This document shows positions 1 through 64,000 of a stretch of DNA of 64,000 nucleotides, piece after piece. Numbering within the stretch: position 1 is the stretch's first letter; each line of letters starts with the position of its first letter. The translations under genes were made by a program, and so were the position numbers. Source of the stretch: Rhodoferax sp. WC2427 (GTDB lineage: Bacteria; Pseudomonadota; Gammaproteobacteria; Burkholderiales; Burkholderiaceae_C); NCBI RefSeq assembly GCF_040822085.1, contig NZ_CP162006.1, forward strand, positions 4,526,001 to 4,590,000. Reading direction: 5' to 3'. The notes under the pieces were generated by a model. That model was not told where the DNA came from, did not search any database, and worked only from the letters and a program-made list of their open reading frames with translations.

Positions 1-454
1 AGCCCTCGCCCATGGCCAGCGCCAGGCCCGCAAACGCACAGCCCAACCCCAGCCACTGCCCGCCGCGCAAGCGCTCGCCCGGCACAAAGCGCGGCAACAG
101 CAGCGCCACCCAGAACGGCGCACTGTACAAAAACACCGTCAGCCGCGAAGCCAGCGTGTACTCCAGCCCGGCATGGATGCAGGCGAATTCCGCCGCAAAC
201 AGCAGCCCGGCCAGCAGCCCGAAGCGCCAGGCGCCCGCCGGTTCCGAGGCAAAGCCCAGCCGCACACCGCGCCAGCGGCACCACAACGCCACCGCCACGC
301 TGGACACCGCAAAGCGCACGCAGGCCTGGAACACCGGCGGCACCTCGGCCATCGTCGCCTTCACCAGCGTCTGCTGGAAACCCCAGAACATGCAGCAGGC
401 CAGTAACAGGGCGATGGCGAGGGGGTCGAGCTGGGTTTTGCGGATGGTGGGCAT
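1..454 (-). CDS. EamA/DMT-family transporter, N-terminal part (runs off left edge)
   Basis: Reading the minus strand from the ATG at 454 gives an open frame to the window edge (151 codons). The protein starts MPTIRKTQLDPLAIALL and continues with hydrophobic helices typical of the drug/metabolite transporter superfamily, including a WGFQQTLVK segment near residue 24 and a loop ending PGERLRGGQW before the fourth helix. Such proteins are inner-membrane exporters or permeases with 10 helices; the substrate cannot be told. It is divergent from the LysE-type exporter at 542, with 87 bp between the starts. The C-terminal half lies outside the window. Confidence 0.8.
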   Translation of the reverse strand, partial: MPTIRKTQLDPLAIALLLACCMFWGFQQTLVKATMAEVPPVFQACVRFAVSSVAVALWCRWRGVRLGFASEPAGAWRFGLLAGLLFAAEFACIHAGLEYTLASRLTVFLYSAPFWVALLLPRFVPGERLRGGQWLGLGCAFAGLALAMGEG

Positions 455-541
455 GCGGGAATTATCGGTGCCGCGCCCGGCGCATAATTTGCCCGCGCCG
501 ACGCTTTGCCGTGCGGTTGCGCCACTACCAAAAGGTTATTT

Positions 542-1168
542 ATGCCGTCCATCGACACCTGCCTCGCCTTCTTCGCCCTGGTTTTCATGCTGGGTTTTGC
601 ACCGGGGCCGGACAATATTTTTGTGATGATGCAGTCGGTCACCCAGGGCCGCAAAGCCGGGCTGGTGGCCATGCTGGGCATGTGCGCAGGGCTGGCGGTG
701 CACACCCTGGCGGTGGCGCTGGGCCTGGCGGCGGTGTTTGCAGCATCCGCCACGGCGTTCACCGTGCTGAAGGTGGTGGGCGCGGTCTACCTGGCGTACC
801 TGGCCTGGCAGGCGTTTCGCGCCCCGGCGGGCACGCTGGCCGCGCCGGTGGAGCAGCAACCCGACCTGCGCCGCATCTTCTTGCGCGGCTGGGTGATGAA
901 TCTGACCAACCCGAAAATCGTGTTCTTCTTTCTGGCCCTGCTGCCACAGTTTGTGCACGCCGAGCGCGGCCCCATCGCCACCCAGATCGGTGTGCTGGGC
1001 GCCATCTTCATCGCCTCCACGCTGATTACCTTTGGGGCCATCGCCTGGTTCAGCGCCACCGTCAGCACCCGGCTGCGCCGCTCGCCCGCAGCCCAGTTGT
1101 GGCTGAACCGCATGGCGGGCACGGTGTTTCTGGGCATGGCGGCGCGCCTGGCCATGGCCGAGCGCTGA
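542..1168 (+). CDS. LysE/RhtB-family amino-acid or metabolite exporter
   Basis: A 208-residue membrane protein. Near residue 20 it has the family signature GFAPGPDNIFVMMQS, followed by the Gly-rich helix around GMCAGLAVHTLAVALG and, near residue 120, the NLTNPKIVFFF segment typical of RhtB/LysE translocators. These proteins export amino acids or analogues across the inner membrane. The start at 542 is preferred over an in-frame start at 506 because the homology begins there and an AAAGG-like site lies just upstream. The length fits the family (about 205-210 residues). The substrate is unknown. Confidence 0.88.
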   Translation: MPSIDTCLAFFALVFMLGFAPGPDNIFVMMQSVTQGRKAGLVAMLGMCAGLAVHTLAVALGLAAVFAASATAFTVLKVVGAVYLAYLAWQAFRAPAGTLAAPVEQQPDLRRIFLRGWVMNLTNPKIVFFFLALLPQFVHAERGPIATQIGVLGAIFIASTLITFGAIAWFSATVSTRLRRSPAAQLWLNRMAGTVFLGMAARLAMAER

Positions 1169-1170
1169 AC

Positions 1171-1237
1171 CTGTTGCTACATAAAAAGTAGCTGCTTACG
1201 CCCAACAGATAAGCGCAGGCGGTCAAAAAGCCCTAAA
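1171..1237. repeat. Dispersed palindromic intergenic repeat, copy 1
   Basis: Contains the family core TAGCTGCTTACGC followed by ATAAGCGCAGGCGGTC. It lies directly after the LysE-family gene. Other copies are listed through the window. Confidence 0.75.
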
Positions 1238-1301
1238 TACGCCGGGATTGGCAAAAGTCTGGTGGGTAAGATCGCCCATCCCCCGGACTTTGGACACCCC
1301 C

Positions 1302-2153
1302 ATGACCCGCACCCGCTCCCTGCTGCTCACGGCCTGTGCCATGCTGGCCTTTGCGGGCAATTCCCTGCTGTGCCGCCTGGCGCTGCGCCACACTGCCATC
1401 GATGCCGCCAGCTTCACCAGCGTGCGGCTGGTCGCGGGCGCGCTGACGCTGTGGCTGTTGCTGCAATGGCGCCCAAGCGGCCAGGCTGGCGCGAATAGCC
1501 AAGGCAACTGGATTTCCGCCGCGGCCCTGTGCGCGTATGCGGCGGGGTTTTCCTGGGCCTATGTGCACCTTTCGGCGGCGACCGGCGCGCTGCTGCTGTT
1601 CGGCGCGGTACAGGCCACCATGGTCGGCCACGGCCTGTGGGCGGGCGAGCGTTTGCGGCCCTTGCAGTCCCTCGGGGTATTGCTCACCCTGGCCGGGCTG
1701 CTGGCCTTGCTGCTGCCCGGCCTGGCCGCGCCGCCGCTGGTCAGTGCCCTGCTGATGCTGGGCGCGGGCGTGGCCTGGGGCGTGTACTCCCTGCGGGGCA
1801 AGGGCGCGGGCGACCCGCTGGCCGTCACCGCGGGCAACTTTGTGCGTGCCGTGCCCCTGGCGCTGGCCGTGTCGGCGGCCAGCTACACCCACCTGTCGCT
1901 GGACACCGCGGGCCTGCTGTACGCCGTGGCCTCGGGCGCACTGGCATCCGGCATTGGCTACGCCATCTGGTACACCGCCTTGCCCACGCTGTCTTCCACC
2001 GCAGCGGCCAGCGTGCAACTCAGCGTGCCGGTACTGGCGGCCTTGGGCGGCATCGCATTGTTGGGCGAGTCGGCCAGCCTGCGCCTGGTGCTGGCATCGG
2101 TAGCCGTTCTGGGCGGCATCGGGCTGGTGATCTGGCAAAAGCGGCGCGTGTAG
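1302..2153 (+). CDS. EamA/DMT-family transporter
   Basis: A 283-residue hydrophobic protein with two EamA repeats. The first repeat begins MTRTRSLLLTACAMLAF and carries AIDAASFTSVRLV; the second holds GVAWGVYSLRGKGAGDP near residue 155 and a C-terminal LGGIGLVIWQKRRV. The start at 1302 gives an N-terminus that opens straight into helix 1; an upstream in-frame start at 1248 would add 18 residues from repeat-derived DNA and is less likely. It is probably an inner-membrane permease of unknown substrate, one of four EamA proteins in this window. Confidence 0.85.
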   Translation: MTRTRSLLLTACAMLAFAGNSLLCRLALRHTAIDAASFTSVRLVAGALTLWLLLQWRPSGQAGANSQGNWISAAALCAYAAGFSWAYVHLSAATGALLLFGAVQATMVGHGLWAGERLRPLQSLGVLLTLAGLLALLLPGLAAPPLVSALLMLGAGVAWGVYSLRGKGAGDPLAVTAGNFVRAVPLALAVSAASYTHLSLDTAGLLYAVASGALASGIGYAIWYTALPTLSSTAAASVQLSVPVLAALGGIALLGESASLRLVLASVAVLGGIGLVIWQKRRV

Positions 2154-2158
2154 GCCGG

Positions 2159-2347
2159 TTAAGCGTAGTCGCCCACCTCGTAGCGCGTCCCAAAGCCCAG
2201 ATCTAGCTGCACCGAATAAGCATGCGGCGCGCTGCGCGATAACTCCAGTACCCGGTAGCCGCATTCGGCCAAAGCCTCGCACAGCGCCAGGCCCAGGCCG
2301 GTAGAGCCGCCCGTCAACACCGCCAGACGCAATGGTTCAGATGGCAT
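2159..2347 (-). pseudogene. Remnant of a short-chain dehydrogenase/reductase (SDR) gene
   Basis: A 62-codon frame. Its N-terminus has the SDR nucleotide-binding signature TGGSTGLGLALCEAL (TGxxxGxG) and continues through the second strand to SVQLDLG, the point where an SDR normally carries its Asp-containing loop. It then changes to FGTRYEVGDYA and stops, about 190 residues short of a full SDR. The tail may be the original C-terminus joined by an internal deletion. No catalytic YxxxK is present, so it cannot be an active dehydrogenase. A palindromic repeat copy lies just upstream of the start. Confidence 0.65.
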
Positions 2348-2360
2348 GGATATTGGAGAG

Positions 2361-2420
2361 TTTTGGGCCGTTTGTGCTTATTCCACCGGCACAAGCAGCT
2401 ACTTTATACATAGCAAAAAT
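2361..2420. repeat. Dispersed palindromic intergenic repeat, copy 2
   Basis: Core TTGTGCTTATTCCACCGGCA followed by CAAGCAGCT. The hairpin arms are TTGTGC and GCACAA, with a TTATTCCACCG loop. Confidence 0.8.
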
Positions 2421-2482
2421 CCGTTACCGGCCTGGCCGTTGCTGGTGCAGCTGCGGCTGTTGCTGCTGCTGCGGGTCGTAGA

Positions 2483-2770
2483 TCACCGTGCCGGGCCCAC
2501 CCCCACCCCCACCTGCGCGCCACCCACGTTGGTGCTGGTGCCAACCCCCACGCCAGTGCTCACCTGGCCGCGCTGGTTGACCCCCACGCCCACGCCGACC
2601 GGCCCCACCCCGGTCCCCAGGCCCAGGTACATGCCGCCCGAGCCGCCGCCGACCCCGATGCTGACACCGGGAAACAGCGGCACGCTGACCCCCACGCCCA
2701 CCGAGCTGCACCCTCCCAGCAGCACCGACGCGGCCACCACGCCCGACGCCCCCCAACTTTTAAGCCCCAT
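2483..2770 (-). CDS. Small Gly/Val-rich lipoprotein
   Basis: A 95-residue protein. A short N-terminal signal with lipobox LLGGC puts the lipidated cysteine at residue 21; the next residues are Ser-Ser, which favours sorting to the outer membrane. The mature part is almost wholly built of Gly-Val alternations (GVGVSVPLFPG, YLGLGTGVGPVGVGVGV), with few charged residues. The ATG overlaps the last 11 bases of the SRPBCC gene, so the two are probably translationally coupled. I do not recognise the family; low-complexity Gly-rich lipoproteins of this size occur in Burkholderiales. Confidence 0.6.
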   Translation of the reverse strand: MGLKSWGASGVVAASVLLGGCSSVGVGVSVPLFPGVSIGVGGGSGGMYLGLGTGVGPVGVGVGVNQRGQVSTGVGVGTSTNVGGAQVGVGVGPAR

Positions 2771-3227
2771 CGGGAATCTCGGGCTCCACCAGTTGCGACA
2801 GCATGCCCAGCGACTCCTGCCAGCCCAGGTAGCAAGACTCCACCGGGATCACCGCCGGAATCCCTTCCTGCACGATGTGCAGCTCGGTGCCGCAGGCGAC
2901 CTGGCGAAACGTCACCGTGACCTGCATCTCGCCCGGCAGATTCGGATCGTCAAAGGTGTCGGTGTAGCGGATTTGGGTGTGCGGCGTGAGTTCGGTGAAG
3001 GTGCCGCCAAACGAATGGCTATGGCCGGTGCCAAAGTTGGTGAACGACATGCGAAACTTTCCACCCACCCGCTCTTCCGAGTGGTGGATCTTGGCCGTGA
3101 ACCCATGCGGCGGTAGCCACTTGACCCGCGCATCGGGATCGAGAAAGGCCCGGTAGACCCGCTCGGCCGGGGCGCGCAGCACGCGGTGGAAGCGCACGGT
3201 GCCAGGGGTGGACGTAGAGGTGGTCAT
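2760..3227 (-). CDS. SRPBCC (AHSA1/START-like) domain protein
   Basis: A 155-residue protein with the AHSA1/SRPBCC fold pattern: FHRVLRAPAERVYRAFLDP at the N-terminus, KWLPPHGFTAKIH near residue 40, the GGKFRMSFTNF strand near 55, FGGTFTEL near 75 and a C-terminal helix GWQESLGMLSQLVE. The family binds hydrophobic ligands in a helix-grip cavity; no catalytic function can be assigned. The cytoplasmic protein is followed by an overlapping lipoprotein gene. Confidence 0.85.
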   Translation of the reverse strand: MTTSTSTPGTVRFHRVLRAPAERVYRAFLDPDARVKWLPPHGFTAKIHHSEERVGGKFRMSFTNFGTGHSHSFGGTFTELTPHTQIRYTDTFDDPNLPGEMQVTVTFRQVACGTELHIVQEGIPAVIPVESCYLGWQESLGMLSQLVEPEIPDGA

Positions 3228-3309
3228 GGCGGTCTCCTGCGCAGACTAAACCGCCATTTTGTGGGGAAATAGGAGGGGCTGCTGTAACAATTAACCGCGG
3301 CGCCGACCT

Positions 3310-3810
3310 TCAAGTTTGTAACTTGACCCAGGCGGCAAAGACCAGTGCCGCAAGCCATCCAAGCGCCGACACCCCCAGGGATGCGCGCAAATAAAAGTAC
3401 TTGCGCTCGTCGATATGGGATCGATCGTGTATCAAGGTGCGGAGCTCGCACAGAAAATCATCTTCCGAGATGGTCGCAGCCCGGTCTAAATAGTCGCGAA
3501 GCCCGTAGAGATTGATGCGTATCGAATCCACAACGCCGGGACCACGCCGCAAATTTCTGCTTCCGCGGGGTTTGATCGCAAAAAAAGCCAAGGCGATCGC
3601 CACCGCCAGGATAAAACACACCAGAAAACCCGTCCACAGTTTGCACAACACCGCGCCCGATGGAATGGTGCTGTAAATCAAGGCCAGGAGCGCCGTATTG
3701 GCCGTGATCACTGCGCCAGCCTTCTGGTCGGCAAACTTGATGTTCTCGTGGATTTGCTGGTTGTTTTGGAACAGCATTTCCACAGTCTGCTTGAAAACAC
3801 TGGCATCCAT
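3310..3810 (-). CDS. PycTM-like (Pycsar effector-type) membrane protein, solitary
   Basis: A 166-residue protein read from the ATG at 3810, which has GGAGG 6 bases upstream. Residues 20-32 (IHENIKFADQKAG) match the DQKA/DxKA motif that precedes the first membrane helix of the Pycsar effector TM family. Predicted helices lie at about 31-49, 55-79 and 142-162, with a charged cytoplasmic stretch between the second and third. In Pycsar defence, cyclic pyrimidine nucleotides trigger such effectors to damage the membrane. No nucleotide cyclase lies nearby, so a defence role is inference. The frame could extend upstream to 3954 but would gain a poor N-terminus. Confidence 0.6.
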   Translation of the reverse strand: MDASVFKQTVEMLFQNNQQIHENIKFADQKAGAVITANTALLALIYSTIPSGAVLCKLWTGFLVCFILAVAIALAFFAIKPRGSRNLRRGPGVVDSIRINLYGLRDYLDRAATISEDDFLCELRTLIHDRSHIDERKYFYLRASLGVSALGWLAALVFAAWVKLQT

Positions 3811-3954
3811 CACGCGCCTCCATGCGATGTGCAACGTTAACCTGCGGACGTTTGAGGCTCGCGCTGGGCCCGCATTGCGGCCTTCAAGCGTACATCCACT
3901 TCGACTCCAAGGGGTGAAAAAAGTGAGGTGAGCCACCACGGAATGCAAATCCAC

Positions 3955-3989
3955 AAAAAAGCCCCGCCAGTCTCACAACCGCGGGGCTT
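3955..3989 (-). terminator. Intrinsic terminator downstream of htpG
   Basis: On the minus strand the stem AAGCCCCGC/GCGGGGCTT (arms 3981-3989 and 3959-3967) with a 13-nt loop is followed by a U-run (A-run at 3955-3960 on the plus strand). Confidence 0.8.
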
Positions 3990-3994
3990 CTCTA

Positions 3995-4065
3995 TAACAG
4001 TGACGCTACGAAATCAGTAGCTGCTTACGCTCATCGAACAAGCGCCAGAGCCACTTTTCGTATAA
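3995..4065. repeat. Dispersed palindromic intergenic repeat, copy 3
   Basis: Contains AGTAGCTGCTTACGCTCATC followed by GAACAAGCGCCAGAGCC, between the htpG stop and its terminator. Confidence 0.7.
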
Positions 4066-4071
4066 ATCCAC

Positions 4072-6051
4072 TTACACCAGCAAGGCATTCACGCGCTTGA
4101 CGTAGGCCGCCGGGTCGGCAGGTAAACCGCCTTCGGCCAGCAGCGCCTGGTCGAACAGGATGTGGGCCAGGTCGTTGAAGTGCACCGAGCCCTCCAGTTT
4201 CTTGACCAGGGCGTGTTCGGCGTTCACTTCCAGCACGGGCTTGACTTCGGGGGCGGTCTGGCCAGCTTGCTTGAGCATGCGGGCGAGCTGGGTGCTCATG
4301 CCGTCGTCTTGCACCACCAGGCAGGCGGGGCTGTCGACCAGGCGGGTGGTGACGCGCACGTCCTCGGCCTTGTCTTTCAGCGCCTCTTTCAGCTTGGCCA
4401 GCAGGGGTTTGAAGGTTTCGGCGGCGGCTTCGGCGGCTTTCTTTTCGTCCTCATCCAGCAGCTTGCCCAGGTCGACCGCGCCCTTGGCGACGGACTGCAG
4501 CGGGGTGCCGTCAAAGTCTTGCAGGTAGTTCAGCGCCCATTCGTCCACGCGGTCGGTCATCAAGAGCACTTCGATGCCCTTTTTCTTGAAGACTTCGAGC
4601 TGCGGGCTGTTCTTGGCGGCGGCGGCGTTGTCGGCGGTGATGTAGTAGATGGCTTCCTGGCCTTCTTTCATGCGTGCCTTGTAGTCGGCCAGCGACACGG
4701 TGGTGGTGTCGGTGGTGTTGCTGGCAAATCGCAGCAGCTTGGCCAGGCGGTCGCGGTTGGTAAAGTCTTCGCCCAGGCCTTCTTTGAGGACCGCGCCGAA
4801 TTCGGCATAGAACTGGCTGTACTTGCCGACCAGGGCCTTGTCTTCGTCGCTGACCACGTCCGTCACGTCGCCGGTGGATTCCGGCAGTGCGTTGTGCTTG
4901 GCCAGGTCTTCCAGCATGCCCAAGACGCGCTTGGTGCAGCCTTCGCGGATGGCTTTGACATCGCGGCTCTCTTGCAGCAGCTCGCGGCTCACGTTCAGCG
5001 GCAGGTCGGCGGAATCCACCACGCCCTTCACAAAGCGCAGGTAGCTGGGCAGCAGGGCTTCGGCATCGTCCATGATGAAGACGCGCTTCACGTACAGCTT
5101 CAGGCCGCCCTTTTTGTCGCGGTTCCACAGGTCTTGCGGGGCCTTGCCGGGCACGTAGAGCAACTGGGTGTATTCGGTGCTGCCTTCCACGCGGTTGTGG
5201 GTGTAGGCCAGCGGGGCTTCGAAATCGTGGCTGATCTGCTTGTAGAAGTCGTCGTACTGCTCCTGGCTGATGTCTTTCTTGGCGCGGGCCCAGATGGCGC
5301 TGGCCTTGTTGACGGTTTCCCATTCGCCGGTGTTGACCATGCCACCGGGCTGGCGGCCACCGTTTTCGTCTTCAGGATTGATCAGGTCACCGTCTTTCCA
5401 CTCTTCCTTTTCCATCAGGATGGGCAGGCTGATGTGGTCGGAGTACTTGCCGATGATGGACTTGAGCTTCCAGGCAGAGGCGTAGTCCAGCGCGTCGTCG
5501 CGCAGGTGCAGGATCACGCTGGTGCCGCGCTTTTCGCGGGTGATGTTCTCCACTTCGAACGCGTCGCCGCCAGCGGCACCGCCGTCGCTGGACCAACGCA
5601 CGCCTTCCGTGGCAGGCACACCGGCACGGCGCGACTCCACGGTGATGCGGTCGGCCACGATGAAGCCGGAGTAAAAGCCCACGCCAAACTGGCCGATGAG
5701 CTGCGAGTCGGCCTTTTGGTCGCCCGACATCTTGCTGACGAAGTCTTTGGTGCCGCTCTTGGCGATGGTGCCCAGGTTGTCGATGGCTTCCTGCTGCGTG
5801 AGGCCGATGCCGTTGTCGGTGATGGTCAGGGTTTTGGCATCTTTGTCGAAGGCCACACGGACTTCGAGGTTGGTGGCGTCCTCGTACAGGGCGGGGTTGG
5901 CAATGGCTTCAAAACGCAGTTTGTCGCACGCGTCGGAGGCGTTGGACACCAGCTCGCGCATGAAGATTTCCTTGTTGGAATACAGCGCGTGGGTGACGAG
6001 GTGCAGCAGTTGGGCCACTTCGGCCTGGAAGGAAAGCGTTTGCTTGGTCAT
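4072..6051 (-). CDS. htpG: Molecular chaperone HtpG (Hsp90 family)
   Basis: A 659-residue ATP-dependent cytosolic chaperone. The N-terminal GHKL ATPase domain has [16 protein letters not shown] (with the E/N pair for ATP/Mg), TDNGIGLT, and [15 protein letters not shown] (nucleotide lid) at about residues 30-130. The middle domain holds the [13 protein letters not shown] motif near 370, with the catalytic-loop Arg. The C-terminal dimerisation domain ends VKRVNALLV. The start at 6051 ([12 protein letters not shown]) matches HtpG proteins; a longer frame from 6114 would add 21 unrelated residues. The gene is monocistronic, with a terminator downstream and a possible heat-shock promoter upstream. 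Confidence 0.97.
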
Positions 6052-6111
6052 GTTGGTATGTGTGAATGGTTCTGAAAGAGGTGTCGGCACGCTGCGTTGC
6101 CGGGCAACCCT

Positions 6112-6141
6112 CAATTATGGCCGGGCGGGCTGATTGCAAGG
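6112..6141 (-). promoter_or_regulatory. Possible sigma-32-type promoter of htpG
   Basis: On the minus strand CTTGCAAT is followed about 13 bases later by CCATAAT, resembling the heat-shock consensus CTTGAA-N13-15-CCCCAT-T. It lies about 60-90 bases upstream of the htpG start. The match is partial; the placement and the gene's identity are the main support. Confidence 0.35.
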
Positions 6142-6362
6142 CCCAGGGAGCCTGTTCATGCTCTAAACCTCCAGGAAGGGGCTCGGGTGTCAATGAACTT
6201 TGGTATTTGTAAATGGCTATTACAAATTTCCCAGCAAAAAACCGCGAATTGTGTGAATTAGTTGCCCGCGTCACATTCAGCTGCGACGATGATGGCCGCC
6301 GCGTGCAGGTTTCGCCCATTGCGGCTGTATGCATGGATTCAATACACATAGGAGTGAACACA

Positions 6363-7076
6363 ATGGATAGCAATCTCAAAAAATGGTCGGCGGAATTCCT
6401 CGGCACCTTCTGGCTGACGCTGGGCGGCTGCGGCAGTGCCGTGCTGGCCGCCGCCTTTCCGGGCGTGGGCATCGGCCTGTTGGGCGTGTCGCTGGCCTTT
6501 GGCCTGACGGTGGTGACGGGCGCGTACGCGCTGGGCCCCATCTCCGGCGGCCACTTCAACCCCGCGGTGTCGATCGGCCTGGCGGTGGGCAAGCGCTTCC
6601 CCGCCAGCGGCCTGCCGGGTTACATCATTGCGCAGGTGCTGGGCGCGTGCGCAGCGGCATTTGTGCTGTACCTGATCGTGTCGGGCAAGGCCGACTTTGA
6701 TGCGGCCAAGGCCTTCACCGGCGCGGGCGCATTTGCCACCAACGGCTTTGGTGCCCACTCGCCTGGCGGTTTCAGCATGATGTCGGTGCTGATCACCGAG
6801 GTGGTCATGACCGCCATCTTCCTGGTCGTGATCTTGGGCTCTACCGCCAAGCGCGCTGCCGGTGCCTTTGGCGGCCTGAGCATCGGCCTGTGCCTGACGC
6901 TGATCCACCTGGTGTCCATCCCCGTGTCCAACACCTCAGTCAACCCCGCCCGCAGCACCGGCCCCGCGCTGTTCGTGCCCGGCGCCATGGGCGACCTGTG
7001 GCTGTTCTGGGTGGCCCCCATCGTCGGCGCCATCCTCGGTGCCGTCATTTACAACGTGCTCTTGAGCGACGACTAA
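6363..7076 (+). CDS. aqpZ: Aquaporin Z
   Basis: A 237-residue MIP-family channel for water across the inner membrane. Both NPA boxes are present: GGHFNPAVS (NPA at about 66-68) and NTSVNPARS (about 194-196). The Arg after the second NPA and the His of IHLVSIPVS are the expected selectivity-filter residues for a narrow water-specific pore, and the length is close to that of characterised AqpZ. The start [12 protein letters not shown] has TAGGAG upstream; the longer in-frame extension from 6213 lacks homology. A clear terminator follows at 7148. Confidence 0.95.
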
Positions 7077-7080
7077 GTTA

Positions 7081-7140
7081 TGTGCTTTTCAGGCTGCTTG
7101 CGCTTATGGAATGGGCGAGAGCAGCTATAAAAAGCATAGC
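7081..7140. repeat. Dispersed palindromic intergenic repeat, copy 4
   Basis: Contains GGCTGCTTGCGCTTATGGAA followed by TGGGCGAGAGCAGCTATAAAA, between the aqpZ stop and its terminator. Confidence 0.8.
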
Positions 7141-7147
7141 CTTCACC

Positions 7148-7173
7148 AAGCCGCGACCTGTCGCGGCTTTTTT
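7148..7173 (+). terminator. Intrinsic terminator of aqpZ
   Basis: A perfect 9-bp stem AAGCCGCGA/TCGCGGCTT with a 4-nt loop followed by a T-run. It ends just before the stop codon of the convergent EamA gene. Confidence 0.9.
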
Positions 7174-7178
7174 GTGGG

Positions 7179-8090
7179 TCAGGGCTTGTGGGCCGCGCGC
7201 AGGGCCACCAGCCCGGCGGCCACCACGATGCCCCCGCCCAGTACCGTGGTGGCGCGTGGCACCTCGTGGAAGAACACATAGCCCCAGGTGGGGGCCCATA
7301 GCATGCCGGTGTACTCGAACGGCGTGACGATGCTGGCCCGGGCCATGCGGTAGGCGCTGGTAAGAAACAAGGTGCCCACGGCGGCCACCACGCCGCACAC
7401 CGCCATCAGCGAACCGTCCAGCAGCGTGGGCGGCACCCAGGGTCGCACCAGGAACGACAGGCTGGGATGCTCGGCCCGCACAATGCCCAGCTGGTGCAGC
7501 ACCAGGGCGGTGGCCAGGGCCCCCAGCAGGAAAAATGCATTCTGGTGGAATGACATCACCGACGCAGCCTGGGTGGTGCCCAGCCGCCGTGCCATCAGCA
7601 TGGAGCTGCCGTACATGGCCGCCGACAGCAAAGACAGCAGCGCAGCGGGCTCGAACAGGCCGCTGCCGGGCTGCAGCATCACCATCACCCCGGCAAAGCC
7701 CACCACCACCGCCAGCCAAACCTTCCAACCCGACTTCTCGCCCAGAAACGGCCCGGCCAGCGCGGTGACGAACAAGGGCACGGTGAAATACAGCGCCACC
7801 GCGTCGGCCAGCGGCAGCGCCGGAAACGCCATGTAGTAGGCCGTGTACGAAATGAACAGGATCAGCGCGCGCAGCGCCAGCACACCCCAGCGCGGGGTGA
7901 ACAGCGCCCGCCAGCCCACCTCGCGCTGCACCAGGGCCCACAGCACCGGCACCCCGACGAGCGAGCGGATGGCCACCACCTCGGTCAGGGGGTAGGCGCC
8001 GCTGACCTGCTTGATGATCGCGTCCTGCAGCGAGAACACCAGCACACCCAGGCACAGACACACAATGCCGCGCACGGTTTGGTTTTGCAT
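7179..8090 (-). CDS. EamA/DMT-family transporter
   Basis: A 303-residue, ten-helix permease of the drug/metabolite superfamily. It begins MQNQTVRGIVCLCLGVLVF, has DAIIKQVSGAYPLTEVVAIR at the first periplasmic turn, SYTAYYMAFPALPLADAVAL near 80 (characteristic of RhaT/YojE-like EamA proteins), and a second EamA repeat ending FHEVPRATTVLGGGIVVAAG. It belongs to the inner membrane and its substrate is unknown. It converges on aqpZ and lies downstream of the peptide ABC operon, separated by 64 bp, so it could be co-transcribed with that operon. Confidence 0.88.
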   Translation of the reverse strand: MQNQTVRGIVCLCLGVLVFSLQDAIIKQVSGAYPLTEVVAIRSLVGVPVLWALVQREVGWRALFTPRWGVLALRALILFISYTAYYMAFPALPLADAVALYFTVPLFVTALAGPFLGEKSGWKVWLAVVVGFAGVMVMLQPGSGLFEPAALLSLLSAAMYGSSMLMARRLGTTQAASVMSFHQNAFFLLGALATALVLHQLGIVRAEHPSLSFLVRPWVPPTLLDGSLMAVCGVVAAVGTLFLTSAYRMARASIVTPFEYTGMLWAPTWGYVFFHEVPRATTVLGGGIVVAAGLVALRAAHKP

Positions 8091-8154
8091 AGGGGGGCGA
8101 ATGAAAACAGGGCCGAACCCGAAAGCCCGGCCCCCGGGGTCTACAGCCTGCGGG

Positions 8155-9771
8155 TCAGGCCGCCACGGCCAGGCGTTCGGCCAGCACGCCGTCGAGCCAG
8201 TCCACCCGCATTTCCGGCACCGCGGTGATCAGCTTGCGGGTGTAGGGATGCTCGGGGTTGTGGAAGATCTTGTCGGTCGCATCAAATGCCACAAACTGGC
8301 CCTGCAGCATCACCGCCGTGCGGTGGGCGATGCGGTGCACAACATCCAGGTCGTGGGTGATCAGCACGTACGACAGGCCCAGCTCGGACTGCAGCTTGCG
8401 CAGCAGCTTGAGGATTTCCTCGGCCACCAGCGGGTCGAGTGCCGAGGTGGGCTCGTCCAGGATGATCAACTCCGGCTTGGCAGCCAGGGCGCGGGCAATG
8501 CACACGCGCTGCTTTTGCCCGCCCGAGAGCTGGCCGGGGCGGCGCTGCAAAAACTCCACCGGCAGCTCCACCAGCGCCATCAGCTCCTTGGCGCGCTCCA
8601 GCACGGCCTGGCGGCCCAGGCCAAAGTAGAACTGCACCGGGCGGCCCACGATGTCGAGCAGGTTGTGCCGCGGGTTGATGGCCACGTCGGGGATCTGGTA
8701 GACCAGCTGGATACGGCGCTTGAGCTCTTTGTCGCGGGCCTTGAGGGCGCGTGGCAAGGCCTTGCCCTGGAAGATGATTTCGCCGCTTTTGGGCGGCAAG
8801 AGGCCGGTGACGATGCGCGCCAGGGTAGATTTGCCCGAGCCGGATTCGCCCACCACGGCCACGGTTTCACCGCCTTTGACATCCAGCGACACGCCCTTGA
8901 CCACATGGAAATCGCCGTAATAGGCCTGGCAGTCCTTGATGGACAGCACGGTCTCGGGCTTGACGGTGGCCTCGTTGGCACGCTCACTGGCCGCGGCCCC
9001 GCGCACGGCCACCAGCCGGGCGGTGTAGTCCTGGTTGGCGTGGGTGAGGATTTGCTGGGTTTCGCCTTCTTCCACTTCCTTGCCGTGGCGCAACACCTTG
9101 ATGCGGTCGGCCACCTGGGCCACCACGGCCAGGTCATGGGTGATGTAGAGCGCGGCGGTGTGGTACTGCTTGATCAGGGACTTGAGCAGGATCAGCACCT
9201 CGATCTGGGTGGTCACGTCGAGTGCGGTGGTGGGCTCGTCCAGCACCAGCACATCGGGGCGGCACGACATGGCCATGGCCGCCATGGCGCGCTGCAACTG
9301 CCCGCCCGAGGCCTGGTGCGGGTAGCGCGCGCCAAAGGTGTCGGGGTTGGGCAGGTCCAGCGACTTGAAGAGCTGGCGCGCCCAGGCCTCGGCCTCGGTG
9401 CGGGTCATCAGCTTGTGCAGCAGCGGCGCTTCGCATACCTGGTCCATCAGGGTGTGCACCGGGTTGAAGGCAGCCGAGGCCGACTGGGCGATGTAGGCCA
9501 CGCGTTTGCCGCGCACGCTGCGCCGTCCTTCGGCGTTGAGGGCGCGGATGTTCACGCCGTCCAGAATGATTTCGCCGCCGGCAATGTGCACCCCGGCACG
9601 GGCGTAGCACATGCTGGACAGGCCGATGGTGGATTTACCCGCCCCGCTCTCGCCAATCAGGCCCAAGACCTCGCCCTTGCGCAGGTTCAGGTCGACGTTG
9701 TCCACGATGGCGGCGCCCGCCATGCTCTCCAGGCGCAGCCCTTTGATTTGCAGAATGATTTGCTTGTCCAT
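8155..9771 (-). CDS. Peptide/opine-type ABC importer, fused double ATPase (DppD-DppF-like)
   Basis: A 538-residue protein with two complete ABC domains, as in YejF/GsiA-type importers. Domain 1: Walker A GESGAGKST at about 40-48, signature SGGQLQR at about 158, Walker B/D-loop VLVLDEPTTALD. Domain 2: Walker A GESGSGKST near 312, LSGGQKQR near 421, LIILDEPTSALD and the switch His in LITHDLD. After domain 2 the NPEHPYTRKLI motif typical of oligopeptide ABC ATPases is seen. It powers uptake with the two permeases and binding protein encoded upstream on the same strand. The long hairpin at 9789-9848 sits just before its start. Confidence 0.93.
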   Translation of the reverse strand: MDKQIILQIKGLRLESMAGAAIVDNVDLNLRKGEVLGLIGESGAGKSTIGLSSMCYARAGVHIAGGEIILDGVNIRALNAEGRRSVRGKRVAYIAQSASAAFNPVHTLMDQVCEAPLLHKLMTRTEAEAWARQLFKSLDLPNPDTFGARYPHQASGGQLQRAMAAMAMSCRPDVLVLDEPTTALDVTTQIEVLILLKSLIKQYHTAALYITHDLAVVAQVADRIKVLRHGKEVEEGETQQILTHANQDYTARLVAVRGAAASERANEATVKPETVLSIKDCQAYYGDFHVVKGVSLDVKGGETVAVVGESGSGKSTLARIVTGLLPPKSGEIIFQGKALPRALKARDKELKRRIQLVYQIPDVAINPRHNLLDIVGRPVQFYFGLGRQAVLERAKELMALVELPVEFLQRRPGQLSGGQKQRVCIARALAAKPELIILDEPTSALDPLVAEEILKLLRKLQSELGLSYVLITHDLDVVHRIAHRTAVMLQGQFVAFDATDKIFHNPEHPYTRKLITAVPEMRVDWLDGVLAERLAVAA

Positions 9772-9788
9772 GGTCGTATTTCCTTTGG

Positions 9789-9848
9789 GACCTGTGCAGC
9801 GCCCGTGTGGCGGGGCCGCAAGCCCGGTACACGGGCGCTGCGCAGGTC
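9789..9848. repeat. Long inverted repeat between permease and ATPase genes
   Basis: Arms at 9789-9808 (GACCTGTGCAGCGCCCGTGT) and 9829-9848 match over 19 of 20 bases in reverse complement, with a 20-base GC-rich loop. It fills most of the 85-bp gap in the ABC operon and has no T-run, so it is more likely an mRNA-stability or processing hairpin than a terminator. Confidence 0.8.
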
Positions 9849-9856
9849 AGTCTTAA

Positions 9857-10690
9857 TTACAGTTCGGCCTGTGCGCCGGAGGGGCGCGCGTCCATGGACA
9901 ACATCCAGTCCACCACCAGGTTCACCGACACGGTGAGCAGTGCAATGGTGGCGGCCGGGTAGATCGGGGCCATCATCCCGAAGTTGATGGCGGCGGCGTT
10001 TTCACGCACCATGCCGCCCAGGTCGGCATACGGCGGCTGGATGCCCAGGCCCAGGAACGACAGGCCGGCGATGAACAGAAAATTGAAGCAAAAGCGCAGG
10101 CCAAACTCCGACACCAGCGGTGCCCAGGCGTTGGGCAAAATTTCGCGGCTGATGATCCACCACAGGCCTTCGCCGCGCAGGCGGGCCGCCTCCACGTACT
10201 CCATTACCGACAGGTTCATGCCCAGCGCCCGCGACAGCCGGAACACGCGGGTGGAGTCCAGCACGGCGATGGTCAGGATCAGCACCGGGATGCTGGAGCC
10301 AAACACGCCCAGCACGATGAGCGCAAAGATCAGGCCCGGGATCGACAGCATCACATCCACCAGGCGGCTGAAGAACACGTCCACCCAGCCCCCCACCACC
10401 GCGCTGATGAAGCCCAGCACGATGCCGATAAAGAACGACAGCAACGTGATGGCCAATGCCACGCCAATCGTCATGCGGGTGCCATACAGAATGCGGGTGA
10501 ACATATCGCGCCCGATCTGGTCGCCGCCCAGCCACATGGTCTTGGAGGGCTCGGCCCAGGTCTCGCCGATGTTGGCCGACTGCGCATACGGCGCCAGCCA
10601 AGGCGTGAACAGGGACACAAAGATGAAGATCGCCACCACCGTCAGGCCGAACCAGGCCGACAGGGTGGGTTTTTGTCCGAAGAGTTTCAT
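9857..10690 (-). CDS. Peptide-type ABC importer permease (DppC/OppC-like)
   Basis: A 277-residue inner-membrane permease. After a short N-terminal cytoplasmic helix (MKLFGQKPTLSAWFGLTVVA) it has the DppC features: WLGGDQIGRDMFTRILYGTRMTIGVAL near 55-80, SIPGLIFALIVLGVFG, and the EAA loop EYVEAARLRGEGLWWIISREILPNAWAPL near 165-195, which couples to the ATPase. The DLGGMV segment near 230 and the final helix match the family. It pairs with the DppB-like permease encoded 22 bp upstream. The substrate is probably small peptides or related compounds. Confidence 0.93.
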   Translation of the reverse strand: MKLFGQKPTLSAWFGLTVVAIFIFVSLFTPWLAPYAQSANIGETWAEPSKTMWLGGDQIGRDMFTRILYGTRMTIGVALAITLLSFFIGIVLGFISAVVGGWVDVFFSRLVDVMLSIPGLIFALIVLGVFGSSIPVLILTIAVLDSTRVFRLSRALGMNLSVMEYVEAARLRGEGLWWIISREILPNAWAPLVSEFGLRFCFNFLFIAGLSFLGLGIQPPYADLGGMVRENAAAINFGMMAPIYPAATIALLTVSVNLVVDWMLSMDARPSGAQAEL

Positions 10691-10712
10691 GGGGTTCTCG
10701 TCTCTATTCTGG

Positions 10713-11660
10713 TTAGCGTTTGTGGCGCAGGCGGGGATTGACCAAAATCACCAAAATGTCGGCCACGGTATTGAGCAGCACAAACACCATGGCAAACACC
10801 AGGCCGCAGGCCTGGATCACCGGCACGTCGCGCTTGGACACGGCATCCACCATCAGCTGCCCCAGGCCGGGGTAGACAAACACCGCCTCGATCACCACCA
10901 CCCCCACCACCAGGTAGGCCAGGTTCAGGGCGATCACGGTGATGATGGGTGCAGCCGCATTGGGCAGGGCGTGGCGGGTGATGACGCGCCCGCGTTTGGC
11001 CCCCTTGAGAAAGGCCATTTCAATGTAGGGCGTGGACATCACCGACAGCACCGAACTGCGCGTCATGCGCAGCATGTGCGCGGCCACCAGCAGCGTGAGG
11101 GTGATGGCGGGCAGCGTCGTCTGGTAGACGCGCTCGGTAAACGGCATGCCCTTGAACACCGTGGACAGTGACGGGAACCAGTCCACATTCACCGAGAAAA
11201 AGATGATCAGCAAATAGGCAATGAAGAACTCGGGAAACGAGATGGCGATCAGCGACAGGATGTTGGCCAGCTTGTCCGAGATCTTGCCTTCGTTGATGGC
11301 CGAAAACACCCCCAGGCCCACGGCCACCGGAATCGCGATCAGCGCGGCATACCCGGCCAGGAACATGGTGTTGCCCAGGCGCGGCAAAATTTCGTCGACG
11401 ATTACGCGCTTGTTGGTCAGCGCAATGCCCAGGTCGCCATGCAGCACCCCGGTCAGCCAATGCCAGTAACGCAGGTAAGACGGGATGTCATAGCCCAGCT
11501 CCTTGCGGAAGATGACCAGTGCCTCGGGCGTAGCCCCCTGGCCCAGCACTGCCGAAGCCACGTCGCCCGGCAAAATTTCGGTGCACACAAAGATCAACAC
11601 CGACACGGCCAACAGTGTCAGCACGCCTAAAAAAAAGCGGTTAAATATCAATTTCGCCAT
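10713..11660 (-). CDS. Peptide-type ABC importer permease (DppB/OppB-like)
   Basis: A 315-residue inner-membrane permease. It starts MAKLIFNRFFLGVLTLLAVSV, has the periplasmic ILPGDVASAVLGQGATPEAL segment near 30-45, six helices, and the EAA motif MAFLKGAKRGRVITRHALPNAAAP near 220-245. The in-frame start at 11726 would add 22 unlikely residues, so MAKLIF is preferred. It is separated from the binding-protein gene by 142 bp that hold a terminator-like hairpin. Confidence 0.92.
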   Translation of the reverse strand: MAKLIFNRFFLGVLTLLAVSVLIFVCTEILPGDVASAVLGQGATPEALVIFRKELGYDIPSYLRYWHWLTGVLHGDLGIALTNKRVIVDEILPRLGNTMFLAGYAALIAIPVAVGLGVFSAINEGKISDKLANILSLIAISFPEFFIAYLLIIFFSVNVDWFPSLSTVFKGMPFTERVYQTTLPAITLTLLVAAHMLRMTRSSVLSVMSTPYIEMAFLKGAKRGRVITRHALPNAAAPIITVIALNLAYLVVGVVVIEAVFVYPGLGQLMVDAVSKRDVPVIQACGLVFAMVFVLLNTVADILVILVNPRLRHKR

Positions 11661-11704
11661 AGCAATTTCCGAGTGGACGGGAGGGCAACACGGGCGGTTG
11701 ACCC

Positions 11705-11739
11705 AAAAAAAGCGGAGTGGGGACACGCCCCACCCCGCT
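11705..11739 (-). terminator. Terminator/attenuator between binding-protein and permease genes
   Basis: On the minus strand a 12-bp stem (arms 11728-11739 and 11711-11722, one mismatch) with a 5-nt loop is followed by seven Us. It would end most transcripts after the binding-protein gene, giving excess binding protein over membrane subunits, a common arrangement for ABC importers. Confidence 0.85.
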
Positions 11740-11802
11740 AGCGACAGAGCACACGCCTCCGCCTACGCGGAAAGCGCTTGCGCCGTAGCCTGGGAGTGCG
11801 CT

Positions 11803-13371
11803 TTAGATAAACCAGCCTTTTTCGGCGATACGGTCATCGGCCAGGTCGTAACGGCCAGAGACGGTCAAACCGCCCAGCTTGGCGTTGTACGCATCGATGT
11901 AGTCCTGCACCGCAAAACACACCATGCCGGCGTTTTCGCTGATCAGCTCCTGGCAACGTGCGTACATTTGCGCGCGCTTGGGCTGGTCCAGTTCCACCCG
12001 GGCGGCCACCAGCAACTTCTCGAACTCGGGGTTGTTGAAGTGGGTGTCGTTCCAGGTGGTGTTGGCCTTGAAGGTGCTGGTCAACTGGTTGTCGATGGTC
12101 GGGCGGTTGCCCCAGTACACCGCGCAGAAGGGTTGCTTGAGCCACACGTTGTCCCAGTAGCCGTCGCCCGAGACGCGCTTCAGGTCCAGCTGGATACCGG
12201 CCTTGGACAGCGATTCCTGGAACACCTGGCCGCTGTCGGTAGCACCCGAGAAGGCACCTTCCGAGACTTGCAACTCCACCGGTCCGGCAATGTTGGCCTT
12301 CTTGAAGAAGAACTTGGCCTTGTCGGGATCGTAGGCGTGCAGCTTTTGCTTGGGGTCGTAGTACTTCATCTTCGCGCCCACGGTGTGGTCGTTGCCGATG
12401 GAGGCGTAGCCCGAGAACACGTTGTCCACGATCTTCTTGCGGTCGATACCGAACTTCAGCGCCATCATCAGGTCCGGGTTGCTGAAGGGCGACTTGTCGG
12501 TGTGCGCGACAAACGCAAACCGGTTACCGGCACCGGGCGTGCGCGACAGCTTGATGCCCTTGCTCTTGGCCAGCAGGCCGGCGGTCTTGGGGTCCACGCG
12601 GTTGATCACGTCCACCTGGCCGGTCACCAGTGCCTGGGTGCGGGCAGCGGCATCGCCGATGTAGCGCAGTTCCACGCGGTCAAAGTTGCCGCGGTTGGGC
12701 TTCCAGTAGTTGCCGGGCTTGCGCTTGAAGGTCGCGCGCACGCCGGGCTGGAACTCTTCCAGCAGATAGGCACCGGTGCCATCGGGCTTGCTGAAATCGG
12801 TTGTGCCATTGGGCACGACGATGATGTGGTAATCGCTCAGGTTATATGGCAAATCCAGGTTGCCATTGGTCATCAAAATCTGGATTTGCGTAGGCGAGAG
12901 TTTCTTGATTTCCTTGATATCGGCCAGCAGGGCTTTGGCGGGCGATTTGGTTTCGCCGCGGTGCATATTGATCGAGTAAATGACATCGTCGGCATCCAGT
13001 GTTTTGCCAGATGCAAAGGTAATGCCTTTACGGATATTGAAAATCCAGTCGGCGGCACCGGGTTTGACTTCCCAGTTTTCAAACAGCTCACCGGTGGCGT
13101 CGCCGTTGTCGGCCACTTCGACCAGGTTGTTCCAGAGCATCAGGCTGATGTTGATCATCACCGAGTCGGCATAGGTGCGGGGGTCAAAGCTGTCCGAAGC
13201 CGAGCCGCCTTCCACTCCCATGCGCAGGGTTCCGCCCTTTTTTGGTGCACCTTGGGCCATGGCAGGCATGGCGCCGAAAGTCGCTGACAGACCGAAAGCG
13301 GCGGCCCCCGTGATGAGCTGGCGGCGGTCCAAAATGATGCCGGATTCTGGATGGATGTCGTTCATGGGCAT
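11803..13371 (-). CDS. ABC transporter substrate-binding protein, family 5 (DppA/OppA-like), exported
   Basis: A 522-residue periplasmic solute receptor. The N-terminus carries a twin-arginine-like export signal: DRRQLITGAAAFGLSATFGA, then MPAMAQGAP with a likely AMA cleavage site near residue 39. The mature part shows family-5 features: GGTLRMGVEGG, LMLWNNLVEVADNGDATGELFENWE near 80-100, the RKGITFASGKTLDADDVIYS motif near 115-135, and a C-terminal lobe ending YDLADDRIAEKGWFI. An alternative start lies two codons downstream at 13365. It is first in the importer operon and followed by a strong terminator. The ligand is likely peptide-like but not determinable here. Confidence 0.93.
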   Translation of the reverse strand: MPMNDIHPESGIILDRRQLITGAAAFGLSATFGAMPAMAQGAPKKGGTLRMGVEGGSASDSFDPRTYADSVMINISLMLWNNLVEVADNGDATGELFENWEVKPGAADWIFNIRKGITFASGKTLDADDVIYSINMHRGETKSPAKALLADIKEIKKLSPTQIQILMTNGNLDLPYNLSDYHIIVVPNGTTDFSKPDGTGAYLLEEFQPGVRATFKRKPGNYWKPNRGNFDRVELRYIGDAAARTQALVTGQVDVINRVDPKTAGLLAKSKGIKLSRTPGAGNRFAFVAHTDKSPFSNPDLMMALKFGIDRKKIVDNVFSGYASIGNDHTVGAKMKYYDPKQKLHAYDPDKAKFFFKKANIAGPVELQVSEGAFSGATDSGQVFQESLSKAGIQLDLKRVSGDGYWDNVWLKQPFCAVYWGNRPTIDNQLTSTFKANTTWNDTHFNNPEFEKLLVAARVELDQPKRAQMYARCQELISENAGMVCFAVQDYIDAYNAKLGGLTVSGRYDLADDRIAEKGWFI

Positions 13372-14006
13372 ATCAAAAATTCCTTCAAAGTCGATGGATA
13401 GGGGTCCGCTGGAGAGGCCTGAAAATCATGCAACTACCCCAAGAGCAAAGTAGCTTTGCACTCACCGACCATCATAGGGTGGGATTTTTTTCTTGTATCG
13501 GTATATGCGCTTATTCGGCCGAATGATTTTCAAAGTGCGATTCAAATATTTTTGGGACTTCAAGTACGTAAATGCACTTGCGTCGCAGCACCATCAATTA
13601 GTGTCGGATTTCAGCTAGCCCCATCAAGTCAGCCTGCTATGAAGTGCCTGCCAGCCAGCGCTCGGTGCAAAGTACGCCCATGCGGCGGCTGGTTTTTGAA
13701 AGGGCTAATTATTCCGACCTCCCAGGCCGCCCAAAACGGGTTTTCGGGCAGACCCGCAACGCCGACTCCGGTGCTTGCGCCGTCCGTCCATCCGGGCCCC
13801 CGCCAGCATTCCAAACCAGCGCCATACGCCGCGCAATGGCGTTGCCGTGGGCCCCGTGCGCGGCATGCCAACCCCCGAATCGGTGCAGACCGACAGCGCT
13901 GGCACGGCTGCTTTTGCACGCGGATGGTGCAGTACATCCGAACCCTGCGGTCACCGGTCCGTGTTAACTTCCAGCAGCAGCTTTCGTCCCACACAAGGAA
14001 CCCCTC
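13372..14006. other. Divergent intergenic region with no recognised gene
   Basis: About 635 bp between the binding-protein gene and an MFS gene. The part next to the binding-protein gene (13430-13620) is AT-richer than its surroundings and probably holds its promoter. Several frames are open in 13629-13994 but none gives a convincing protein or ribosome-binding site. Confidence 0.5.
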
Positions 14007-15272
14007 TTGCGCAACATACTCATCCCCCTGGCCTCCTTACTCAGCGGCGTGGGCATGCTGGTGGTCGGCACCGGTTTGCTGTTTGCGGCCATTGGTGCGC
14101 AGGCCAGTTCGGCCCATTTTTCGGCCCTGGTGACGGGCCTGATCAACTCGGCCTATTTCGCGGGCTTTGTATTTGGCTCCTTTGCCTGCCCCGTCATCAT
14201 CCGCCGCGTCGGCCACATCCGGGCCTTTGCCTCCATGGCCACGGTGGCCTCGGCCCTGCCCATCCTGCACGCCCTGTGGACCAACCCCTGGGCCTGGGGC
14301 ACGCTGCGCTTCATCACCGGCATGTGCTTGCTGGGCCTGTACATCGTGGTGGAGAGCTGGCTCAACGTGGTGGCCACCAGCCAGCAGCGCGGCAAGGTGT
14401 TTGCCATCTACATGGCCGTGTGCGGGGTCACGCTGGCGCTGGGCCAGTGGCTGATCTTGCTAGGCGACCGCCACGGCTTTGTGCCGTTTGCATTGGTGTC
14501 CATCCTGTTTTCATTCGCCATGCTGCCCATCACCCTGACCCCGGTGAACGAGCCCGAGCCCACCGATGCGCCCAAGCTGGGTTTGCTGGAGCTGTTTGTG
14601 ATCTCGCCGATCGGCGTGATCGCGGTGTTTGGCGCGGGCCTGCTCAACGGGGCCTTCTACAGCCTGGGCACGGTGTTTGCCCAGGGCGTGGGCTTCAGCG
14701 AAGCCGGTAGCGCCACCTTCATGGCCGCCACCATCCTGGGCGGCGCGGTGTTCCAGTGGCCGGTGGGCCATTTGTCGGACCGGCATGACCGCCGCCGCGT
14801 GCTGTTTCTGGTCTGCGCCCTGAGCGCGGCGGTGGCGGTGGCGGGCTACTTCATGGCCGAGGGCAACGAGACGCTGCTGATCGGCCTGGGCGTGGTGTAC
14901 GGCGGCCTGTCGTTTGCCATCTATGGCCTGAGCGTGGCCCATGTGAACGACCTGATCGACCCCTCGCGGGTGCTGGAAGTGACCGGCGGCCTGCTGCTGC
15001 TGTACGGCATAGGCTCCACGGTGGGCCCCGTGCTGGGGGGTGGCATGATGGACTGGATGGGGCCTGCCGCCTTGATGCTGTATTTCGCCGGTGCGCTGGC
15101 CGTGCTGGTGCTGGCCATCTGGCGCTACAGCCTGCACACCACGCCGCATGCCGATGCGCATGCCGTCAAATCCGACTACGTGGTCATGGGCAGCGGCTCG
15201 CAGGCAGTGCTGCAGATGGACCCGCGCCGGACCGCCGGGACCCACACCAGCCCCGCGGACCTCGGACCGTAG
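14007..15272 (+). CDS. MFS transporter, UMF2/YcaD-like
   Basis: A 421-residue, twelve-helix permease. The start is probably TTG at 14007 with AAGGA 8 bases upstream; no suitable ATG exists near the first helix. Family features include RRVGHIRAFASMA between helices 2 and 3, the ESWLNVVATSQQRGKVFAIYMA loop near 112-135 typical of YcaD-like proteins, and GHLSDRHDRRRVL near 255, the MFS loop signature. The C-terminal 45 residues are hydrophilic. It is followed 97 bp later by an enolase-superfamily dehydratase and dehydrogenase gene, so it may serve the same substrate. Confidence 0.88.
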   Translation: MRNILIPLASLLSGVGMLVVGTGLLFAAIGAQASSAHFSALVTGLINSAYFAGFVFGSFACPVIIRRVGHIRAFASMATVASALPILHALWTNPWAWGTLRFITGMCLLGLYIVVESWLNVVATSQQRGKVFAIYMAVCGVTLALGQWLILLGDRHGFVPFALVSILFSFAMLPITLTPVNEPEPTDAPKLGLLELFVISPIGVIAVFGAGLLNGAFYSLGTVFAQGVGFSEAGSATFMAATILGGAVFQWPVGHLSDRHDRRRVLFLVCALSAAVAVAGYFMAEGNETLLIGLGVVYGGLSFAIYGLSVAHVNDLIDPSRVLEVTGGLLLLYGIGSTVGPVLGGGMMDWMGPAALMLYFAGALAVLVLAIWRYSLHTTPHADAHAVKSDYVVMGSGSQAVLQMDPRRTAGTHTSPADLGP

Positions 15273-15369
15273 CAGCCAATCAATTATTCGGATTGATCTT
15301 GCGGCGGGCCGAAGTGGATAGTACGGGGCGGCCCTAAACTTTCGGCTCATTCCAGACCCCGGAGCCCGC

Positions 15370-16563
15370 ATGCAACTCGAATCCATCCAGACCTTCGTGG
15401 TGGCCAACCCGCCGCCCAGCTTTGGCGGCCGCTACTTTGTGTTCGTCAAGCTGCGCACCCGCTGCGGCATCGAAGGCATTGGCGAGGCCTATACCGCCAC
15501 CTTCGGCCCCCAGGTGGTAGCGGCCATGGCCGAAGACCTGTTTGCCCGCGTGTTCCAGGGTGAAGACCCGATGCAGACCGAAACCCTGTGGCGGCGCGCC
15601 TATGGCGAAGGCTTCTCGCTGCGGCCCGACATCTCGCTGATGGGCGTGCTCAGCGCGCTGGAGATGGCCTGCTGGGACATCACCGGCAAGGCGCTGGGGC
15701 AGCCCGTGTACAAGCTGCTGGGCGGCCTGGTGAACCCACGCCTGCGCAGCTACACCTACCTGTACCCCGACGCCAACGAAGACGAATCTTTCTACGGTGA
15801 CCCCGACCGCTCCGCCGAGCGCGCCGCCCGCTATGTGGAAGAAGGCTTTACCGCGGTGAAGTTCGACCCGGTGGGCGGCTACTCGGTGTTCGACCCGCGC
15901 CAGCCCACGCTGGAGCGCATGGACATGTCGGAGCGCTTCTGCGCCCGCATCCGCGAAGCCGTGGGCGACAAGGCCGATTTGCTGTTTGGCACCCACGGCC
16001 AGTTCACCGTGTCGGGGGCCAAGCGCCTGGCGCGCCGCCTGGAGCCCTACAACCCGCTGTGGTTTGAAGAGCCCACCCCGCCCGAGCGCCCGGAGGCGAT
16101 GGCCGAGGTGGCGCGCTACACCTGCATCCCGGTAGCCACCGGCGAGCGCCTGTGCACCAAGTACGAATTTGCCCGGGTGCTGGAAACCGGCGCGGCCACC
16201 ATCCTGCAGCCCAACCTGGGCCGCGTCGGCGGCATTCTGGAGGCCAAGAAGATTGCCGGTATGGCCGAAGCCCACTACGCCCAGATCGCCCCGCACCTGT
16301 ACTGCGGCCCCATCGTGGCGGCGGCCAACATCCAGCTGGCGGCGTGCATTCCCAACTTTTTGATCCTGGAAAGCATCCAGCAGTTTGGCGGCTTCCACGC
16401 GCAGCTATTGAAGAAGCCGTTGCAGTGGGAAGGCGGCTACGTCATCCCCAGCAAGGAACCCGGCCTGGGCGTGGAACTCAACGAAGCCGTGGCCCTGGCC
16501 CACCCCTATGACAGCAAGCGCCTGCACCTCGACATGGCGCAGCACCCACTCGGTTACTTTTGA
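15370..16563 (+). CDS. Mandelate racemase/muconate lactonizing enzyme family protein (acid-sugar dehydratase-like)
   Basis: A 397-residue enolase-superfamily protein with GGAG upstream of the start. The capping domain (1-125) contains GIEGIGEAYTATFGP and ALEMACWDITGKALGQPVYKLLGG. The barrel has WFEEPTPPE (231-239), ATGER (256-260) and the APHLYCGP loop with His309. It most resembles D-galactonate/gluconate dehydratase-type members. At the usual first metal ligand Asp of the DxH motif it reads FGTHGQ (Gly207, His209), and the usual QPD near 280 is QPN. Neighbours (aldehyde dehydrogenase, MFS permeases) suggest sugar-acid catabolism. The exact reaction is not assignable. Confidence 0.85.
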   Translation: MQLESIQTFVVANPPPSFGGRYFVFVKLRTRCGIEGIGEAYTATFGPQVVAAMAEDLFARVFQGEDPMQTETLWRRAYGEGFSLRPDISLMGVLSALEMACWDITGKALGQPVYKLLGGLVNPRLRSYTYLYPDANEDESFYGDPDRSAERAARYVEEGFTAVKFDPVGGYSVFDPRQPTLERMDMSERFCARIREAVGDKADLLFGTHGQFTVSGAKRLARRLEPYNPLWFEEPTPPERPEAMAEVARYTCIPVATGERLCTKYEFARVLETGAATILQPNLGRVGGILEAKKIAGMAEAHYAQIAPHLYCGPIVAAANIQLAACIPNFLILESIQQFGGFHAQLLKKPLQWEGGYVIPSKEPGLGVELNEAVALAHPYDSKRLHLDMAQHPLGYF

Positions 16564-16564
16564 C

Positions 16565-17983
16565 ATGCACATCTACCTGAACTTCATCCACAACCAGTGG
16601 GTCGCCGGTACCGGCAGCCTGACCGTCACCAACCCTGCCACCGGGGACACCGTGGGCCAGGTCAGCGCCGCCAGTGCCGTCCAGGCCCTGGCGGCCTGCG
16701 ACGCTGCCGCGGCGGCCCAGCGCGGCTGGCGCAAGCTCACCAGCATCGAGCGCGGCAACCACCTGCGCGCTCTGGCCGATGCCCTGGTAGCCCGCAAATC
16801 CGCCATCGGCCAGGCCTTGGCGCTGGAGTCGGGCAAGAGCCTGGAAGACGCCGAGAACGAAGCCGTCTACGCCGCCGACATCACCCGTTACCACGCCGAA
16901 TGGGCGCGCCGCATCGAGGGCGAAATCATCCCCAGCGACAGCCCCGGCGAGAACCTCATGCTGCACCGCGAACCCATGGGCGTGGTGGCCTGCCTGATCC
17001 CGTTCAACTACCCCGTCTACACCCTGCTGCGCAAGATCGCACCGGCGCTGATCACCGGCAACACCGTGGTGGTGCGCCCCAGCAACCACACGCCCTGCTC
17101 GGCCTTCGAGATCGCCCAGGCGGTATTGGACGCAGGCCTACCCCCCGGCGTGGTCAACATCCTGGCCATGGGCCACGCCGAGGCCGAAGTGCTGTGCACC
17201 CACCCCAAGGTGGCCATGATCACGCTCACCGGCAGCGTGGGCGCGGGCCAGCGCGTGCTGGACTATTCGCGCGTCAATATCGCCAAGGTGTCGCTGGAGC
17301 TGGGCGGCAAAACCCCGGCCATCGTGGCGGCCGATGCCGACCTGGAGCAAGCCGCCAGCGACATCGTGCGCTCCAAAACCACCCACTGCGGCCAGCTCTG
17401 CACCGCGGTGGAACGGGTCTACGTGCAAGAGGCCGTGCACGACGCACTGGTCGCCAAGCTCAAAGCCAAGCTCGGCGCCCACGCCCATGGCAACCGCGCC
17501 GAACAGCCCCAGCGCATGGGCCCGCTGGTCAGCGCCGCCGCACGCCAGGGCATCCACGCCATGGTGGAGCGCGCGCTGCAGGCCGGTGCCCAGCTGGAAT
17601 GCGGCGGCAGCATCCCCAGCGGCCCCGGCTACTTCTACCCGCCCACCCTGCTCACCCAGGTGCGGCAGGACATGGAAATCGTGCAGGAAGAAGTCTTCGG
17701 CCCAGTGCTGTGCGTGCTGCCCTACACCACGCTGGACCACGCCCTGGCCCTGGCCAACGACCACCAGTTCGGCCTGGCCTCGGTGCTGTACACGGCCGAC
17801 TACCGCAGCGTGATGCAGGCCAGCAACGAGATTGAAGCCGGAGAGCTCTACATCAACCGCACCCCCGCCGACCCCTACCAGGGCTACCACGCAGGCTGGA
17901 AGCGCTCCGGCCTGGGCGGCGACGACGGCAAGCACGGCATGCTGGAATTCACCCAGACCCGTTTGGTGGTCATGAAGTTTTAA
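16565..17983 (+). CDS. Aldehyde dehydrogenase, AldA (lactaldehyde dehydrogenase)-like
   Basis: A 472-residue NAD(P)-dependent aldehyde dehydrogenase. It has the cofactor loop GVVACLIPFNYPVYTLLRKIAPAL near 140-160, TLTGSVGAGQRVL near 220, the general-base Glu in SLELGGKTPAIV near 243, and the catalytic Cys in THCGQLCTAVERV near 278. The C-terminus YQGYHAGWKRSGLGGDDGKHG is typical of the AldA subgroup. It starts one base after the dehydratase stop, so the two form an operon. It probably oxidises an aldehyde (lactaldehyde, glycolaldehyde or a semialdehyde) released in that pathway. Confidence 0.9.
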   Translation: MHIYLNFIHNQWVAGTGSLTVTNPATGDTVGQVSAASAVQALAACDAAAAAQRGWRKLTSIERGNHLRALADALVARKSAIGQALALESGKSLEDAENEAVYAADITRYHAEWARRIEGEIIPSDSPGENLMLHREPMGVVACLIPFNYPVYTLLRKIAPALITGNTVVVRPSNHTPCSAFEIAQAVLDAGLPPGVVNILAMGHAEAEVLCTHPKVAMITLTGSVGAGQRVLDYSRVNIAKVSLELGGKTPAIVAADADLEQAASDIVRSKTTHCGQLCTAVERVYVQEAVHDALVAKLKAKLGAHAHGNRAEQPQRMGPLVSAAARQGIHAMVERALQAGAQLECGGSIPSGPGYFYPPTLLTQVRQDMEIVQEEVFGPVLCVLPYTTLDHALALANDHQFGLASVLYTADYRSVMQASNEIEAGELYINRTPADPYQGYHAGWKRSGLGGDDGKHGMLEFTQTRLVVMKF

Positions 17984-18042
17984 AAGAAATCGGCCTCTCG
18001 CGCCCATTCCATCGGCGTAAGAAGCTATCAAAACAATAGTAA
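17984..18042. repeat. Dispersed palindromic intergenic repeat, copy 5
   Basis: Contains CGCGCCCATTCCATCGGCGT followed by AAGAAGCTATCAAAACAATAG, directly after the aldehyde dehydrogenase stop and abutting a MITE-like element. Confidence 0.8.
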
Positions 18043-18204
18043 GGCGACTCTGAATAAGTCCCCGCGAGGCGGCGCGCCCTGGATCGGGATGGGATGCAAG
18101 GCGCAAACCGCAGACATAGCTTGGGCTATGGCGAGGATTTGCAACGCCGCAGACCGCCCGAGGCCAGGGATGCGCGGACCGCGAGGGACTTGTTCAGCAT
18201 TGCC
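18043..18204. mobile_element. MITE-like palindromic element (162 bp)
   Basis: The ends GGCGACTCTGAATAAGTCCC and, in reverse complement at the right end, GGCAATGCTGAACAAGTCCC match at 16 of 20 positions. The inside is an imperfect palindrome centred on CATAGC-TTGG-GCTATG (18115-18130). There is no coding frame. The element is flanked by TAA on the left and TTA on the right. The structure fits a non-autonomous transposable element. It lies between the dehydrogenase operon and the LysR gene and could carry or separate promoter elements. Confidence 0.65.
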
Positions 18205-18232
18205 TTAACCCCACCCTGGTCATAATGCCGCG

Positions 18233-19132
18233 ATGGAACTCACCCCCTTGCGCGCATTCCTGGCCGTCGCCCGCCACGGCCAGCTGGTGCGGGCGGCCGA
18301 GCAACTGCACCTGACCCAGTCCGCGCTGTCCAAGCAGATCAAGGGTCTGGAAGACGAGCTGGGCGTGCTGCTGTTTGCGCGCACGCCCACCGGCATGGTG
18401 CTGTCCGGCGAGGGGCGGCGGCTGCTGCCCCTGGCCACCAAGACGGTAGAGGCCACGCTGGAGATCAGCACGCTGGCGGCGCAGATGCGGGGCACGGTAT
18501 CGGGCGGGCTACGGCTGGGCACCATCATCGACCCCGAATCCATCCGCCTGGGCCCGCTGCTGGCGGCCCTGCTGGAGTTTTACCCGCACGTGGACGTGGC
18601 GCTGCAGCACGGCATCTCCGGCAGCGTGCTGCAGATGCTGCGCGACGGCGGGGTGGATGCCTGCTTCTTCCTGGGGGCCTTGAAAGACCCGGACATCGCC
18701 GTGCGCCAGCTCTGGCTGGAGCACTATGTGGTGGTCGGCCCCGTGGCCTGGGAAGCGCGGCTGCGCCAGGCCGACTGGAGCGACCTGGCGGCCATGCCCT
18801 GGCTGTCCATGCCGGTGGGCGGCTCGCAGTACGGCCTGGTGGCCCAGATGTTTGCCGAGCGCGGCCTGAGCCACCGCACCTCGGTGCAGGCCGACCAGGA
18901 AGCCACCATGCTGGAGCTGGTGCAGAGCGGCGTGGCACTGTGCCTGATGCGGGAGCGCATCGCCGCGCCCGTCCTGCAGCGTGGCCAGGTGGCACTGTGG
19001 CCGGGCGTGCGCCTGCCCTGCCCGCTGTCGCTGCTGTACCGCCGCGCCGACGAAAACACCGCCACCCTCCAGGCCCTGCTGGCCATGCTGCAGGTGGTCT
19101 GGCCGGTCGATGAAGGCGATCCAGACTCCTAG
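18233..19132 (+). CDS. LysR-family transcriptional regulator
   Basis: A 299-residue LTTR. The N-terminal winged helix-turn-helix reads LRAFLAVARHGQLVRAAEQL followed by HLTQSALSKQIKGLEDELG. The effector-binding domain begins near residue 90 (GLRLGTIIDPESIRLGPLL), and hydrophobic patches such as CFFLGALKDPDIAVRQLWLE define the two lobes. It lies between the dehydratase/dehydrogenase operon and an ACS-type MFS gene, all on the plus strand, and probably controls one or both in response to their substrate. Confidence 0.9.
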   Translation: MELTPLRAFLAVARHGQLVRAAEQLHLTQSALSKQIKGLEDELGVLLFARTPTGMVLSGEGRRLLPLATKTVEATLEISTLAAQMRGTVSGGLRLGTIIDPESIRLGPLLAALLEFYPHVDVALQHGISGSVLQMLRDGGVDACFFLGALKDPDIAVRQLWLEHYVVVGPVAWEARLRQADWSDLAAMPWLSMPVGGSQYGLVAQMFAERGLSHRTSVQADQEATMLELVQSGVALCLMRERIAAPVLQRGQVALWPGVRLPCPLSLLYRRADENTATLQALLAMLQVVWPVDEGDPDS

Positions 19133-19330
19133 GGGTTTTCACCATGCCGCCGCTAGGGCCATCGCGTAAGTCCTTGTCGCCAAAGGCTATTCCCGCAGGT
19201 TGAGGCCGGGTTGCCGCAAAGTCACTCGGTGAAACCGGGCTGCCTGCCTAGACTGCGCCCAGACCGGCGTTCCTGGTCGGTGGCGACACGCCACGCCCCT
19301 TCCACAAGTCCATCTCCTGGAGACATAAAA

Positions 19331-20641
19331 ATGCCCATTCCCTCCCCTGCCAGCGACGCGCTGGAGAAAGCCACCTACAGCAAAGTCATGTGGCGGCTGA
19401 TTCCCTTTCTGTTTCTGTGCTACGTGGTGGCCTACCTGGACCGCGTCAACGTGGGTTTCGCCAAGCTGCAGATGCTGACCGACCTGAAGTTCAGCGACAC
19501 GGTGTACGGCCTGGGCGCGGGCATTTTCTTCATTGGCTACTTTTTGTTTGAAGTGCCCAGCAACATGATCCTGCACCGCACCGGTGCCCGTGTCTGGATT
19601 GCCCGCATCATGGTCACCTGGGGGATCATTTCCTCGTGCATGATGTTCGTCACCACGCCCACCATGTTCTACGTGCTGCGCTTCTTTCTGGGCGTGTCGG
19701 AAGCGGGCTTCTTCCCCGGCATCATCCTGTACCTGACGTACTGGTTCCCGTCGGCGCGGCGCGCGCGGGTGGTGGCGCTGTTCATGACGGCCATCGCCTT
19801 GTCCGGCGTGGTGGGCGGCCCGCTGTCGGGCTGGATCATGCAAGCCTTTGCCGGTGTCAACGGCTGGTCGGGCTGGCAATGGCTGTTTCTGCTGGAAGGC
19901 ATTCCGTCCATCCTGGTCGGCATCAGCGTGTACTTCTACCTCGACGACTCCATCGCCGCAGCGCCCTGGCTCACCGACGCCGAGAAGCGCCTGCTGATCG
20001 ACAACATCAGCCGCGACGAGGGAACCCGTGGCGACCACAGCCTGAAGCAGGTCTTCCGCAATGGCCGGGTGTGGCTGATGGCCAGCATCTACTTCTGCTT
20101 CATCATGGGCCTGTACGGCATCAGCTTCTGGCTGCCGCAGCTGGTCAAGACGGCGGGCGTGAAAAACGTGCTGGATGTCGGCTTGCTGACCATGATCCCC
20201 TACGCCCTGGCCGCCGTGGCCATGGTGCTGGCCAGCCGCAGCTCGGACCGCACCGGCGAACGCCGCTGGCACACCGCCGGAGCCGGTTTCATCGGCGGCG
20301 TCGGCCTGATCTTGAGTGGCATGTTCGGTGGCGATCTGCCCCTGGCCATGGCCGCCCTGAGCCTGGCCACCATGGGCATTCTGACCAGCCTGCCCCTGTT
20401 CTGGACCCTGCCCACCAGCATGCTGCGCGGCTCTGCGGCGGCGGCGGGTATTGCGCTGATCAACGCGGTGGGCAATCTGGCCGGGTTCGTCAGCCCGTTC
20501 ATGGTGGGCAGCGTCAAGGACGCCACCGGCAGCACCACGGCAGGCCTGTATGTGCTGGCCGGCAGTCTGTTCCTGGGCGGCATTCTGGTGCTGCTGGCCA
20601 CCCGGGGCCGCCAACACAGCGCCCGCGTGGCGATTGCCTGA
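19331..20641 (+). CDS. MFS transporter, anion:cation symporter (ACS) type
   Basis: A 436-residue, twelve-helix permease. After a short cytoplasmic N-terminus it reads LIPFLFLCYVVAYLDRVNVG near 25-45, the ACS hallmark, then YGLGAGIFFIGYFLFEVPSN and RFFLGVSEAGFFPGIILY near 120-140. The middle loop and VWLMASIYFCFIMGLYGISF are also typical. Relatives take up tartrate, glucarate, galactonate, phthalate or similar organic anions. The start at 19331 follows CTGGAG; a longer frame from 19211 is unlikely. Its position next to an acid-sugar gene group suggests a carboxylate sugar substrate. Confidence 0.92.
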   Translation: MPIPSPASDALEKATYSKVMWRLIPFLFLCYVVAYLDRVNVGFAKLQMLTDLKFSDTVYGLGAGIFFIGYFLFEVPSNMILHRTGARVWIARIMVTWGIISSCMMFVTTPTMFYVLRFFLGVSEAGFFPGIILYLTYWFPSARRARVVALFMTAIALSGVVGGPLSGWIMQAFAGVNGWSGWQWLFLLEGIPSILVGISVYFYLDDSIAAAPWLTDAEKRLLIDNISRDEGTRGDHSLKQVFRNGRVWLMASIYFCFIMGLYGISFWLPQLVKTAGVKNVLDVGLLTMIPYALAAVAMVLASRSSDRTGERRWHTAGAGFIGGVGLILSGMFGGDLPLAMAALSLATMGILTSLPLFWTLPTSMLRGSAAAAGIALINAVGNLAGFVSPFMVGSVKDATGSTTAGLYVLAGSLFLGGILVLLATRGRQHSARVAIA

Positions 20642-20643
20642 TC

Positions 20644-20712
20644 AAAAAACAGAAGGTTTTAGGGCGCTAGCGCTTATTCCATCAGCGTAAGCAGCTCCTA
20701 AAACCATAGTGT
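20644..20712. repeat. Dispersed palindromic intergenic repeat, copy 6
   Basis: Contains TAGCGCTTATTCCATCAGCG followed by TAAGCAGCTCCTAAAACCATAG, between convergent genes. Confidence 0.85.
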
Positions 20713-21597
20713 TTACGGCACCCGTTCCATCTCCTGCAGGAGCCAGGTTTTGAAGGCCTGCGCCGCCGGGTGCGCCTGGTTGCCCTCGGGGGCGATCAGG
20801 TAGTAGGCCTCTTTCATCGGCAGGGCAAACGCCAGCGGGCGCACCAGCCGCCCGGCGCGGATCAGGTCGTTGGCCACCGTGTCGTGGGCCAGCACCACGC
20901 CCAGGCCGTTCTGGGCCCATTCCAGGCTCAGCGCCCAGGTGCTGGTGCGGTGCACCACAGGCCGGGCCACCCGGCTCTTGGCGGGGTAGGCCTCCAGCCA
21001 GCTGTCCCAGCTTTGCAGCGTGCCCGGCAGGTCGAACAGGCGCTGGCGCAGCAGGTCGTCCAGCCGCTGGATGCGCGCCCCCACCTCGGGCGAGCACACC
21101 GGAAAAATGCTGTCCTGCGCCAGCCGCTTGCCCACCCGGCTCTCCCACTTGCCCAGGCCAAAGACGATCTCCACATCGGCCGAATCGCTCTGCCGCTCTT
21201 CGGGCCAGATCGAGGTCACCACATTGAGCTGCACCCAGGGGTACTGGTCCATGAAACGGCCCAGGCGCGGGCTGAGCCAAAACTTGGCAAACGACAGGTT
21301 CACGTGCAGCTCCAGCATGTCGGGCTCCTTGCGGCCCGTGAGCATGCGGGTGCTTTCCTCCAGCATGGCAAACGCCGCCTGCACCGTGGGCAGGTAGCCC
21401 CGGCCCGCGTCGGTCAACTCCAGGCCACGCACCCGGCGCACAAACAGCGGGCGGCCGATGGCGTTCTCCAGGCTCTTGATCTGCTGGCTCACCGCCGACT
21501 GCGTCATGTTCAGCTCTTGCGCGGCTGCCGTGAAGCTCAGCGCGCGGGCTGAGGCCTCGAAGGCACGCAGCCAGTTCAGGGGGGGAAGGCGTTGCAT
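20713..21597 (-). CDS. LysR-family regulator (GcvA-like), divergent from the tmpAB-like pair
   Basis: A 294-residue LTTR of the GcvA subgroup: MQRLPPLNWLRAFEASARAL, then the helix-turn-helix SFTAAAQELNMTQSAVSQQI and LFVRRVRGLELTDAGRGYLP. The effector domain includes LELHVNLSFAKFWLSPRLGRF and EIVFGLGKWESRVGKRLAQD. It is divergent from the oxygenase genes at 21708, with a 110-bp shared upstream region that contains a palindromic TTAGC-N14-GCTAA site. Known phosphonate-degrading pairs of this type often have an adjacent LysR gene, so it is probably their regulator. Confidence 0.9.
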   Translation of the reverse strand: MQRLPPLNWLRAFEASARALSFTAAAQELNMTQSAVSQQIKSLENAIGRPLFVRRVRGLELTDAGRGYLPTVQAAFAMLEESTRMLTGRKEPDMLELHVNLSFAKFWLSPRLGRFMDQYPWVQLNVVTSIWPEERQSDSADVEIVFGLGKWESRVGKRLAQDSIFPVCSPEVGARIQRLDDLLRQRLFDLPGTLQSWDSWLEAYPAKSRVARPVVHRTSTWALSLEWAQNGLGVVLAHDTVANDLIRAGRLVRPLAFALPMKEAYYLIAPEGNQAHPAAQAFKTWLLQEMERVP

Positions 21598-21600
21598 GGA

Positions 21601-21624
21601 TTAGCTAGGCATTAGTTTTGCTAA
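21601..21624. promoter_or_regulatory. Candidate LysR operator
   Basis: An interrupted palindrome with arms TTAGC and GCTAA 14 bases apart, a few bases upstream of the LysR start in the divergent region. It fits a T-N11-A-like LTTR box only loosely. Confidence 0.35.
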
Positions 21625-21707
21625 GGTTATAGCGCTGTTTTCTTCGTTTGTCGGTTTCGGGGTCATCCCGCAAACTTTGTCCCTTGCCAACCCACGACCG
21701 CCTCGCC

Positions 21708-22826
21708 ATGCCAGAAATCCATATTCTTTCTAGTCCCACCCGGCTGGTGATGCGCACACCAGAGGGCGACACGCCGCTGCCCGCCCTGTGGCTGCGCGCC
21801 CTCAGCCCCGACCCTACCCAGCGCGACCCGCTGACCGGCCAGCGCCTGGTCAACCCGCACCTGTTTCCCGAAGACCTGGTGCTCACCGCCGCCCGCTGGG
21901 ACGGCCCCCGCCTGCACCTGGCCTTCAGCGACGGCTTTGCCGGGCACTATGACGCGGCCGAGCTGCTGGCCGGCACGGTGCTCAGCGAGGGCTGCCCCGC
22001 GCCCCAGCCCTGGGCGGCCAACATCGCCTACACGCCGGTCTACCAGTGGCCCGATCTGGCGCAGGACGCGGTGCTGTACCAGGCCTTGAAGGACTTCATC
22101 GAGCTCGGCTTTCTGCTGGTGCACGACACGCCCACCCAGCCCGACTCCATCCTCACCATCGCCCGGCGCTTCGGCTTTGTGCGCGAGACCAACTTTGGTG
22201 CGTACTTCGAGGTGTATTCGCGCCCCAAGGCGGCCGATGCCATCGACCTGTCGTACCAGCCGGTGGCTTTGGGCCCGCACACCGACAACCCCTACCGCAC
22301 CCCGGTGCCCGGCATCCAGCTGCTGCAGTGCCTGCAAAACGAAACCTCGGGCGGCCTGTCCAGCCTGGTGGACAGCCTGGCCGTGGCCGCCCAGGTGCGT
22401 CAGGAAGACCCCGAAGGCTTTGCGCTGCTCAGCCGCATCCCGCTGCGCTTCGAGCACCGCGATGCCAACACCCAGCTGGTGGCGATCAAACCCATGATCG
22501 AACTCGACGGCAGCGGCCAGATGGTGGGCGTGCACTACAGCCCCCGGCTGGACAATATTCCGCTGATGTCCGAGGACGACACCCGCCGCTACCACCGCGC
22601 CCGCAAGCGCATGGGCGAGTTGTTTGACGACGATACCTACGCGCTGCGTTTCCGGCTGGAGCCGGGGCAGATGATGGTGTTCGACAACAACCGCGTGCTG
22701 CATGGCCGCACGTCTTTCAACCCCGCCGAAGGGCACCGCCAACTGCAAGGCTGCTACATCGATCGCGATGGCCCGCGCAGCCTGTACCGTGTGTTAAACC
22801 GCAAATTCACTGGAACCCCCGCATGA
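21708..22826 (+). CDS. tmpA: Gamma-butyrobetaine hydroxylase-like Fe(II)/2OG oxygenase, probable TmpA
   Basis: A 372-residue protein with the two-domain GBBH layout: an N-terminal DUF971-like domain (about 5-95; WLRALSPDPTQRDPLTGQRL, with no zinc cysteines) and a TauD-type oxygenase domain with iron ligands His191 and Asp193 (GPHTDNPY) and distal His332 (VLHGRTSF). TmpA hydroxylates 2-trimethylaminoethylphosphonate at C1. The assignment rests on the directly following, ATGA-overlapping HD-oxygenase gene, the diagnostic partner. The start at 21708 is favoured because a TTG at 21648 would add 20 residues of no homology. Alternative: a true gamma-butyrobetaine hydroxylase. Confidence 0.75.
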   Translation: MPEIHILSSPTRLVMRTPEGDTPLPALWLRALSPDPTQRDPLTGQRLVNPHLFPEDLVLTAARWDGPRLHLAFSDGFAGHYDAAELLAGTVLSEGCPAPQPWAANIAYTPVYQWPDLAQDAVLYQALKDFIELGFLLVHDTPTQPDSILTIARRFGFVRETNFGAYFEVYSRPKAADAIDLSYQPVALGPHTDNPYRTPVPGIQLLQCLQNETSGGLSSLVDSLAVAAQVRQEDPEGFALLSRIPLRFEHRDANTQLVAIKPMIELDGSGQMVGVHYSPRLDNIPLMSEDDTRRYHRARKRMGELFDDDTYALRFRLEPGQMMVFDNNRVLHGRTSFNPAEGHRQLQGCYIDRDGPRSLYRVLNRKFTGTPA

Positions 22827-23422
22827 TCACTGTTGCCAACCCCGCCATGCACGCCGTCAGCTTCACCCAGATGAAAGACGGCAGCACCGAGGAATACCGC
22901 TCTCTGCAAAAGCTGGAGCACAACTACGTGCGTGCCCTGCCCGAGCGCCTGCTGCTGGCCCTGCACCGCCTGGGCGACTCGCTGGAGGGCTACCAGGTGA
23001 GCCGCCTGGAGCATTCGCTGCAGGCCGCCACCCGCGCCGAGGCCGACGGGGCCGACATGGAAACCATCGTCGCCGCCCTGCTGCACGACCTGGGCGACGA
23101 GCTCGCGCCTGAAAACCATTCGCAGTTTGCCGCCGCCATCCTCCGCCCCTACGTGCGCGCCGAGGTCACCTGGGTGGTGGAAATGCACGGCCTGTTCCAG
23201 ATGCAGTACTACGCCCACCACTACGGCCTGCCCAACGACGGCTACCTGGCCTACCGCGACCACCCCTGGTTTGCCGCCTGCTGCCGCTTTTGCGAACTGT
23301 ACGACCAGGCATCGTTTGACCCGCACTACCCGAGCAAGCCCCTGGCCCACTTCGAGCCGATGCTGCGCGAGGTGTTTGCGCGCCCGCCGTTCGACCCGGC
23401 CATCCTGAAAGAACCCACGTGA
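22823..23422 (+). CDS. tmpB: HD-domain mixed-valent di-iron oxygenase, probable TmpB
   Basis: A 199-residue HD-domain protein of the PhnZ/TmpB/MIOX type. Ligands for two irons are visible: His64 (RLEHS), His88-Asp89 (LLHDLGD), His99 (PENHSQF), His122 (EMHGLF) and Asp161 (ELYDQAS). The TEEY segment at 22-25 corresponds to the substrate-gating Tyr region of PhnZ/TmpB. TmpB cleaves the C-P bond of (R)-1-hydroxy-2-trimethylaminoethylphosphonate to glycine betaine and phosphate. The ATG overlaps the tmpA stop, so the genes are coupled. PhnZ (for 2-aminoethylphosphonate) is less likely because its partner PhnY is not GBBH-like. Confidence 0.78.
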   Translation: MITVANPAMHAVSFTQMKDGSTEEYRSLQKLEHNYVRALPERLLLALHRLGDSLEGYQVSRLEHSLQAATRAEADGADMETIVAALLHDLGDELAPENHSQFAAAILRPYVRAEVTWVVEMHGLFQMQYYAHHYGLPNDGYLAYRDHPWFAACCRFCELYDQASFDPHYPSKPLAHFEPMLREVFARPPFDPAILKEPT

Positions 23423-23423
23423 A

Positions 23424-23478
23424 ACAGGCCTCTTGTGCTTATTCCATCGGCACAAGCAGCTCTTTTTTCTGTAGCAGA
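23424..23478. repeat. Dispersed palindromic intergenic repeat, copy 7
   Basis: Contains CTTGTGCTTATTCCATCGGC followed by ACAAGCAGCT; arms CTTGTGC and GCACAAG. It lies directly after tmpB. Confidence 0.85.
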
Positions 23479-23492
23479 TAGGTCGTCTGCCC

Positions 23493-24863
23493 ATGCACTC
23501 TGCCCCTGGCGTGGCCCCTAGCACCTCCACGACCTCCTCGATCGCCGAAGAGCTGGCCCAGAAGATCCGGGACGGCCAGCTGTCGGCGGGCGAGAAGCTG
23601 CCCGCGCACCGGGTGCTGGCCCAGCGCCTGGGCGTGCCGATCGCCACCGTCAGCCGCGCCTATGCCCAGCTGGAACAGCTCGGCCTGGCGGCAGCCCGCG
23701 TGGGCGACGGCACCTATGTGCGCGCCCTCAGCCCCGACGCGGCCGCACCCGTGCCCGGCGCACCGCCCATCGACCTGGCCCACAACGTGGCCATCGCCAC
23801 CGACGAGGTGCAAGCCCTGCGCCAGGTGCTGGCCGAGATCAGCCAGGACCCGGCGTGCATGGCCGGGGTGCTGGCCTACCAGCCCGAAACCGGCGCCCCG
23901 CAGCACCGCCAGGCCGGGGCCGACTGGCTGCGCCGCTTTGGCACCACGGGCGACGCCACCCGCGTCATGGTCACCCACGGCGCGCAGCACGGCCTGGCCG
24001 GGGTGTTGCGCACCCTGGCCAAGCCCGGCGACACCTTGCTCACCGAGTCGCTCAGCTACCCTGGCCTGCTGGCCCTGGCCCGGTCGCTACGGCTGCAGGT
24101 GATCGGGCTGGAGATGGACGGTGAAGGCCTGCTGCCCGAGGCGCTGGACCAGGCCGCCCGCAGCTTCCAGGCCAAGCTGCTGTTTTGCAGCCCCACGCTG
24201 CACAACCCCACCGGCCGCACCCAGTCGCTGGCGCGCCGCGAAGCCCTGGCCGCCGTCATCCGCCGCCGGGGCCTGTGGCTGGTGGAAGACGTGGTGCACG
24301 CCGCCGTGCTGGCCCAGCCACCGCCCGCCATCTCGTCCCTGGTGCCCGAGCAATCCTTTCTGCTGGCCAGCCTGAGCAAGGTGATGGCCCCCGGCCTGCG
24401 CGTGGGCTACCTGGAGGCCGCCCCCGAGTGGCTGGACAAGGTGGCTGCCAGCATCCGCGCCGACTGCTGGATGGTGGCCCCGCTGATGCCCGAGATCGCC
24501 ACCCGCTGGCTGGCCAGCGGCGAGGCCGAGCGCCTGATTGCCCTGCAGCGCCAGCAGATTGACGAGCGCCTGGCCCTGGCCCACACCTGCCTGGCCGGGT
24601 GGGACTACGCCTGGAGCGCCCACCACCCGCACCTGTGGTTTCCCCTGCCCGAACCCTGGCACGCCAGCCCGTTTGCCGCCGCCCTGCGCCAGGCCGGGGT
24701 GCTGGTGCGCACCGCAGAACAGTTTGCTGCTGGGCGCAGCCGCGCACCGCACGCCGTGCGCATCAGCCTGAACACCGCCACCTCGCCCGCGCAACTGGAG
24801 CAGGGGCTGCGCACCCTGGTGCAGGTGCTGGAGAGCAGCCCCACCGCCGATATGGCTCCCTGA
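23493..24863 (+). CDS. MocR-type GntR/aminotransferase regulator
   Basis: A 456-residue protein with an N-terminal GntR winged helix (SIAEELAQKIRDGQLSAGEK, then LPAHRVLAQRLGVPIATVSR) and a fold-type-I aminotransferase domain from about residue 95. PLP-binding features: THGAQHGLAG near 165, the NPTG segment in SPTLHNPTGRTQSL near 233, VEDVVHAAV near 265 and the Schiff-base Lys in ASLSKVMAPGLRVGYL near 298. MocR proteins sense PLP or amino compounds and regulate adjacent genes; a stand-alone aminotransferase role is less likely given the DNA-binding domain. The CocE-type hydrolase gene begins 17 bp after its stop. Confidence 0.9.
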   Translation: MHSAPGVAPSTSTTSSIAEELAQKIRDGQLSAGEKLPAHRVLAQRLGVPIATVSRAYAQLEQLGLAAARVGDGTYVRALSPDAAAPVPGAPPIDLAHNVAIATDEVQALRQVLAEISQDPACMAGVLAYQPETGAPQHRQAGADWLRRFGTTGDATRVMVTHGAQHGLAGVLRTLAKPGDTLLTESLSYPGLLALARSLRLQVIGLEMDGEGLLPEALDQAARSFQAKLLFCSPTLHNPTGRTQSLARREALAAVIRRRGLWLVEDVVHAAVLAQPPPAISSLVPEQSFLLASLSKVMAPGLRVGYLEAAPEWLDKVAASIRADCWMVAPLMPEIATRWLASGEAERLIALQRQQIDERLALAHTCLAGWDYAWSAHHPHLWFPLPEPWHASPFAAALRQAGVLVRTAEQFAAGRSRAPHAVRISLNTATSPAQLEQGLRTLVQVLESSPTADMAP

Positions 24864-24880
24864 TTTTTAACGCCGCCCCC

Positions 24881-26893
24881 ATGAAAACCGTCAAATCCTT
24901 CCCCCGCAAAGTCCAGGAAATCCCCAACACCTTCATTCCCCTGGCCGATGGCACCCGCCTGGCCGCGCGCATCTGGCGGCCGGTGGATGCCGAGCGCCAA
25001 CCCGTGCCCGCCATCCTCGAATACCTGCCCTACCGCAAGCGCGACGGCACCGTGGTGCGCGATGCCCTCACCCACCCCTACCTGGCAGGCCACGGCTACG
25101 CCTGCGTGCGGGTGGACATGCGGGGCAGCGGCGACTCCGACGGCGTGATGCTGGACGAGTACGCTGAAGCAGAGCTGGCCGACGCCGAAGAGGTCATCGC
25201 CTGGCTGGTGGCGCAGCTCTGGTGTACCGGAAAGGTGGGCATGATGGGCATCTCCTGGGGCGGCTTCAACGGCCTGCAGGTGGCCGCACGCCAGCCGCCG
25301 GGGCTGGAGGCGGTGATCACCCTGTGCTCCACCGACGACCGCTACGCAGACGACATCCACTACAAGGGCGGCTGCCTGCTGGGCGAAAACCTGGGCTGGT
25401 CGGCCACCATGCTGGCCTACTCAAGCCGCGCCCCCGACCCGGCCCTGGTGGGCGACCGCTGGCGCGCCATGTGGCTGGAGCGGCTGGAGGCCGAACCCCT
25501 GCTGGCCATCCCCTGGCTGCAGCACCCGCACCGCGATGCCTACTGGAAACGCGGCTCGGTGTGCGAAGACATAGGCGCCATCCAGGCCGCCGTGCTGGCC
25601 ATCGGCGGCTGGAACGATGCCTACTCCAACGCCGTGCCGCGCCTGGTGGCCAGCGTACAAAGCCCTGTGAAGGGGATTATTGGGCCCTGGGCGCACAAGT
25701 ACCCGCACTTCGCCGTGCCCGAGCCGCGCATCGGTTTTCTGCAAGAAGCCCTGCGCTGGTGGGACCAGTGGCTCAAGGGCGTGGACACCGGCGTGGCGCA
25801 AGACCCGGCGCACCGCACCTACATCATGGAGATCGGCCGCCCCGGCGCCAGCGTGGCGCACATCGCCGGGCGCTGGGTGAGCGACACGGTCTGGCCGTCG
25901 GACCGGTCCGAGCTGCAGCGCTGGTATCTCAATGCGCAGGGTCTAAGCCAGACCCCGGATGCCAAGGGCCAGCACATCGTCTCGTCCCCGCAGCACACCG
26001 GTGCCGACAGCGGCGAGTACTGCATCATCTGGCTCGGCCCGGAGTTCCCCGGCGACCAGCGCCAGGACGACTCGGGCTCGCTTACCTTCGACACCCCGCC
26101 GCTGGCCAAGCCCATCGACCTGGTGGGCGCGGCGGTGCTGCACCTGCGGGTCAGCAGCGACCGCCCGGTGGCCATCGCCGCCATCCGGCTCAACAGCGTC
26201 TGGCCCGACGGGGCGGTGTCGCGCCTGACCTACACGGTAGCCAACCTGTGCCACCGCAATAGCCATGAGCACCCCGAAGTGCTGGAACCCGGCAAGGTCT
26301 ACAGCCTGCAGATCGCGCTGGACGACGTGGCCTGCACCGTGCCCAAGGGCCACCGCCTGCGGGTGTCCATCTCCACCAGCTACTGGCCGCTGGTGTGGCC
26401 CGCGCCCGAGCCGGTGACGCTGACGGTGCACACGGGGGCCAGCTTTATCGACATACCGGTGCGCAAACCCAAGCGCGGTGAAAAAGCCCCGGTGTTCGCC
26501 CCTGCGCAAGCCGCGCCACCGGTGAAGCTGCTCACCGTACAGCCCGCCTGGAATAAGCGCGAGGTCACCACCGACCAGCGCACCGGCGAGCGCCGCATGG
26601 CCATCATCGACGACTTTGGCCGCAGCACCAGCACCGAGCACGGCCTGACCACCTGGGGCTGCGGGCGCGAAAACTACCGCATCCTGCCGGACGACCCGCT
26701 GTCGGCCCTGCAAGACTGCCACTGGTCGATGGAGACCTCGCGCGGCGACTGGAAAGTGCGCACCGAAACCTACAGCAGCCTGCGCGCGACGAAGACGCAT
26801 TGGCTGGTATCGGGCAGACTGGAAGCCTATGAGGGCGACACCCAGGTGTTTGCCAAAGCCTGGAACAAGAAGATCCCGCGCAAATTGGTTTAA
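24881..26893 (+). CDS. CocE/NonD-family serine hydrolase (peptidase S15 type)
   Basis: A 670-residue alpha/beta hydrolase. The nucleophile Ser125 sits in GISWGG; the acid is probably the Asp of GGWNDAYS and the base the His of GPWAHKYPH. The DMRGSGDSDG oxyanion region near 80 and the C-terminal jelly-roll (from about 400, with VGAAVLHLRVSSDRPVAIAA) match X-Pro dipeptidyl-peptidase/CocE enzymes. No signal peptide is seen, so it is likely cytoplasmic. Relatives hydrolyse esters or amides; the substrate is unknown. The gene follows a MocR-type regulator closely. Confidence 0.88.
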   Translation: MKTVKSFPRKVQEIPNTFIPLADGTRLAARIWRPVDAERQPVPAILEYLPYRKRDGTVVRDALTHPYLAGHGYACVRVDMRGSGDSDGVMLDEYAEAELADAEEVIAWLVAQLWCTGKVGMMGISWGGFNGLQVAARQPPGLEAVITLCSTDDRYADDIHYKGGCLLGENLGWSATMLAYSSRAPDPALVGDRWRAMWLERLEAEPLLAIPWLQHPHRDAYWKRGSVCEDIGAIQAAVLAIGGWNDAYSNAVPRLVASVQSPVKGIIGPWAHKYPHFAVPEPRIGFLQEALRWWDQWLKGVDTGVAQDPAHRTYIMEIGRPGASVAHIAGRWVSDTVWPSDRSELQRWYLNAQGLSQTPDAKGQHIVSSPQHTGADSGEYCIIWLGPEFPGDQRQDDSGSLTFDTPPLAKPIDLVGAAVLHLRVSSDRPVAIAAIRLNSVWPDGAVSRLTYTVANLCHRNSHEHPEVLEPGKVYSLQIALDDVACTVPKGHRLRVSISTSYWPLVWPAPEPVTLTVHTGASFIDIPVRKPKRGEKAPVFAPAQAAPPVKLLTVQPAWNKREVTTDQRTGERRMAIIDDFGRSTSTEHGLTTWGCGRENYRILPDDPLSALQDCHWSMETSRGDWKVRTETYSSLRATKTHWLVSGRLEAYEGDTQVFAKAWNKKIPRKLV

Positions 26894-26954
26894 GCCTTTT
26901 AAGCCTCCCATGCCCATCGCATGGGCGTGAGCAGCTCTTATTTTTGAAGCATCT
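26894..26954. repeat. Dispersed palindromic intergenic repeat, copy 8
   Basis: Contains CCCATGCCCATCGCATGGGC followed by GTGAGCAGCTCTTATTTTTG, in the gap before the EamA gene. Confidence 0.75.
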
Positions 26955-27830
26955 ATGCAAACCAAGTATTTCGTCCAGTTGGTGGCCTTGTCTGCCTTGT
27001 GGGGTACCACCTTCATGCTGACGCGCCTGGCGGTGCCCACGCTGGGGCACAACCTAGTGGCTGGCCTGCGCATGGCCATGGCCACGCTGGTACTGGGCGC
27101 CATCATGCGGGTGGCACGCCAGCCCTGGCCCTGGGCGCAGTGGCGCGAAATGTTTTTGCTGGGCGCGCTGGCGGTAGCCGGGCCGCACTTTTTTTACGCA
27201 TGGTCGTCGGTGGAGCTGCCTGCGGCCTACGGCTCGCTGCTATCGGTCACCGCGGTGCTGTTTGGGGCGATCATTTCGGCCACCATGAAAGAGGAGGTGC
27301 TGACCCCGGTGAAGCTGGTGGGCTGCCTGCTGGGCTTTGGCGGCGCGGCGTTGGTGGTGCAGCTGGGGCCTGTGAACCCCACGCCGCTGCTGGTGCTGTC
27401 GGCCCTGGGCTGCGTGGCGGGGGCATCGCTGTCGGGCATGTCCACCCCGTTTCTGAAGCGTGCTACCACCCGGCTGGAGCCGCTGGCCATCACCGCAGGC
27501 ATGCATGCCACCGGCGCGCTGCTGCTGTTGCCCGGTGCCCTGTACGACCTGCCCCGCGCGCACTTCACGCTGCCCGCCCTGGCCGGGGTGGTGCTGATGG
27601 GCACCATGACCTCGGGCATGGCGTACTGGATGTACATGCGCATCATGCGCCACGTGCCCCCGGTGGCGGCGCTGAGCAGCACCTTTTTGGTCACCGGATT
27701 TGGCGTGCTGTTTTCCATCATTTTTCTGGGCGAGGCCACCGGCCCCGGCCTGTACGCGGGCGGCGCGCTGATCGTCGTGGCCAGCATGATGGTCATGGGC
27801 TTCAACCCGCTGCGCCGCCGGGCCGCGTAA
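26955..27830 (+). CDS. EamA/DMT-family transporter
   Basis: A 291-residue membrane protein with two EamA repeats. It begins MQTKYFVQLVALSALWGTTF, with the conserved WG in helix 1, then RLAVPTLGHNLVAGLRMAMA; the second repeat contains SALGCVAGASLSGMSTPFLK and ends LYAGGALIVVASMMVMGF. It is predicted to lie in the inner membrane with an unknown substrate. A repeat copy fills the gap to the upstream hydrolase gene, while the dehydrogenase gene follows after 24 bp, so it probably starts a transcription unit with it. Confidence 0.86.
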   Translation: MQTKYFVQLVALSALWGTTFMLTRLAVPTLGHNLVAGLRMAMATLVLGAIMRVARQPWPWAQWREMFLLGALAVAGPHFFYAWSSVELPAAYGSLLSVTAVLFGAIISATMKEEVLTPVKLVGCLLGFGGAALVVQLGPVNPTPLLVLSALGCVAGASLSGMSTPFLKRATTRLEPLAITAGMHATGALLLLPGALYDLPRAHFTLPALAGVVLMGTMTSGMAYWMYMRIMRHVPPVAALSSTFLVTGFGVLFSIIFLGEATGPGLYAGGALIVVASMMVMGFNPLRRRAA

Positions 27831-27854
27831 TTTTTTAATCCACTGGAGTTAGAG

Positions 27855-28775
27855 ATGGCACTGAACATTGGTTTTATCGGCTTGGGCAGCTTGGGCGAGG
27901 GCCTGTGCAACAGCCTGGTGAAGGCGGGCTTTCCGGTCACGGTGACGGACCTGAACCCTGCCTGCGCCCAGAAGCTGCTGGCGGCGGGCGCGGCCTGGGC
28001 GGACGATGTGGCCGGGGTCTGCCGGGGCGCGGACGTGGTGATCACCGTACTGCCCTCGCCCGCCATTTCGCGCAAAGTGGTGGAAGGCCCGGGCGGTGTG
28101 TTTGAGAACCTGCGTGCGGGCGGAGTGTGGATAGAGATGAGCACCACCGATTTCGAGGACCTGCAGCGCCTGCAAGCGGCCGCCACCGAGCGCGGCATTG
28201 CGGTGCTGGAATGCCCGGTCACCGGCGGGGTGCACCTGGCCAACTCGGGCCAGATCACCGTGCTGGTGGGCGGCGATGAGGCCGTGTTCCAGCGCGTGGA
28301 GCCGCTGCTGGCGGCCATGGGCGGGCAGATCATCTACATGGGCAAGCTGGGCAATGCATCCGTGGTGAAAGTGGTCACCAATATGCTGGCCTTCATCCAC
28401 CTGGTGGCCGCGGGCGAGGCCATGATGGTGCCCGCCAAATACGGCGTGGACCCGGATGCCACCTACCGCGCCATCCGCGCCAGTTCGGGCAACAGCTTTG
28501 TGCACGAGACCGAGTCGCAGCTCATCCTCAGCGGCAGCTACAACGTCAAGTTCAACATGGACCTGGCCTGCAAAGACCTGGGTCTGGTCAACGGCATCGC
28601 CGAAAAACTGGGCGTGCCGCTGGAGCTGGGCAGCATGACGCAGCAGATCTTCCGCCGCGCCCGCGGCCTGTTTGGCAGCCAGGCGCAAAGCCCCGAGGTG
28701 GTGCGCATGCTGGAGCAGGCCTGCGGCCTGGAACTGCGCGCGCCCGGCTACCCCACCGAGCTGGTGGCGGAGTAA
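27855..28775 (+). CDS. NAD(P)-dependent beta-hydroxyacid dehydrogenase (HIBADH/GlxR family)
   Basis: A 306-residue protein with an N-terminal Rossmann fold (GFIGLGSLGEGLCNSLVKAG, the GxGxxG fingerprint at about 7-12) and a C-terminal helical domain. The family substrate-binding motif is seen as ECPVTGGVHLANSGQITVLV near 122-140 (D/ExPVxGG), and the catalytic Lys lies in GNASVVKVVTNML near 175. Such enzymes oxidise 3-hydroxyisobutyrate or reduce tartronate semialdehyde; the exact substrate is unknown. A GGAG-like site precedes the ATG, and the aldehyde dehydrogenase gene starts 3 bp after the stop. Confidence 0.9.
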   Translation: MALNIGFIGLGSLGEGLCNSLVKAGFPVTVTDLNPACAQKLLAAGAAWADDVAGVCRGADVVITVLPSPAISRKVVEGPGGVFENLRAGGVWIEMSTTDFEDLQRLQAAATERGIAVLECPVTGGVHLANSGQITVLVGGDEAVFQRVEPLLAAMGGQIIYMGKLGNASVVKVVTNMLAFIHLVAAGEAMMVPAKYGVDPDATYRAIRASSGNSFVHETESQLILSGSYNVKFNMDLACKDLGLVNGIAEKLGVPLELGSMTQQIFRRARGLFGSQAQSPEVVRMLEQACGLELRAPGYPTELVAE

Positions 28776-28778
28776 GCC

Positions 28779-30260
28779 ATGACCCACGAAGACTGGCTGC
28801 GCAAAGCCCAAGCGCTGAAAATCGAAGGCCGCCTGTTCATCGAAGGCCGCTACGTAGACGCGCAAGACGGCGGCAGCTTTGACTGCACCAACCCCAGCAC
28901 CGGTGCCGTGCTGGCCCGCATCGCCCAAGGCGAAGCCAAAGACGTGGATGCCGCCGTGGCCAGCGCCCTGGCCGCCTGGAACGACCGCCGCTGGCGCGGC
29001 CAGGCCCCGCGCGAGCGCATGCAGGTGATGAACCGCTGGGCCGACCTGGTGGAGCAACATGCCGAAGAGCTGGCGCTGCTGGAAACCCTGGACATGGGCA
29101 AGCCCATCAGCGACATGCTGAACATCGACCTGCCCGAGGTGCTGCGCACCATCCGCTATTTCGCCGAGTGCATCGACAAGGTGGAGGGGGCCGTGACCCA
29201 CACCGCGCCCGGCGCGCTGCACATGATCCTGCACGAGCCGCTGGGCGTGGTGGGTGCCATCACGCCGTGGAACTACCCGATGCTGATGGCGGTATGGAAG
29301 CTGGCCCCCATCCTGGCCGCAGGCAACTGCGTAGTGCTCAAACCCGCCGAGCAGGCCCCGCTGACCTGCACCCGGCTGGCCGCATTGTTCGTGGAGGCGG
29401 GCGGCCCCGCCGGGGTGTTTAACCTGGTCAACGGCCTGGGCCCCGAGGCAGGCCGCGCCCTGGCCCTCCACCCGGATGTGATCAAGCTGTCGTTCACCGG
29501 CTCCACCCGCGTCGGCAAGCTGCTGATGGGCTACGCCGGGCAGTCCAACATGAAGCGCGTGGCGCTGGAAACCGGCGGCAAAAGCCCGCAGATTTTCATG
29601 CCCGACCTGTACGATCTGGACGCAGCGGTAGACCGCGCCGTAGGCGGCATTTTTGACAACGCCGGCCAGGTCTGCAACGCGGGCTCGCGCCTGCTGGTGC
29701 ACCGCGATCTGCAAGAGGCATTTACCGCCAAATTCATCGCCCGCACCCAGGCGCTGTACCAGCCCGGCGACCCGCTGGACCCGGCCACCACCCTCGGCCC
29801 CCTGGCCAGCCAGCCCCACCAGCGCAAGGTGCTGGCCGACATCGCCCGCGGCCAGGCCGAAGGCGCGCAAATGGTGATGGGCGGTACAAACGTCGCCCTG
29901 CCCGGCACGTATGTGCCCCCCACCCTGTTCGTCGGCCACAACCGCATGGCCATCGCCCAGGAAGAAATCTTCGGCCCGGTAGCCACCCTCATCCCCTTCG
30001 ACACCGAAGCCGAGGCCATCGGGTTAGCCAACGACTCCGTCTACGGCCTCGCCGCCGCCGTCTGGACCCGCGACCTGCACCAGGCCCACCGCATGGTCGG
30101 GGCGCTGGAGGCGGGCGTGGTCTGGGTCAACTGCTTCGGCGATGGGGACATGACCCAGCCGTTTGGCGGGTACAAGCAGTCGGGGAATTCGCGGGACAAA
30201 CATGTGGACAGTTTGCTGTCGTACATGCAGACCAAATCGGCTTGGTTCCAGGTGGGGTGA
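28779..30260 (+). CDS. Aldehyde dehydrogenase family protein (PuuC/betaine-aldehyde-type)
   Basis: A 493-residue NAD(P)-dependent dehydrogenase. It has GVVGAITPWNYPMLMAVWKL near 150-170, FTGSTRVGKLLMG near 237, the general base in ALETGGKSPQIF near 262 and the catalytic Cys in NAGQVCNAGSRLLVH near 300. The C-terminus has EEIFGPVATLIPF and QPFGGYKQSGNSRDKHVDS, as in gamma-glutamyl-gamma-aminobutyraldehyde and related dehydrogenases. It is probably an operon partner of the dehydrogenase just upstream, oxidising the aldehyde that enzyme makes or a related one. Confidence 0.9.
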   Translation: MTHEDWLRKAQALKIEGRLFIEGRYVDAQDGGSFDCTNPSTGAVLARIAQGEAKDVDAAVASALAAWNDRRWRGQAPRERMQVMNRWADLVEQHAEELALLETLDMGKPISDMLNIDLPEVLRTIRYFAECIDKVEGAVTHTAPGALHMILHEPLGVVGAITPWNYPMLMAVWKLAPILAAGNCVVLKPAEQAPLTCTRLAALFVEAGGPAGVFNLVNGLGPEAGRALALHPDVIKLSFTGSTRVGKLLMGYAGQSNMKRVALETGGKSPQIFMPDLYDLDAAVDRAVGGIFDNAGQVCNAGSRLLVHRDLQEAFTAKFIARTQALYQPGDPLDPATTLGPLASQPHQRKVLADIARGQAEGAQMVMGGTNVALPGTYVPPTLFVGHNRMAIAQEEIFGPVATLIPFDTEAEAIGLANDSVYGLAAAVWTRDLHQAHRMVGALEAGVVWVNCFGDGDMTQPFGGYKQSGNSRDKHVDSLLSYMQTKSAWFQVG

Positions 30261-30429
30261 GGGGGGCATCTTAATGCTCAACGCCGCCAGCTATAGTGCC
30301 GCACCACTTACGTTGTTTTTCTAGAGTTTTATGGTTCTTTGACCATTCGCTTCAAACCGAGAAATTCTAAGTTTGAGTGGGTTTTGGGGCAATTTATGCC
30401 TCACATAATCAGCATATGGAAGGTAGTTT

Positions 30430-31725
30430 GTGGAAAAAGCTGTTTTGGTAATAATTGGGGCGATTTTTTTACTCGCTCTCTTATATTGGGCATTCAAACT
30501 TGGCAAGAAGAGAGTAGCGGTAACGAAGCCCGAGCTCGACGCTGTTTCTACAACGCTTGTAAATGTGCAGCCGTTCACATCGCATATCAGATCGGCATTA
30601 GCGAACTTTGAACTCTTAGACGACCAAGGCAAAGTCATGATCGCAAGCAGGGAGTTGGAATGCATGCCCAATAGTGGAGCGGAACTCAAGCCAACCGCCG
30701 AAACTGGGAAACTAATTACCCGGCTTGCAAGCGAGTTTTTCAAAGGTGCAGTCAGTATTCCCGGCAAGACGGTGGAAATCGTTTTTCATCCACGAGTTCA
30801 AGAAGGTTTACGTGATGGAACTTTCAGCCTAATGCAAACCAGAACCGGTGAAGTATTGGCAGATGCTGTGAACAACGCTTCTGGGAGGATTGTCGGAAAA
30901 GGGAGAATAGTTCAGACAGGGCAGGTCAAGCAACTTGCAGCTGGCGCTTTTCAGCTTGCCAGTATCGTGGTGGCTCAATCTCATTTGGCTGACATAGAGC
31001 GGTCCCTTAGCGCGTTGAAAGGTGGCATTAATCAAGTCCTGGACAATATGGAGGCATCTGATGTGGCCAGCATCAAAGGGGGCATCGCTTACCTGGAACA
31101 AGTCGCAGATCTCATCAAATCGAACGGAGTTCCGGATCAACTGAGCATGCCCCTTCAGGTCACCATTGCTCAGCTCGTTTTATCTTCCAATGTATGGCGT
31201 GAGAAGCTTTTTGAAGATGTTCGCAGCCTTATCCACCGGATTGGGGGGCAGCAGGATCAGGACTCGTGGGGTGGAACGGAGAACACCTACAAGGCTCTTC
31301 TCTCCCATGCAGATGTTACGGACAAACTGGCAAAGCGTTATGACTTGTACACCGACTTCGTCAGGCTTCTGGACTTCTTACTCATCTATATCGATCCTCT
31401 CAAAAAGAACTTTGTACCACCGCAAGTAGACGGAGCTCAGTGGGAGGGTCTTCTCAGCAACTTGCGAGATGGGCTCGCAGCTAAGACAGATGAATTGATT
31501 AAGGCCATATTCAACAGCGATGAAATTCTCCAAGCCCGTAAAGACAAGATTAATCTAAAAATGGACAAATTCGTGGAGATTGGTGTAGGTCAGCTTCGAG
31601 CATATGAAGCCTTCTCACTCAATTTGTCTCAACGGCTGGACCTTATTTTGTCTGCCTCAGACGGAGTGAAATTAGCAATCGCATTCGATGATGACGGTGA
31701 AGTGAAAAGAGCCTCTTTGCAGTAG
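30430..31725 (+). CDS. Orphan AT-richer membrane-anchored protein of unknown function
   Basis: A 431-residue protein starting at GTG 30430, with GGAAGG about 8 bases upstream. One membrane helix at about 4-23 (KAVLVIIGAIFLLALLYWAF) is followed by a soluble, largely helical domain of about 400 residues. A Gly-rich stretch near 150-160 (GRIVGKGRIVQTGQVKQL) precedes helices around ADIERSLSALKGGINQVLDN. I do not recognise the family. Base composition and codon use are clearly AT-richer than in neighbouring genes. It is followed directly by the first of three long repeats, which suggests acquisition with the accessory patch. Confidence 0.75.
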   Translation: MEKAVLVIIGAIFLLALLYWAFKLGKKRVAVTKPELDAVSTTLVNVQPFTSHIRSALANFELLDDQGKVMIASRELECMPNSGAELKPTAETGKLITRLASEFFKGAVSIPGKTVEIVFHPRVQEGLRDGTFSLMQTRTGEVLADAVNNASGRIVGKGRIVQTGQVKQLAAGAFQLASIVVAQSHLADIERSLSALKGGINQVLDNMEASDVASIKGGIAYLEQVADLIKSNGVPDQLSMPLQVTIAQLVLSSNVWREKLFEDVRSLIHRIGGQQDQDSWGGTENTYKALLSHADVTDKLAKRYDLYTDFVRLLDFLLIYIDPLKKNFVPPQVDGAQWEGLLSNLRDGLAAKTDELIKAIFNSDEILQARKDKINLKMDKFVEIGVGQLRAYEAFSLNLSQRLDLILSASDGVKLAIAFDDDGEVKRASLQ

Positions 31726-31785
31726 ATTTTTGGTTCAAGTCTTACCCAAAGCTAAATGCAATTCCCTCAGTCCAGCGCCCACAAG

Positions 31786-32184
31786 CTCGCGACCGGCGCG
31801 ATGCCCGGCATAGCCGGGCCGATCCCGCTCCCCGGGGTCCCCATCTGTGTGCGCCGAGGAGCACAGCTTTGGGCGGATTAGGGCTGGCGTTGTTTGAGCG
31901 CCAGCGAGTTTAGCCAGACCCCGCCCAAAGCGCGCACCGCAGGTTCCCGCAGCGCCAGCGGAGGGCGCAGACAGTTGGGGCGCCTTTCTTTGGGTTACTT
32001 TTCTTTTGCGCAAAAGAACAAGTGACTGCGCCGCCGGGGCGCACTACCCGGCCGGGGATGCTGGCAGCCCCCCAGAAAACGTCAACGTCAACCCGCCAAT
32101 AGGGGTCGGAGCCCAAATGCGGGGTACACCGTGCTCGACCCGCCAGCTTTGATCGCGCAATTGGGATCCGACCCCCATTGGCTA
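31786..32184. repeat. Long structured intergenic repeat, copy R1
   Basis: About 400 bp shared with R2 and R3. Landmarks in order: GGCGCGATGCCCGGCATAGC; CCCCATCTGTGTGCGCCGAG; a T-rich/A-rich hairpin at about 31998-32022; then an inverted repeat with arms at 32102-32121 (GGGGTCGGAGCCCAAATGCG) and 32156-32175 (CGCAATTGGGATCCGACCCC). Open frames across the copies differ in phase, so it is judged non-coding. Confidence 0.8.
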
Positions 32185-32204
32185 ACGCCCGTGCAGTCTG
32201 CACA

Positions 32205-32295
32205 TTTTGGTAGTTAAAAATAGAAGCTGCTTACGCTCATCTGGTAAGCACAATCAGCCTTTTTGGTATCTGAAAATGGGCCTAAATTTCTGAAA
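32205..32295. repeat. Dispersed palindromic repeat, extended form, copy 9
   Basis: Contains TTTTGGTAGTTAAAAATAGA, AGCTGCTTACGCTCATCTGG and the tail TTGGTATCTGAAAATGGGCC, the longer version of the family, between R1 and the GrpB gene. Confidence 0.8.
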
Positions 32296-32305
32296 AACAT
32301 CCACC

Positions 32306-32842
32306 ATGACCGAACAAGAATCTCTGCTCGCGGCCATCCACGAAGAGGTGCGCCTGCACCCCTATGACCCATCGTGGCCCCCTGCGTTTGCAGCTGAGCA
32401 GGCGCGGCTGGCTTCTATGCTGCCAGCTGTGTTCCAGGACATCGCGCACATCGGAAGCACCGCCGTACCCGGCATGCCCGCCAAGCCCATCATTGATCTA
32501 TTGGCCGGTGTGGAATCCATGGCGTTAGCGAAGTCCATTGCCGCGCAGGTCTGCCAATCGGGCTATACCACATCGGCGGAGTTCAATGCCAGCCTGCAAG
32601 ACCGCCAGTGGTTCATGCGCTGGGCCGAAGGGCACCGCACGCACCACCTCCATGTGGTGGTGCACGCAAGCGAGGTCTGGCACGCGCATCTGGCGTTTCG
32701 CGATGCCCTGCGGTCAGACGCTGCGCTTGCGGCCCGCTATGCGGCGCTCAAATCCGACCTCGCCGCACGCCACACCACCGACCGAGAGGCCTATACGGAT
32801 GCCAAGGCCGCCTTTATTCGCTCCGCACTGGGCGACGGCTGA
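32306..32842 (+). CDS. GrpB family protein (UPF0157)
   Basis: A 178-residue member of the nucleotidyltransferase-fold GrpB family. The N-terminus has VRLHPYDPSWPPAFAAEQAR; the hallmark HIGSTAVPGMPAKPIIDLL lies near 50-68, with the GS and the Asp typical of the nucleotidyltransferase superfamily. The middle has WFMRWAEGHRTHHLHVV near 95-110 and the C-terminus a charged helix ending DAKAAFIRSALG. The molecular function is unknown in general. Repeats flank the gene on both sides and no operon partner is present. Confidence 0.9.
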   Translation: MTEQESLLAAIHEEVRLHPYDPSWPPAFAAEQARLASMLPAVFQDIAHIGSTAVPGMPAKPIIDLLAGVESMALAKSIAAQVCQSGYTTSAEFNASLQDRQWFMRWAEGHRTHHLHVVVHASEVWHAHLAFRDALRSDAALAARYAALKSDLAARHTTDREAYTDAKAAFIRSALGDG

Positions 32843-32879
32843 GGCGGGCCATGGAGCCGACCACTTCACCGGTATAAAT

Positions 32880-32980
32880 GCTGCGTTTTGGATAGTTAAA
32901 AATAGGAGCTGCTTGTGCTGATTGGATCAGCGTAAGAGGGCAATTTGGCATCTGAAAAATGGCCTGAAAGTCTCAAACTA
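32880..32980. repeat. Dispersed palindromic repeat, extended form, copy 10
   Basis: Contains TTGGATAGTTAAAAATAGGA, GCTGCTTGTGCTGATTGGAT and the tail GGCATCTGAAAAATGGCCTG. It is continuous with R2; the same junction recurs at copy 12/R3. Confidence 0.8.
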
Positions 32981-33400
32981 GCGCAATTGCCATCCGTGCT
33001 CGCGCCCTAGGCGCGATGCCCGGCAGAGCCGGGCCGATTCCGCTTCCGGGGTCCCCATCTGTATGCGCCGAGGAGCACAGCTTTGGGCGGATCAAGGCTG
33101 GCGTTGTCTGAGCGCCAGCGAGTTTAGCCAGACCCCGTCCAAAGCGCGCACCGCAGGTTCCCCGGCGCGGTAGCGACGGGGCGCAGACAGTTGGGGCGCC
33201 TTTCTTTTGGTGTCTTTTCTTTTGCGTAAAAGAAAAGATACTGCGCCGCCGGGCGCACTACCCGGCCGGGGATGCTGGCGAGCACCCAGAAACCGTCAAC
33301 GTCAACCCACCAATAGGGGTCGGAGCCCAAATGCGGGATACACCGTGCTCGATCCGCCAGCTCTGATCGCGCAATTGGGATCCGACCCCCATTGGCTACG
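32981..33400. repeat. Long structured intergenic repeat, copy R2
   Basis: The same landmarks as R1 and R3. The central hairpin has perfect 11-bp arms TCTTTTCTTTT (33213-33223) and AAAAGAAAAGA (33228-33238). The second inverted repeat has arms at 33316-33335 and 33370-33389. From 33401 to 33485 the sequence diverges and no gene is seen. Confidence 0.82.
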
Positions 33401-33485
33401 ATGGCACTTTTGCCGCCAGCACCCGTTGCGCAATCGGGAACCGCACCCATTCGCTTCGACCCGCGGAGTCGAAACAAATTGCTTC

Positions 33486-33580
33486 TTTTTTGATAGTTAA
33501 AAATAGGAGCTGCTTACGCCCATAGGATAAGCACAGGCTGCCGTTTTGGCATCTGAAAATGGACCCGAAAATCTGAAATA
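33486..33580. repeat. Dispersed palindromic repeat, extended form, copy 11
   Basis: Contains TTTGATAGTTAAAAATAGGA, GCTGCTTACGCCCATAGGAT and the tail TTGGCATCTGAAAATGGACC, upstream of the DUF488 gene. Confidence 0.8.
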
Positions 33581-33646
33581 GTCTGCTGCACAAACCACGC
33601 CAAAGCGCGGCTATAGTTTTGCGGTATTTGTACCAAGGAGCACAGC

Positions 33647-34033
33647 ATGGTGGTTCGCATTGTCCAACTGGGTAGCCCCCGAGACCCGCAAGAAGGCACC
33701 CGCATCGGCACGGTGCGCCGGCCCCCGCGCGGGGTGCCCAAAGCCGAGTTTGCGACGGGAAACTGGTACGACGTGTGGTACCCCAACCTGGCCCCCAGCG
33801 CCGACACCATGAAGCTGGGCCAGACCGCCGAGACCCCGGAGCAATGGCGCGCTTTCGAGAAAAAGTACAAGGCCGAAATGGCCACCCCCGACAACACCCG
33901 CACCCTGGCCCTGCTGGCCACCCTGTCCCACCAAAGCCACTTCTCGGTGGGCTGCTACTGCGTGGAAGAAGCGCATTGCCACCGCTCGATCCTGCGGCAT
34001 TTGCTGGTAGAAGCTGGGGCCAATGTGCAGTAG
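33647..34033 (+). CDS. DUF488 family protein
   Basis: A 128-residue protein with AAGGAG upstream of the ATG. It begins MVVRIVQLGSPRDPQEGTRI; the family region WYDVWYPNLAPSADTMKLGQ lies near 40-60, and the C-terminal motif GCYCVEEAHCHRSILRHLL, with clustered Cys/His, lies near 103-121. DUF488 proteins have no established function; the conserved Cys/His end suggests metal or redox chemistry. It is a single gene between two long repeats. Confidence 0.88.
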   Translation: MVVRIVQLGSPRDPQEGTRIGTVRRPPRGVPKAEFATGNWYDVWYPNLAPSADTMKLGQTAETPEQWRAFEKKYKAEMATPDNTRTLALLATLSHQSHFSVGCYCVEEAHCHRSILRHLLVEAGANVQ

Positions 34034-34044
34034 CGTTGCGCTAC

Positions 34045-34130
34045 TGTTTTGGTAGTTAAAAATAGGAGCCGCTTGCGCTGATTGAATAAGCGCAGGAGGT
34101 CGATTTGGCACCTGAAAAATGGCCTGAAAG
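34045..34130. repeat. Dispersed palindromic repeat, extended form, copy 12
   Basis: Contains TTGGTAGTTAAAAATAGGAG, CCGCTTGCGCTGATTGAATA and the tail GGCACCTGAAAAATGGCCTG. It is continuous with R3. Confidence 0.8.
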
Positions 34131-34612
34131 TCTCAAACTAGCGCAATAACCATCCGTGCTCGCGCCCTAGGCGCGATGCCTGGCAAAGCCGGGCCGATCC
34201 CGCTCCCCGGGGTCCCCATCTGTATGCGCCGAGGAGCGCAGCTTTGGGCGGATCAGGGCTGGCGTCTGTTTGAGCCGAAGGCGAGTTTAGCCAGACCCCG
34301 GTCAAAGCGAGCACCGCAGGTTCCCCGGCGCGGTAGCGACGGGGCGCAGACAGTTGGGGCGCCTTTCTTTGGGTTACCTTTCTTTGGCGTTCAAAGAAAG
34401 GTGACTGCGCCGCCGGGCGCAACTCCCGGCCGACGATGCTGGCGGGCACCCAGAAAAGGTCAACGCCCACCCGCCAATAGGGGTCGGAGCCCAAATGCGG
34501 GGTACATCCCTCTCCAACCGCCAGCTTTGATCGCGCAATTGGGATCCGACCCCCATTGGCTACGAATGCGCGTTTCCCGCCAGCAGCCGTTGCGCGATGG
34601 GGATCCGACCCC
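34131..34612. repeat. Long structured intergenic repeat, copy R3
   Basis: The third copy. The central hairpin has perfect 11-bp arms ACCTTTCTTTG (34376-34386) and CAAAGAAAGGT (34392-34402), differing from R2 by paired changes. The second inverted repeat has arms at 34480-34499 and 34534-34553, with an extra GGGATCCGACCCC arm ending at 34612, right against the stop of the M24 gene. Confidence 0.82.
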
Positions 34613-34618
34613 ACCAGA

Positions 34619-35845
34619 CTACCCCAGCAGCCGCTGCTCAAACGGGTAGTCGGACAGCAGCTCGATGCTGCCGTCGTTGCGGATGTAGATCTGCTCTTCG
34701 AGCTTGGCACCTTCGCCGCCGTCTTCGTGGCCGATGTAGCCTTCGATGCACAGGGTCATGCCGGGCTCGAACACGCCGTCGTAGCCTTTGGCATCGCTGT
34801 CTTCGCGGTGCACGATGTACGGGTACTCGCCGCACATGCCCACGCCGTGGGCCAGCGCGAAGTAGCGCCGGGCCTGGTAGGGCTTGGGGATCTTCCAGGC
34901 GCGGGTGGTGTACTCGGAGAAGCTCATGCCGGGTTTCACCAGCTCCATGTTGGTGTGGATCTGCTCGTAGGCCAGCTGGTAGACGGTTTTTTGCGCGGCG
35001 TTGGCCTGGCCTTTGCCGCACAAAAAGGTGCGCGAGAAGTCGGCGTAGTAGCCAAAGCGGCCCACCACGTCGGTGTCCAGGCCCACCAGGTCGCCGTCTT
35101 CGATGACGCGGGTGCTGCACTCGTGGAACCAGGGGTTGGTGCGCGGGCCGGAGCTGAGCAAACGGGTTTCGATGTAGTCGCCATCGGTGGCGATGATGTG
35201 CTGGTGCAGGTGCGACCAGAGGGCGTTCTCGGTGATGCCGGGCACCAGGGCGGCTTCCAGGTTGCGCACGCCCTGCTCGGCGGCGCGCAGCGAGGCGCGG
35301 ACCATCTTGATCTCGTTGTCCACCTTGATACAGCGGGCGCGCTCCAGCGGCTCTTGCGCGTCTGAGAGGATGTAGCCGTAGGCCTGCAGCGCGAAGGCGG
35401 CGGCCGAGGTGGCGCTTTCCAGGGCGATCTTTTTGCCACCGCCGCACTGCTGGATGAGCTCGTGCAGCTCCGCCGCCCAGCGCTTGGTCACGTCACCCAG
35501 ATTGTCGTTGCAGAAGTAGTACGAGATGGCGGTGGCCGGACGCACTTCGTCGATGGTGTCCAGGCCGTCGGCCAGGAAGTCGCAACCGGCGTACTCAAAC
35601 ATCACCACCTTGCCCTCGGCGGGCACGAACAGGTAGCGCGCCGGGTTGCGCATCGAGTAGACCTGCATGTTGCGCGAGCCGCTGGCATAGCGGATGTGCG
35701 TGGGGTCGAACAGGATGCAGGCGGTGAGGTCGCGCTTTTTCAGCTCGGCCTTGACGCGGGCCATGCGGTCGCGCTGGATTTGCGCGATCTCGGCGGCGGT
35801 GGGTTCGCAGTCTTCGAGGCGCTGGGTGGGACGGATGAGGGCCAT
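34619..35845 (-). CDS. M24-family metallohydrolase resembling DddP (function uncertain)
   Basis: A 408-residue protein with an N-terminal creatinase-like domain and a C-terminal pita-bread domain. Metal ligands: Asp257/Asp259 (LDTDVVG), Asp269 (ADFSRTF), His333 (LAHGVGMC), Glu368 (LCIEGYIG) and Glu383 (KLEEQIYI). The stretches ETRLLSSGPRTNPWFHEC and IHTNMELVKPG and the C-terminus LLSDYPFEQRLLG strongly recall the DMSP lyase DddP. However, the residue six after His333, Asp in DddP (its proposed base), is Gly339 here. It may be a related lyase or a prolidase-type hydrolase. It is last in a unit with oxygenase and GMC genes. Confidence 0.85.
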   Translation of the reverse strand: MALIRPTQRLEDCEPTAAEIAQIQRDRMARVKAELKKRDLTACILFDPTHIRYASGSRNMQVYSMRNPARYLFVPAEGKVVMFEYAGCDFLADGLDTIDEVRPATAISYYFCNDNLGDVTKRWAAELHELIQQCGGGKKIALESATSAAAFALQAYGYILSDAQEPLERARCIKVDNEIKMVRASLRAAEQGVRNLEAALVPGITENALWSHLHQHIIATDGDYIETRLLSSGPRTNPWFHECSTRVIEDGDLVGLDTDVVGRFGYYADFSRTFLCGKGQANAAQKTVYQLAYEQIHTNMELVKPGMSFSEYTTRAWKIPKPYQARRYFALAHGVGMCGEYPYIVHREDSDAKGYDGVFEPGMTLCIEGYIGHEDGGEGAKLEEQIYIRNDGSIELLSDYPFEQRLLG

Positions 35846-35880
35846 GGTGGGGGGCTTTCGGGTTGTTATAGAAGAAAAAA

Positions 35881-36777
35881 TCAGTCGATCAAGCTGTCGT
35901 TGCGTACCAGCTGGCTCTCGGCAATCAAATGCGCCTCGGAGACGCGGCCATACAGCTGGCGGGTGCGCTCCAGGCGGCCCATCACGTTGGGCTTTTGCGA
36001 GTAGGCAAAGATGGCGGTATGGCGCTGGATGCTGCCGCTGACCGGGGTGACGCGGTGCAGCGAGAAGCGGCCCTTGAAGAACTGCACGTCGCCGGGGCGC
36101 AGCGTGAGCACCTTGACCACGCTACGGTCTTCGCCGCGCACCACCCGGCCCACGCCCTCGTAGTTCTCGCCTTCGGGCGAGCGGATGTTGGGGCAGTATT
36201 CAAAGTCGCCGCCCGATTCGGAGCGCTGCGTCATCATCGAGACGATGAACTCGTTGGTGTCGTAGTGCCAGGGCTGCTGGGTGCCGTCGGGCAGCACGTT
36301 TTGCACCAGGCCGGCATACGGGTCGGCGTATTCCCACACCCGCTCCTGCTGCAGGCAGGCGGCCACAAACAGCTTCATGGCGCGGGCCACGTAGATGCGG
36401 TGGATGATGTAGTCGGCCGGGATCATGTCGCGCGTGACGAAGCCGCTGGTGCGGTCCATGAAGAAGCGGCGCGGGTCGCTGGCGGGCAGGCTGGGGTCGT
36501 CATTGGTGAAGTAGGCGTTGGTCTGCTGGCGCGGCGAGAAAAAGGTTTTCTGCGCCAGCACACGGCCTTCTTCGGTCACGCGCAGCATGGCTTCGGGCCG
36601 CAAGAAGCCGGGCAGCACGTAGCTGCCCTCGGCGGCCAGCTGCTGGCGGCACATCTCCACCAGCTCTTGCATGCGCTGTGAGCCGGGGGCCTGCAGCGGG
36701 TAGCGCTCGGTGTCGACGATGTCGCTCAGGTCCATGCATTCGGCATCGGCCAGTGCGAGGGTGGGAAAAGTGCTCAT
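35881..36777 (-). CDS. Fe(II)/2-oxoglutarate-dependent dioxygenase superfamily protein
   Basis: A 298-residue protein with a double-stranded beta-helix oxygenase signature. The iron-binding HxD is in QPWHYDTNEFIVSMM near 180, the distal His in GRFSLHRVTPV near 250, followed by the 2OG-binding Arg in IQRHTAIFAYS near 262. The N-terminal part (VLPGFLRPEAMLRVTEEGRV) resembles PhyH-like enzymes. Its hydroxylation target is unknown. It lies 35 bp upstream of the DddP-like gene and 90 bp downstream of the GMC oxidoreductase gene on the same strand, so a shared catabolic pathway is likely. Confidence 0.85.
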   Translation of the reverse strand: MSTFPTLALADAECMDLSDIVDTERYPLQAPGSQRMQELVEMCRQQLAAEGSYVLPGFLRPEAMLRVTEEGRVLAQKTFFSPRQQTNAYFTNDDPSLPASDPRRFFMDRTSGFVTRDMIPADYIIHRIYVARAMKLFVAACLQQERVWEYADPYAGLVQNVLPDGTQQPWHYDTNEFIVSMMTQRSESGGDFEYCPNIRSPEGENYEGVGRVVRGEDRSVVKVLTLRPGDVQFFKGRFSLHRVTPVSGSIQRHTAIFAYSQKPNVMGRLERTRQLYGRVSEAHLIAESQLVRNDSLID

Positions 36778-36867
36778 ACAAACTCCAGGATCAATGTGGG
36801 GGGAATCATGCGCAGCTGCGCGTGTGTTGAAAAGCGATGATTTCGGGGCATGACGCTTGAGGAAAAC

Positions 36868-38487
36868 TCATGCCGCGTGGTCTTCCAGGATCAGGTCGGC
36901 GCCTTTTTCGGCGACCATGATGGTGGGCGCGTTGGTGTTGCCCGAGGTGACCGCCGGGAACACCGAGGCATCCACCACCCGCAGGCCCTGGATGCCGTGC
37001 ACCCGCAGCCGGTGGTCCACCACATGGCGTACCGGGTCCGGGCCCATGCCGCAGGTGCCGCAGGCGTGGTAGACCGAGCCGCTGCGCTGGCGAAAGTCTT
37101 CCAGCAGGGCTTCGGGCGAGGTGGCACCAGGACCGGGAAACAGCTCGGAGGCCACCACGCCCGACAAGGGCGCGCTGGCGGCAATGCGCCGCAGCAGCTG
37201 GCTGCCCTCTTGCACATCGGCAATATCTTCCGGGGTGGACAAGAAGTTGGTGCGGATCACCGGCTTGGCAAACGGGTCCGAGGACTGGATAGTGATGCTG
37301 CCGCGGCTGGTGGGGCGGCAGGTGTTGAAGGACATCAAAAACGCCGAATACGGATCCGGGTTCATCAGCTTGGCCTGGGGCTTGGCGTTGGCCGTGTAGC
37401 TGATGGGGTTGAAGTACACGTGCATGTTCGGCCGCGCCAGCTCCGGGCGGCTGCGCACAAAGGCCCCGGCCTGGTTCACGCTCATGGCCAGCGGGCCTTG
37501 CTTGCCCAGCAGGTACTGCAGCGCCGCCTTGACCTTGCCACTGAACGGGTACAGGGTGTCGTTGAGCGTGGGCACCTTGGATTTAAAGTAGTACGACACA
37601 CACACGTGGTCTTGCATGTTCTGCCCCACGGCGGGCGCGTGGCGCACCAGGGGGATGTGCAGGCCCTGCAGCAAACCCGCATCGCCCACGCCCGAGAGCT
37701 GCAGCAGTTGCGGAGAATTGATGGAGCCGCCCGACAGCACCACCTCTTTGGCGGCGCGCACGGTCTGCAGGCTGCCCTGGTGCAAAAACTCCACGCCCAC
37801 GGCACGCGTGCCCTCGAACACCACCCGGGTCACCTGGGCGCGGGTGGTCAGGGTGAGGTTCTTGCGTTTGAGCGCCGGGCGCAGAAACGCGTTGGCAGTA
37901 GAGGCGCGCACGCCATCGCGGATGGTCATTTGCCACAGGCCCGCGCCTTCGGTCTGCGCGCCGTTGAAGTCGGCCGTGGTGGGGTAACCCAGGGCGTTGC
38001 AGGCGGCCATGAAGGTGTCGCACAGCGGGTGCACCTTGCCACTGAATTCGCTGACCCGCAGGGGGCCGCCGCTGCCGTGGTAGTCGGACGCGCCCCCCAC
38101 ATGGTCTTCGGACTTCTTGAAGTACGGCAGCACCGACTTCCAGCCCCAGCCGGGGTTGCCCGCGGCCTCCCAGTCGTCAAAGTCTTCGCGCTGGCCGCGG
38201 ATGTAGACCATGGCGTTGATCGAGCTGGTACCGCCCAGCACCTTGCCGCGCGGCCAGTACAGGCGGCGGTTGCCCATGGCGGGCTCGGGCTCGGCGTGGT
38301 ACATCCAGTTGAAGCGCGGGTCGGCAAAGGTGCGGCCATAGCCAATCGGCACCTGGATCCAGGGGCTGCGGTCGGAGCCCCCGGCCTCCAGCAGCAGCAC
38401 GCGGTCGGTGCCGTTGGCGCTCAGCCGGTTGGCCAGCACGCACCCGGCGGACCCGGCGCCGACGATGATGTAGTCATATTCATGCAT
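36868..38487 (-). CDS. GMC-family FAD oxidoreductase (choline/alcohol dehydrogenase-like)
   Basis: A 539-residue flavoprotein. The FAD-binding GxGxxG is at the N-terminus ([20 protein letters not shown]), followed by LLLEAGG. GMC signature 1 is [20 protein letters not shown] near 80-100 and signature 2 is [16 protein letters not shown] near 255-270. The C-terminal catalytic region has [15 protein letters not shown] near 470, with the His, and [17 protein letters not shown]. Relatives include choline dehydrogenase and many alcohol dehydrogenases; DMSP-type pathways also use a GMC enzyme (DddA). The substrate is unknown. It is first in the unit downstream of a LysR gene. Confidence 0.93.
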
Positions 38488-38584
38488 AGCGCCGCAGGTT
38501 AGCGGCGACGGCTAGCGTGGGCAAACTACGAATTCGCGGCCCCAGCCATGAGAAAAATGGTGTGGCTATGATCCTAGGATGAAC

Positions 38585-39484
38585 TCAACCGAACTGGCCC
38601 GTCAGCCAGTCGCGGAACAGGCCCACGAGTGCGCGGCTTTCGGCGTCGCGGGCCAGGTTGACAAACCAGTAGCCGTGCGGCCCGGCCACCTTCACGCCGC
38701 TCAGGGGCCGCAGGCTGCCCTCGGCCAGCTCCTTGGGCACCATGGCCTCGTCGACGATGGCCACCCCGGCCCCGGCCAGGGCGGCGTTGATCACCTGGTC
38801 CAGCGTGCTGAAGCTCAGGCCCGGTTTGGGGTTCACCTCGGTCAGGCCCTGGGCGGCGCACCAGTGCTCCCACATGGGCATGCGCACATTGCCGTCGGTG
38901 ATGTGCAGCAGGGTGGCCTCTTCCAGGCGCGGGGGCTGGTCACCCACCCACAGCTTGGGGCTGGCCAGCATCACGTGCTGTTCCACCATCAGCAGGGCGC
39001 AGTCGCCGTCGGCCCAGGCCTGGTCGCTGAAGGCAATCACGCAGTCGCAGTGGCGCACATCGCGCGGGGCATGCACGTCGTGGGTGCTGATGGACAGGTC
39101 GATGTGCGGAAACTGCCGCCGAAAGTCCGGCAGGCGCGGGGCCATCCAGCGGGTGGCAAAGGTGGGCGGCAGGTTGATGGCCAGCTGCTGGCGCAGGTTG
39201 TGGTGCTGCAGGTTTTGCACCACGGTGTCGATGTGCTGGAAGGCGGTGTCCACGGCGGTGGCCAGTTGCCGCCCGGCGGGCGTGAGCTGCACGCCCCGGT
39301 GGGTGCGGGTGAACACCGGCACACCCAGCCACTCTTCGAGCTGCTTGATCTGCCGACTCACTGCGCCCTGGGTGACAAACAGGCTCTCGCCCGCCTGCAT
39401 GAAGTTCTCGGTCCGGGCCGCGGCCGCGAACACGCGCAGCGCATTCAGCGGAGGGAGGCGTTTGTGCATGGTGGGGGTGGGCAT
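38585..39484 (-). CDS. LysR-family regulator (GcvA-like)
   Basis: A 299-residue LTTR. The DNA-binding region reads LPPLNALRVFAAAARTENFM then QAGESLFVTQGAVSRQIKQL, followed by FTRTHRGVQLTPAGRQLATA. The effector domain contains FATRWMAPRLPDFRRQFPHI near 110 and DCVIAFSDQAWADGDCALLM near 150. It is encoded upstream of, and in the same direction as, the GMC/oxygenase/M24 genes, with a 97-bp gap, and is the likely regulator of that unit. Confidence 0.92.
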   Translation of the reverse strand: MPTPTMHKRLPPLNALRVFAAAARTENFMQAGESLFVTQGAVSRQIKQLEEWLGVPVFTRTHRGVQLTPAGRQLATAVDTAFQHIDTVVQNLQHHNLRQQLAINLPPTFATRWMAPRLPDFRRQFPHIDLSISTHDVHAPRDVRHCDCVIAFSDQAWADGDCALLMVEQHVMLASPKLWVGDQPPRLEEATLLHITDGNVRMPMWEHWCAAQGLTEVNPKPGLSFSTLDQVINAALAGAGVAIVDEAMVPKELAEGSLRPLSGVKVAGPHGYWFVNLARDAESRALVGLFRDWLTGQFG

Positions 39485-39540
39485 CAGAAGTCAGCGCGGA
39501 TTATGCAATTCGCATGCCGCTGGCTACGCCACCCCAACTT

Positions 39541-40446
39541 TCAAAACCCTTCGTGCGGTGCCAGGTAGCGCCACTGCCCCAGGGGCAGGTTGCCCAGCAT
39601 CACGTTGCCGATGCGCACGCGCTTCAAGCCGACCACCTTCAGGCCGACCAGTTCGCACATGCGGCGGATCTGGCGTTTTTTGCCTTCGGTGAGCACAAAG
39701 CGCAGCTGCTCGGGGTTTTGCCAGGTGACCTTGGCGGGCTTGAGGGCCTGGCCGTCCAGGCTCAGGCCGTGGCGCAGCTTGGCCAGCATGGCGGGCGGGA
39801 ACACGGCCTGCACGTTGCTGGTGATGGGGTCGTCGTCGTCCATGCGGACGAGCTGGCCGGTGGGCGCGGGCTGGCCCAGGCCGTGGTAGGCCACACGCAC
39901 CAAATATTCCTTTTCCATGACCGAGTCTTCACCGATGAGCTGGCGGGCCACGCGGCCATCCTGCGTCATCACCAGCAGGCCGATGGAGTCGATATCCAGC
40001 CGCCCGGCGGGGGCCAGGCCAACCAACTGCTTGGGGTGGAAGAAGAAGCGGGCGTTGTCCTCGGCCCAGCGGTTTTGCGCGGTGAACAGCGAGACCGCCG
40101 GTTCGTGGCCGTCCTCGGCCTGGGCGCTGACGTAGCCCATGGGCTTGTTGATCAGGATGGTGACCTGGTTGGCCTGGTGCCCGCTGGCAGCCTTGTCGAT
40201 CTGGATGCGGTCGCTGGGCGTGACCTTGACACCCATCTCGGCGATGGCTCCGTTGACCTTGACCCAGCCCCGGGCGATCCATTCATCGGCTTCGCGGCGC
40301 GAGCACATGTTCAGGTCGGCCATGCGCTTGTTCAGGCGGATGGGGTCGGTGCTGTTGGGCTTTCCGGCGGCACCGGCAGGTGGGGCGGCGCGGCGGAACG
40401 GAACCGGAGCGGATCGGGGCTTGGGGGGTGGCACGGGGGAGTTCAT
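39541..40446 (-). CDS. 23S rRNA pseudouridine synthase (RluF/RluB family)
   Basis: A 301-residue RsuA-type pseudouridine synthase. After a Pro-rich N-terminal tail there is an S4 RNA-binding domain (IRLNKRMADLNMCSRREADE, WIARGWVKVNG, at about 35-65). The catalytic motif GRLDIDSIGLLVMTQDG near 145 carries the nucleophilic Asp, and EKEYLVRV and GKKRQIRRMCELVGLKVVGL follow near 180 and 255. It modifies a uridine in 23S rRNA in the PTC region; RluF is the better match by length. The start at 40446 is preferred over 40458, whose first codons lie in a repeat copy. Confidence 0.92.
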   Translation of the reverse strand: MNSPVPPPKPRSAPVPFRRAAPPAGAAGKPNSTDPIRLNKRMADLNMCSRREADEWIARGWVKVNGAIAEMGVKVTPSDRIQIDKAASGHQANQVTILINKPMGYVSAQAEDGHEPAVSLFTAQNRWAEDNARFFFHPKQLVGLAPAGRLDIDSIGLLVMTQDGRVARQLIGEDSVMEKEYLVRVAYHGLGQPAPTGQLVRMDDDDPITSNVQAVFPPAMLAKLRHGLSLDGQALKPAKVTWQNPEQLRFVLTEGKKRQIRRMCELVGLKVVGLKRVRIGNVMLGNLPLGQWRYLAPHEGF

Positions 40447-40513
40447 AAATGCTATCAATGTAGTAGCTGCTTGCGCCGATGGAATGGGCGCTGGGGGCAG
40501 ATTTTGCTTAGAT
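40447..40513. repeat. Dispersed palindromic intergenic repeat, copy 13
   Basis: Contains AATGTAGTAGCTGCTTGCGC followed by CGATGGAATGGGCGCTGGGGGCAG, between kdpE and the pseudouridine synthase gene. Confidence 0.8.
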
Positions 40514-40514
40514 T

Positions 40515-41201
40515 TTAGGCCAGGAGCCGATAGCCCACCCCGGTTTCCGTCAGCAAATGCACCGGCTGGGCCGGGTCAGCCTCCAGTTTTTGCCGCAGGT
40601 GGCCCATGTGGATGCGCAGATAGTGGCTTTGTTGGGTGTGGGCCGGGCCCCAGACGTCGCGCAGCAACTGGCGGTGGGTGAGCACGCGCCCGGCGTTGCT
40701 GGCCAGCACGCAGAGCAGGCGGTATTCGATGGGGGTGAGGTGCACTTCGGCCCCGCCCCGGCGCACCAGGCGGGCGGTGCGGTCAACCTCCACCGTGCCG
40801 AAGCGGAACACGGCCTCCTCGCCGCCCTCGGCCACCCGGGGGCGGCGCAGGTTGGCGCGCACGCGGGCCAGCAACTCGCCCACGCCGAAGGGCTTGGTCA
40901 GGTAGTCGTCGGCCCCGGCATCCAGGGCGGCGATTTTGTCGGCTTCCAGGCTGCGGGCCGACAACACGATGATGGGCACGGCCGACCAACTGCGCACGTC
41001 GCGCACCACGTCCAGCCCATCGCCGTCGGGCAGGCCCAGGTCGAGCACCAGCAGGTCGGGCTTGCGGGTGCCGGCCTCGGTCAGGCCTTGGTGGGCGGTG
41101 CTGGCCTCGAACACCTGCCAGCCTTCGGCCTCCAATGCGGCGCGCACGAAGCGGCGGATGTGGGGTTCGTCTTCGATGAGTACGGCAACAGGGGTGGTCA
41201 A
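40515..41201 (-). CDS. kdpE: KDP operon response regulator KdpE
   Basis: A 228-residue OmpR/PhoB-type regulator. The receiver domain has the acidic pair in VLIEDEPHIRRFV, the phosphoacceptor Asp in LLVLDLGLPDGDGLDV near 54, and the Lys in LTKPFGVGELLARV near 105. The C-terminal winged helix includes VHLTPIEYRLLCVLASNAGR and LRIHMGHLRQKLEADPAQP. It activates kdp transcription on low external potassium or high osmolarity when phosphorylated by KdpD. Its ATG overlaps the kdpD stop by 4 bases. It is the last gene of the operon. Confidence 0.95.
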   Translation of the reverse strand: MTTPVAVLIEDEPHIRRFVRAALEAEGWQVFEASTAHQGLTEAGTRKPDLLVLDLGLPDGDGLDVVRDVRSWSAVPIIVLSARSLEADKIAALDAGADDYLTKPFGVGELLARVRANLRRPRVAEGGEEAVFRFGTVEVDRTARLVRRGGAEVHLTPIEYRLLCVLASNAGRVLTHRQLLRDVWGPAHTQQSHYLRIHMGHLRQKLEADPAQPVHLLTETGVGYRLLA

Positions 41202-43972
41202 GACAGTTCCTGCAAGTCCGGTGCGGGTCGGCGCGGCAGAGTGAGGGTGAATTCTGCGCCACCGCCCGGCGCATTGGTAGCCACGATCTGCCCCCGGTGC
41301 GCATCGACGATGGCTTTGCAGATGGCCAGGCCCAGGCCCACGCCGGGGGTGGTGGACTCGGCGCTGCCGCGGGTGAACTTGTCGAACAGCTCGGCCTCGC
41401 GGCCCCGCAGCTTGGGCGGCAGGCCGGGGCCGTGGTCGCGCACCGCCAGTACCAGGCTGGTGGGGGTGGCGCGGGCGGTCAATACGATGGGGGCGGCGCC
41501 GTACTTGGCGGCATTTTCCAGCAGGTTCACCAGCACGCGCTCCATCAGTACCGCATCAAATTCCACCAGCGGCAGGTCGGTCGGCACATCGGTGTCCACG
41601 TGCTCACCGCGCAGGGCCGGGGCGGCGGCGCGGATGGCGGAGCCCACCAGTTCTTCCACCGACTGCCAGTCGCTGCGCAGGGCCACGCCGCCGTTTTGCA
41701 GCCGCGCCATGTCCAGCAGGTTGGTGACCAGGGCCGAGAGTTCGCGCGCCTGCGCCACCATGGCCTGCGCCGCATCGGCCTGGGCGGGGGCCAGCGGCGG
41801 CTGCGCGGTGTGCAGCGATTCGGCCAGGCCCATCAAGGCAGTGAGGGGGGTGCGCACGTCGTGCGAAATGGCGGCCAGCAAGGTGTTGCGCAGGCGCTCG
41901 GACTCCATGTGCACCACCGCCTCTTGCGCCACCTCCACGTAGTGCACGCGCTCCAGCGCAATGGCGATCTGCCGGGCCAGGGTTTGCAGCAGTTGCTGCT
42001 GCTCGGGAATCAGCAGCCAGCGCGCCTGGCTTGGTTTGAGGGCCAGCACGCCGCGCACCCGCATGGGGGCTTGCAGCGGCACGCAATGCCAGGGGTGGGC
42101 GGGCAAGGTGGTGGTGGCCAACCCGGCGCTGTGGCCGGTGCGCAGCACCCATTCGGCGATGCCTGCGTCGAAGTCGTGCGGCAGCATGGCAGGTAAACGC
42201 AGGTGGCCGGTGCCTGCATCGGTGTGCTCGGCCACCAGCACCATCACCTTGCCGCCTTTGACCGGGTCAAACGCCACGCCCTCCACCTGGGTGAACAGGC
42301 GCTGCACGGCGGTCTGGCCGATCTCCACCACCTGGCGGGTCAGCAGCGCGGCAGACAGCTCCCGCGTCAGGTCGAACAGGGCCTGCGCCCGGCGCTCGCG
42401 GCTGGCGGCGATGCGGGCCGAAAAGCGCAGCCCCGCAGTGAGCTGGCCGGTCAGCAGGCCCATGGCCAGCATCACCACAAAGGTCACCAGGTACTGCACA
42501 TCGCTGACCGCGAACGAAAAGCGCGGTGGTACAAAAAAGAAGTCGAACGCGGCCACGTTCAGCACCGCGGCCAGCGCCGCCGCGGCGCGCCCGTAGCGCA
42601 CGGCCACCAGCACCACAGCCACCAGAAACAGCATGGCGATATTGGCCAGGTCCAGCCGGTTCGCCAGCGGCGTGGCCAGCAGGGTGACCAGCACGGCCCC
42701 GCCCAGGGCGGCGGCCCAGGGCTGCCAGGTGCGGCGGCGGAGGTCGCCGTCGGTGTCGGTGGGCAGCCAGGCACGGGCCAGGCGGCGGGTACGGGGGCTG
42801 GCCCCCACCTCCAGCACGTCCAGCGTGGGGGCCAGGGTGGCGAGCTGGCGCGTCAGCGTGGGGGCCCAGCGCCGCCACAGCTGCCAGCGCGGTACCGGGC
42901 GGGGGCGGCCCAGGACCAGGGTGGCGCAGTTCAGGGTTTGGGCCTGCTGCACCAGCGCGTCGGCCACATCGCTGCCGGTCAGCACCGCGGTGTCGGCCCC
43001 CAGGGTTTCGGCCAGTTGCAGCACGGTAAGGATGCGGTCGCGCTCCGGGGCCTCCAGGCGCTGCAGCAGCGGGGTTTCCACATAGGCGGCATGCCAGCGC
43101 ACATTGAGCTGCCCGGCCAGCCGCGCGGCGGTGCGCACCGTCTGCTCCGCGCCCTCGTGCGGGCCGATGCAGGCCAGGATGGCCCCCGAGGTGTTCCATA
43201 CCGGGGGCAGCGTGGATGCACTGCCCGATTGCCCGGACTGTTCCACCCGGTAGCTGCGCACATCGTCTTCCACGTGCTCTGCCGTGCGGCGCAGGGCGAT
43301 TTCGCGCAGTGCAATCAGGTTGCCCTTGCGGAAGAAGTTCTGCGCGGCGCGGGCGGCCTGCTGGGGCAGGTAGACCTTGCCCGCCTGCAGCCGGGCGGTG
43401 AGCTCGTCGGGGGTGACATCCACCAGGATGATCTCGTCGGCACTGTCGAGCACGGTGTCGGGCACGGTCTCCAGCACGCGGATGCCGGTGATGGCCCCCA
43501 CGGTGCCATTCAGGCTCTCCAGGTGCTGCACGTTCAGGGCCGACCAGACGTCGATGCCCGCGGCCAGCAGCTCCTGCACATCCTGCCAGCGCTTGGGGTG
43601 GCGCGAGCCCTCCACATTGGTGTGGGCCAGCTCATCGACCAGCAGGATGGCGGGTTGGCGGGCCAGGGCTGCGTCCAGGTCGAATTCTGGCAGCGTCTGA
43701 CCGCGGTACGGGAGCTGGCGCAGCGGCAACTGCTCCAGGCCTTCCAGCAGGGCGGCCGTTTCCTGGCGGCCATGGGTTTCCACCACGCCCACCAGCACCT
43801 CGCGCCCGGCCTGGTGCGCCTGCTGGGCGGCACTGAGCATGGCGTAGGTTTTGCCCACGCCTGCGTTGGCCCCGAAGTAGATGCGCAGCCGACCCTTGGC
43901 GCGTGCGCTGTCCTGCGCTTGCAGGCGTTGCAGCAGCACATCGGGGTCGGGGCGGGAGTCGTCGTGGGGCAT
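41198..43972 (-). CDS. kdpD: Potassium-sensing histidine kinase KdpD
   Basis: A 924-residue membrane kinase. The N-terminal KdpD domain has Walker A (IYFGANAGVGKTYAML, about 31-46) and LLVDELAHTNVEGSRHPKRW near 115. A UspA-like domain follows (about 250-375), then four helices near 405-500, a GAF-like segment, and the kinase core with the phosphorylated His in LLAAISHDVRTPLTALMG near 690, the N-box NLLENAAKYG and the G-box DHGPGLPP. With KdpE it controls the kdp genes. The length is in the usual range (about 890-950). Confidence 0.96.
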   Translation of the reverse strand: MPHDDSRPDPDVLLQRLQAQDSARAKGRLRIYFGANAGVGKTYAMLSAAQQAHQAGREVLVGVVETHGRQETAALLEGLEQLPLRQLPYRGQTLPEFDLDAALARQPAILLVDELAHTNVEGSRHPKRWQDVQELLAAGIDVWSALNVQHLESLNGTVGAITGIRVLETVPDTVLDSADEIILVDVTPDELTARLQAGKVYLPQQAARAAQNFFRKGNLIALREIALRRTAEHVEDDVRSYRVEQSGQSGSASTLPPVWNTSGAILACIGPHEGAEQTVRTAARLAGQLNVRWHAAYVETPLLQRLEAPERDRILTVLQLAETLGADTAVLTGSDVADALVQQAQTLNCATLVLGRPRPVPRWQLWRRWAPTLTRQLATLAPTLDVLEVGASPRTRRLARAWLPTDTDGDLRRRTWQPWAAALGGAVLVTLLATPLANRLDLANIAMLFLVAVVLVAVRYGRAAAALAAVLNVAAFDFFFVPPRFSFAVSDVQYLVTFVVMLAMGLLTGQLTAGLRFSARIAASRERRAQALFDLTRELSAALLTRQVVEIGQTAVQRLFTQVEGVAFDPVKGGKVMVLVAEHTDAGTGHLRLPAMLPHDFDAGIAEWVLRTGHSAGLATTTLPAHPWHCVPLQAPMRVRGVLALKPSQARWLLIPEQQQLLQTLARQIAIALERVHYVEVAQEAVVHMESERLRNTLLAAISHDVRTPLTALMGLAESLHTAQPPLAPAQADAAQAMVAQARELSALVTNLLDMARLQNGGVALRSDWQSVEELVGSAIRAAAPALRGEHVDTDVPTDLPLVEFDAVLMERVLVNLLENAAKYGAAPIVLTARATPTSLVLAVRDHGPGLPPKLRGREAELFDKFTRGSAESTTPGVGLGLAICKAIVDAHRGQIVATNAPGGGAEFTLTLPRRPAPDLQELS

Positions 43973-43981
43973 GTGCCGAGG

Positions 43982-44554
43982 TTACTGCATGGCATCCAGC
44001 GCCAGGTTCAGGCGCAGCACGTTGACGCGCGGCTCACCCAGGAATCCGAACAGGGGCGGCTCGGTGTGCTGGGCCACCAGGGCTTGCAGCTTGGCAGCAT
44101 CCACCCCCCGTGCCTTGGCCACACGCGGGATTTGGTACAGCGCTGCCGCCGGGCTGGTGTGCGGGTCCAGCCCGCTGGCGGAGGCCGTCACCAGGTCCAC
44201 CGGCACGGGTGTGGTGTTGCCAGGATCGGCATCGCGCAGGGCCTGGATGCGGCCTTTGACAGCATCGGTCAGCGCCGGGTTCAGTGGGCCCTGGTTGGAG
44301 CCGCTGGAGGCCGCAGCGTTGTACGGCTGCGGGCCGGTGGCCGAAGGGCGGCCCCAGAAGTGCCGGGGGTCACTGAAGTTCTGGCCGATCAGCCCGGAGC
44401 CCACAGGCTTGCCGTCGCGCAAGATGAGGCTGCCAGCCGCTTCCTTCGGAAAAGCCGCCTGGCCCACGCCGGTGACGACCAGGGGGTAAACCACGCCGGT
44501 GAGCAGCGTAAGGGCGGTAAATACCGCCAGGGTAGGACGAAGAATCGCGTTCAT
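43982..44554 (-). CDS. kdpC: Potassium-transporting ATPase subunit KdpC
   Basis: A 190-residue inner-membrane subunit with one N-terminal helix ([20 protein letters not shown]) and a periplasmic domain. Family features: [20 protein letters not shown] near 42-60, [20 protein letters not shown] near 67-86, [20 protein letters not shown] near 105-125, and the [20 protein letters not shown] motif near 127-147. KdpC stabilises the KdpFABC complex and aids ATP binding. It is encoded 10 bp after kdpB and 9 bp before kdpD. Confidence 0.97.
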
Positions 44555-44564
44555 TTTAAATTCC

Positions 44565-46634
44565 TTAAACCATTTGCATGGAGACTAAAACCATGTCAAT
44601 CGCCTTGATGCCGATGAAGGGCACCACCAGGCCGCCCAGCCCATATATCAACAGGTTGCGGCGCAGCAGCGCGGCGGCTCCGACCGGGCGGTAGCGCACA
44701 CCCTTCAGCGCCAGCGGCACCAGGAACATGATGATGAGCGCGTTGAAGATCACCGCCGACAAGATCGCCGAGGACGGGCTGCCCAGCCCCATCACGTTCA
44801 GCGCCTTGAGCTGCGGGTAGGTGCTGACGAAGATGGCCGGAATGATGGCGAAGTACTTGGCCACGTCGTTGGCAATCGAGAAGGTGGTGAGTGAGCCGCG
44901 CGTCATCAGCAGGGCCTTGCCGGTTTCCACAATCTCCAGCAGCTTGGTGGGGTTGGAGTCCAGGTCCACCATGTTCCCGGCTTCCTTGGCCGCCTGGGTG
45001 CCGCTGTTCATGGCCACGGCCACGTCGGCCTGGGCCAGCGCGGGCGCGTCGTTGGTGCCGTCGCCGGTCATGGCGACCAGGCGGCCTTCGCTCTGGTACT
45101 GGCGGATCAGGGCCAGCTTTTGCTCGGGCGTGGCCTCGGCCAGGAAGTCATCCACACCGGCTTCGGCGGCAATGGCCGCGGCGGTGAGCTTGTTGTCGCC
45201 GGTGATCATCACCGTTTGGATGCCCATGCGGCGCAGTTCGCCAAAGCGCTCCTTGATGCCCGCCTTGACGATGTCTTTGAGCTCGACCACGCCCAGCACC
45301 GTGTTGCCCTCCACCACTACCAGCGGCGTGCTGCCGCGGCGTGCCACGTCGTCGGCGGTGTTCGAGACCTCGGTGGGCATGCGACCGTTCTGCGCCTGCA
45401 CGTATTTGCGTATCGCATCCACCGCGCCCTTGCGCAGCACGCGGGTAGTGGTGCCGGCCACCACGTCGATGCCGCTCATGCGGGTCTGCGCGGTGAAAGG
45501 AATCTCGGTGGTCTGCCCTACCAGCAATGGCACTGACGCCAGCCGCTGCGCCAGCGCCACGATGCTGCGGCCTTCCGGGGTTTCATCGGCCAGCGAAGCC
45601 TGTGCGGCGCAGGCGGCCAGTTGGGCTTCGCCCACACCGGGGGCGGGGAAGAAGGCCGAGGCCTGGCGGTTGCCGTGGGTGATGGTGCCGGTTTTGTCCA
45701 GCAGCAGCACGTCCACGTCGCCCGCGGCTTCCACCGCGCGGCCCGAGGTGGCGATCACATTTGCCTGCATCATGCGGCTCATGCCCGCCACGCCCACCGC
45801 GGACAGAAGGCCACCGATCGTGGTGGGAATCAGGCAAACCAGCAGCGCGATCAGCGCCGTCATGCTCACCACGGTGCCCGCACCTGCTGCCTGCACGCTG
45901 AAGCTGGAGAACGGCAGCAGCGTCACGGTGACCACCAGGAACACGATGGTCAGCGCCACCAGCAGAATCGTCAGCGCGATCTCATTGGGCGTTTTTTGGC
46001 GTTTCGCCCCTTCGACCATGCTGATCATGCGGTCCAGGAAGGACTCGCCGGGGTTCACGCCGATGCGCACCACCAGCCAGTCGGACAGCACCCGGGTGCC
46101 GCCTGTGACGGATGAAAAGTCGCCGCCCGACTCGCGCACCACCGGGGCCGACTCGCCGGTGATGGCGCTCTCGTCCACCGAGGCCACGCCTTCGATCACT
46201 TCGCCGTCCAGCGGAATCAGGTCGTGTGCCTCCACCAGCACCACATCGCCCTTGCGCAGGTTTTCGGCCTCCTCTGGGAGCCAGGTGGCGCCATGCACCG
46301 GCTTGGTCAGCTTCTTGGCCATGGTGCTTTTCTTCAGGCCACGCAAAGACGAAGCCTGCGCTTGTGCACGCCCTTCGGCCAAGGCTTCGGCAAAGTTGGC
46401 AAACAACACGGTGAACCACAGCCACACCGCCACCGACAGCACAAAGCCCGCCGTGCCATCGCCGCTTTGCAGCGCCAGCACGCCCAGCAGCGTGGTCAGG
46501 ATGCTGCCGATGTAGACCACGAACATCACGGGGTTGTGCCACTGCACGCGGGGGCTGAGCTTGGTGAAGGCCGCGGCCAGCGCGGGCTTGAGCAGGGCAG
46601 GGTCGAGCAACACCAAAGATTTTTGGGTGTTCAT
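44565..46634 (-). CDS. kdpB: Potassium-transporting ATPase ATP-binding subunit KdpB
   Basis: A 689-residue P-type ATPase. It has the actuator TGES ([10 protein letters not shown] near 155), the phosphorylation site [15 protein letters not shown] near 305, the nucleotide-binding domain, and [20 protein letters not shown] near 515, with the conserved Asp pair. Helices flank these as in the KdpB type. It drives high-affinity potassium uptake with KdpA, KdpC and KdpF. The start at 46634 ([15 protein letters not shown]) fits better than the upstream 46661, which would start within the gap that holds a repeat copy. Confidence 0.97.
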
Positions 46635-46660
46635 ACAGACGTCTTTCGAAGATTTAAACA

Positions 46661-46720
46661 AAATCGGGCTCTAGCGCCCATTCCATCAGCGTGACAAGCT
46701 ACTAAATATGTAGCAATCAT
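46661..46720. repeat. Dispersed palindromic intergenic repeat, copy 14, inside the kdp operon
   Basis: Contains CTAGCGCCCATTCCATCAGC followed by GTGACAAGCTACTAAATATG, in the 82-bp gap between kdpA and kdpB. Confidence 0.8.
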
Positions 46721-48516
46721 GGTGCAGCCCACAGCACCAGGTGTTCGACCACCGGGCCCAAAGCCAGCGCGGGCACGTAGTTCAGCAGGCCCACCAGCAG
46801 CACGGTACCGATCAACAGGGTGACAAACAGCGGGCCGTGCGTGGGCAGGGTGCCCGCCGTCACCGGCAGGCGCTGCTTGGCGGCCAACGAACCGGCGATG
46901 GCCAGCACGGGCACGACCATGCCGAAGCGGCCCAGCCACATGGCGATGCCCAGCAGGATGTTGTAGAACGGCGTGTTGGCCGACAAGCCCGCGAAGGCGC
47001 TGCCGTTGTTGTTGCCCGCCGAGCTCAGCGCGTACAGCATCTCCGAGAATCCATGGGCCCCCGGGTTGGCAATGCCTGCCGTGCCGGCGCCCGACACCAC
47101 CGCCACGGCGGTGCCCGCCAGCACCACGATGGGGGTGACCAGGATGGCGATGGAGGTCAGCTTCATCTCGTGCACCTCGATCTTCTTGCCCAGGTACTCG
47201 GGGGTGCGGCCGATCATCAGCCCGGCGATGAACACCGCCAGGATGGCGAAGACCAGCATGCCGTACAGGCCCGAGCCCACGCCGCCAAACACCACCTCGC
47301 CCAGCTGCATCAGCACCAGCGGCACCATGCCGCCCAGCGGGGTGAATGAGTCGTGCATGGCATTCACCGCGCCGCAGCTTGCAGCCGTGGTGATGACGGC
47401 AAACAGACTGCTGGCGGTGATGCCGTAGCGCAGTTCCTTGCCTTCCATGTTGCCGCCCGGCTGCAGGCTGCTGGCCATCTGGTCCACGCCCAGCGGGGCC
47501 AGCAGCGGGTTACCAGCCTGCTCGGCGGGCATGATGGCGACCACGGCCACCACGAACAAGATGGCCATCGCCGATAAAACCGCCCAGCCCTGGCGCTTGT
47601 CGCCCACCACGCTGCCGAAGGTGAAACACAGCGCGGCGGGGATCAGAAAGATCGCCAGCATCTGCAAGAAGTTGCTCAAGCCCGTGGGGTTTTCAAATGG
47701 GTGGGCCGAGTTGGCGTTGAAGAAGCCGCCGCCGTTGGTGCCCAGCATCTTGATGGCCTCTTGCGATGCGACCGGGCCCATGGGCAGGGTTTGCGTAGCC
47801 GTCTTGGCATCTTCCAGCATCGGGTGGCCCTGGGCATCCAGCACCGGCGCGCCAGCAGCGTCTACTTTGGGCTGCTGGAACGCGGTGACTTCGAGCGTGG
47901 TCACGTCCTTGTAGCCGTCAAAGTTCTGCACTACGCCCTGCCCCACCAGCACCAGCGACAACACCAGCGACAACGGCACCAGCACCCAGGCGGTGACGCG
48001 CACCACGTCCACCCAGAAGTTGCCAATCACCGCCGTAGACCGCGCCGCAAAGCCGCGCATCAACGCAAACACCACGGCGATGCCGGTCGCGGCAGAGAAA
48101 AAGTTCTGCACCGCCAGGCCCAGCATCTGGGTCAGGTAGCCCATGGTGGACTCCCCGGCATAGCCCTGCCAGTCGGTGTTGGACACAAAGCTGATGGCGG
48201 TGTTGAAAGCCGAGTCGGCCGACACCGCCGCCATGCCCTGCGGGTTCAGCGGCAGCCACACCTGCAGCCGTTGCAGGCCGTAGACCACCAGCACGCCCAG
48301 CGTGTTGAAGGCCAGCAGCGCCAGCGCGTAGTGCGCCCAGTGCATGGACTGGGTCGGCGAGGTGCCCGCCAGCCGGTACACAGGCGCTTCCACCTTGTGC
48401 ATCCAGCCCGGCACGTTGCCGTTGGCCAGACGCGCCAGCCACAGGCCCAGCGGCCAGGCAGCGGCCAGCAGCACCGCCAGGTACACAGTGAGCAAGATCC
48501 AGGCGTTGGAGGACAT
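46717..48516 (-). CDS. kdpA: Potassium-transporting ATPase channel subunit KdpA
   Basis: A 599-residue channel-like subunit with ten helices in four pseudo-repeats. Selectivity-filter segments are recognisable: [11 protein letters not shown] near 110, [20 protein letters not shown] near 240-260, [20 protein letters not shown] near 355-375, and [20 protein letters not shown] near 485-505. It imports potassium at low external concentration, powered by KdpB. The ATG overlaps the kdpF stop by one base (TGATG). A 45-residue periplasmic loop near 195-240 is typical of beta-proteobacterial KdpA. Confidence 0.97.
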
Positions 48517-48614
48517 CAAAATTCCTCCGCGCAGATCAGCGCATAGACCAGGTACGCCAGCAACAGCACGGCGCACAAGCCCCCCAGGCCATAGAGCATG
48601 TCGAGCGCGATCAT
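48516..48614 (-). CDS. kdpF: Small Kdp complex subunit KdpF
   Basis: A 32-residue single-helix membrane peptide: [20 protein letters not shown] then [12 protein letters not shown]. Size, the hydrophobic core with the YLVYAL turn and the acidic C-terminus match KdpF, a lipid-like stabiliser of the KdpFABC complex. Its ATG overlaps the stop of an upstream small ORF (ATGA), and its TGA overlaps the kdpA ATG by one base, so three reading frames are translationally chained. Confidence 0.88.
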
Positions 48615-48715
48615 GCGCGGCCTCCCTGGGGTTTTTCCAGCTTCTGGAACCCCTTGACCAGCAAGACCATCACGCCCCACAACAGGCCCAGGCCCGCCAT
48701 CCACAGTACATCCAT
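48611..48715 (-). CDS. Small membrane protein ORF leading the kdp operon
   Basis: A 34-codon frame: [20 protein letters not shown] followed by [14 protein letters not shown]. It predicts one membrane helix (about 3-20) and a basic cytoplasmic tail. Its stop overlaps the kdpF ATG in the ATGA arrangement seen elsewhere in this genome, which is the main evidence for translation. The function is unknown; it could be an extra small subunit or a leader peptide tuning kdpF/kdpA translation. It is too short for standard gene finders. Confidence 0.6.
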
Positions 48716-48763
48716 ACCATCCCACTTTCTCAAGAAATTGATGGTGTGAGATTACGTAACTGG

Positions 48764-48817
48764 GCGTAAAGACGGGGTAGTGAGTGAAGGGTGGGGTGTA
48801 TAGAAAGCGTAAAGACG
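48764..48817 (-). promoter_or_regulatory. Direct repeats upstream of the kdp operon (candidate KdpE sites)
   Basis: The 11-mer GCGTAAAGACG occurs at 48764-48774 and again at 48807-48817, 43 bases apart (about four helical turns), between 49 and 102 bases upstream of the first kdp reading frame. On the operon strand it reads CGTCTTTACGC. Position and spacing suit a pair of response-regulator sites; no experimental consensus was compared. Confidence 0.4.
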
Positions 48818-48844
48818 CGGGCTTACACGCTGGGCAGAGAGCCT

Positions 48845-49750
48845 TCAGGCATGCCTAAGAACCCACGCCACCACAGCATCCGCGCTGCGAAAATCGTCGC
48901 AGGCGCGGGCCGGAATATCGGGGTAACGCTGGTTCCAGATGCGGGCCAAGGCCTGCCCCGGGCCAACCTCCAGCACGCAGCCCACGCCGCGCGCGGCCAG
49001 GTTGTCCATGCACTCGTCCCAGCGCACAGTCTGGGCGATTTGCGCGGCCAGCGCGGCTTTGGCCTGCGCGGCATCCAGAATGCGGTCGGCCGCGTTGCTG
49101 AAGAGTACGCTGCGCGGCCGCTGCAATGGCAAGGCTGCCAGGGTCTGGGCAAAGCTGTCCGCCGCGGGCTGCATCCAGGGTGTGTGCGAGGCGACGTGGA
49201 CCTTGAGGCGGGTGCAGTGCGCGTTCTGTTGCAAGGCCTGGCTTTCGGCCCGTGCCAGCGCGGCATGTGGGCCGCCGATGACGGCGCTGTCCACCCCGTT
49301 GCGGAGGGCCACGGCCACGCCGGTCTGGTGGCAGAGCAGGTCGAGCACCGGCATGGTGAGGCCGCTGACGGCCAACAAGCCGCCCGGCGTTTCAGCGGCA
49401 CAGCGGTCCATGGCCTCGGCCCGGTCGCGGGCCAGGTCCAGCGCCATGGTGGCATCGAACACCCCGGCGGCGCTGAAAGCCGCCAGCTCGCCCACGCTGT
49501 AACCGGCGATGGCAGCAGGCGGCGGCAGATCTGCGGCGAGTTGCTGCCAGGCCGCCAGCCCCAGCCCAGTCAGCAGCCATTGCGCATGGCGGTTGCTGGC
49601 GGCCCAGTCGGGGTCTTCGAGACCTATGCGCCAATCGCCTACGCCCAGCTGTGCGCAGGTCAGCCGCACCAGGGCACTGTCGGCGGCCAGCCAGGGCAGC
49701 ATGGCGGGGTGCTGCATGCCTTGGCCGCTGAAGACCAACGCGAAGCTCAT
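48845..49750 (-). CDS. mdcH: Malonate decarboxylase-associated malonyl-CoA:ACP transacylase MdcH
   Basis: A 301-residue acyltransferase of the FabD fold. GQG near the N-terminus (FSGQGMQHPAM), catalytic Ser85 in AGYSVGELAAFSAAG, the Arg of LARDRAEAM near 120 and the His of VASHTPWMQPAADSF near 190 are all present. MdcH loads malonyl groups from malonyl-CoA to start the decarboxylase cycle. It is the last gene of the mdc operon; its ATG overlaps the mdcB stop by 4 bases. Confidence 0.93.
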   Translation of the reverse strand: MSFALVFSGQGMQHPAMLPWLAADSALVRLTCAQLGVGDWRIGLEDPDWAASNRHAQWLLTGLGLAAWQQLAADLPPPAAIAGYSVGELAAFSAAGVFDATMALDLARDRAEAMDRCAAETPGGLLAVSGLTMPVLDLLCHQTGVAVALRNGVDSAVIGGPHAALARAESQALQQNAHCTRLKVHVASHTPWMQPAADSFAQTLAALPLQRPRSVLFSNAADRILDAAQAKAALAAQIAQTVRWDECMDNLAARGVGCVLEVGPGQALARIWNQRYPDIPARACDDFRSADAVVAWVLRHA

Positions 49751-50616
49751 GGCTGTGGGTTACAGAACTGCACCATCCAGCAGGCGGCGGCCAGAGTGTC
49801 GGCGGAGCCGCCGGGCGACAGGTTGCGGGCTTGGAAGTCCCGGCCCATGGCCTGGGCAGCCTCCATGCCCCCCGGGCGGGCAGCGCCGCCTGCAGCCAGA
49901 AAACTGCGGGCCGCCTGCCGGGCGTGGTGCAAACCTTCCAGCCCGCCCCGGTGGGCCAGGTTGCTGTCGTCCAGCACCGCCATCACGTGGAAAAGGGTGT
50001 CCAGCCGTGCCTGCGTGGATGACAAGCCCCGTGCCAGTCCGGCAACCAGTGCCGGTACCGCCGTTTCGAACAGCACCGGAAACGCCAGCGCCGCCTCCTG
50101 CGAGGCACTGCGCAAACCGTGTTTTTGCGCAGCAACGCCCCCGGGTAGCGTGGACGTTCGCGAAGCCCGCGCCGCCAGCGCGTCGCCCCAGTGGTGCCGC
50201 AAGGCCTGGCGCAGCCGCGCCGGGGTGGGTGGCGCGCCGCTGCACGACACCGCCCCCGCCGCCGCACACAGCAGGCCCAGCATGAAGATGGCCCCCCGGT
50301 GCGTGTTGATGCCGCCGGTGGCCGCCAGCATGTGGGCTTCGGCCTGGATACCGCAGCGCTCCAGCGCCGCAAAATCGACCTTGTGCTGACCCAGCTCGGC
50401 GATGGCCACGAAGTAGCTGCGCAGGGCGAACAGGCTGCGCATAAAGGTTTGCGCATCCATGTCGCGGTGGCTGCCGTTGTCGGTCAACGTGACCAGGCCG
50501 GGTTTGGGGGACAGGGCCAGCTCGTGGTACAGCGCCCGCGTCGCCGCCCGGCCTATCGCCTGGGGGGTGAGTGACAAGGGAGCCAGGGGCCAGGCCTGCC
50601 GTGCGGCGGCCCTCAT
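49747..50616 (-). CDS. mdcB: Triphosphoribosyl-dephospho-CoA synthase MdcB
   Basis: A 289-residue CitG/MdcB-family enzyme that makes the 2'-(5''-triphosphoribosyl)-3'-dephospho-CoA precursor of the ACP prosthetic group from ATP and dephospho-CoA. Features: AATRALYHELALSPKPGLVTL near 25-45, DNGSHRDMDAQTFMRSL, GGINTHRGAIFMLGLLCAAA near 105-125, and LDDSNLAHRGGLEGL near 225. The start at 50616 overlaps the mdcG stop (ATGA); a longer frame exists but lacks homology. Confidence 0.94.
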   Translation of the reverse strand: MRAAARQAWPLAPLSLTPQAIGRAATRALYHELALSPKPGLVTLTDNGSHRDMDAQTFMRSLFALRSYFVAIAELGQHKVDFAALERCGIQAEAHMLAATGGINTHRGAIFMLGLLCAAAGAVSCSGAPPTPARLRQALRHHWGDALAARASRTSTLPGGVAAQKHGLRSASQEAALAFPVLFETAVPALVAGLARGLSSTQARLDTLFHVMAVLDDSNLAHRGGLEGLHHARQAARSFLAAGGAARPGGMEAAQAMGRDFQARNLSPGGSADTLAAACWMVQFCNPQP

Positions 50617-51293
50617 GCCAGGGCCTCCGCCACCAACGGAGCACTCTGCCAGAAGGATGTGCGCTCCAGCGTGGCACCGCACAGGCGCTTGACCAGCACG
50701 GCGCTGCTGCGGCCCGCCCGCCAGGCCGCCCATTCGCGCCAGGCCACCGCGGCACCGTCGCCAAACACCAGCTCACCGTCCAGGCGCACGCGCGGCACGG
50801 CACAGTCCTGCAGCAAGGTGGCAACCGCATCGGCCTGGCTGGCGTGGGATACGGCGATGCACAGGTCGATATCGGAATCGCCATGCACATGGTCCAGCCC
50901 GGTCAGCCGCTGCCAGCCGTAGCTGCCGTAGACCCGCGCGGCGGCGTGGCAGGCACTGAGCTGTTCACACAGTCCGCGCCATGCGGTGCGCGCCGGTAGC
51001 GGCAGCAGGCACTGCACCTCACCGGCGCGGGGAAATGCGTCGAAATACAGCACCGCACTGCGCGGCACGGCCAGCGTGATGCGCCGCTTGTCCCAACGCG
51101 CCGGAGCGGGCAGACCCAGGGCGACGGTGTGCGGCATTTCGCTGGCAGTCTGGCGCGTGACCACCAGCGGCAGGCGCTGGCGGGTCCAGTGCTGCAGGCA
51201 GTCCTGTGCCGTGGCATCCCAAGTCTGGGCCAGTACCTGCTGCCAGCCGGCATCAGAAAGCCAGGCGATCTGGTGGCGGTGCAAGGGGGTCAT
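50613..51293 (-). CDS. mdcG: Malonate decarboxylase holo-ACP synthase MdcG
   Basis: A 226-residue nucleotidyltransferase-like enzyme that transfers the prosthetic group to apo-MdcC. The catalytic GS-DxD pattern is seen in YGSYGWQRLTGLDHVHGDSD followed by IDLCI near 118-145. The N-terminus has MTPLHRHQIAWLSDAGW and LPLVVTRQ, as in MdcG/CitX-related proteins. The start at 51293 overlaps the mdcE stop (ATGA), and its stop overlaps the mdcB start in the same manner. Confidence 0.93.
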   Translation of the reverse strand: MTPLHRHQIAWLSDAGWQQVLAQTWDATAQDCLQHWTRQRLPLVVTRQTASEMPHTVALGLPAPARWDKRRITLAVPRSAVLYFDAFPRAGEVQCLLPLPARTAWRGLCEQLSACHAAARVYGSYGWQRLTGLDHVHGDSDIDLCIAVSHASQADAVATLLQDCAVPRVRLDGELVFGDGAAVAWREWAAWRAGRSSAVLVKRLCGATLERTSFWQSAPLVAEALA

Positions 51294-51991
51294 GCGGCAT
51301 CCAGCACCCGCTGCACCACGGCAGCCGACATCTTGCGGCCACCGCGTGCGGCACCGTCCATGGCGCGCCGGTCTTGGGTGGGCGCATGCGCCAGCGCCTC
51401 GCGCAGGGCGGCGGGCAAATCGCCCTGCCACAGGGCCTGCACGCCGCCCATGGCCACGTAGTTGCCCACGCCGGGGGCGAATACGGGGTTGGACTGCGAC
51501 AGCGCAGTCAGCATCTCCTCGGGCAGCTTGGTGACGCGGGCCATGGCAGGGATGCGCATGACGCGGATCTCGGCCTCGGGCAGCGCATAGCAGGCATCGG
51601 CAATCAGGCCCGAAGTGATGAAACCGCCCGACAGCGCCTGGTCGTACACCAGGCCCAGCACCCGGTGCCCGCTGCGCCGCGCCAGGTCGATGGCCATGCC
51701 CAGGTGCGCCATGGCGCGGTTGATGCCCAGCAGCTCGTCACGGCGGCGCAGCTGCTGGCCCTGGGTGTCGATCAGCAGCAGGATGGGGCGGCCCGGGTGC
51801 CGGGCGATGGTGTCCAGCACCACCCGGGCCTGGGCCAGTGCCAGCTGGACACCGATGGGCGCGTGGTTCGTGGTGCCCAGCACCGCCAGCGGCTGCCCGT
51901 CGAAGGTGGCGGTGCCTTGCAGAAAGTCGCCCTCGGCGGTGATGCCGTGGGCGGGGCCGAAGAGTTGAATCGCCAGGGTGTTCCAGTTCAT
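51290..51991 (-). CDS. mdcE: Malonate decarboxylase gamma subunit MdcE
   Basis: A 233-residue crotonase-fold subunit that pairs with MdcD as the malonyl-S-ACP decarboxylase. Characteristic segments: GPAHGITAEGDFLQGTATFD near 11-30, LLIDTQGQQLRRRDELLGIN near 80-100, GLVYDQALSGGFITSGLIAD near 125-145, and ARVTKLPEEMLTALSQSNPV near 165-185. The start at 51991 overlaps the mdcD stop by 4 bases. Confidence 0.95.
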   Translation of the reverse strand: MNWNTLAIQLFGPAHGITAEGDFLQGTATFDGQPLAVLGTTNHAPIGVQLALAQARVVLDTIARHPGRPILLLIDTQGQQLRRRDELLGINRAMAHLGMAIDLARRSGHRVLGLVYDQALSGGFITSGLIADACYALPEAEIRVMRIPAMARVTKLPEEMLTALSQSNPVFAPGVGNYVAMGGVQALWQGDLPAALREALAHAPTQDRRAMDGAARGGRKMSAAVVQRVLDAA

Positions 51992-52860
51992 GCGTTGACT
52001 CCCAAGGTGTTGAGTTCGGCCACATCCATATCGGGCACGCGGGCCGCGTCGGCAACACCCAGGCGCTGCCACAGGGCGGTGGCTTCGTCGCCGCCAATGG
52101 CCAGGGGCCGCAGGCGCGCTGCCAGCAGGGCATGCTCGGCTTCCAAGGTGACCAGGGTGACGGGTTGGGCGGCTTGCAGTGCCGCGATGGCGGCACGGCG
52201 GAAGGCCGCCACGTCGTCTTCCACCAGCGCATCGCAGTCACCGGTGAGCCAGCGGTGTTTGCCGCCCGTGGTGCGCCAGACCAGTGCGCGGTCGCGCGCG
52301 TCGAATTCGTCCACGCCTTGGCTGGCCTCGATCACTTCCGGGCCGGACATGGCCAGGCGGCCCACGTCGCTCATCACGATGTGGTCGGCACAACGCGCCA
52401 CGATGCCCATGCCGCCAAAGCAGCCGTTGGCACCACCGATCAGGAAGATGACCGGGATGCCCGCAGCCCGCACGTCCAGTACGGCACGCATCACTTCCGA
52501 CACCGCAATCAGCCCGGCATTGGCTTCGTGCAGGCGCACACCGCCGGATTCGGCCAGCACCAGCACGGCCTGTGGCCGGTCGCGTAGCGCGCGCTGCAGC
52601 AGGCCCACCAGCTTGGCACCGTGCACCTCGCCCACGCCACCGCCCATGAATTCGCCTTCTTGCGCAGCCACAAAGATGGGATGGCCGTCCAAGGTGGCAC
52701 GGCCAATGGCCACGCCGTCGTCAAAGGCCGAGGGCACGCCGAGCTGGGCCAGGTGCGGGCTGGTGATGCGCTCTGCAGGCGGCAGCCACTCGTGGAAGCT
52801 GCCACCGTCCAGCACCTGGGCCAGGCGCTCGCGGGCGGTGCATTCGACATAGCTGATCAT
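51988..52860 (-). CDS. mdcD: Malonate decarboxylase beta subunit MdcD
   Basis: A 290-residue carboxyltransferase-fold subunit. It has ECTARERLAQVLDGGSFHEW at the N-terminus, the PSAFDDGVAIGRATLDGHPI region near 43-62, VLVLAESGGVRLHEANAGLI near 98-117, and FLIGGANGCFGGMGIVARCA near 136-155, supporting binding of the thioester substrate. With MdcE it decarboxylates malonyl-S-ACP to acetyl-S-ACP without biotin. Its ATG overlaps the mdcC stop. Confidence 0.95.
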   Translation of the reverse strand: MISYVECTARERLAQVLDGGSFHEWLPPAERITSPHLAQLGVPSAFDDGVAIGRATLDGHPIFVAAQEGEFMGGGVGEVHGAKLVGLLQRALRDRPQAVLVLAESGGVRLHEANAGLIAVSEVMRAVLDVRAAGIPVIFLIGGANGCFGGMGIVARCADHIVMSDVGRLAMSGPEVIEASQGVDEFDARDRALVWRTTGGKHRWLTGDCDALVEDDVAAFRRAAIAALQAAQPVTLVTLEAEHALLAARLRPLAIGGDEATALWQRLGVADAARVPDMDVAELNTLGVNA

Positions 52861-53198
52861 GTGGAGGCCCCTGGAGTTGCTGGGAGTTCGGCCACGGCCT
52901 GGTCCAGGCGCAGGCTGACGACGGCAGGCGTGGCCCCCATGTCGTGGATGGAAATGCGCACGCCGGTGAGCGGGTGGCGGGTGTGGAAGTCGTCCACCAC
53001 CGCCTGCCAGATCGGGCCAAAGCCGCGGGCCGAGGTTTCAACGCGGACGGCGCAGTCGTTGTCGGGCGTGGCCTCCAGCATGACCTCCAGGTTGCCCGAG
53101 CCGACCACGCCGACCAGAATGGGCGCAAAGCCGCCTGCGGGCAGGCCTGTAGCGTACGAAAAGTCCAGGGTTTCCAGCCCTGCGGGAATATCGCTCAT
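52857..53198 (-). CDS. mdcC: Malonate decarboxylase acyl carrier protein MdcC (delta subunit)
   Basis: A 113-residue CitD-like carrier. The serine that receives the phosphoribosyl-dephospho-CoA arm is probably in VGVVGSGNLEVMLEA near residue 33. The remainder has SARGFGPIWQAVVDDFHTRH and VRISIHDMGATPAVVSLRLD, typical of MdcC. Start 53198 follows AGGAAG by a few bases. It lies 13 bp after mdcA and overlaps mdcD by 4 bases. Confidence 0.93.
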   Translation of the reverse strand: MSDIPAGLETLDFSYATGLPAGGFAPILVGVVGSGNLEVMLEATPDNDCAVRVETSARGFGPIWQAVVDDFHTRHPLTGVRISIHDMGATPAVVSLRLDQAVAELPATPGAST

Positions 53199-53211
53199 GG
53201 TGGTCTTCCTC

Positions 53212-54891
53212 TTACCAGTTTCTGAAACGTTTGGGCGGTTGGTACAGCCCGCCGGAGGCGCGCACCAGGTCGCGCATGCTGCGGGCGGCCAACAGGTTGC
53301 GGGTGGCATCGCGGGGGTCGATGCCTAAGTCTTGCGGGCGGCGGATGATGCCGCGGTCGCGCAGGTTTTCGACCGCGCGCTTATCGCGCGCCAGACCGAC
53401 CGCCGTGTAACCGGCCACGCCACGGATGGCCTGCTCGCGCTCGGCATCGCTGCGGCACAGCAGCAGGTTGGCAATGCCTTCTTCGGTGAGGATGTGGGTG
53501 ACGTCGTCGCCATAGACCATGATGGGTGGCAGGGCCATGCCCGCTTGCTCTTGCAGCGTCCAGGCGTCCAGCCGGTCCACAAACGCAGGCTGCATGTGTT
53601 CGCGGAAGGTTTCCACCATCTGCACCACCAGCTTTTGCCCACGCGGCGTGCCCGCGGCGCCGCTGCGGCCTGCGCGGGCTTCACGGCCGGCTTTCAGCCA
53701 GGCCGGGCTGGCGTGGCGGCGGCCCCGGGCATCGGCCCCCATGTTGGGTGCGCCGCCAAACCCGGCGATGCGGCCCAGGGTGGCGGTGGAGCTGTTGCCG
53801 TCCAGGTCGATCTGCAGGGTGGAGCCGATGAACAGATCGCAGGCGTAATGGCCCGCCGCCTGGCTGAAGGCCCGGTTGCTGCGCAGGCTGCCGTCGGGGC
53901 CGGTGAAGAACACGTCGGAGCGGGCGCGGATGTAGTCCTCCATGCCCAGCTCGGAGCCGAAGGAGTGGATGGATTCGACCCAGCCCGCCTCGATGGCCGG
54001 GATCAGCGCCGGGTGCGGGTTCAGCGCCCAGTGCTTGGCGATCTTGCCCTTGAGCCCCAGCGATTCGGCGTAGGTGGGCAGCAGCAGTTCGATGGCGGCG
54101 GTGTCGAAGCCGATGCCGTGGTTCAGCCGCTCCACCCCGTATTCGGCGTAGATGCCCTTGATGGCCATCATGGCCATCAGCACCTGGATTTCGCTGATCT
54201 GCGCTGGGTCGCGGGTGAACAGAGGTTCGATCAAATTGGGGCGCGGCGCTTTCACCACAAAGCTGATCCAGCCCGCCGGAATGTCGATGCGCGGCAGCGT
54301 GGTGTTGCCGTCCACCAGCTCATTGACCTGGGCGATGACAATGCCACCCGAGAAGGCTGTGGCCTCGACGATGGCCGGGGTGTCCTCGGTGTTGGGCCCG
54401 GTGTAGAGGTTGCCCTCGGCATCGGCCGCATGCGCCGCCACCAGCGCCACCTTGGGGGTCAGGTCCACAAAATAGCGGGCGAACAGCTCCAGGTAGGTGT
54501 GGATGGCACCGATCTGGATGCGCCCGGTAGACACCAACCGCGCCAGCCGCGCGCCCTGCGGGCCGGAGAAGCTGAAGTCCAGTTTGCTGGCCACGCCGTT
54601 CTCGAAGATATCCAGGTGCTCCGGCAGCGCCAGCACGGATTGCACCATGTGCAGGCCATGGACTTTTTGCGGGTCCACCTGCACCAGGGCCTGGGCCAGA
54701 AAGTCGGCCTGCTTCTGGTTGTTGCCCTCCAGGCAGACGCGGTCGCCGGGCTCGATCACGGCCTCCAGCAGCGCACCGATGGCCGCGGTGGCCACATGCT
54801 TGCCACGCAGCTGCGGCCCCAGCGCCTGGGCGGCCCGCGCCAGCCGGGCGGCGCGGTTGTCGGCCTTGGTGTTCCAGTTCAAACGGTCCAT
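53212..54891 (-). CDS. mdcA: Malonate decarboxylase alpha subunit MdcA
   Basis: A 559-residue acetyl-S-ACP:malonate ACP transferase, with two CoA-transferase-like domains. Key segments: LGPQLRGKHVATAAIGALLE near 25-45, EPGDRVCLEGNNQKQADFLA, VNELVDGNTTLPRIDIPAGW near 200-220, DTAAIELLLPTYAESLGLKG near 265-285, and GRIAGFGGAPNMGADARGRR near 375-395. It exchanges acetyl for malonyl on the carrier protein. The start at 54891 (MDRLNWNTKADNR) is typical; a frame from 54927 would overlap madM more. Confidence 0.96.
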   Translation of the reverse strand: MDRLNWNTKADNRAARLARAAQALGPQLRGKHVATAAIGALLEAVIEPGDRVCLEGNNQKQADFLAQALVQVDPQKVHGLHMVQSVLALPEHLDIFENGVASKLDFSFSGPQGARLARLVSTGRIQIGAIHTYLELFARYFVDLTPKVALVAAHAADAEGNLYTGPNTEDTPAIVEATAFSGGIVIAQVNELVDGNTTLPRIDIPAGWISFVVKAPRPNLIEPLFTRDPAQISEIQVLMAMMAIKGIYAEYGVERLNHGIGFDTAAIELLLPTYAESLGLKGKIAKHWALNPHPALIPAIEAGWVESIHSFGSELGMEDYIRARSDVFFTGPDGSLRSNRAFSQAAGHYACDLFIGSTLQIDLDGNSSTATLGRIAGFGGAPNMGADARGRRHASPAWLKAGREARAGRSGAAGTPRGQKLVVQMVETFREHMQPAFVDRLDAWTLQEQAGMALPPIMVYGDDVTHILTEEGIANLLLCRSDAEREQAIRGVAGYTAVGLARDKRAVENLRDRGIIRRPQDLGIDPRDATRNLLAARSMRDLVRASGGLYQPPKRFRNW

Positions 54892-54901
54892 CACGTGATC
54901 C

Positions 54902-55666
54902 TTATCCCACCAGCGCTTTGGTGGCAAAAAACAGAACCGACGGGCCCATCAGGCAGCCCAGGCCGGTGTGGAAAGTGGCGACCAGCGCGCCGTAGGGCAC
55001 CAGCTTGCGGTCGGTGGCGGCCAGCCCGGCCGATACACCGCTCACGGTGCCCGCCAGCCCGCCAAACACCATGGCCGAGCGGGGTGTTTTCAGGCGCAGA
55101 AACCGCGCGGCCACCGGGGTGCCCACCATCACCAGAATCGCCTTGATCAGGCCGGTGGCGATGCTCAGCGCCATCACGTCGGGGCTGGCACCAATGGCCG
55201 CACCGGTGACCGGGCCGACGATGTAGGTGACGGCACCCGCGCCGATGGTGGTCATGCTGACGGCATCGGTGTAGCCAAAGCTCCAGGCGATGCTGGCCCC
55301 GACGATGAAAGGCAGCACGGTGCCCAGCACCAGGGCGACCACCCCGATCAGACCGGCCCTGCGGGCTTCGGTGGCCTGCACTTCGAAAGCGGTGGCGACG
55401 ATGGCAAAGTCGCGCAGCATGGCCCCGCCCATCAGGCCGATACCACCAAACAGCGACATATCGGCCAGGCCCTTGTGCCCGCCGGTCTGGGTACCACCCC
55501 AGTAGGCCAGCACCAGCCCGATGACGATGGCGATGGCCGAGCCATGCACCCGCCCAAAAGTCAGCTTGCGCGAGATGAAGTTGGACAGCAAGACCACCAG
55601 GCCAACGATGGCGAAGGCGGTAACGAGGCCGTTGCTGGCGGCGGCTTTTTGGAGAATTTCGAGCAT
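54902..55666 (-). CDS. madM: Malonate transporter subunit MadM
   Basis: A 254-residue inner-membrane protein with about eight helices. Typical segments are GRVHGSAIAIVIGLVLAYWG near 40-58, LFGGIGLMGGAMLRDFAIVA near 72-92, ATEARRAGLIGVVALVLGTV, and VFGGLAGTVSGVSAGLAATD near 205-225. With MadL it forms the sodium- or proton-coupled malonate importer. The gene order madL-madM-mdcA matches the Acinetobacter-type mdcLMACDEGBH arrangement. Confidence 0.94.
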   Translation of the reverse strand: MLEILQKAAASNGLVTAFAIVGLVVLLSNFISRKLTFGRVHGSAIAIVIGLVLAYWGGTQTGGHKGLADMSLFGGIGLMGGAMLRDFAIVATAFEVQATEARRAGLIGVVALVLGTVLPFIVGASIAWSFGYTDAVSMTTIGAGAVTYIVGPVTGAAIGASPDVMALSIATGLIKAILVMVGTPVAARFLRLKTPRSAMVFGGLAGTVSGVSAGLAATDRKLVPYGALVATFHTGLGCLMGPSVLFFATKALVG

Positions 55667-55671
55667 GGTGT

Positions 55672-56085
55672 TTACTTTGCGTGGGGGGTAGGACCTGCCG
55701 TTGGCAGCGCGACGGCATCGGCCTCTTCAGAGGGCTTTTCCGTGCGGTTGATCAGGGAGATGACGACGGCGCACAAGCCCACCGCTCCCAGCGCCGACAA
55801 CAGCGCCAGATGCCCGCCACGCAGGGCCGACACCACATCCTGCTGGGCCGCCATGGCCACTACCACCGGGATGTACATGGCGCCCCAGTACTCCACACCC
55901 ACCTCGGTGGGCCTGGGCAGGATGTTGTGCTTCTGCATGTAGAGGCGCGCAAAAATCAGCAGCAGCATGGCGATGCCGACCCCGCCCACATTGGTTTTGA
56001 CCCCCATGGCCTGGCCCAGCAGGTCACCTAAAAAAATACCGAGCAAGTGGCAGGCTGCCAGCAATGCGGTGCCGTAAATGATCAT
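55672..56085 (-). CDS. madL: Malonate transporter subunit MadL
   Basis: A 137-residue inner-membrane protein with four helices: MIIYGTALLAACHLLGIFLG, the GVKTNVGGVGIAMLLLIFAR segment near 29-48, and GVEYWGAMYIPVVVAMAAQQ near 63-82, all typical of MadL. The C-terminal 25 residues are hydrophilic. The start at 56085 has AGGAGA 6 bases upstream. It is the first structural gene of the malonate operon, 178 bp after mdcR, and that gap probably holds the operon promoter. Confidence 0.94.
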   Translation of the reverse strand: MIIYGTALLAACHLLGIFLGDLLGQAMGVKTNVGGVGIAMLLLIFARLYMQKHNILPRPTEVGVEYWGAMYIPVVVAMAAQQDVVSALRGGHLALLSALGAVGLCAVVISLINRTEKPSEEADAVALPTAGPTPHAK

Positions 56086-56263
56086 GTCTGTCTCCTGGTT
56101 ATGGCGCATGTCAGCGCTATTTCTGGGAAGCCTTGCCGGGCATTTCGGCCCTGCAGGACTTCTTGGGAGGGAATGTACCGAGCCAGTGCAGACAGAACAA
56201 TTAACAGGAAGCGGGAATGTTTACGCCCAGCGAAACAATCGGGGGTTAACCCTTTGGGCCGTG

Positions 56264-57178
56264 TCAGGCGAGGTGGGCTTGGGACAGGCGGCAGACCGAC
56301 AACAAGGTCAGCAGATTGGGATCGCGCTCACGCGTGCGCAGAAAGTTCAGCCCGATGGTCTGGCGCATGGCGTATTTGGCTTGCAGCGGAATCAGCTGCA
56401 CCTTGTGCTGGAACACATCGCGCACCCGGCCTGGTAGCAGCGTGCAGCCCAGGCCACCGCTGACCAGGTTCATCAGCGAAAAAATGTCGCCGGTCTGCAT
56501 CACCACATTGGGCGTGAATTCGGCGATGCGGAAGGCCTCCTGGAAGCCCTTGTAGGTGGCAAAACCTTCGGTCAGGCTGACGAAGCGCTCGTCCGCGCAA
56601 CGGCCCAGGTCCACCGCCTCCATCTCGGCGTAGCGCGAGCCCACCGGGGCGGCAAAGTAGATTTCGTCCTCAAACAGCGGCAGCGATTCGATGTCGGGCG
56701 CGTCGTCGGGAATGGCCATCAGCGCCGCATCGATCGCGCCCTGGGCCAGCTTGCGCAGCAGCACCGCGTTCGAGCCCAACACCAGCTCGGGCTGCAGCTC
56801 CGGCTTGCGCACTTTCAGGGCGATCAGCAGGGTCGGCACGGTCTTGATGGTCAACGAGTAGAGCGAGCCGATGCGGATCTGGTCAGACGCGTAACCCGCC
56901 GCCTCGCGCGTGGCGCGCACGCCCTCGGCCATCAGGTGCAGCACGTCCTTGGCCGCCTCGGCCAGCACCTGCGCCGCCTGGGTCGGGATCAGGTTGCGGC
57001 CTTCGTGGCGAAACAACGCACAGCGCAAACCTTCCTCCAAGGCATGCAAGGCCCGGTGCACGCTGACCGTGCTGGTGTCCAGCACCTCGGCCGTGCGCGT
57101 CAGATTACCTTCTTGCATGAAGGCCAAAAAAACCTCCAGCCGGCGGAAGGTGATGTCGTCTCCGACGCGCGTGCTCAT
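56264..57178 (-). CDS. mdcR: LysR-family malonate regulator MdcR
   Basis: A 304-residue LTTR upstream of and co-directional with the malonate operon. The helix-turn-helix is LEVFLAFMQEGNLTRTAEVL then DTSTVSVHRALHALEEGL, less canonical than most LysR proteins but typical of MdcR. The effector domain includes SLYSLTIKTVPTLLIALKVR near 105 and VSGGLGCTLLPGRVRDVFQ near 245, where carboxylate binding is expected. It probably activates mdc genes with malonate. Its ATG overlaps the stop of a 107-codon frame upstream (ATGA). Confidence 0.92.
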   Translation of the reverse strand: MSTRVGDDITFRRLEVFLAFMQEGNLTRTAEVLDTSTVSVHRALHALEEGLRCALFRHEGRNLIPTQAAQVLAEAAKDVLHLMAEGVRATREAAGYASDQIRIGSLYSLTIKTVPTLLIALKVRKPELQPELVLGSNAVLLRKLAQGAIDAALMAIPDDAPDIESLPLFEDEIYFAAPVGSRYAEMEAVDLGRCADERFVSLTEGFATYKGFQEAFRIAEFTPNVVMQTGDIFSLMNLVSGGLGCTLLPGRVRDVFQHKVQLIPLQAKYAMRQTIGLNFLRTRERDPNLLTLLSVCRLSQAHLA

Positions 57179-57498
57179 GGTCCGGCCGCGGCCTTGTCGG
57201 CAGCGCGGGCGTGCAGTGCGTTGGCCCGGCTACAGATGTGCCGGGCACCATTGTTCAGGCCCCATGCGACGTACCGCCATAGGTGGTGGCATAGCGTGCC
57301 ATGGGCAGGCCGTTGCAGTTCCAGGCGCACCATACCGGTGGATGCTGTCTGTACCTGTGTCACCCACCACGGCATCGCCTGGCGGACACGGGCAGCCAGG
57401 ATGGCCGGGTCGGCGGTACCGGCAAAAACGCGATCGCCCAGACTGCGCGGCTGCACGGTCGTGGTGAAGGCTTGCGGCGCGTGGACGGGGTGGGCCAT
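57175..57498 (-). CDS. Hypothetical protein coupled to mdcR
   Basis: A 107-residue frame starting MAHPVHAPQAFTTTVQPRSL. It has no membrane helix or known motif; Trp/His-rich stretches such as MPWWVTQVQTASTGMVRLEL and LCHHLWRYVAWGLNNGARHI are visible. Support for it being real is the ATGA overlap with mdcR and the absence of a better frame. I do not recognise it. Confidence 0.45.
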   Translation of the reverse strand: MAHPVHAPQAFTTTVQPRSLGDRVFAGTADPAILAARVRQAMPWWVTQVQTASTGMVRLELQRPAHGTLCHHLWRYVAWGLNNGARHICSRANALHARAADKAAAGP

Positions 57499-57549
57499 GG
57501 GGTTGGGTGTGCTCCGCGGATGTTGTCTGTGGCAGCCCCGATTTTGCCT

Positions 57550-57678
57550 TCAAACCCATTCCCTCCTGGCGCATTGCCAGCGCGCCCGTTGCAAGGCGCA
57601 CAGCTCCCACAAACCCCACACCAGACAGGCGGGCACTGCCACCAGGCGCATGACCGCCACTTTGCGTAACAAGACCAT
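57550..57678 (-). CDS. Small 42-residue membrane protein (putative)
   Basis: A 43-codon frame including stop: MVLLRKVAVMRLVAVPACLV then WGLWELCALQRARWQCARRE-WV. A very good AAAGGAG Shine-Dalgarno sequence lies 7 bases before the ATG. One helix (about 8-28) with flanking basic residues fits a small inner-membrane protein. It lies upstream of and in the same direction as the 107-codon frame and mdcR. No family is recognised. Confidence 0.45.
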   Translation of the reverse strand: MVLLRKVAVMRLVAVPACLVWGLWELCALQRARWQCARREWV

Positions 57679-57708
57679 GATCGGGCTCCTTTCCCAGACA
57701 GAAAGCCA

Positions 57709-57740
57709 CCCTAAACCGGCCACGTGACAGGGGCATGACC
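57709..57740 (+). repeat. 32-bp direct repeat, left copy
   Basis: Begins CCCTAAACCGGCCACGTGAC and ends ATGACC. It matches 60217-60248 at 28 of 32 positions. The pair brackets the GGDEF/EAL gene. Confidence 0.75.
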
Positions 57741-57762
57741 ACCTGTAGCGCAGCCCCCGGGC

Positions 57763-60030
57763 TCAATAGCCTCGGGTTGTGCCGTCGCCAATGGCCACCG
57801 GTGCCGATTCGATCTCCTGAACCACCTGGACGATGCTCTCGGCTACAACCGCTTTCGAAAACAGGAAGCCCTGCACGCCATAACAGCCCAGCGAAAGGAG
57901 TTTTTGGTACACCCACATATCTTCAACACCCTCGGCAATAACCTCTACATTCAAATTCTTGGCCAACTCCATGGTCGAACTCACGATCGTCGCACTGGAT
58001 TGGTGGTCTCGCATTTGCCGGATAAATTGCTGGTCTATTTTAAGAAAGTGGAGTGGCAATTGCTGCAAATGGAGCAAGGAACTGTAGCCCGTACCATAAT
58101 CATCGATACTGATTTTCACGCCCAAATTCATCAAAGCAGACAATACCTTTTTAACGTGCACAGGATCAGAAAGGGCGCTCGATTCGGTAATTTCGATTTC
58201 CAGGTATTTGGCAGGCATGTTGGTTTGCTCCAGCACACCCCTGATTTCCTTCACAAGATCGAAGCCCATGATGTCTCTGGCAACCACATTGAGTGCAATA
58301 CTGAGAACCAGGCCCTGGTCGCTCCAAATATGCCACTGCTTGGCCGCGTCGTGAAGCACCAATGTGAACAATTGGTGCGCCAAATCCGTAGTTTCAATTT
58401 GTTGGATAAATTCATAGGGCATTACCAAGCCTCGCTGGGGATGGTGCCACCGGATCAATGCTTCTACCCCGATCACCTTTTTGGTACTCGCATGTATTTT
58501 CGGCTGGTAATAAACAATCAATTGGCATGCGGTCACCGCCCCGCGAAAATCCGTCAGCACCCAGCTCTTGTCTTCGGCAATATCTTTGCTCTTATCATAA
58601 ACTTCCACCTGGGATTGAGTTTCTCTTGCCCATCCCAGTGCACGTTCGCTCTCCTTCAACATAGACGCAAAATTTAACTTCTCAAAACCATAATCAATGG
58701 ATACTCCAATACTGCACATGACGCGTATCACCACGCCATTGACGGTGACAGGATTCTCCAATAGCCGATGGATCTGCCAGGCTTGCGCCTCAATTGCCCG
58801 CCTGTTTTCAGCGTTCAGCATTAAAAGTGCAAATTCATCGCCATCGACTCTGGCGAAATGATTTCCATTTTTTGAAATATCAGCATACAGGCGGTCAGCA
58901 ATCGCCTTAATAATCAAATCCCCCACATGGAAACCAAAAATATTGTTGATCGATTTAAATCCATCAATATCGATCAGCAGCAGTCCATTCCTTTTATCCA
59001 ACTGGTACGTACTCGCCTCGATTACCTGCTCAATATGCTTTCGATTGGGGATACCTGTCAGATAGTCAATCCTATTTTGCTCTTCCAACTGCAGATTGGC
59101 ACGAACAATATTCTGAATGGACAATCGCAACTGGTACCAACCAAGAACCATCACTAAAAAAAATCCACCCAATATACCCACAGTTGCAGGATGCAGTTCT
59201 TTAAAGTAAATAACCAACAGGGTCACGGGCAACAACAAAACCAAAGGCAATAACAGGGTCAGCACGTTGTTGACGTGGCTACTTTCTTCACTCGGCCTAG
59301 GATATGACAGTTGCTTCATTTCTGGGTGCAATGCCAGCGCGCCAAAGGTCACATAGGCCAATAGCCATAATAAAAGATTCAAATTGGTGGGAACACCCAA
59401 ACTGGAACTGGTACCATGAAAAAATGACTCTCCTGCGGCAAACAAGACGGTCGCCACGGAAAGCAGGGTGAAGACGGTTGATTTATAGGCCTTGCTGCTG
59501 GTCCATACCCAGAGCAGCATGCCGACCTCGACATAAGACATGGTGGGATACACCATTCTGAATATCTGGGGTTGGTCTATCGAGAACCCATACTCCACGA
59601 TGGTGGGAAGAAAAAGAAACTGCCAACCGGTCAAAATCAAACTCGTAGCCAGAATGCATCCCTGGAAAAAACCATGTCTTGGAAATTCCCGGTGCAATGT
59701 GCATGCAAACTGCCACAATGCCACCACCAAACACATATGGCCAGACAAAAGAAAGCCGTCCGCCAGCGACAACCTAGAGCCAAAAATCCCACTGACATCG
59801 GTGTCAGCCTGGATGAGCGCCCCGGAAAACTGAAAAAATATTGCAAGCAGAAAATAAGCCCATGGGCCTACCGCAATCGGCTTATGGCTTAAGACGCCAT
59901 AAAACACGCCCGACATGCCATACAAAACAATAAAAAAGTAGAGAATATCGCGCCCACCAAGTCCATCTGCCAGCGGAATACACAGAGACGCCAATATGCC
60001 GAATATCAGGTATTTATTCCATCCAGCCAT
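57763..60030 (-). CDS. Membrane GGDEF/EAL protein, likely c-di-GMP phosphodiesterase
   Basis: A 755-residue protein. About eight to ten membrane helices occupy residues 1-300, followed by a GGDEF domain (about 320-480) and an EAL domain (about 495-735). The GGDEF signature is altered to DGDEF (396-400, ARVDGDEFALL), suggesting loss of cyclase activity. The EAL domain is intact: EAL at 523-525, the Asn of SIALNV, EIEITES, the SIDDYGTGYSS loop, LKIDQQF and AEGVED. It probably hydrolyses c-di-GMP in response to a membrane-sensed signal. Composition is clearly AT-richer than the neighbours, and a 32-bp direct repeat flanks it, suggesting acquisition. Confidence 0.9.
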   Translation of the reverse strand: MAGWNKYLIFGILASLCIPLADGLGGRDILYFFIVLYGMSGVFYGVLSHKPIAVGPWAYFLLAIFFQFSGALIQADTDVSGIFGSRLSLADGFLLSGHMCLVVALWQFACTLHREFPRHGFFQGCILATSLILTGWQFLFLPTIVEYGFSIDQPQIFRMVYPTMSYVEVGMLLWVWTSSKAYKSTVFTLLSVATVLFAAGESFFHGTSSSLGVPTNLNLLLWLLAYVTFGALALHPEMKQLSYPRPSEESSHVNNVLTLLLPLVLLLPVTLLVIYFKELHPATVGILGGFFLVMVLGWYQLRLSIQNIVRANLQLEEQNRIDYLTGIPNRKHIEQVIEASTYQLDKRNGLLLIDIDGFKSINNIFGFHVGDLIIKAIADRLYADISKNGNHFARVDGDEFALLMLNAENRRAIEAQAWQIHRLLENPVTVNGVVIRVMCSIGVSIDYGFEKLNFASMLKESERALGWARETQSQVEVYDKSKDIAEDKSWVLTDFRGAVTACQLIVYYQPKIHASTKKVIGVEALIRWHHPQRGLVMPYEFIQQIETTDLAHQLFTLVLHDAAKQWHIWSDQGLVLSIALNVVARDIMGFDLVKEIRGVLEQTNMPAKYLEIEITESSALSDPVHVKKVLSALMNLGVKISIDDYGTGYSSLLHLQQLPLHFLKIDQQFIRQMRDHQSSATIVSSTMELAKNLNVEVIAEGVEDMWVYQKLLSLGCYGVQGFLFSKAVVAESIVQVVQEIESAPVAIGDGTTRGY

Positions 60031-60216
60031 TGTTTATTTCTCGGATATTTGAAGGTCGCCATACAAAATATTCATCGTCGACCCCGGTCTGAATTCTGGG
60101 GCTGATGACCGAGCGTGGGCGCACCCGACGGCGCGCGTTGCCTGTTTTAGCGCAAAAATGGACAATCTATACAACCCGGTACAAATCAACACAAGGTATA
60201 CAAAAATACCGTATCG

Positions 60217-60248
60217 CCCTAAACCTGCCGCGTGACAGGGTCGTGACC
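60217..60248 (+). repeat. 32-bp direct repeat, right copy
   Basis: Begins CCCTAAACCTGCCGCGTGAC and ends CGTGACC. It matches 57709-57740 at 28 of 32 positions. It lies upstream of the M14-type gene. Confidence 0.75.
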
Positions 60249-60317
60249 GTGTGCAATAACCGCACAGTGCGCTGGATAAAGCGCTGCAACAGCTCCCGCC
60301 TGGGTATCCTGGCCGCT

Positions 60318-61352
60318 GTGCCCCACCCTACCCCCATTGAGCTGCCCGAGCTAGACGCGCTGGAGCGCACCATCGCGCTGGGCGGCAACCACCTGCAAGC
60401 ACGCACCGTCTGCAGCGTGGACCTGCCCGGCGGTGCCCGCTACCCGGTGGTGTGTGTCACGCTGGGCAATCCGGCGTTGGACGTGCCCGCCGTGGGCTAC
60501 TTTGGTGGCGTGCACGGGCTGGAACGCATCGGCGCGGGCGTGGTGATTGCCCATCTGCACAGCCTGGTGGAGCGGTTGGCCTGGGACAGTGCCCTGCACC
60601 GCCAACTGGAATCCGTGCGCCTGGTGTTCATGCCCATCGTGAACCCTGGTGGCATGGCCTTGGGCACGCGGGCCAATCCGCGAGGGGTGGACTTGATGCG
60701 CAACGCGCCGGTAGATGCGCAGGACCCCGTGCCGTTCCTGGTGGGAGGGCAACGGATGAGTGCGCGGCTACCGTGGTTTCGTGGGGCCTTTGGCGCGGCG
60801 ATGGAGGCGGAGAACCAGGCCGTGTGCGAAGTGGTCCAGGCCGAGCTGCTGTCGCGCAACTTCAGTCTGTCGGTGGACTGCCATTCGGGCTTTGGCACCC
60901 GCGACCGGCTGTGGTTCCCCTACGCCCACACCCGCACGCCGATCACCCATCTGGCGGAGATGCATGCGCTTCAAGCCATCTTTACCGCCTCGCACAGCCA
61001 CTACCGCTACATCTTTGAGCCGCAAAGCCTGCAGTACCTGGCGCACGGTGACCTGTGGGACCACCTGTACCAGCAGGCCTGCGCGCAGCCCGGGCGCATC
61101 TTTTTGCCGCTGACCCTGGAGATGGGTTCCTGGCTGTGGGTGAAGAAGAACCCGCGCCAGCTGTTCTCGCGCCACGGCATCTTCAACCCGCTGATCGCCC
61201 ACCGGCAGCAGCGGGTGCTGCGCCAGCACCAGTCGTTGCTGGACTTTCTGGCCCGCGCCGCCCACGGGCACCGGCTGTGGCTGCCGGATGCCGAATTGCG
61301 CACCTACCACCACGCCCAGGCCCGGCACGACTGGTACGGGAGCCACGCGTGA
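60318..61352 (+). CDS. M14-family zinc carboxypeptidase-like protein
   Basis: About 344 residues from a GTG at 60318; the true start is uncertain, since a GTG at 60243 is also in frame and no ATG precedes the zinc site. Zinc ligands are His66 and Glu69 (FGGVHGLERIG) and His189 (SVDCHSGFG). NPRGVDLMRNAP near 120-132 matches the substrate-binding NPDG-type loop, and the Glu of LTLEMGSWLW near 260 is the probable catalytic base. The protein may act as a peptidase or an aspartoacylase/desuccinylase-like amidase. It is coupled to an alpha/beta hydrolase by a GTGA overlap. Confidence 0.8.
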   Translation: MPHPTPIELPELDALERTIALGGNHLQARTVCSVDLPGGARYPVVCVTLGNPALDVPAVGYFGGVHGLERIGAGVVIAHLHSLVERLAWDSALHRQLESVRLVFMPIVNPGGMALGTRANPRGVDLMRNAPVDAQDPVPFLVGGQRMSARLPWFRGAFGAAMEAENQAVCEVVQAELLSRNFSLSVDCHSGFGTRDRLWFPYAHTRTPITHLAEMHALQAIFTASHSHYRYIFEPQSLQYLAHGDLWDHLYQQACAQPGRIFLPLTLEMGSWLWVKKNPRQLFSRHGIFNPLIAHRQQRVLRQHQSLLDFLARAAHGHRLWLPDAELRTYHHAQARHDWYGSHA

Positions 61353-62098
61353 GCACCTGGATCTTCCTGCGCGGCCTGGTCCGTGAGAGTGGCCACTGGG
61401 GTGCGTTCATACCGCAGTTTGAAAACGCCCTCCCCGGCTGCGAGGTGGTGGCGCTGGACCTGCCCGGCAACGGCAGCCTGTACCCGCACGCCAGCCCCAC
61501 ACGGGTGCAGGACATGGTGGCACACTGCCGCGCCGAACTGGACCGCCGCTGGCTGCCACCGCCCTACCACCTGCTGGGGATGTCGCTGGGCGCGATGGTG
61601 GCCGTGGCCTGGTCGGCGGCGCACCCCGACGAGGTGGCGGCGCAGGTGCTGATCAACACCAGCCTGCGCCCGTTCAGCCCGTTCTACCAGCGGCTGCGGC
61701 CCCGCAATTACGGCTTGCTGCTGCGGCTGGTGTTGACAGGCGCCAGCCCTGAAGATTGGGAACGTGGCATCCTGCGCATCACCAGCAATGGCGGGCACGA
61801 CGCGGTGCTGCCGCAGTGGCAGGCCCTGCGCGCCCAGCACCCCGTGACCCGCACCAACGCCCTGCGCCAGTTGCTGGCCGCCGCCCGCTACCGGGCACCC
61901 GCCGCCCTGGCCACCCCCACCCTGCTGCTGGCCAGCGCCCAAGACCAGTTGGTGTCGGTCGCCTGCTCCCGGGCCCTGGCCCGGCAGTGGCAGTGCCGCC
62001 TGCAAGTGCACCCCACCGCAGGACACGACCTGCCGCTGGACGACGGCGACTGGGTGGCCCGCCAGATTGCCATGGCATACACACTATCTAATTTATAG
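61349..62098 (+). CDS. Alpha/beta-fold hydrolase
   Basis: A 249-residue hydrolase starting at GTG 61349, which overlaps the M14 stop (GTGA). Triad: Ser79 in LLGMSLGAMVAV, the Asp of ASAQDQLVS and the His of PTAGHDLPLDDGDW near the C-terminus. LDLPGNG near 37-43 is the usual loop after the third strand. No signal peptide is visible. Relatives include BioH-like carboxylesterases; the substrate is unknown. Coupling to the M14 gene suggests a two-step hydrolysis or modification of the same substrate. Confidence 0.87.
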   Translation: MSTWIFLRGLVRESGHWGAFIPQFENALPGCEVVALDLPGNGSLYPHASPTRVQDMVAHCRAELDRRWLPPPYHLLGMSLGAMVAVAWSAAHPDEVAAQVLINTSLRPFSPFYQRLRPRNYGLLLRLVLTGASPEDWERGILRITSNGGHDAVLPQWQALRAQHPVTRTNALRQLLAAARYRAPAALATPTLLLASAQDQLVSVACSRALARQWQCRLQVHPTAGHDLPLDDGDWVARQIAMAYTLSNL

Positions 62099-62145
62099 CT
62101 ACTCACGCTCATGGAATAAGCACAAGCGGCCTAAAACGCATGTAA
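62085..62145. repeat. Dispersed palindromic intergenic repeat, copy 15
   Basis: Contains TTATAGCTACTCACGCTCAT followed by GGAATAAGCACAAGCGGCC, at the end of the alpha/beta hydrolase gene. Confidence 0.75.
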
Positions 62146-62203
62146 GAATCGAAAAAACACCCCTTCCAGAAACACCGCAGCACTGGAGCCCGGGGGTGCC
62201 TAT

Positions 62204-64000
62204 CTACACGGATTGGCGAAAGGCAATGATGGCCTGGTTGCGCAGGGTGCGCAGCAGGGCCAGCTCCTGCTCGTCCAGCGGCAGCAGGCCTTTTTCGGCC
62301 ATGTCGGCATAGACCAGGCCAAAGGGCTTGCCCTTGATCACCAGCGGCAGCAGCAAAAAGGTGGGTGCATGAACCTGGCTGCGGTACCAGGCGGGCAGGC
62401 GCTGGGCAATGCGCGGCTCGGTGGCATCGCTGATCAGGGTGTCCACGCCTTTGAGGCAGACGGTGCTGAACAGGTCCAGACTACTGGCCTTGAGGGTGAT
62501 GTGGAAGGCATTGACAAGGCTGTCGATGCGACCCATCCCCTCCATGCCAGCCCCCAGGCCAAAGCGGCCGGTCAGGGCATCGGCTTTGGGGTCGCGCAGG
62601 CAAAACACCACGCGCTGGAAGCCCATGGCACGGTACATGGTTTCCAGGATCATGCGCAGCACGTCGCTGAGCTTGAAGTCGTCGACCATGGCCTGGCTGA
62701 TGTCCTGGATGCCGGCCGACAGCACATCGGCGACGCTAGGTGCCACTGTGGGTTGGCCCCCGTCGGGCGCAGGGGACGGCGTGGCCTGCAGCGCCAGGGG
62801 TGCCAGGGCATCGGGCGGCTCGGCTTTGTCGGCGATGGGAGCGAGGTGGGCGGCGATGTCTTCGTCAGGGTGCTGCAGCAACTGGGCGGCGGCGGAGCCT
62901 TCCAGCACACTGAGCTCCATGACACCGGCCATGTCGATGAGCTTCTTGCGCGCCGCCACGGTGGCTTGGCGCACCTGCTGGGGACGGATGCCCAGGGTTT
63001 TGGCGTACAGCCCGGCCTCCTGCGCCAGCCGCAGCTCCAGCTCGCGGGGCGGGGCGCGCAGCAGGATGTCGGCCATGTCGTTGGCCACCAGGGCAATCCA
63101 GCGCAGCCGTTCGACGGCCTGCACCGGCGGGCGCAGCGGCGGCTCGCCCCGCGGCCTGCGCATGCTGTGCTGGATGGCTTCGGGCAGGCCCCAGGCTTTG
63201 GCCACGGCCAGGCCCAGGGTTTCAAAGTCCACCCCCAGCACGCTGGCGGAGGCACGGGCTTCGGACTGCGGCTTGTAGCTGGCGCCCACCAGGTGGCGCA
63301 CGGCGCGGGCTTCGTCGGCAAAGTAGAACTCGGCCAGCATGCGGCCCAGATTCTGGAACATGGCGGCGATGAAGGCCTCTTCGTTCTCGCGGGCTTCGGC
63401 GCACAGCTCCACCGCAATCGAGCCCGCCATCAGCGCACGCAGGAATTCGTCCTTGATCAGTTGGGCATGGGCCTTGTCGCGCATGTGCTCCAGCAGCACC
63501 AGGCTCATCGCCATGTTGCGCACGCCGTTGAAGCCCACCAGGCTGACCGCCCGCGACACGGTGTTGATACTGCCACCCCGGGCTGCGAAATGGGCGCTGT
63601 TGACCAGGCGCAGCAGCTTGTTGGTCAGCGCCACGTCTTTCAGAATTTCATTGGTGAAGCTGGCGATGCTTTCGGTTTCCGAGCTGGCCATGCCCTGGAT
63701 GCGCACCACCGCATCCGACATGGCTGGGAAATCGCTCTTGAAGCGCATGCGGGCCATCAGCGCGTCCAGATTGCTGTTGCCCGCGGCGCCAGGGGCACCC
63801 GGGGTACCGGGCAAGGCACTCAGCGGCGCGTGCAGCGTACTGTCAGCCCACTGTGACAGGGCCCGGCGCAGGGCCTGCAGGCTGGGGGTGCGCTGGGCGT
63901 CGAGGGCCTGGGCCTGGGCCACGATGGCCAGCAGATCGTCGTCCCCCTGCACCCCATCGCCGTGCGGACCGGCCAGCATGGCTTCCAGCACATGGCCCAC
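62204..64000 (-). CDS. HDOD/GAF signalling protein (N-terminus beyond right edge)
   Basis: At least 598 residues, open to the window edge, so the ATG near the edge need not be the start. An HDOD domain occupies about 80-300 (LDALMARMRFKSDFPAMSDA, LKDVALTNKLLRLVNSAHFA, VSLVGFNGVRNMAMSLVLLE), with AAMFQNLGRMLAEFYF near 213. A low-complexity linker follows, then a GAF-like domain from about 435 (LSDVLRMILETMYRAMGFQR to the end). The extra N-terminal part may belong to a protein kinase domain, a combination common in Comamonadaceae (inference). HDOD proteins act in signalling, often with c-di-GMP. Confidence 0.85.
   Translation of the reverse strand: MGHVLEAMLAGPHGDGVQGDDDLLAIVAQAQALDAQRTPSLQALRRALSQWADSTLHAPLSALPGTPGAPGAAGNSNLDALMARMRFKSDFPAMSDAVVRIQGMASSETESIASFTNEILKDVALTNKLLRLVNSAHFAARGGSINTVSRAVSLVGFNGVRNMAMSLVLLEHMRDKAHAQLIKDEFLRALMAGSIAVELCAEARENEEAFIAAMFQNLGRMLAEFYFADEARAVRHLVGASYKPQSEARASASVLGVDFETLGLAVAKAWGLPEAIQHSMRRPRGEPPLRPPVQAVERLRWIALVANDMADILLRAPPRELELRLAQEAGLYAKTLGIRPQQVRQATVAARKKLIDMAGVMELSVLEGSAAAQLLQHPDEDIAAHLAPIADKAEPPDALAPLALQATPSPAPDGGQPTVAPSVADVLSAGIQDISQAMVDDFKLSDVLRMILETMYRAMGFQRVVFCLRDPKADALTGRFGLGAGMEGMGRIDSLVNAFHITLKASSLDLFSTVCLKGVDTLISDATEPRIAQRLPAWYRSQVHAPTFLLLPLVIKGKPFGLVYADMAEKGLLPLDEQELALLRTLRNQAIIAFRQSV

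Follow-up and report, generated by a model that had tools for sequence, protein, structure and literature searches.

What are the three long, similarly oriented repeats that alternate with single genes in a 64,000-nucleotide stretch of Rhodoferax sp. WC2427 (contig NZ_CP162006.1; this whole stretch is referred to as the window)? A preliminary description, made from the letters only, had presented R1, R2 and R3 as noncoding units of 400 to 480 bp, each with a central hairpin and a second inverted repeat.

Three solo arms and their surroundings

All three cores were located in the window on the same strand; each is a solo arm, ~280 bp long, of a DNA element that is widely scattered among bacteria. 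The repeats are there as described, but the proposed unit consists of two modules, a structured core of ~280 bp and an inverted repeat that looks REP-like. The latter does recur, ~35 to 50 bp after each core, with 27-nt arms that are 89% complementary (or 30 nt at 87%). The features are as follows:

30430-31725, +: 431-aa ORF without a Pfam match, directly 5' of R1
31784-32061, +: R1, solo arm, structured core (nhmmer)
31839-31855 and 31963-31980, +: R1 P1, 5' and 3' strands
31866-31876/31921-31931, +: R1 P3
31884-31917, +: R1 P4, tip C(GCCA)G
31985-31991, +: R1 third strand L1
31995-32025, +: R1 P8 hairpin
32027-32052, +: R1 P9/PK2
32095-32182, no strand assigned: REP-like inverted repeat behind R1, separate module
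32194-32295, +: "tag" dispersed repeat (family D2) between R1 and grpB
32876-32977, 33477-33578 and 34036-34137: other "tag" copies
32306-32842, +: GrpB-family gene, one-gene "cassette" between R1 and R2 (Pfam PF04229, 4.1e-48)
32999-33275, +: R2, solo arm (nhmmer)
32999-33016 and 33018-33034, +: R2 5' hairpins
33053-33069/33179-33196, +: R2 P1
33080-33090/33135-33145, +: R2 P3
33098-33131, +: R2 P4
33201-33208, +: R2 third strand L1
33196-33199 with P8 loop 33224-33227, +: putative R2 PK1, as read from the letters
33210-33241, +: R2 P8
33242-33266, +: R2 P9/PK2
33309-33396, no strand assigned: REP-like inverted repeat behind R2, separate module
33647-34033, +: DUF488 gene, one-gene "cassette" between R2 and R3 (Pfam PF22751, 9.1e-44)
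34159-34439, +: R3, solo arm (nhmmer)
34214-34230/34342-34359, +: R3 P1
34241-34251/34298-34308, +: R3 P3
34259-34294, +: R3 P4, tip CC(GAA)GG
34364-34370, +: R3 L1
34373-34405, +: R3 P8
34406-34430, +: R3 P9/PK2
34473-34560, no strand assigned: REP-like inverted repeat behind R3, separate module

Gene order around the GrpB-family and DUF488 cassettes is identical in a relative (G007), which has an inverted arm pair at the spot where the window has R1 alone. The REP-like repeat is a module apart from the core, since it occurs without the core at genome positions 2375488 and 3839552 and is missing at an orthologous site of a relative (L009 versus L166). The only Y1 transposase (RAYT-like) gene of the genome is flanked by palindromes resembling this repeat, and not by arms. 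The tag is a third dispersed repeat adjoining R1 to R3.

A coding repeat was ruled out: no frame was open in most arms (with frames counted from the start of the arm, the best of the six is open in 47 of 103), and arm lengths did not run in threes (36/36/31 across the classes modulo 3), in keeping with the noncoding nature suggested at the outset. The suspicion that copies are misannotated as hypothetical proteins was borne out for one arm ORF, for which 14 of 33 candidates were matches, including ones from Comamonadaceae bacterium OS-1 and Rhodoferax sp. OV413; for another arm ORF, none of 10 candidates matched.

A pseudoknotted fold with a predicted triple helix

The central hairpin arms quoted earlier for R2 and R3 match those in the window, and where at least three paired changes had been claimed, the 14-bp stem has four positions that changed on both sides between R2 and R3 with pairing (wobble included) retained. 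The hairpin is present in all three repeats but is not the whole story, as it belongs to a larger pseudoknotted fold. This fold has about nine helices. Its closing stem is P1, and its other parts are P2-P3-P4, tipped by C(GNA)G, as well as P5 and the hairpins P8 and P9, of which P9 is the 3' one; the apical loop of P8 pairs with the strand just 5' of it, forming pseudoknot PK1. The covariation test that the preliminary description had proposed, run on 103 diverse arms with a tree-aware null, yielded 49 column pairs over E = 0.05 (top score, 218 observed versus 74 in the null), and PK1 columns 141-170 and 142-169 were significant. The folded strand can be identified because G.T pairs outnumber A.C pairs on one strand by 257 to 31 (~8:1). 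Together with the lack of a conserved frame, covariation and strand bias bear out the proposed selection on single-stranded structure: as the aligned sequences show, each arm is constrained to fold on itself as a sense strand of about 215 nt.

Parallel contacts (columns 148-178 and 149-179) that link the purine strand of P8 to a loop strand made of pyrimidines were also significant. That purine strand is part of the hairpin singled out in the preliminary description. The polypyrimidine strand, L1, lies between PK1 and P8 and matches the P8 purine strand in parallel register: in register (offset 30), 755 of 794 cells (95%) are triple compatible, versus 326 to 465 of 792 to 796 cells (41 to 58%) at six neighboring offsets. 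Block types of L1/P8 are TTTTCTTT/AAAAGAAA, TTTCTTTT/AAAGAAAA and TTCTCTTT/AAGAGAAA, with TTTTGTTT/AAAATAAA and TTTGCTTT/AAATGAAA as further types. On the tree, columns 149 and 179 underwent 26 and 25 changes, 22 of them on the same branch (controls: mean, 0.98; maximum, 3). We infer that the match represents a telomerase-type major-groove triple helix, predicted to consist of U.A-U, C+.G-C and, occasionally, G.U-A triplets; against it count 39 misfits among the 794 cells and two arms in which TAGGGTT faces AAATCCC or ATTTCCC, giving no canonical triplets. With the loop pairing to the 5' strand (stem 1) and loop 1 parallel to the purine strand of stem 2, the arrangement would be that of a triple-helix H-type pseudoknot.

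Of 207 arms, 43 were not parsed; in 125 of the other 164, the tip of P4 is a C(GNA)G triloop, and in none is it GNRA or TNCG. Loops of the C(GNA)G type are exceptionally stable in DNA and, given this stability, the tips favor single-stranded DNA (ssDNA). For a second pseudoknot, PK2, the loop-tail complement run was 4.0, versus 3.1 in shuffled sequences (maximum of 300 shuffles, 3.4). A 6-bp PK2 was counted in 39 of 100 arms by a finder that often chooses a competing helix, and PK2 is missing from several distant arms; we claim PK2 for a subset of arms only. The P8 finder parsed 87 of 102 arms. In a comparison of 11 orthologous pairs of arms, single changes in stems look neutral (17 breaks, 6 wobbles). 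There are also 45 compensated double changes, of which 37 belong to three arms, where most fall in P3, P4 and P8.

Inverted pairs as the usual unit

Within the examined stretch, a second arm was present at 42 of 74 loci in one set and at 47 of 60 in another (the sets share some sites), and paired arms always stood head to head, (-) then (+), with no other order found. Loci where only a single arm passed the cut (32 of 74 and 13 of 60) count against the pair as the unit. In six genomes of other genera, 18 of 20 loci were pairs, as were 5 of 7 among the loci not earlier seen as pairs. A pair measures about 550 to 620 bp, or about 750 bp with the outer inverted repeats of recent copies, and is a heterodimer of two different arm types. 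One genome (G150) contains three near-identical pairs whose outer repeat changes are private to each copy and two-sided, and in WC2427 the same inner pair occurs at two places; recent copies have demonstrably spread as heterodimers, as far as can be read from their sequences. Outer inverted repeats, seen in recent copies (G150, L007 and L012), differ between lineages and also between L007 and L012. By eye, the G150 ends have no clear target-site duplication, and the loci compared yielded no clean empty site for an entire pair. The earlier suggestion of a mobile noncoding element agrees with such near-identical pairs at different sites and with a variable copy number.

Distribution and genomic context

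WC2427 carries ~25 arms. A covariance model found arms in 85 of 150 sampled family genomes at E ≤ 1e-4 (57 at 1e-12) and in 50 of 274 class genomes at 1e-12; copy number varies widely among relatives, and many genomes have no arm at all. In the window and 19 further loci, Rfam 15 gave no match over the gathering cutoff, and a relaxed search with R2 returned five low-scoring matches (four miRNA/lncRNA models and one InvR), all far below it. If our reading is right, a nucleic acid family of this breadth is without an Rfam entry, perhaps partly because copies have been called hypothetical proteins. By blastn, which would miss more divergent arms, R2 matched 1 of 72,556 plasmid records and none of 50,697 phage or 20,395 E. 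coli records. No paper about the element came up in a literature search outside subscription journals and bioRxiv, for which the text of six core sequences was also used; only PMC3110155 (on BRE) and PMC11109978 looked close.

Arms sit between convergent genes or behind genes and rarely between divergent ones: 23 of 45 pairs were in convergent, 20 in codirectional and 2 in divergent contexts. Of 22 solo arms, 16 lie behind a gene on their own strand; in codirectional gaps, solo arms have no preferred orientation (5 versus 4). Several sites are kept between species. Copies may enclose unrelated single genes, as with the cassettes of the window, and the cargo differs between species.

The linked recombinase or transposase that had been suggested was not found near the arms. 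In an all-against-all comparison of flanking ORFs of at least 70 aa from 158 loci, none of the top 25 clusters listed (at least 4 loci each) was an arm-linked enzyme of this kind; these clusters represent orthologous sites or, as we read them, widespread families (ABC transporter, LysR, Bug receptor). In six spaced pairs (L203 to L208), the ORFs between the arms look unrelated by eye, and two of these (L206 and L207) have no Pfam match. Reverse transcriptase was rejected as the mover (23 of 50 carriers versus 79 of 224 noncarriers; P = 0.195). Y1_Tnp is more common in carriers (42 of 50 versus 140 of 224; Fisher P = 0.003, genome size and relatedness being ignored). A reverse transcriptase domain was undetectable in 27 of 50 carriers, and 8 of 50 gave no Y1_Tnp match, some of these 8 being near complete (G193 and G169), so neither can be the general mover.

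Possible explanations

The reading that we tentatively prefer, and consider nearly as likely to be right as wrong, is that R1 to R3 are solo arms of a dispersed, selfish noncoding element that acts as a folded single strand, is mobilized in trans and usually travels as a head-to-head pair. We slightly favor RNA over ssDNA as the folded species. Read-through from either side would produce arm RNA, each transcript ending in one sense arm; the folded RNA might then be bound by machinery supplied in trans, in which case selection would act mainly on spreading copies. A more far-reaching proposal, which we regard as unlikely, makes the two different inverted triple-helix modules the left and right ends of a deeply conserved class, each strand encoding a structured RNA that would serve as ribonucleoprotein guide or scaffold for spread of the element and shuttling of single genes, that is, RNA-dependent transposition without a linked protein gene. 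Possible, although we rather doubt it, is that the folded species is ssDNA and the inverted pair a large replication hairpin, a giant REPIN, which an HUH enzyme (Y1/RAYT) or another host recombinase recognizing the folded arm would cut and paste in trans, with cassettes moving likewise. The inverted pair would then be the mobile unit, as with REPINs, and the outer repeats matched within each copy, the C(GNA)G tips and the Y1_Tnp enrichment all fit, as do the pyrimidine-motif triplets, which, G.T-A included, suit DNA triplex chemistry. However, there are the carriers without Y1_Tnp, the single Y1 gene of WC2427 is flanked by the REP-like repeat rather than by arms, and the HUH substrates known to us need far less than a 215-nt tertiary fold.

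It seems improbable to us that the arm is instead a host 3'-end element, its RNA ending transcripts or shielding mRNA 3' ends via the triple helix, with a pair serving both convergent genes. The excess of convergent over divergent sites, the solo arms behind same-strand genes and the conserved sites would be expected, but the solo-arm bias stems from convergent sites and vanishes in codirectional gaps, copy number swings among relatives down to none, the neighbors share no function beyond widespread families, and purging from promoters would yield the same placement. Least credible by far is a mutational artifact, in which hairpin-templated repair and gene conversion between arms would keep stems complementary without selection. 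Conversion could explain the clusters of double changes that three orthologous arms have in P3, P4 and P8, an L1/P8 block was apparently copied between arms in G150, and outer repeats are homogenized within copies; yet we know of no copying mechanism that would yield the parallel (mirror) L1-P8 complementarity, the PK1 pairing of a loop with upstream sequence or the G.T excess on one strand.

If the preferred reading of a trans-mobilized selfish element holds, the sharp question becomes what machinery spreads such riboswitch-sized ends, and whether as RNA or as ssDNA. With about 20 changes shared on the tree, the arms would also provide an unusually clear natural example of triple-helix covariation, and thereby a benchmark for the prediction of tertiary contacts.

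Comparison with known systems

Telomerase RNA and SAM-II riboswitches contain a major-groove triple helix like the one predicted here. We know of no homology between the arms and telomerase RNA or the SAM-II and SAM-V riboswitches, and the arms, in contrast to these RNAs, are multicopy intergenic repeats without a ligand or gene context. For SAM-V, the shared feature is described in the abstract of PMC6061858. Much as in integron attC sites and cassette arrays, structured repeats of one orientation take turns with single genes in the window (R1-grpB-R2-DUF488-R3), and the cargo differs between species; however, no integrase is among the recurrent neighbor clusters listed, the arms form inverted pairs elsewhere and have no Rfam match, and the attC fold is unlike that of the arm. 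The BRE (Beta-proteobacterial repeat element) occurs in Bordetella and in Comamonadaceae, including Rhodoferax ferrireducens, within a transcribed region, and is ~90 bp long, often tandem and 69% GC, according to PMC3110155; by this description, it would differ from the arm.

MITEs and Correia/ERIC/NEMIS-type repeats are likewise short, noncoding and mobile; they have inverted ends, for which the outer repeats of recent copies are a possible counterpart. Theirs are simple terminal repeats, whereas both arms of the present element have an elaborate, covarying, strand-specific fold. REPs are single hairpins of 20 to 40 nt. In REP/REPIN systems with a RAYT, that short, imperfect hairpin contrasts with the ~215-nt fold of about nine helices within arms of ~280 bp, with pseudoknots, a predicted triple helix and no linked RAYT, and the Y1 gene is flanked by the same repeat, whereas the Y1 gene of WC2427 is flanked by another. 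What the arms share with REPINs is that they are dispersed, intergenic and nonautonomous, with an inverted pair of structured units as the spreading unit, and the second inverted repeat of R1 to R3 does look REP-like.

Gene neighborhood of R1 to R3

The genome of Rhodoferax sp. WC2427 is a single contig of 4.78 Mb, and the gene order in the window is an ALDH gene, a 431-amino-acid open reading frame (ORF), R1, grpB, R2, a DUF488 gene, R3, and an Xaa-Pro peptidase-like gene (the ALDH and peptidase-like names were read from sequence), with grpB and DUF488 as cargo. The order is the same in its relative, G007, but there the position of R1 holds an inverted arm pair. The ORF has no Pfam match and is missing from that place in G007.

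Features in the window and at related loci
31784-32061, + strand: R1, solo arm
32999-33275, + strand: R2, solo arm
34159-34439, + strand: R3, solo arm
30430-31725: 431-amino-acid ORF between the ALDH gene and R1
32095-32182, 33309-33396, 34473-34560: REP-like inverted repeats
32194-32295, 32876-32977, 33477-33578, 34036-34137, 23429-23468: third dispersed repeat, or tag (TTTGATAGTTAAAAATAGGAGCTGCT...)
L088 1400-2270: Y1 transposase gene region
L008 2227-3532 (own genome) and L079, L166, and L169 (G007): rve/IS481-type insertion sequence

Each of R1 to R3 consists of a structured core, or arm, of about 280 bp, followed by the REP-like inverted repeat, which also occurs without a core. This repeat resembles the GGGGTCAGA.../...TCTGACCCC palindromes that flank the only Y1 transposase (RAYT-like) gene of the genome and, because it is present at some orthologous arms and absent at others, seems to move independently. 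The tag is sited behind genes, often adjoining arms, and surrounds some pairs of arms in inverted orientation.

Covariation and fold

RNAalifold on A1 yielded a closed multihelix structure (-147.5 with covariation bonus). For the covariation test, 103 of 117 model-aligned arms were kept (filters, 92% identity and 70% coverage; 212 columns), and the APC-corrected G statistic was compared with 40 null alignments, in which the parsimony substitutions of each branch of a FastTree tree were put at random columns. Forty-nine column pairs lay above the E=0.05 threshold, bearing out the preliminary description, which had proposed selection on structure. They fall in helices P1, P2, P3, P4, P8, and P9, in PK1 (141-170 and 142-169), a pseudoknot between the P8 loop and an upstream strand, and in the three strands of the P8 region; the alignment was fitted to the nested helices of the model and favors those, while PK1 and the third strand lie outside it. 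All four Watson-Crick types occur at 9 of the 11 P3 pairs (90% Watson-Crick cells), and P1b is weak (46%). Almost certainly, then, the sense strand is constrained to fold as a single strand, and the predicted pseudoknot PK1 is very probable.

Predicted triple helix

The strand linking PK1 and P8 (L1) is a polypyrimidine and the mirror image, not a copy, of the P8 5' strand; it therefore matches the purine strand in parallel. At offset 30, 755 of the 794 cells in columns 145 to 152 are T.A, C.G, or G.T (39 do not fit), compared with 326 to 465 of 792 to 796 at offsets 27 to 29 and 31 to 33. For 87 of the 102 unique arms, the mean length of the parallel run was 7.41, a value that none of 2,000 shuffles reached; shuffling the partners gave a mean of 6.90, and the antiparallel run averaged 6.98. 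Columns 149 and 179 changed 26 and 25 times on the tree, with 22 branches in common (148/178, 18; 147/177, 7), whereas control pairs shared 0.98 on average and 3 at most; these changes are less independent than they appear, since some are block exchanges between arms. Even so, block exchange leaves the repertoire of block types to be explained. Rare L1/P8 types include TTCTCTTT/AAGAGAAA, TTTTGTTT/AAAATAAA, and TTTGCTTT/AAATGAAA; the last two fit the expectation for G reading a T-A pair, as in the G.T-A triplet. In two arms the third strand follows the purine strand despite a mismatch in the P8 5' strand; two arms with TAGGGTT opposite AAATCCC/ATTTCCC were counted against the triple. We hold the predicted parallel triple to be likely, with good confidence.

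RNA or single-stranded DNA

In the nested helices, G.T outnumbers A.C by 257 to 31 (43 of the 257 come from a single P8 pair), and the folded strand is therefore the sense strand; double-stranded cruciforms alone would not yield this excess. As to its chemistry, we lean slightly toward RNA, because H-type pseudoknots whose loop 1 occupies the major groove are a classic RNA motif and that same P8 pair tolerates wobble freely. Single-stranded DNA falls just short of an even chance: of the 164 arms that could be parsed (another 43 of the 207 could not), 125 close P4 with a C(GNA)G triloop, variable in stem and N, and none with GNRA or TNCG, and d(GNA) loops form extra-stable DNA minihairpins.

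The pair as the usual unit

With R2 as the BLAST query, 33 matches were found in the genome; once four REP-like-only matches, three short hairpin matches, and the separated tail of one interrupted copy were set aside, we counted about 25 arms, 16 of which, on our reading, form eight head-to-head pairs (52 to 121 bp between matches). A profile search gave 114 matches across 76 sequences, duplicates and fragments included. The covariance model found a second arm at 42 of 74 loci in one set and 47 of 60 in another (some sites being common to both), invariably in the order (-) then (+); at the cut used, 32 and 13 loci, respectively, had one arm only, some of them at contig ends. In six genomes of other genera, 18 of 20 loci were pairs, including 5 of the 7 not previously seen as such.

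Pairs are heterodimers: each of the three in the carrier genome G150 couples two arms of unequal score, in either orientation. These three are near-identical over about 700 bp, including outer inverted repeats of about 90 bp that differ from copy to copy but match within one. At two loci of the Rhodoferax genome (L007 and L012), the inner pair and spacer are common to both, in opposite orientation, with different outer inverted repeats. Both observations make the pair most likely the unit that spreads, and we infer that its outer parts are homogenized within each copy, via conversion or hairpin-templated repair. In another carrier (G117; L177, L178, L180, and L181), pairs have a CTTCGACAAGCTCAGCCCGAACGG-type repeat inside the outer inverted repeats, and in their spacer a palindrome precedes a T-rich stretch on each strand.

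Range across genomes

Named contigs with the core motif belong to Rhodoferax, Comamonadaceae, or Burkholderiales, and a DNA similarity search matched 13 of 30 genomes, including this one and all seven others of its genus. In the family sample of 150 genomes, covariance model R1 (28 sequences, 215 positions) had matches in 85 at E≤1e-4 and in 57 at the stricter 1e-12; E values are rough owing to short calibration, and the weakest of these family matches may be chance. At 1e-12, matches occurred in 50 of the 274 genomes sampled from the class and in 15 of the 299 sampled from the phylum, all 15 inside the class. Matches range from 37% to 70% GC, and in most of them the TGTTTGAGCG..GCGAGTT core is kept together with the P8 pseudoknot. 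With 7 to 15 candidates scored per genome, the copy numbers are minimum values; in draft genomes they are probably underestimates because arms often end contigs. Arms in MAG contigs are frequently terminal (e.g., L021, L027, L053, and L060), and the element may break short-read assemblies.

Placement and change in place

Gene calls in 60 loci and the window came from a home-made codon model. Both neighbors were available for all 45 pairs (23 convergent, 20 codirectional, and 2 divergent) and for 22 of 24 solo arms (11 convergent, 9 codirectional [5 sense, 4 antisense], and 2 divergent); these are raw counts, not all independent, as the Rhodoferax genome and G007 have sites in common, and the left neighbor of R1 counts as the ALDH gene because the caller missed the 431-amino-acid ORF. 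Placement is thus behind genes, as would be expected equally of selfish repeats purged from promoters and of 3'-end elements.

Single genes bordered by arms differ between the two genomes: where L001 of the Rhodoferax genome has a GNAT-like gene (read from sequence), G007 carries a second arm together with a GDSL hydrolase. To explain such differences, homologous recombination between arms would suffice. G007 also has a VapBC toxin-antitoxin pair (L175, 2324-3024) flanked by the 5' end of an arm and a tag, at a place where L005 of the Rhodoferax genome has no gene. At several different loci, an insertion sequence of about 1.3 kb with an rve/IS481-type transposase is located at, or close to, the P8 hairpin of an arm, which suggests that it targets this structure.

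Eleven orthologous arm pairs of the two genomes (R1 to R3 excluded) show 45 compensated and 8 uncompensated double changes; single changes comprise 6 wobbles and 17 breaks, and stems diverge more than loops (135/1,223 versus 83/1,070). As three arms hold 37 of the 45 compensated doubles, largely within P3, P4, and P8, conversion from other copies is their likely source; the remaining single changes look neutral. The pattern agrees better with selection acting while copies spread than with selection on each resident copy, without being decisive.

Mechanism and comparison with known systems

On balance, we think the element probably selfish rather than a host function. It would spread in trans via its folded single strand, probably RNA from read-through. 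Y1 transposases occur in 42 of 50 carriers and 140 of 224 noncarriers and are thus more frequent in carriers, yet not universal; reverse transcriptases showed no association with carrier status in the same 50 and 224 genomes.

Neither the window nor 19 further loci matched any Rfam family, and no paper on the element was found in the searchable literature; only hypothetical-protein annotations turned up, in keeping with the earlier remark that such repeats were known solely in that guise. The organization is like that of REPINs and the array like that of integron cassettes, but in each case a feature that was tested sets the element apart; its knot is like that of telomerase RNA. Within the searchable literature and databases, the case for an element new in kind rests on this combination of REPIN-, telomerase RNA-, and integron-like traits.
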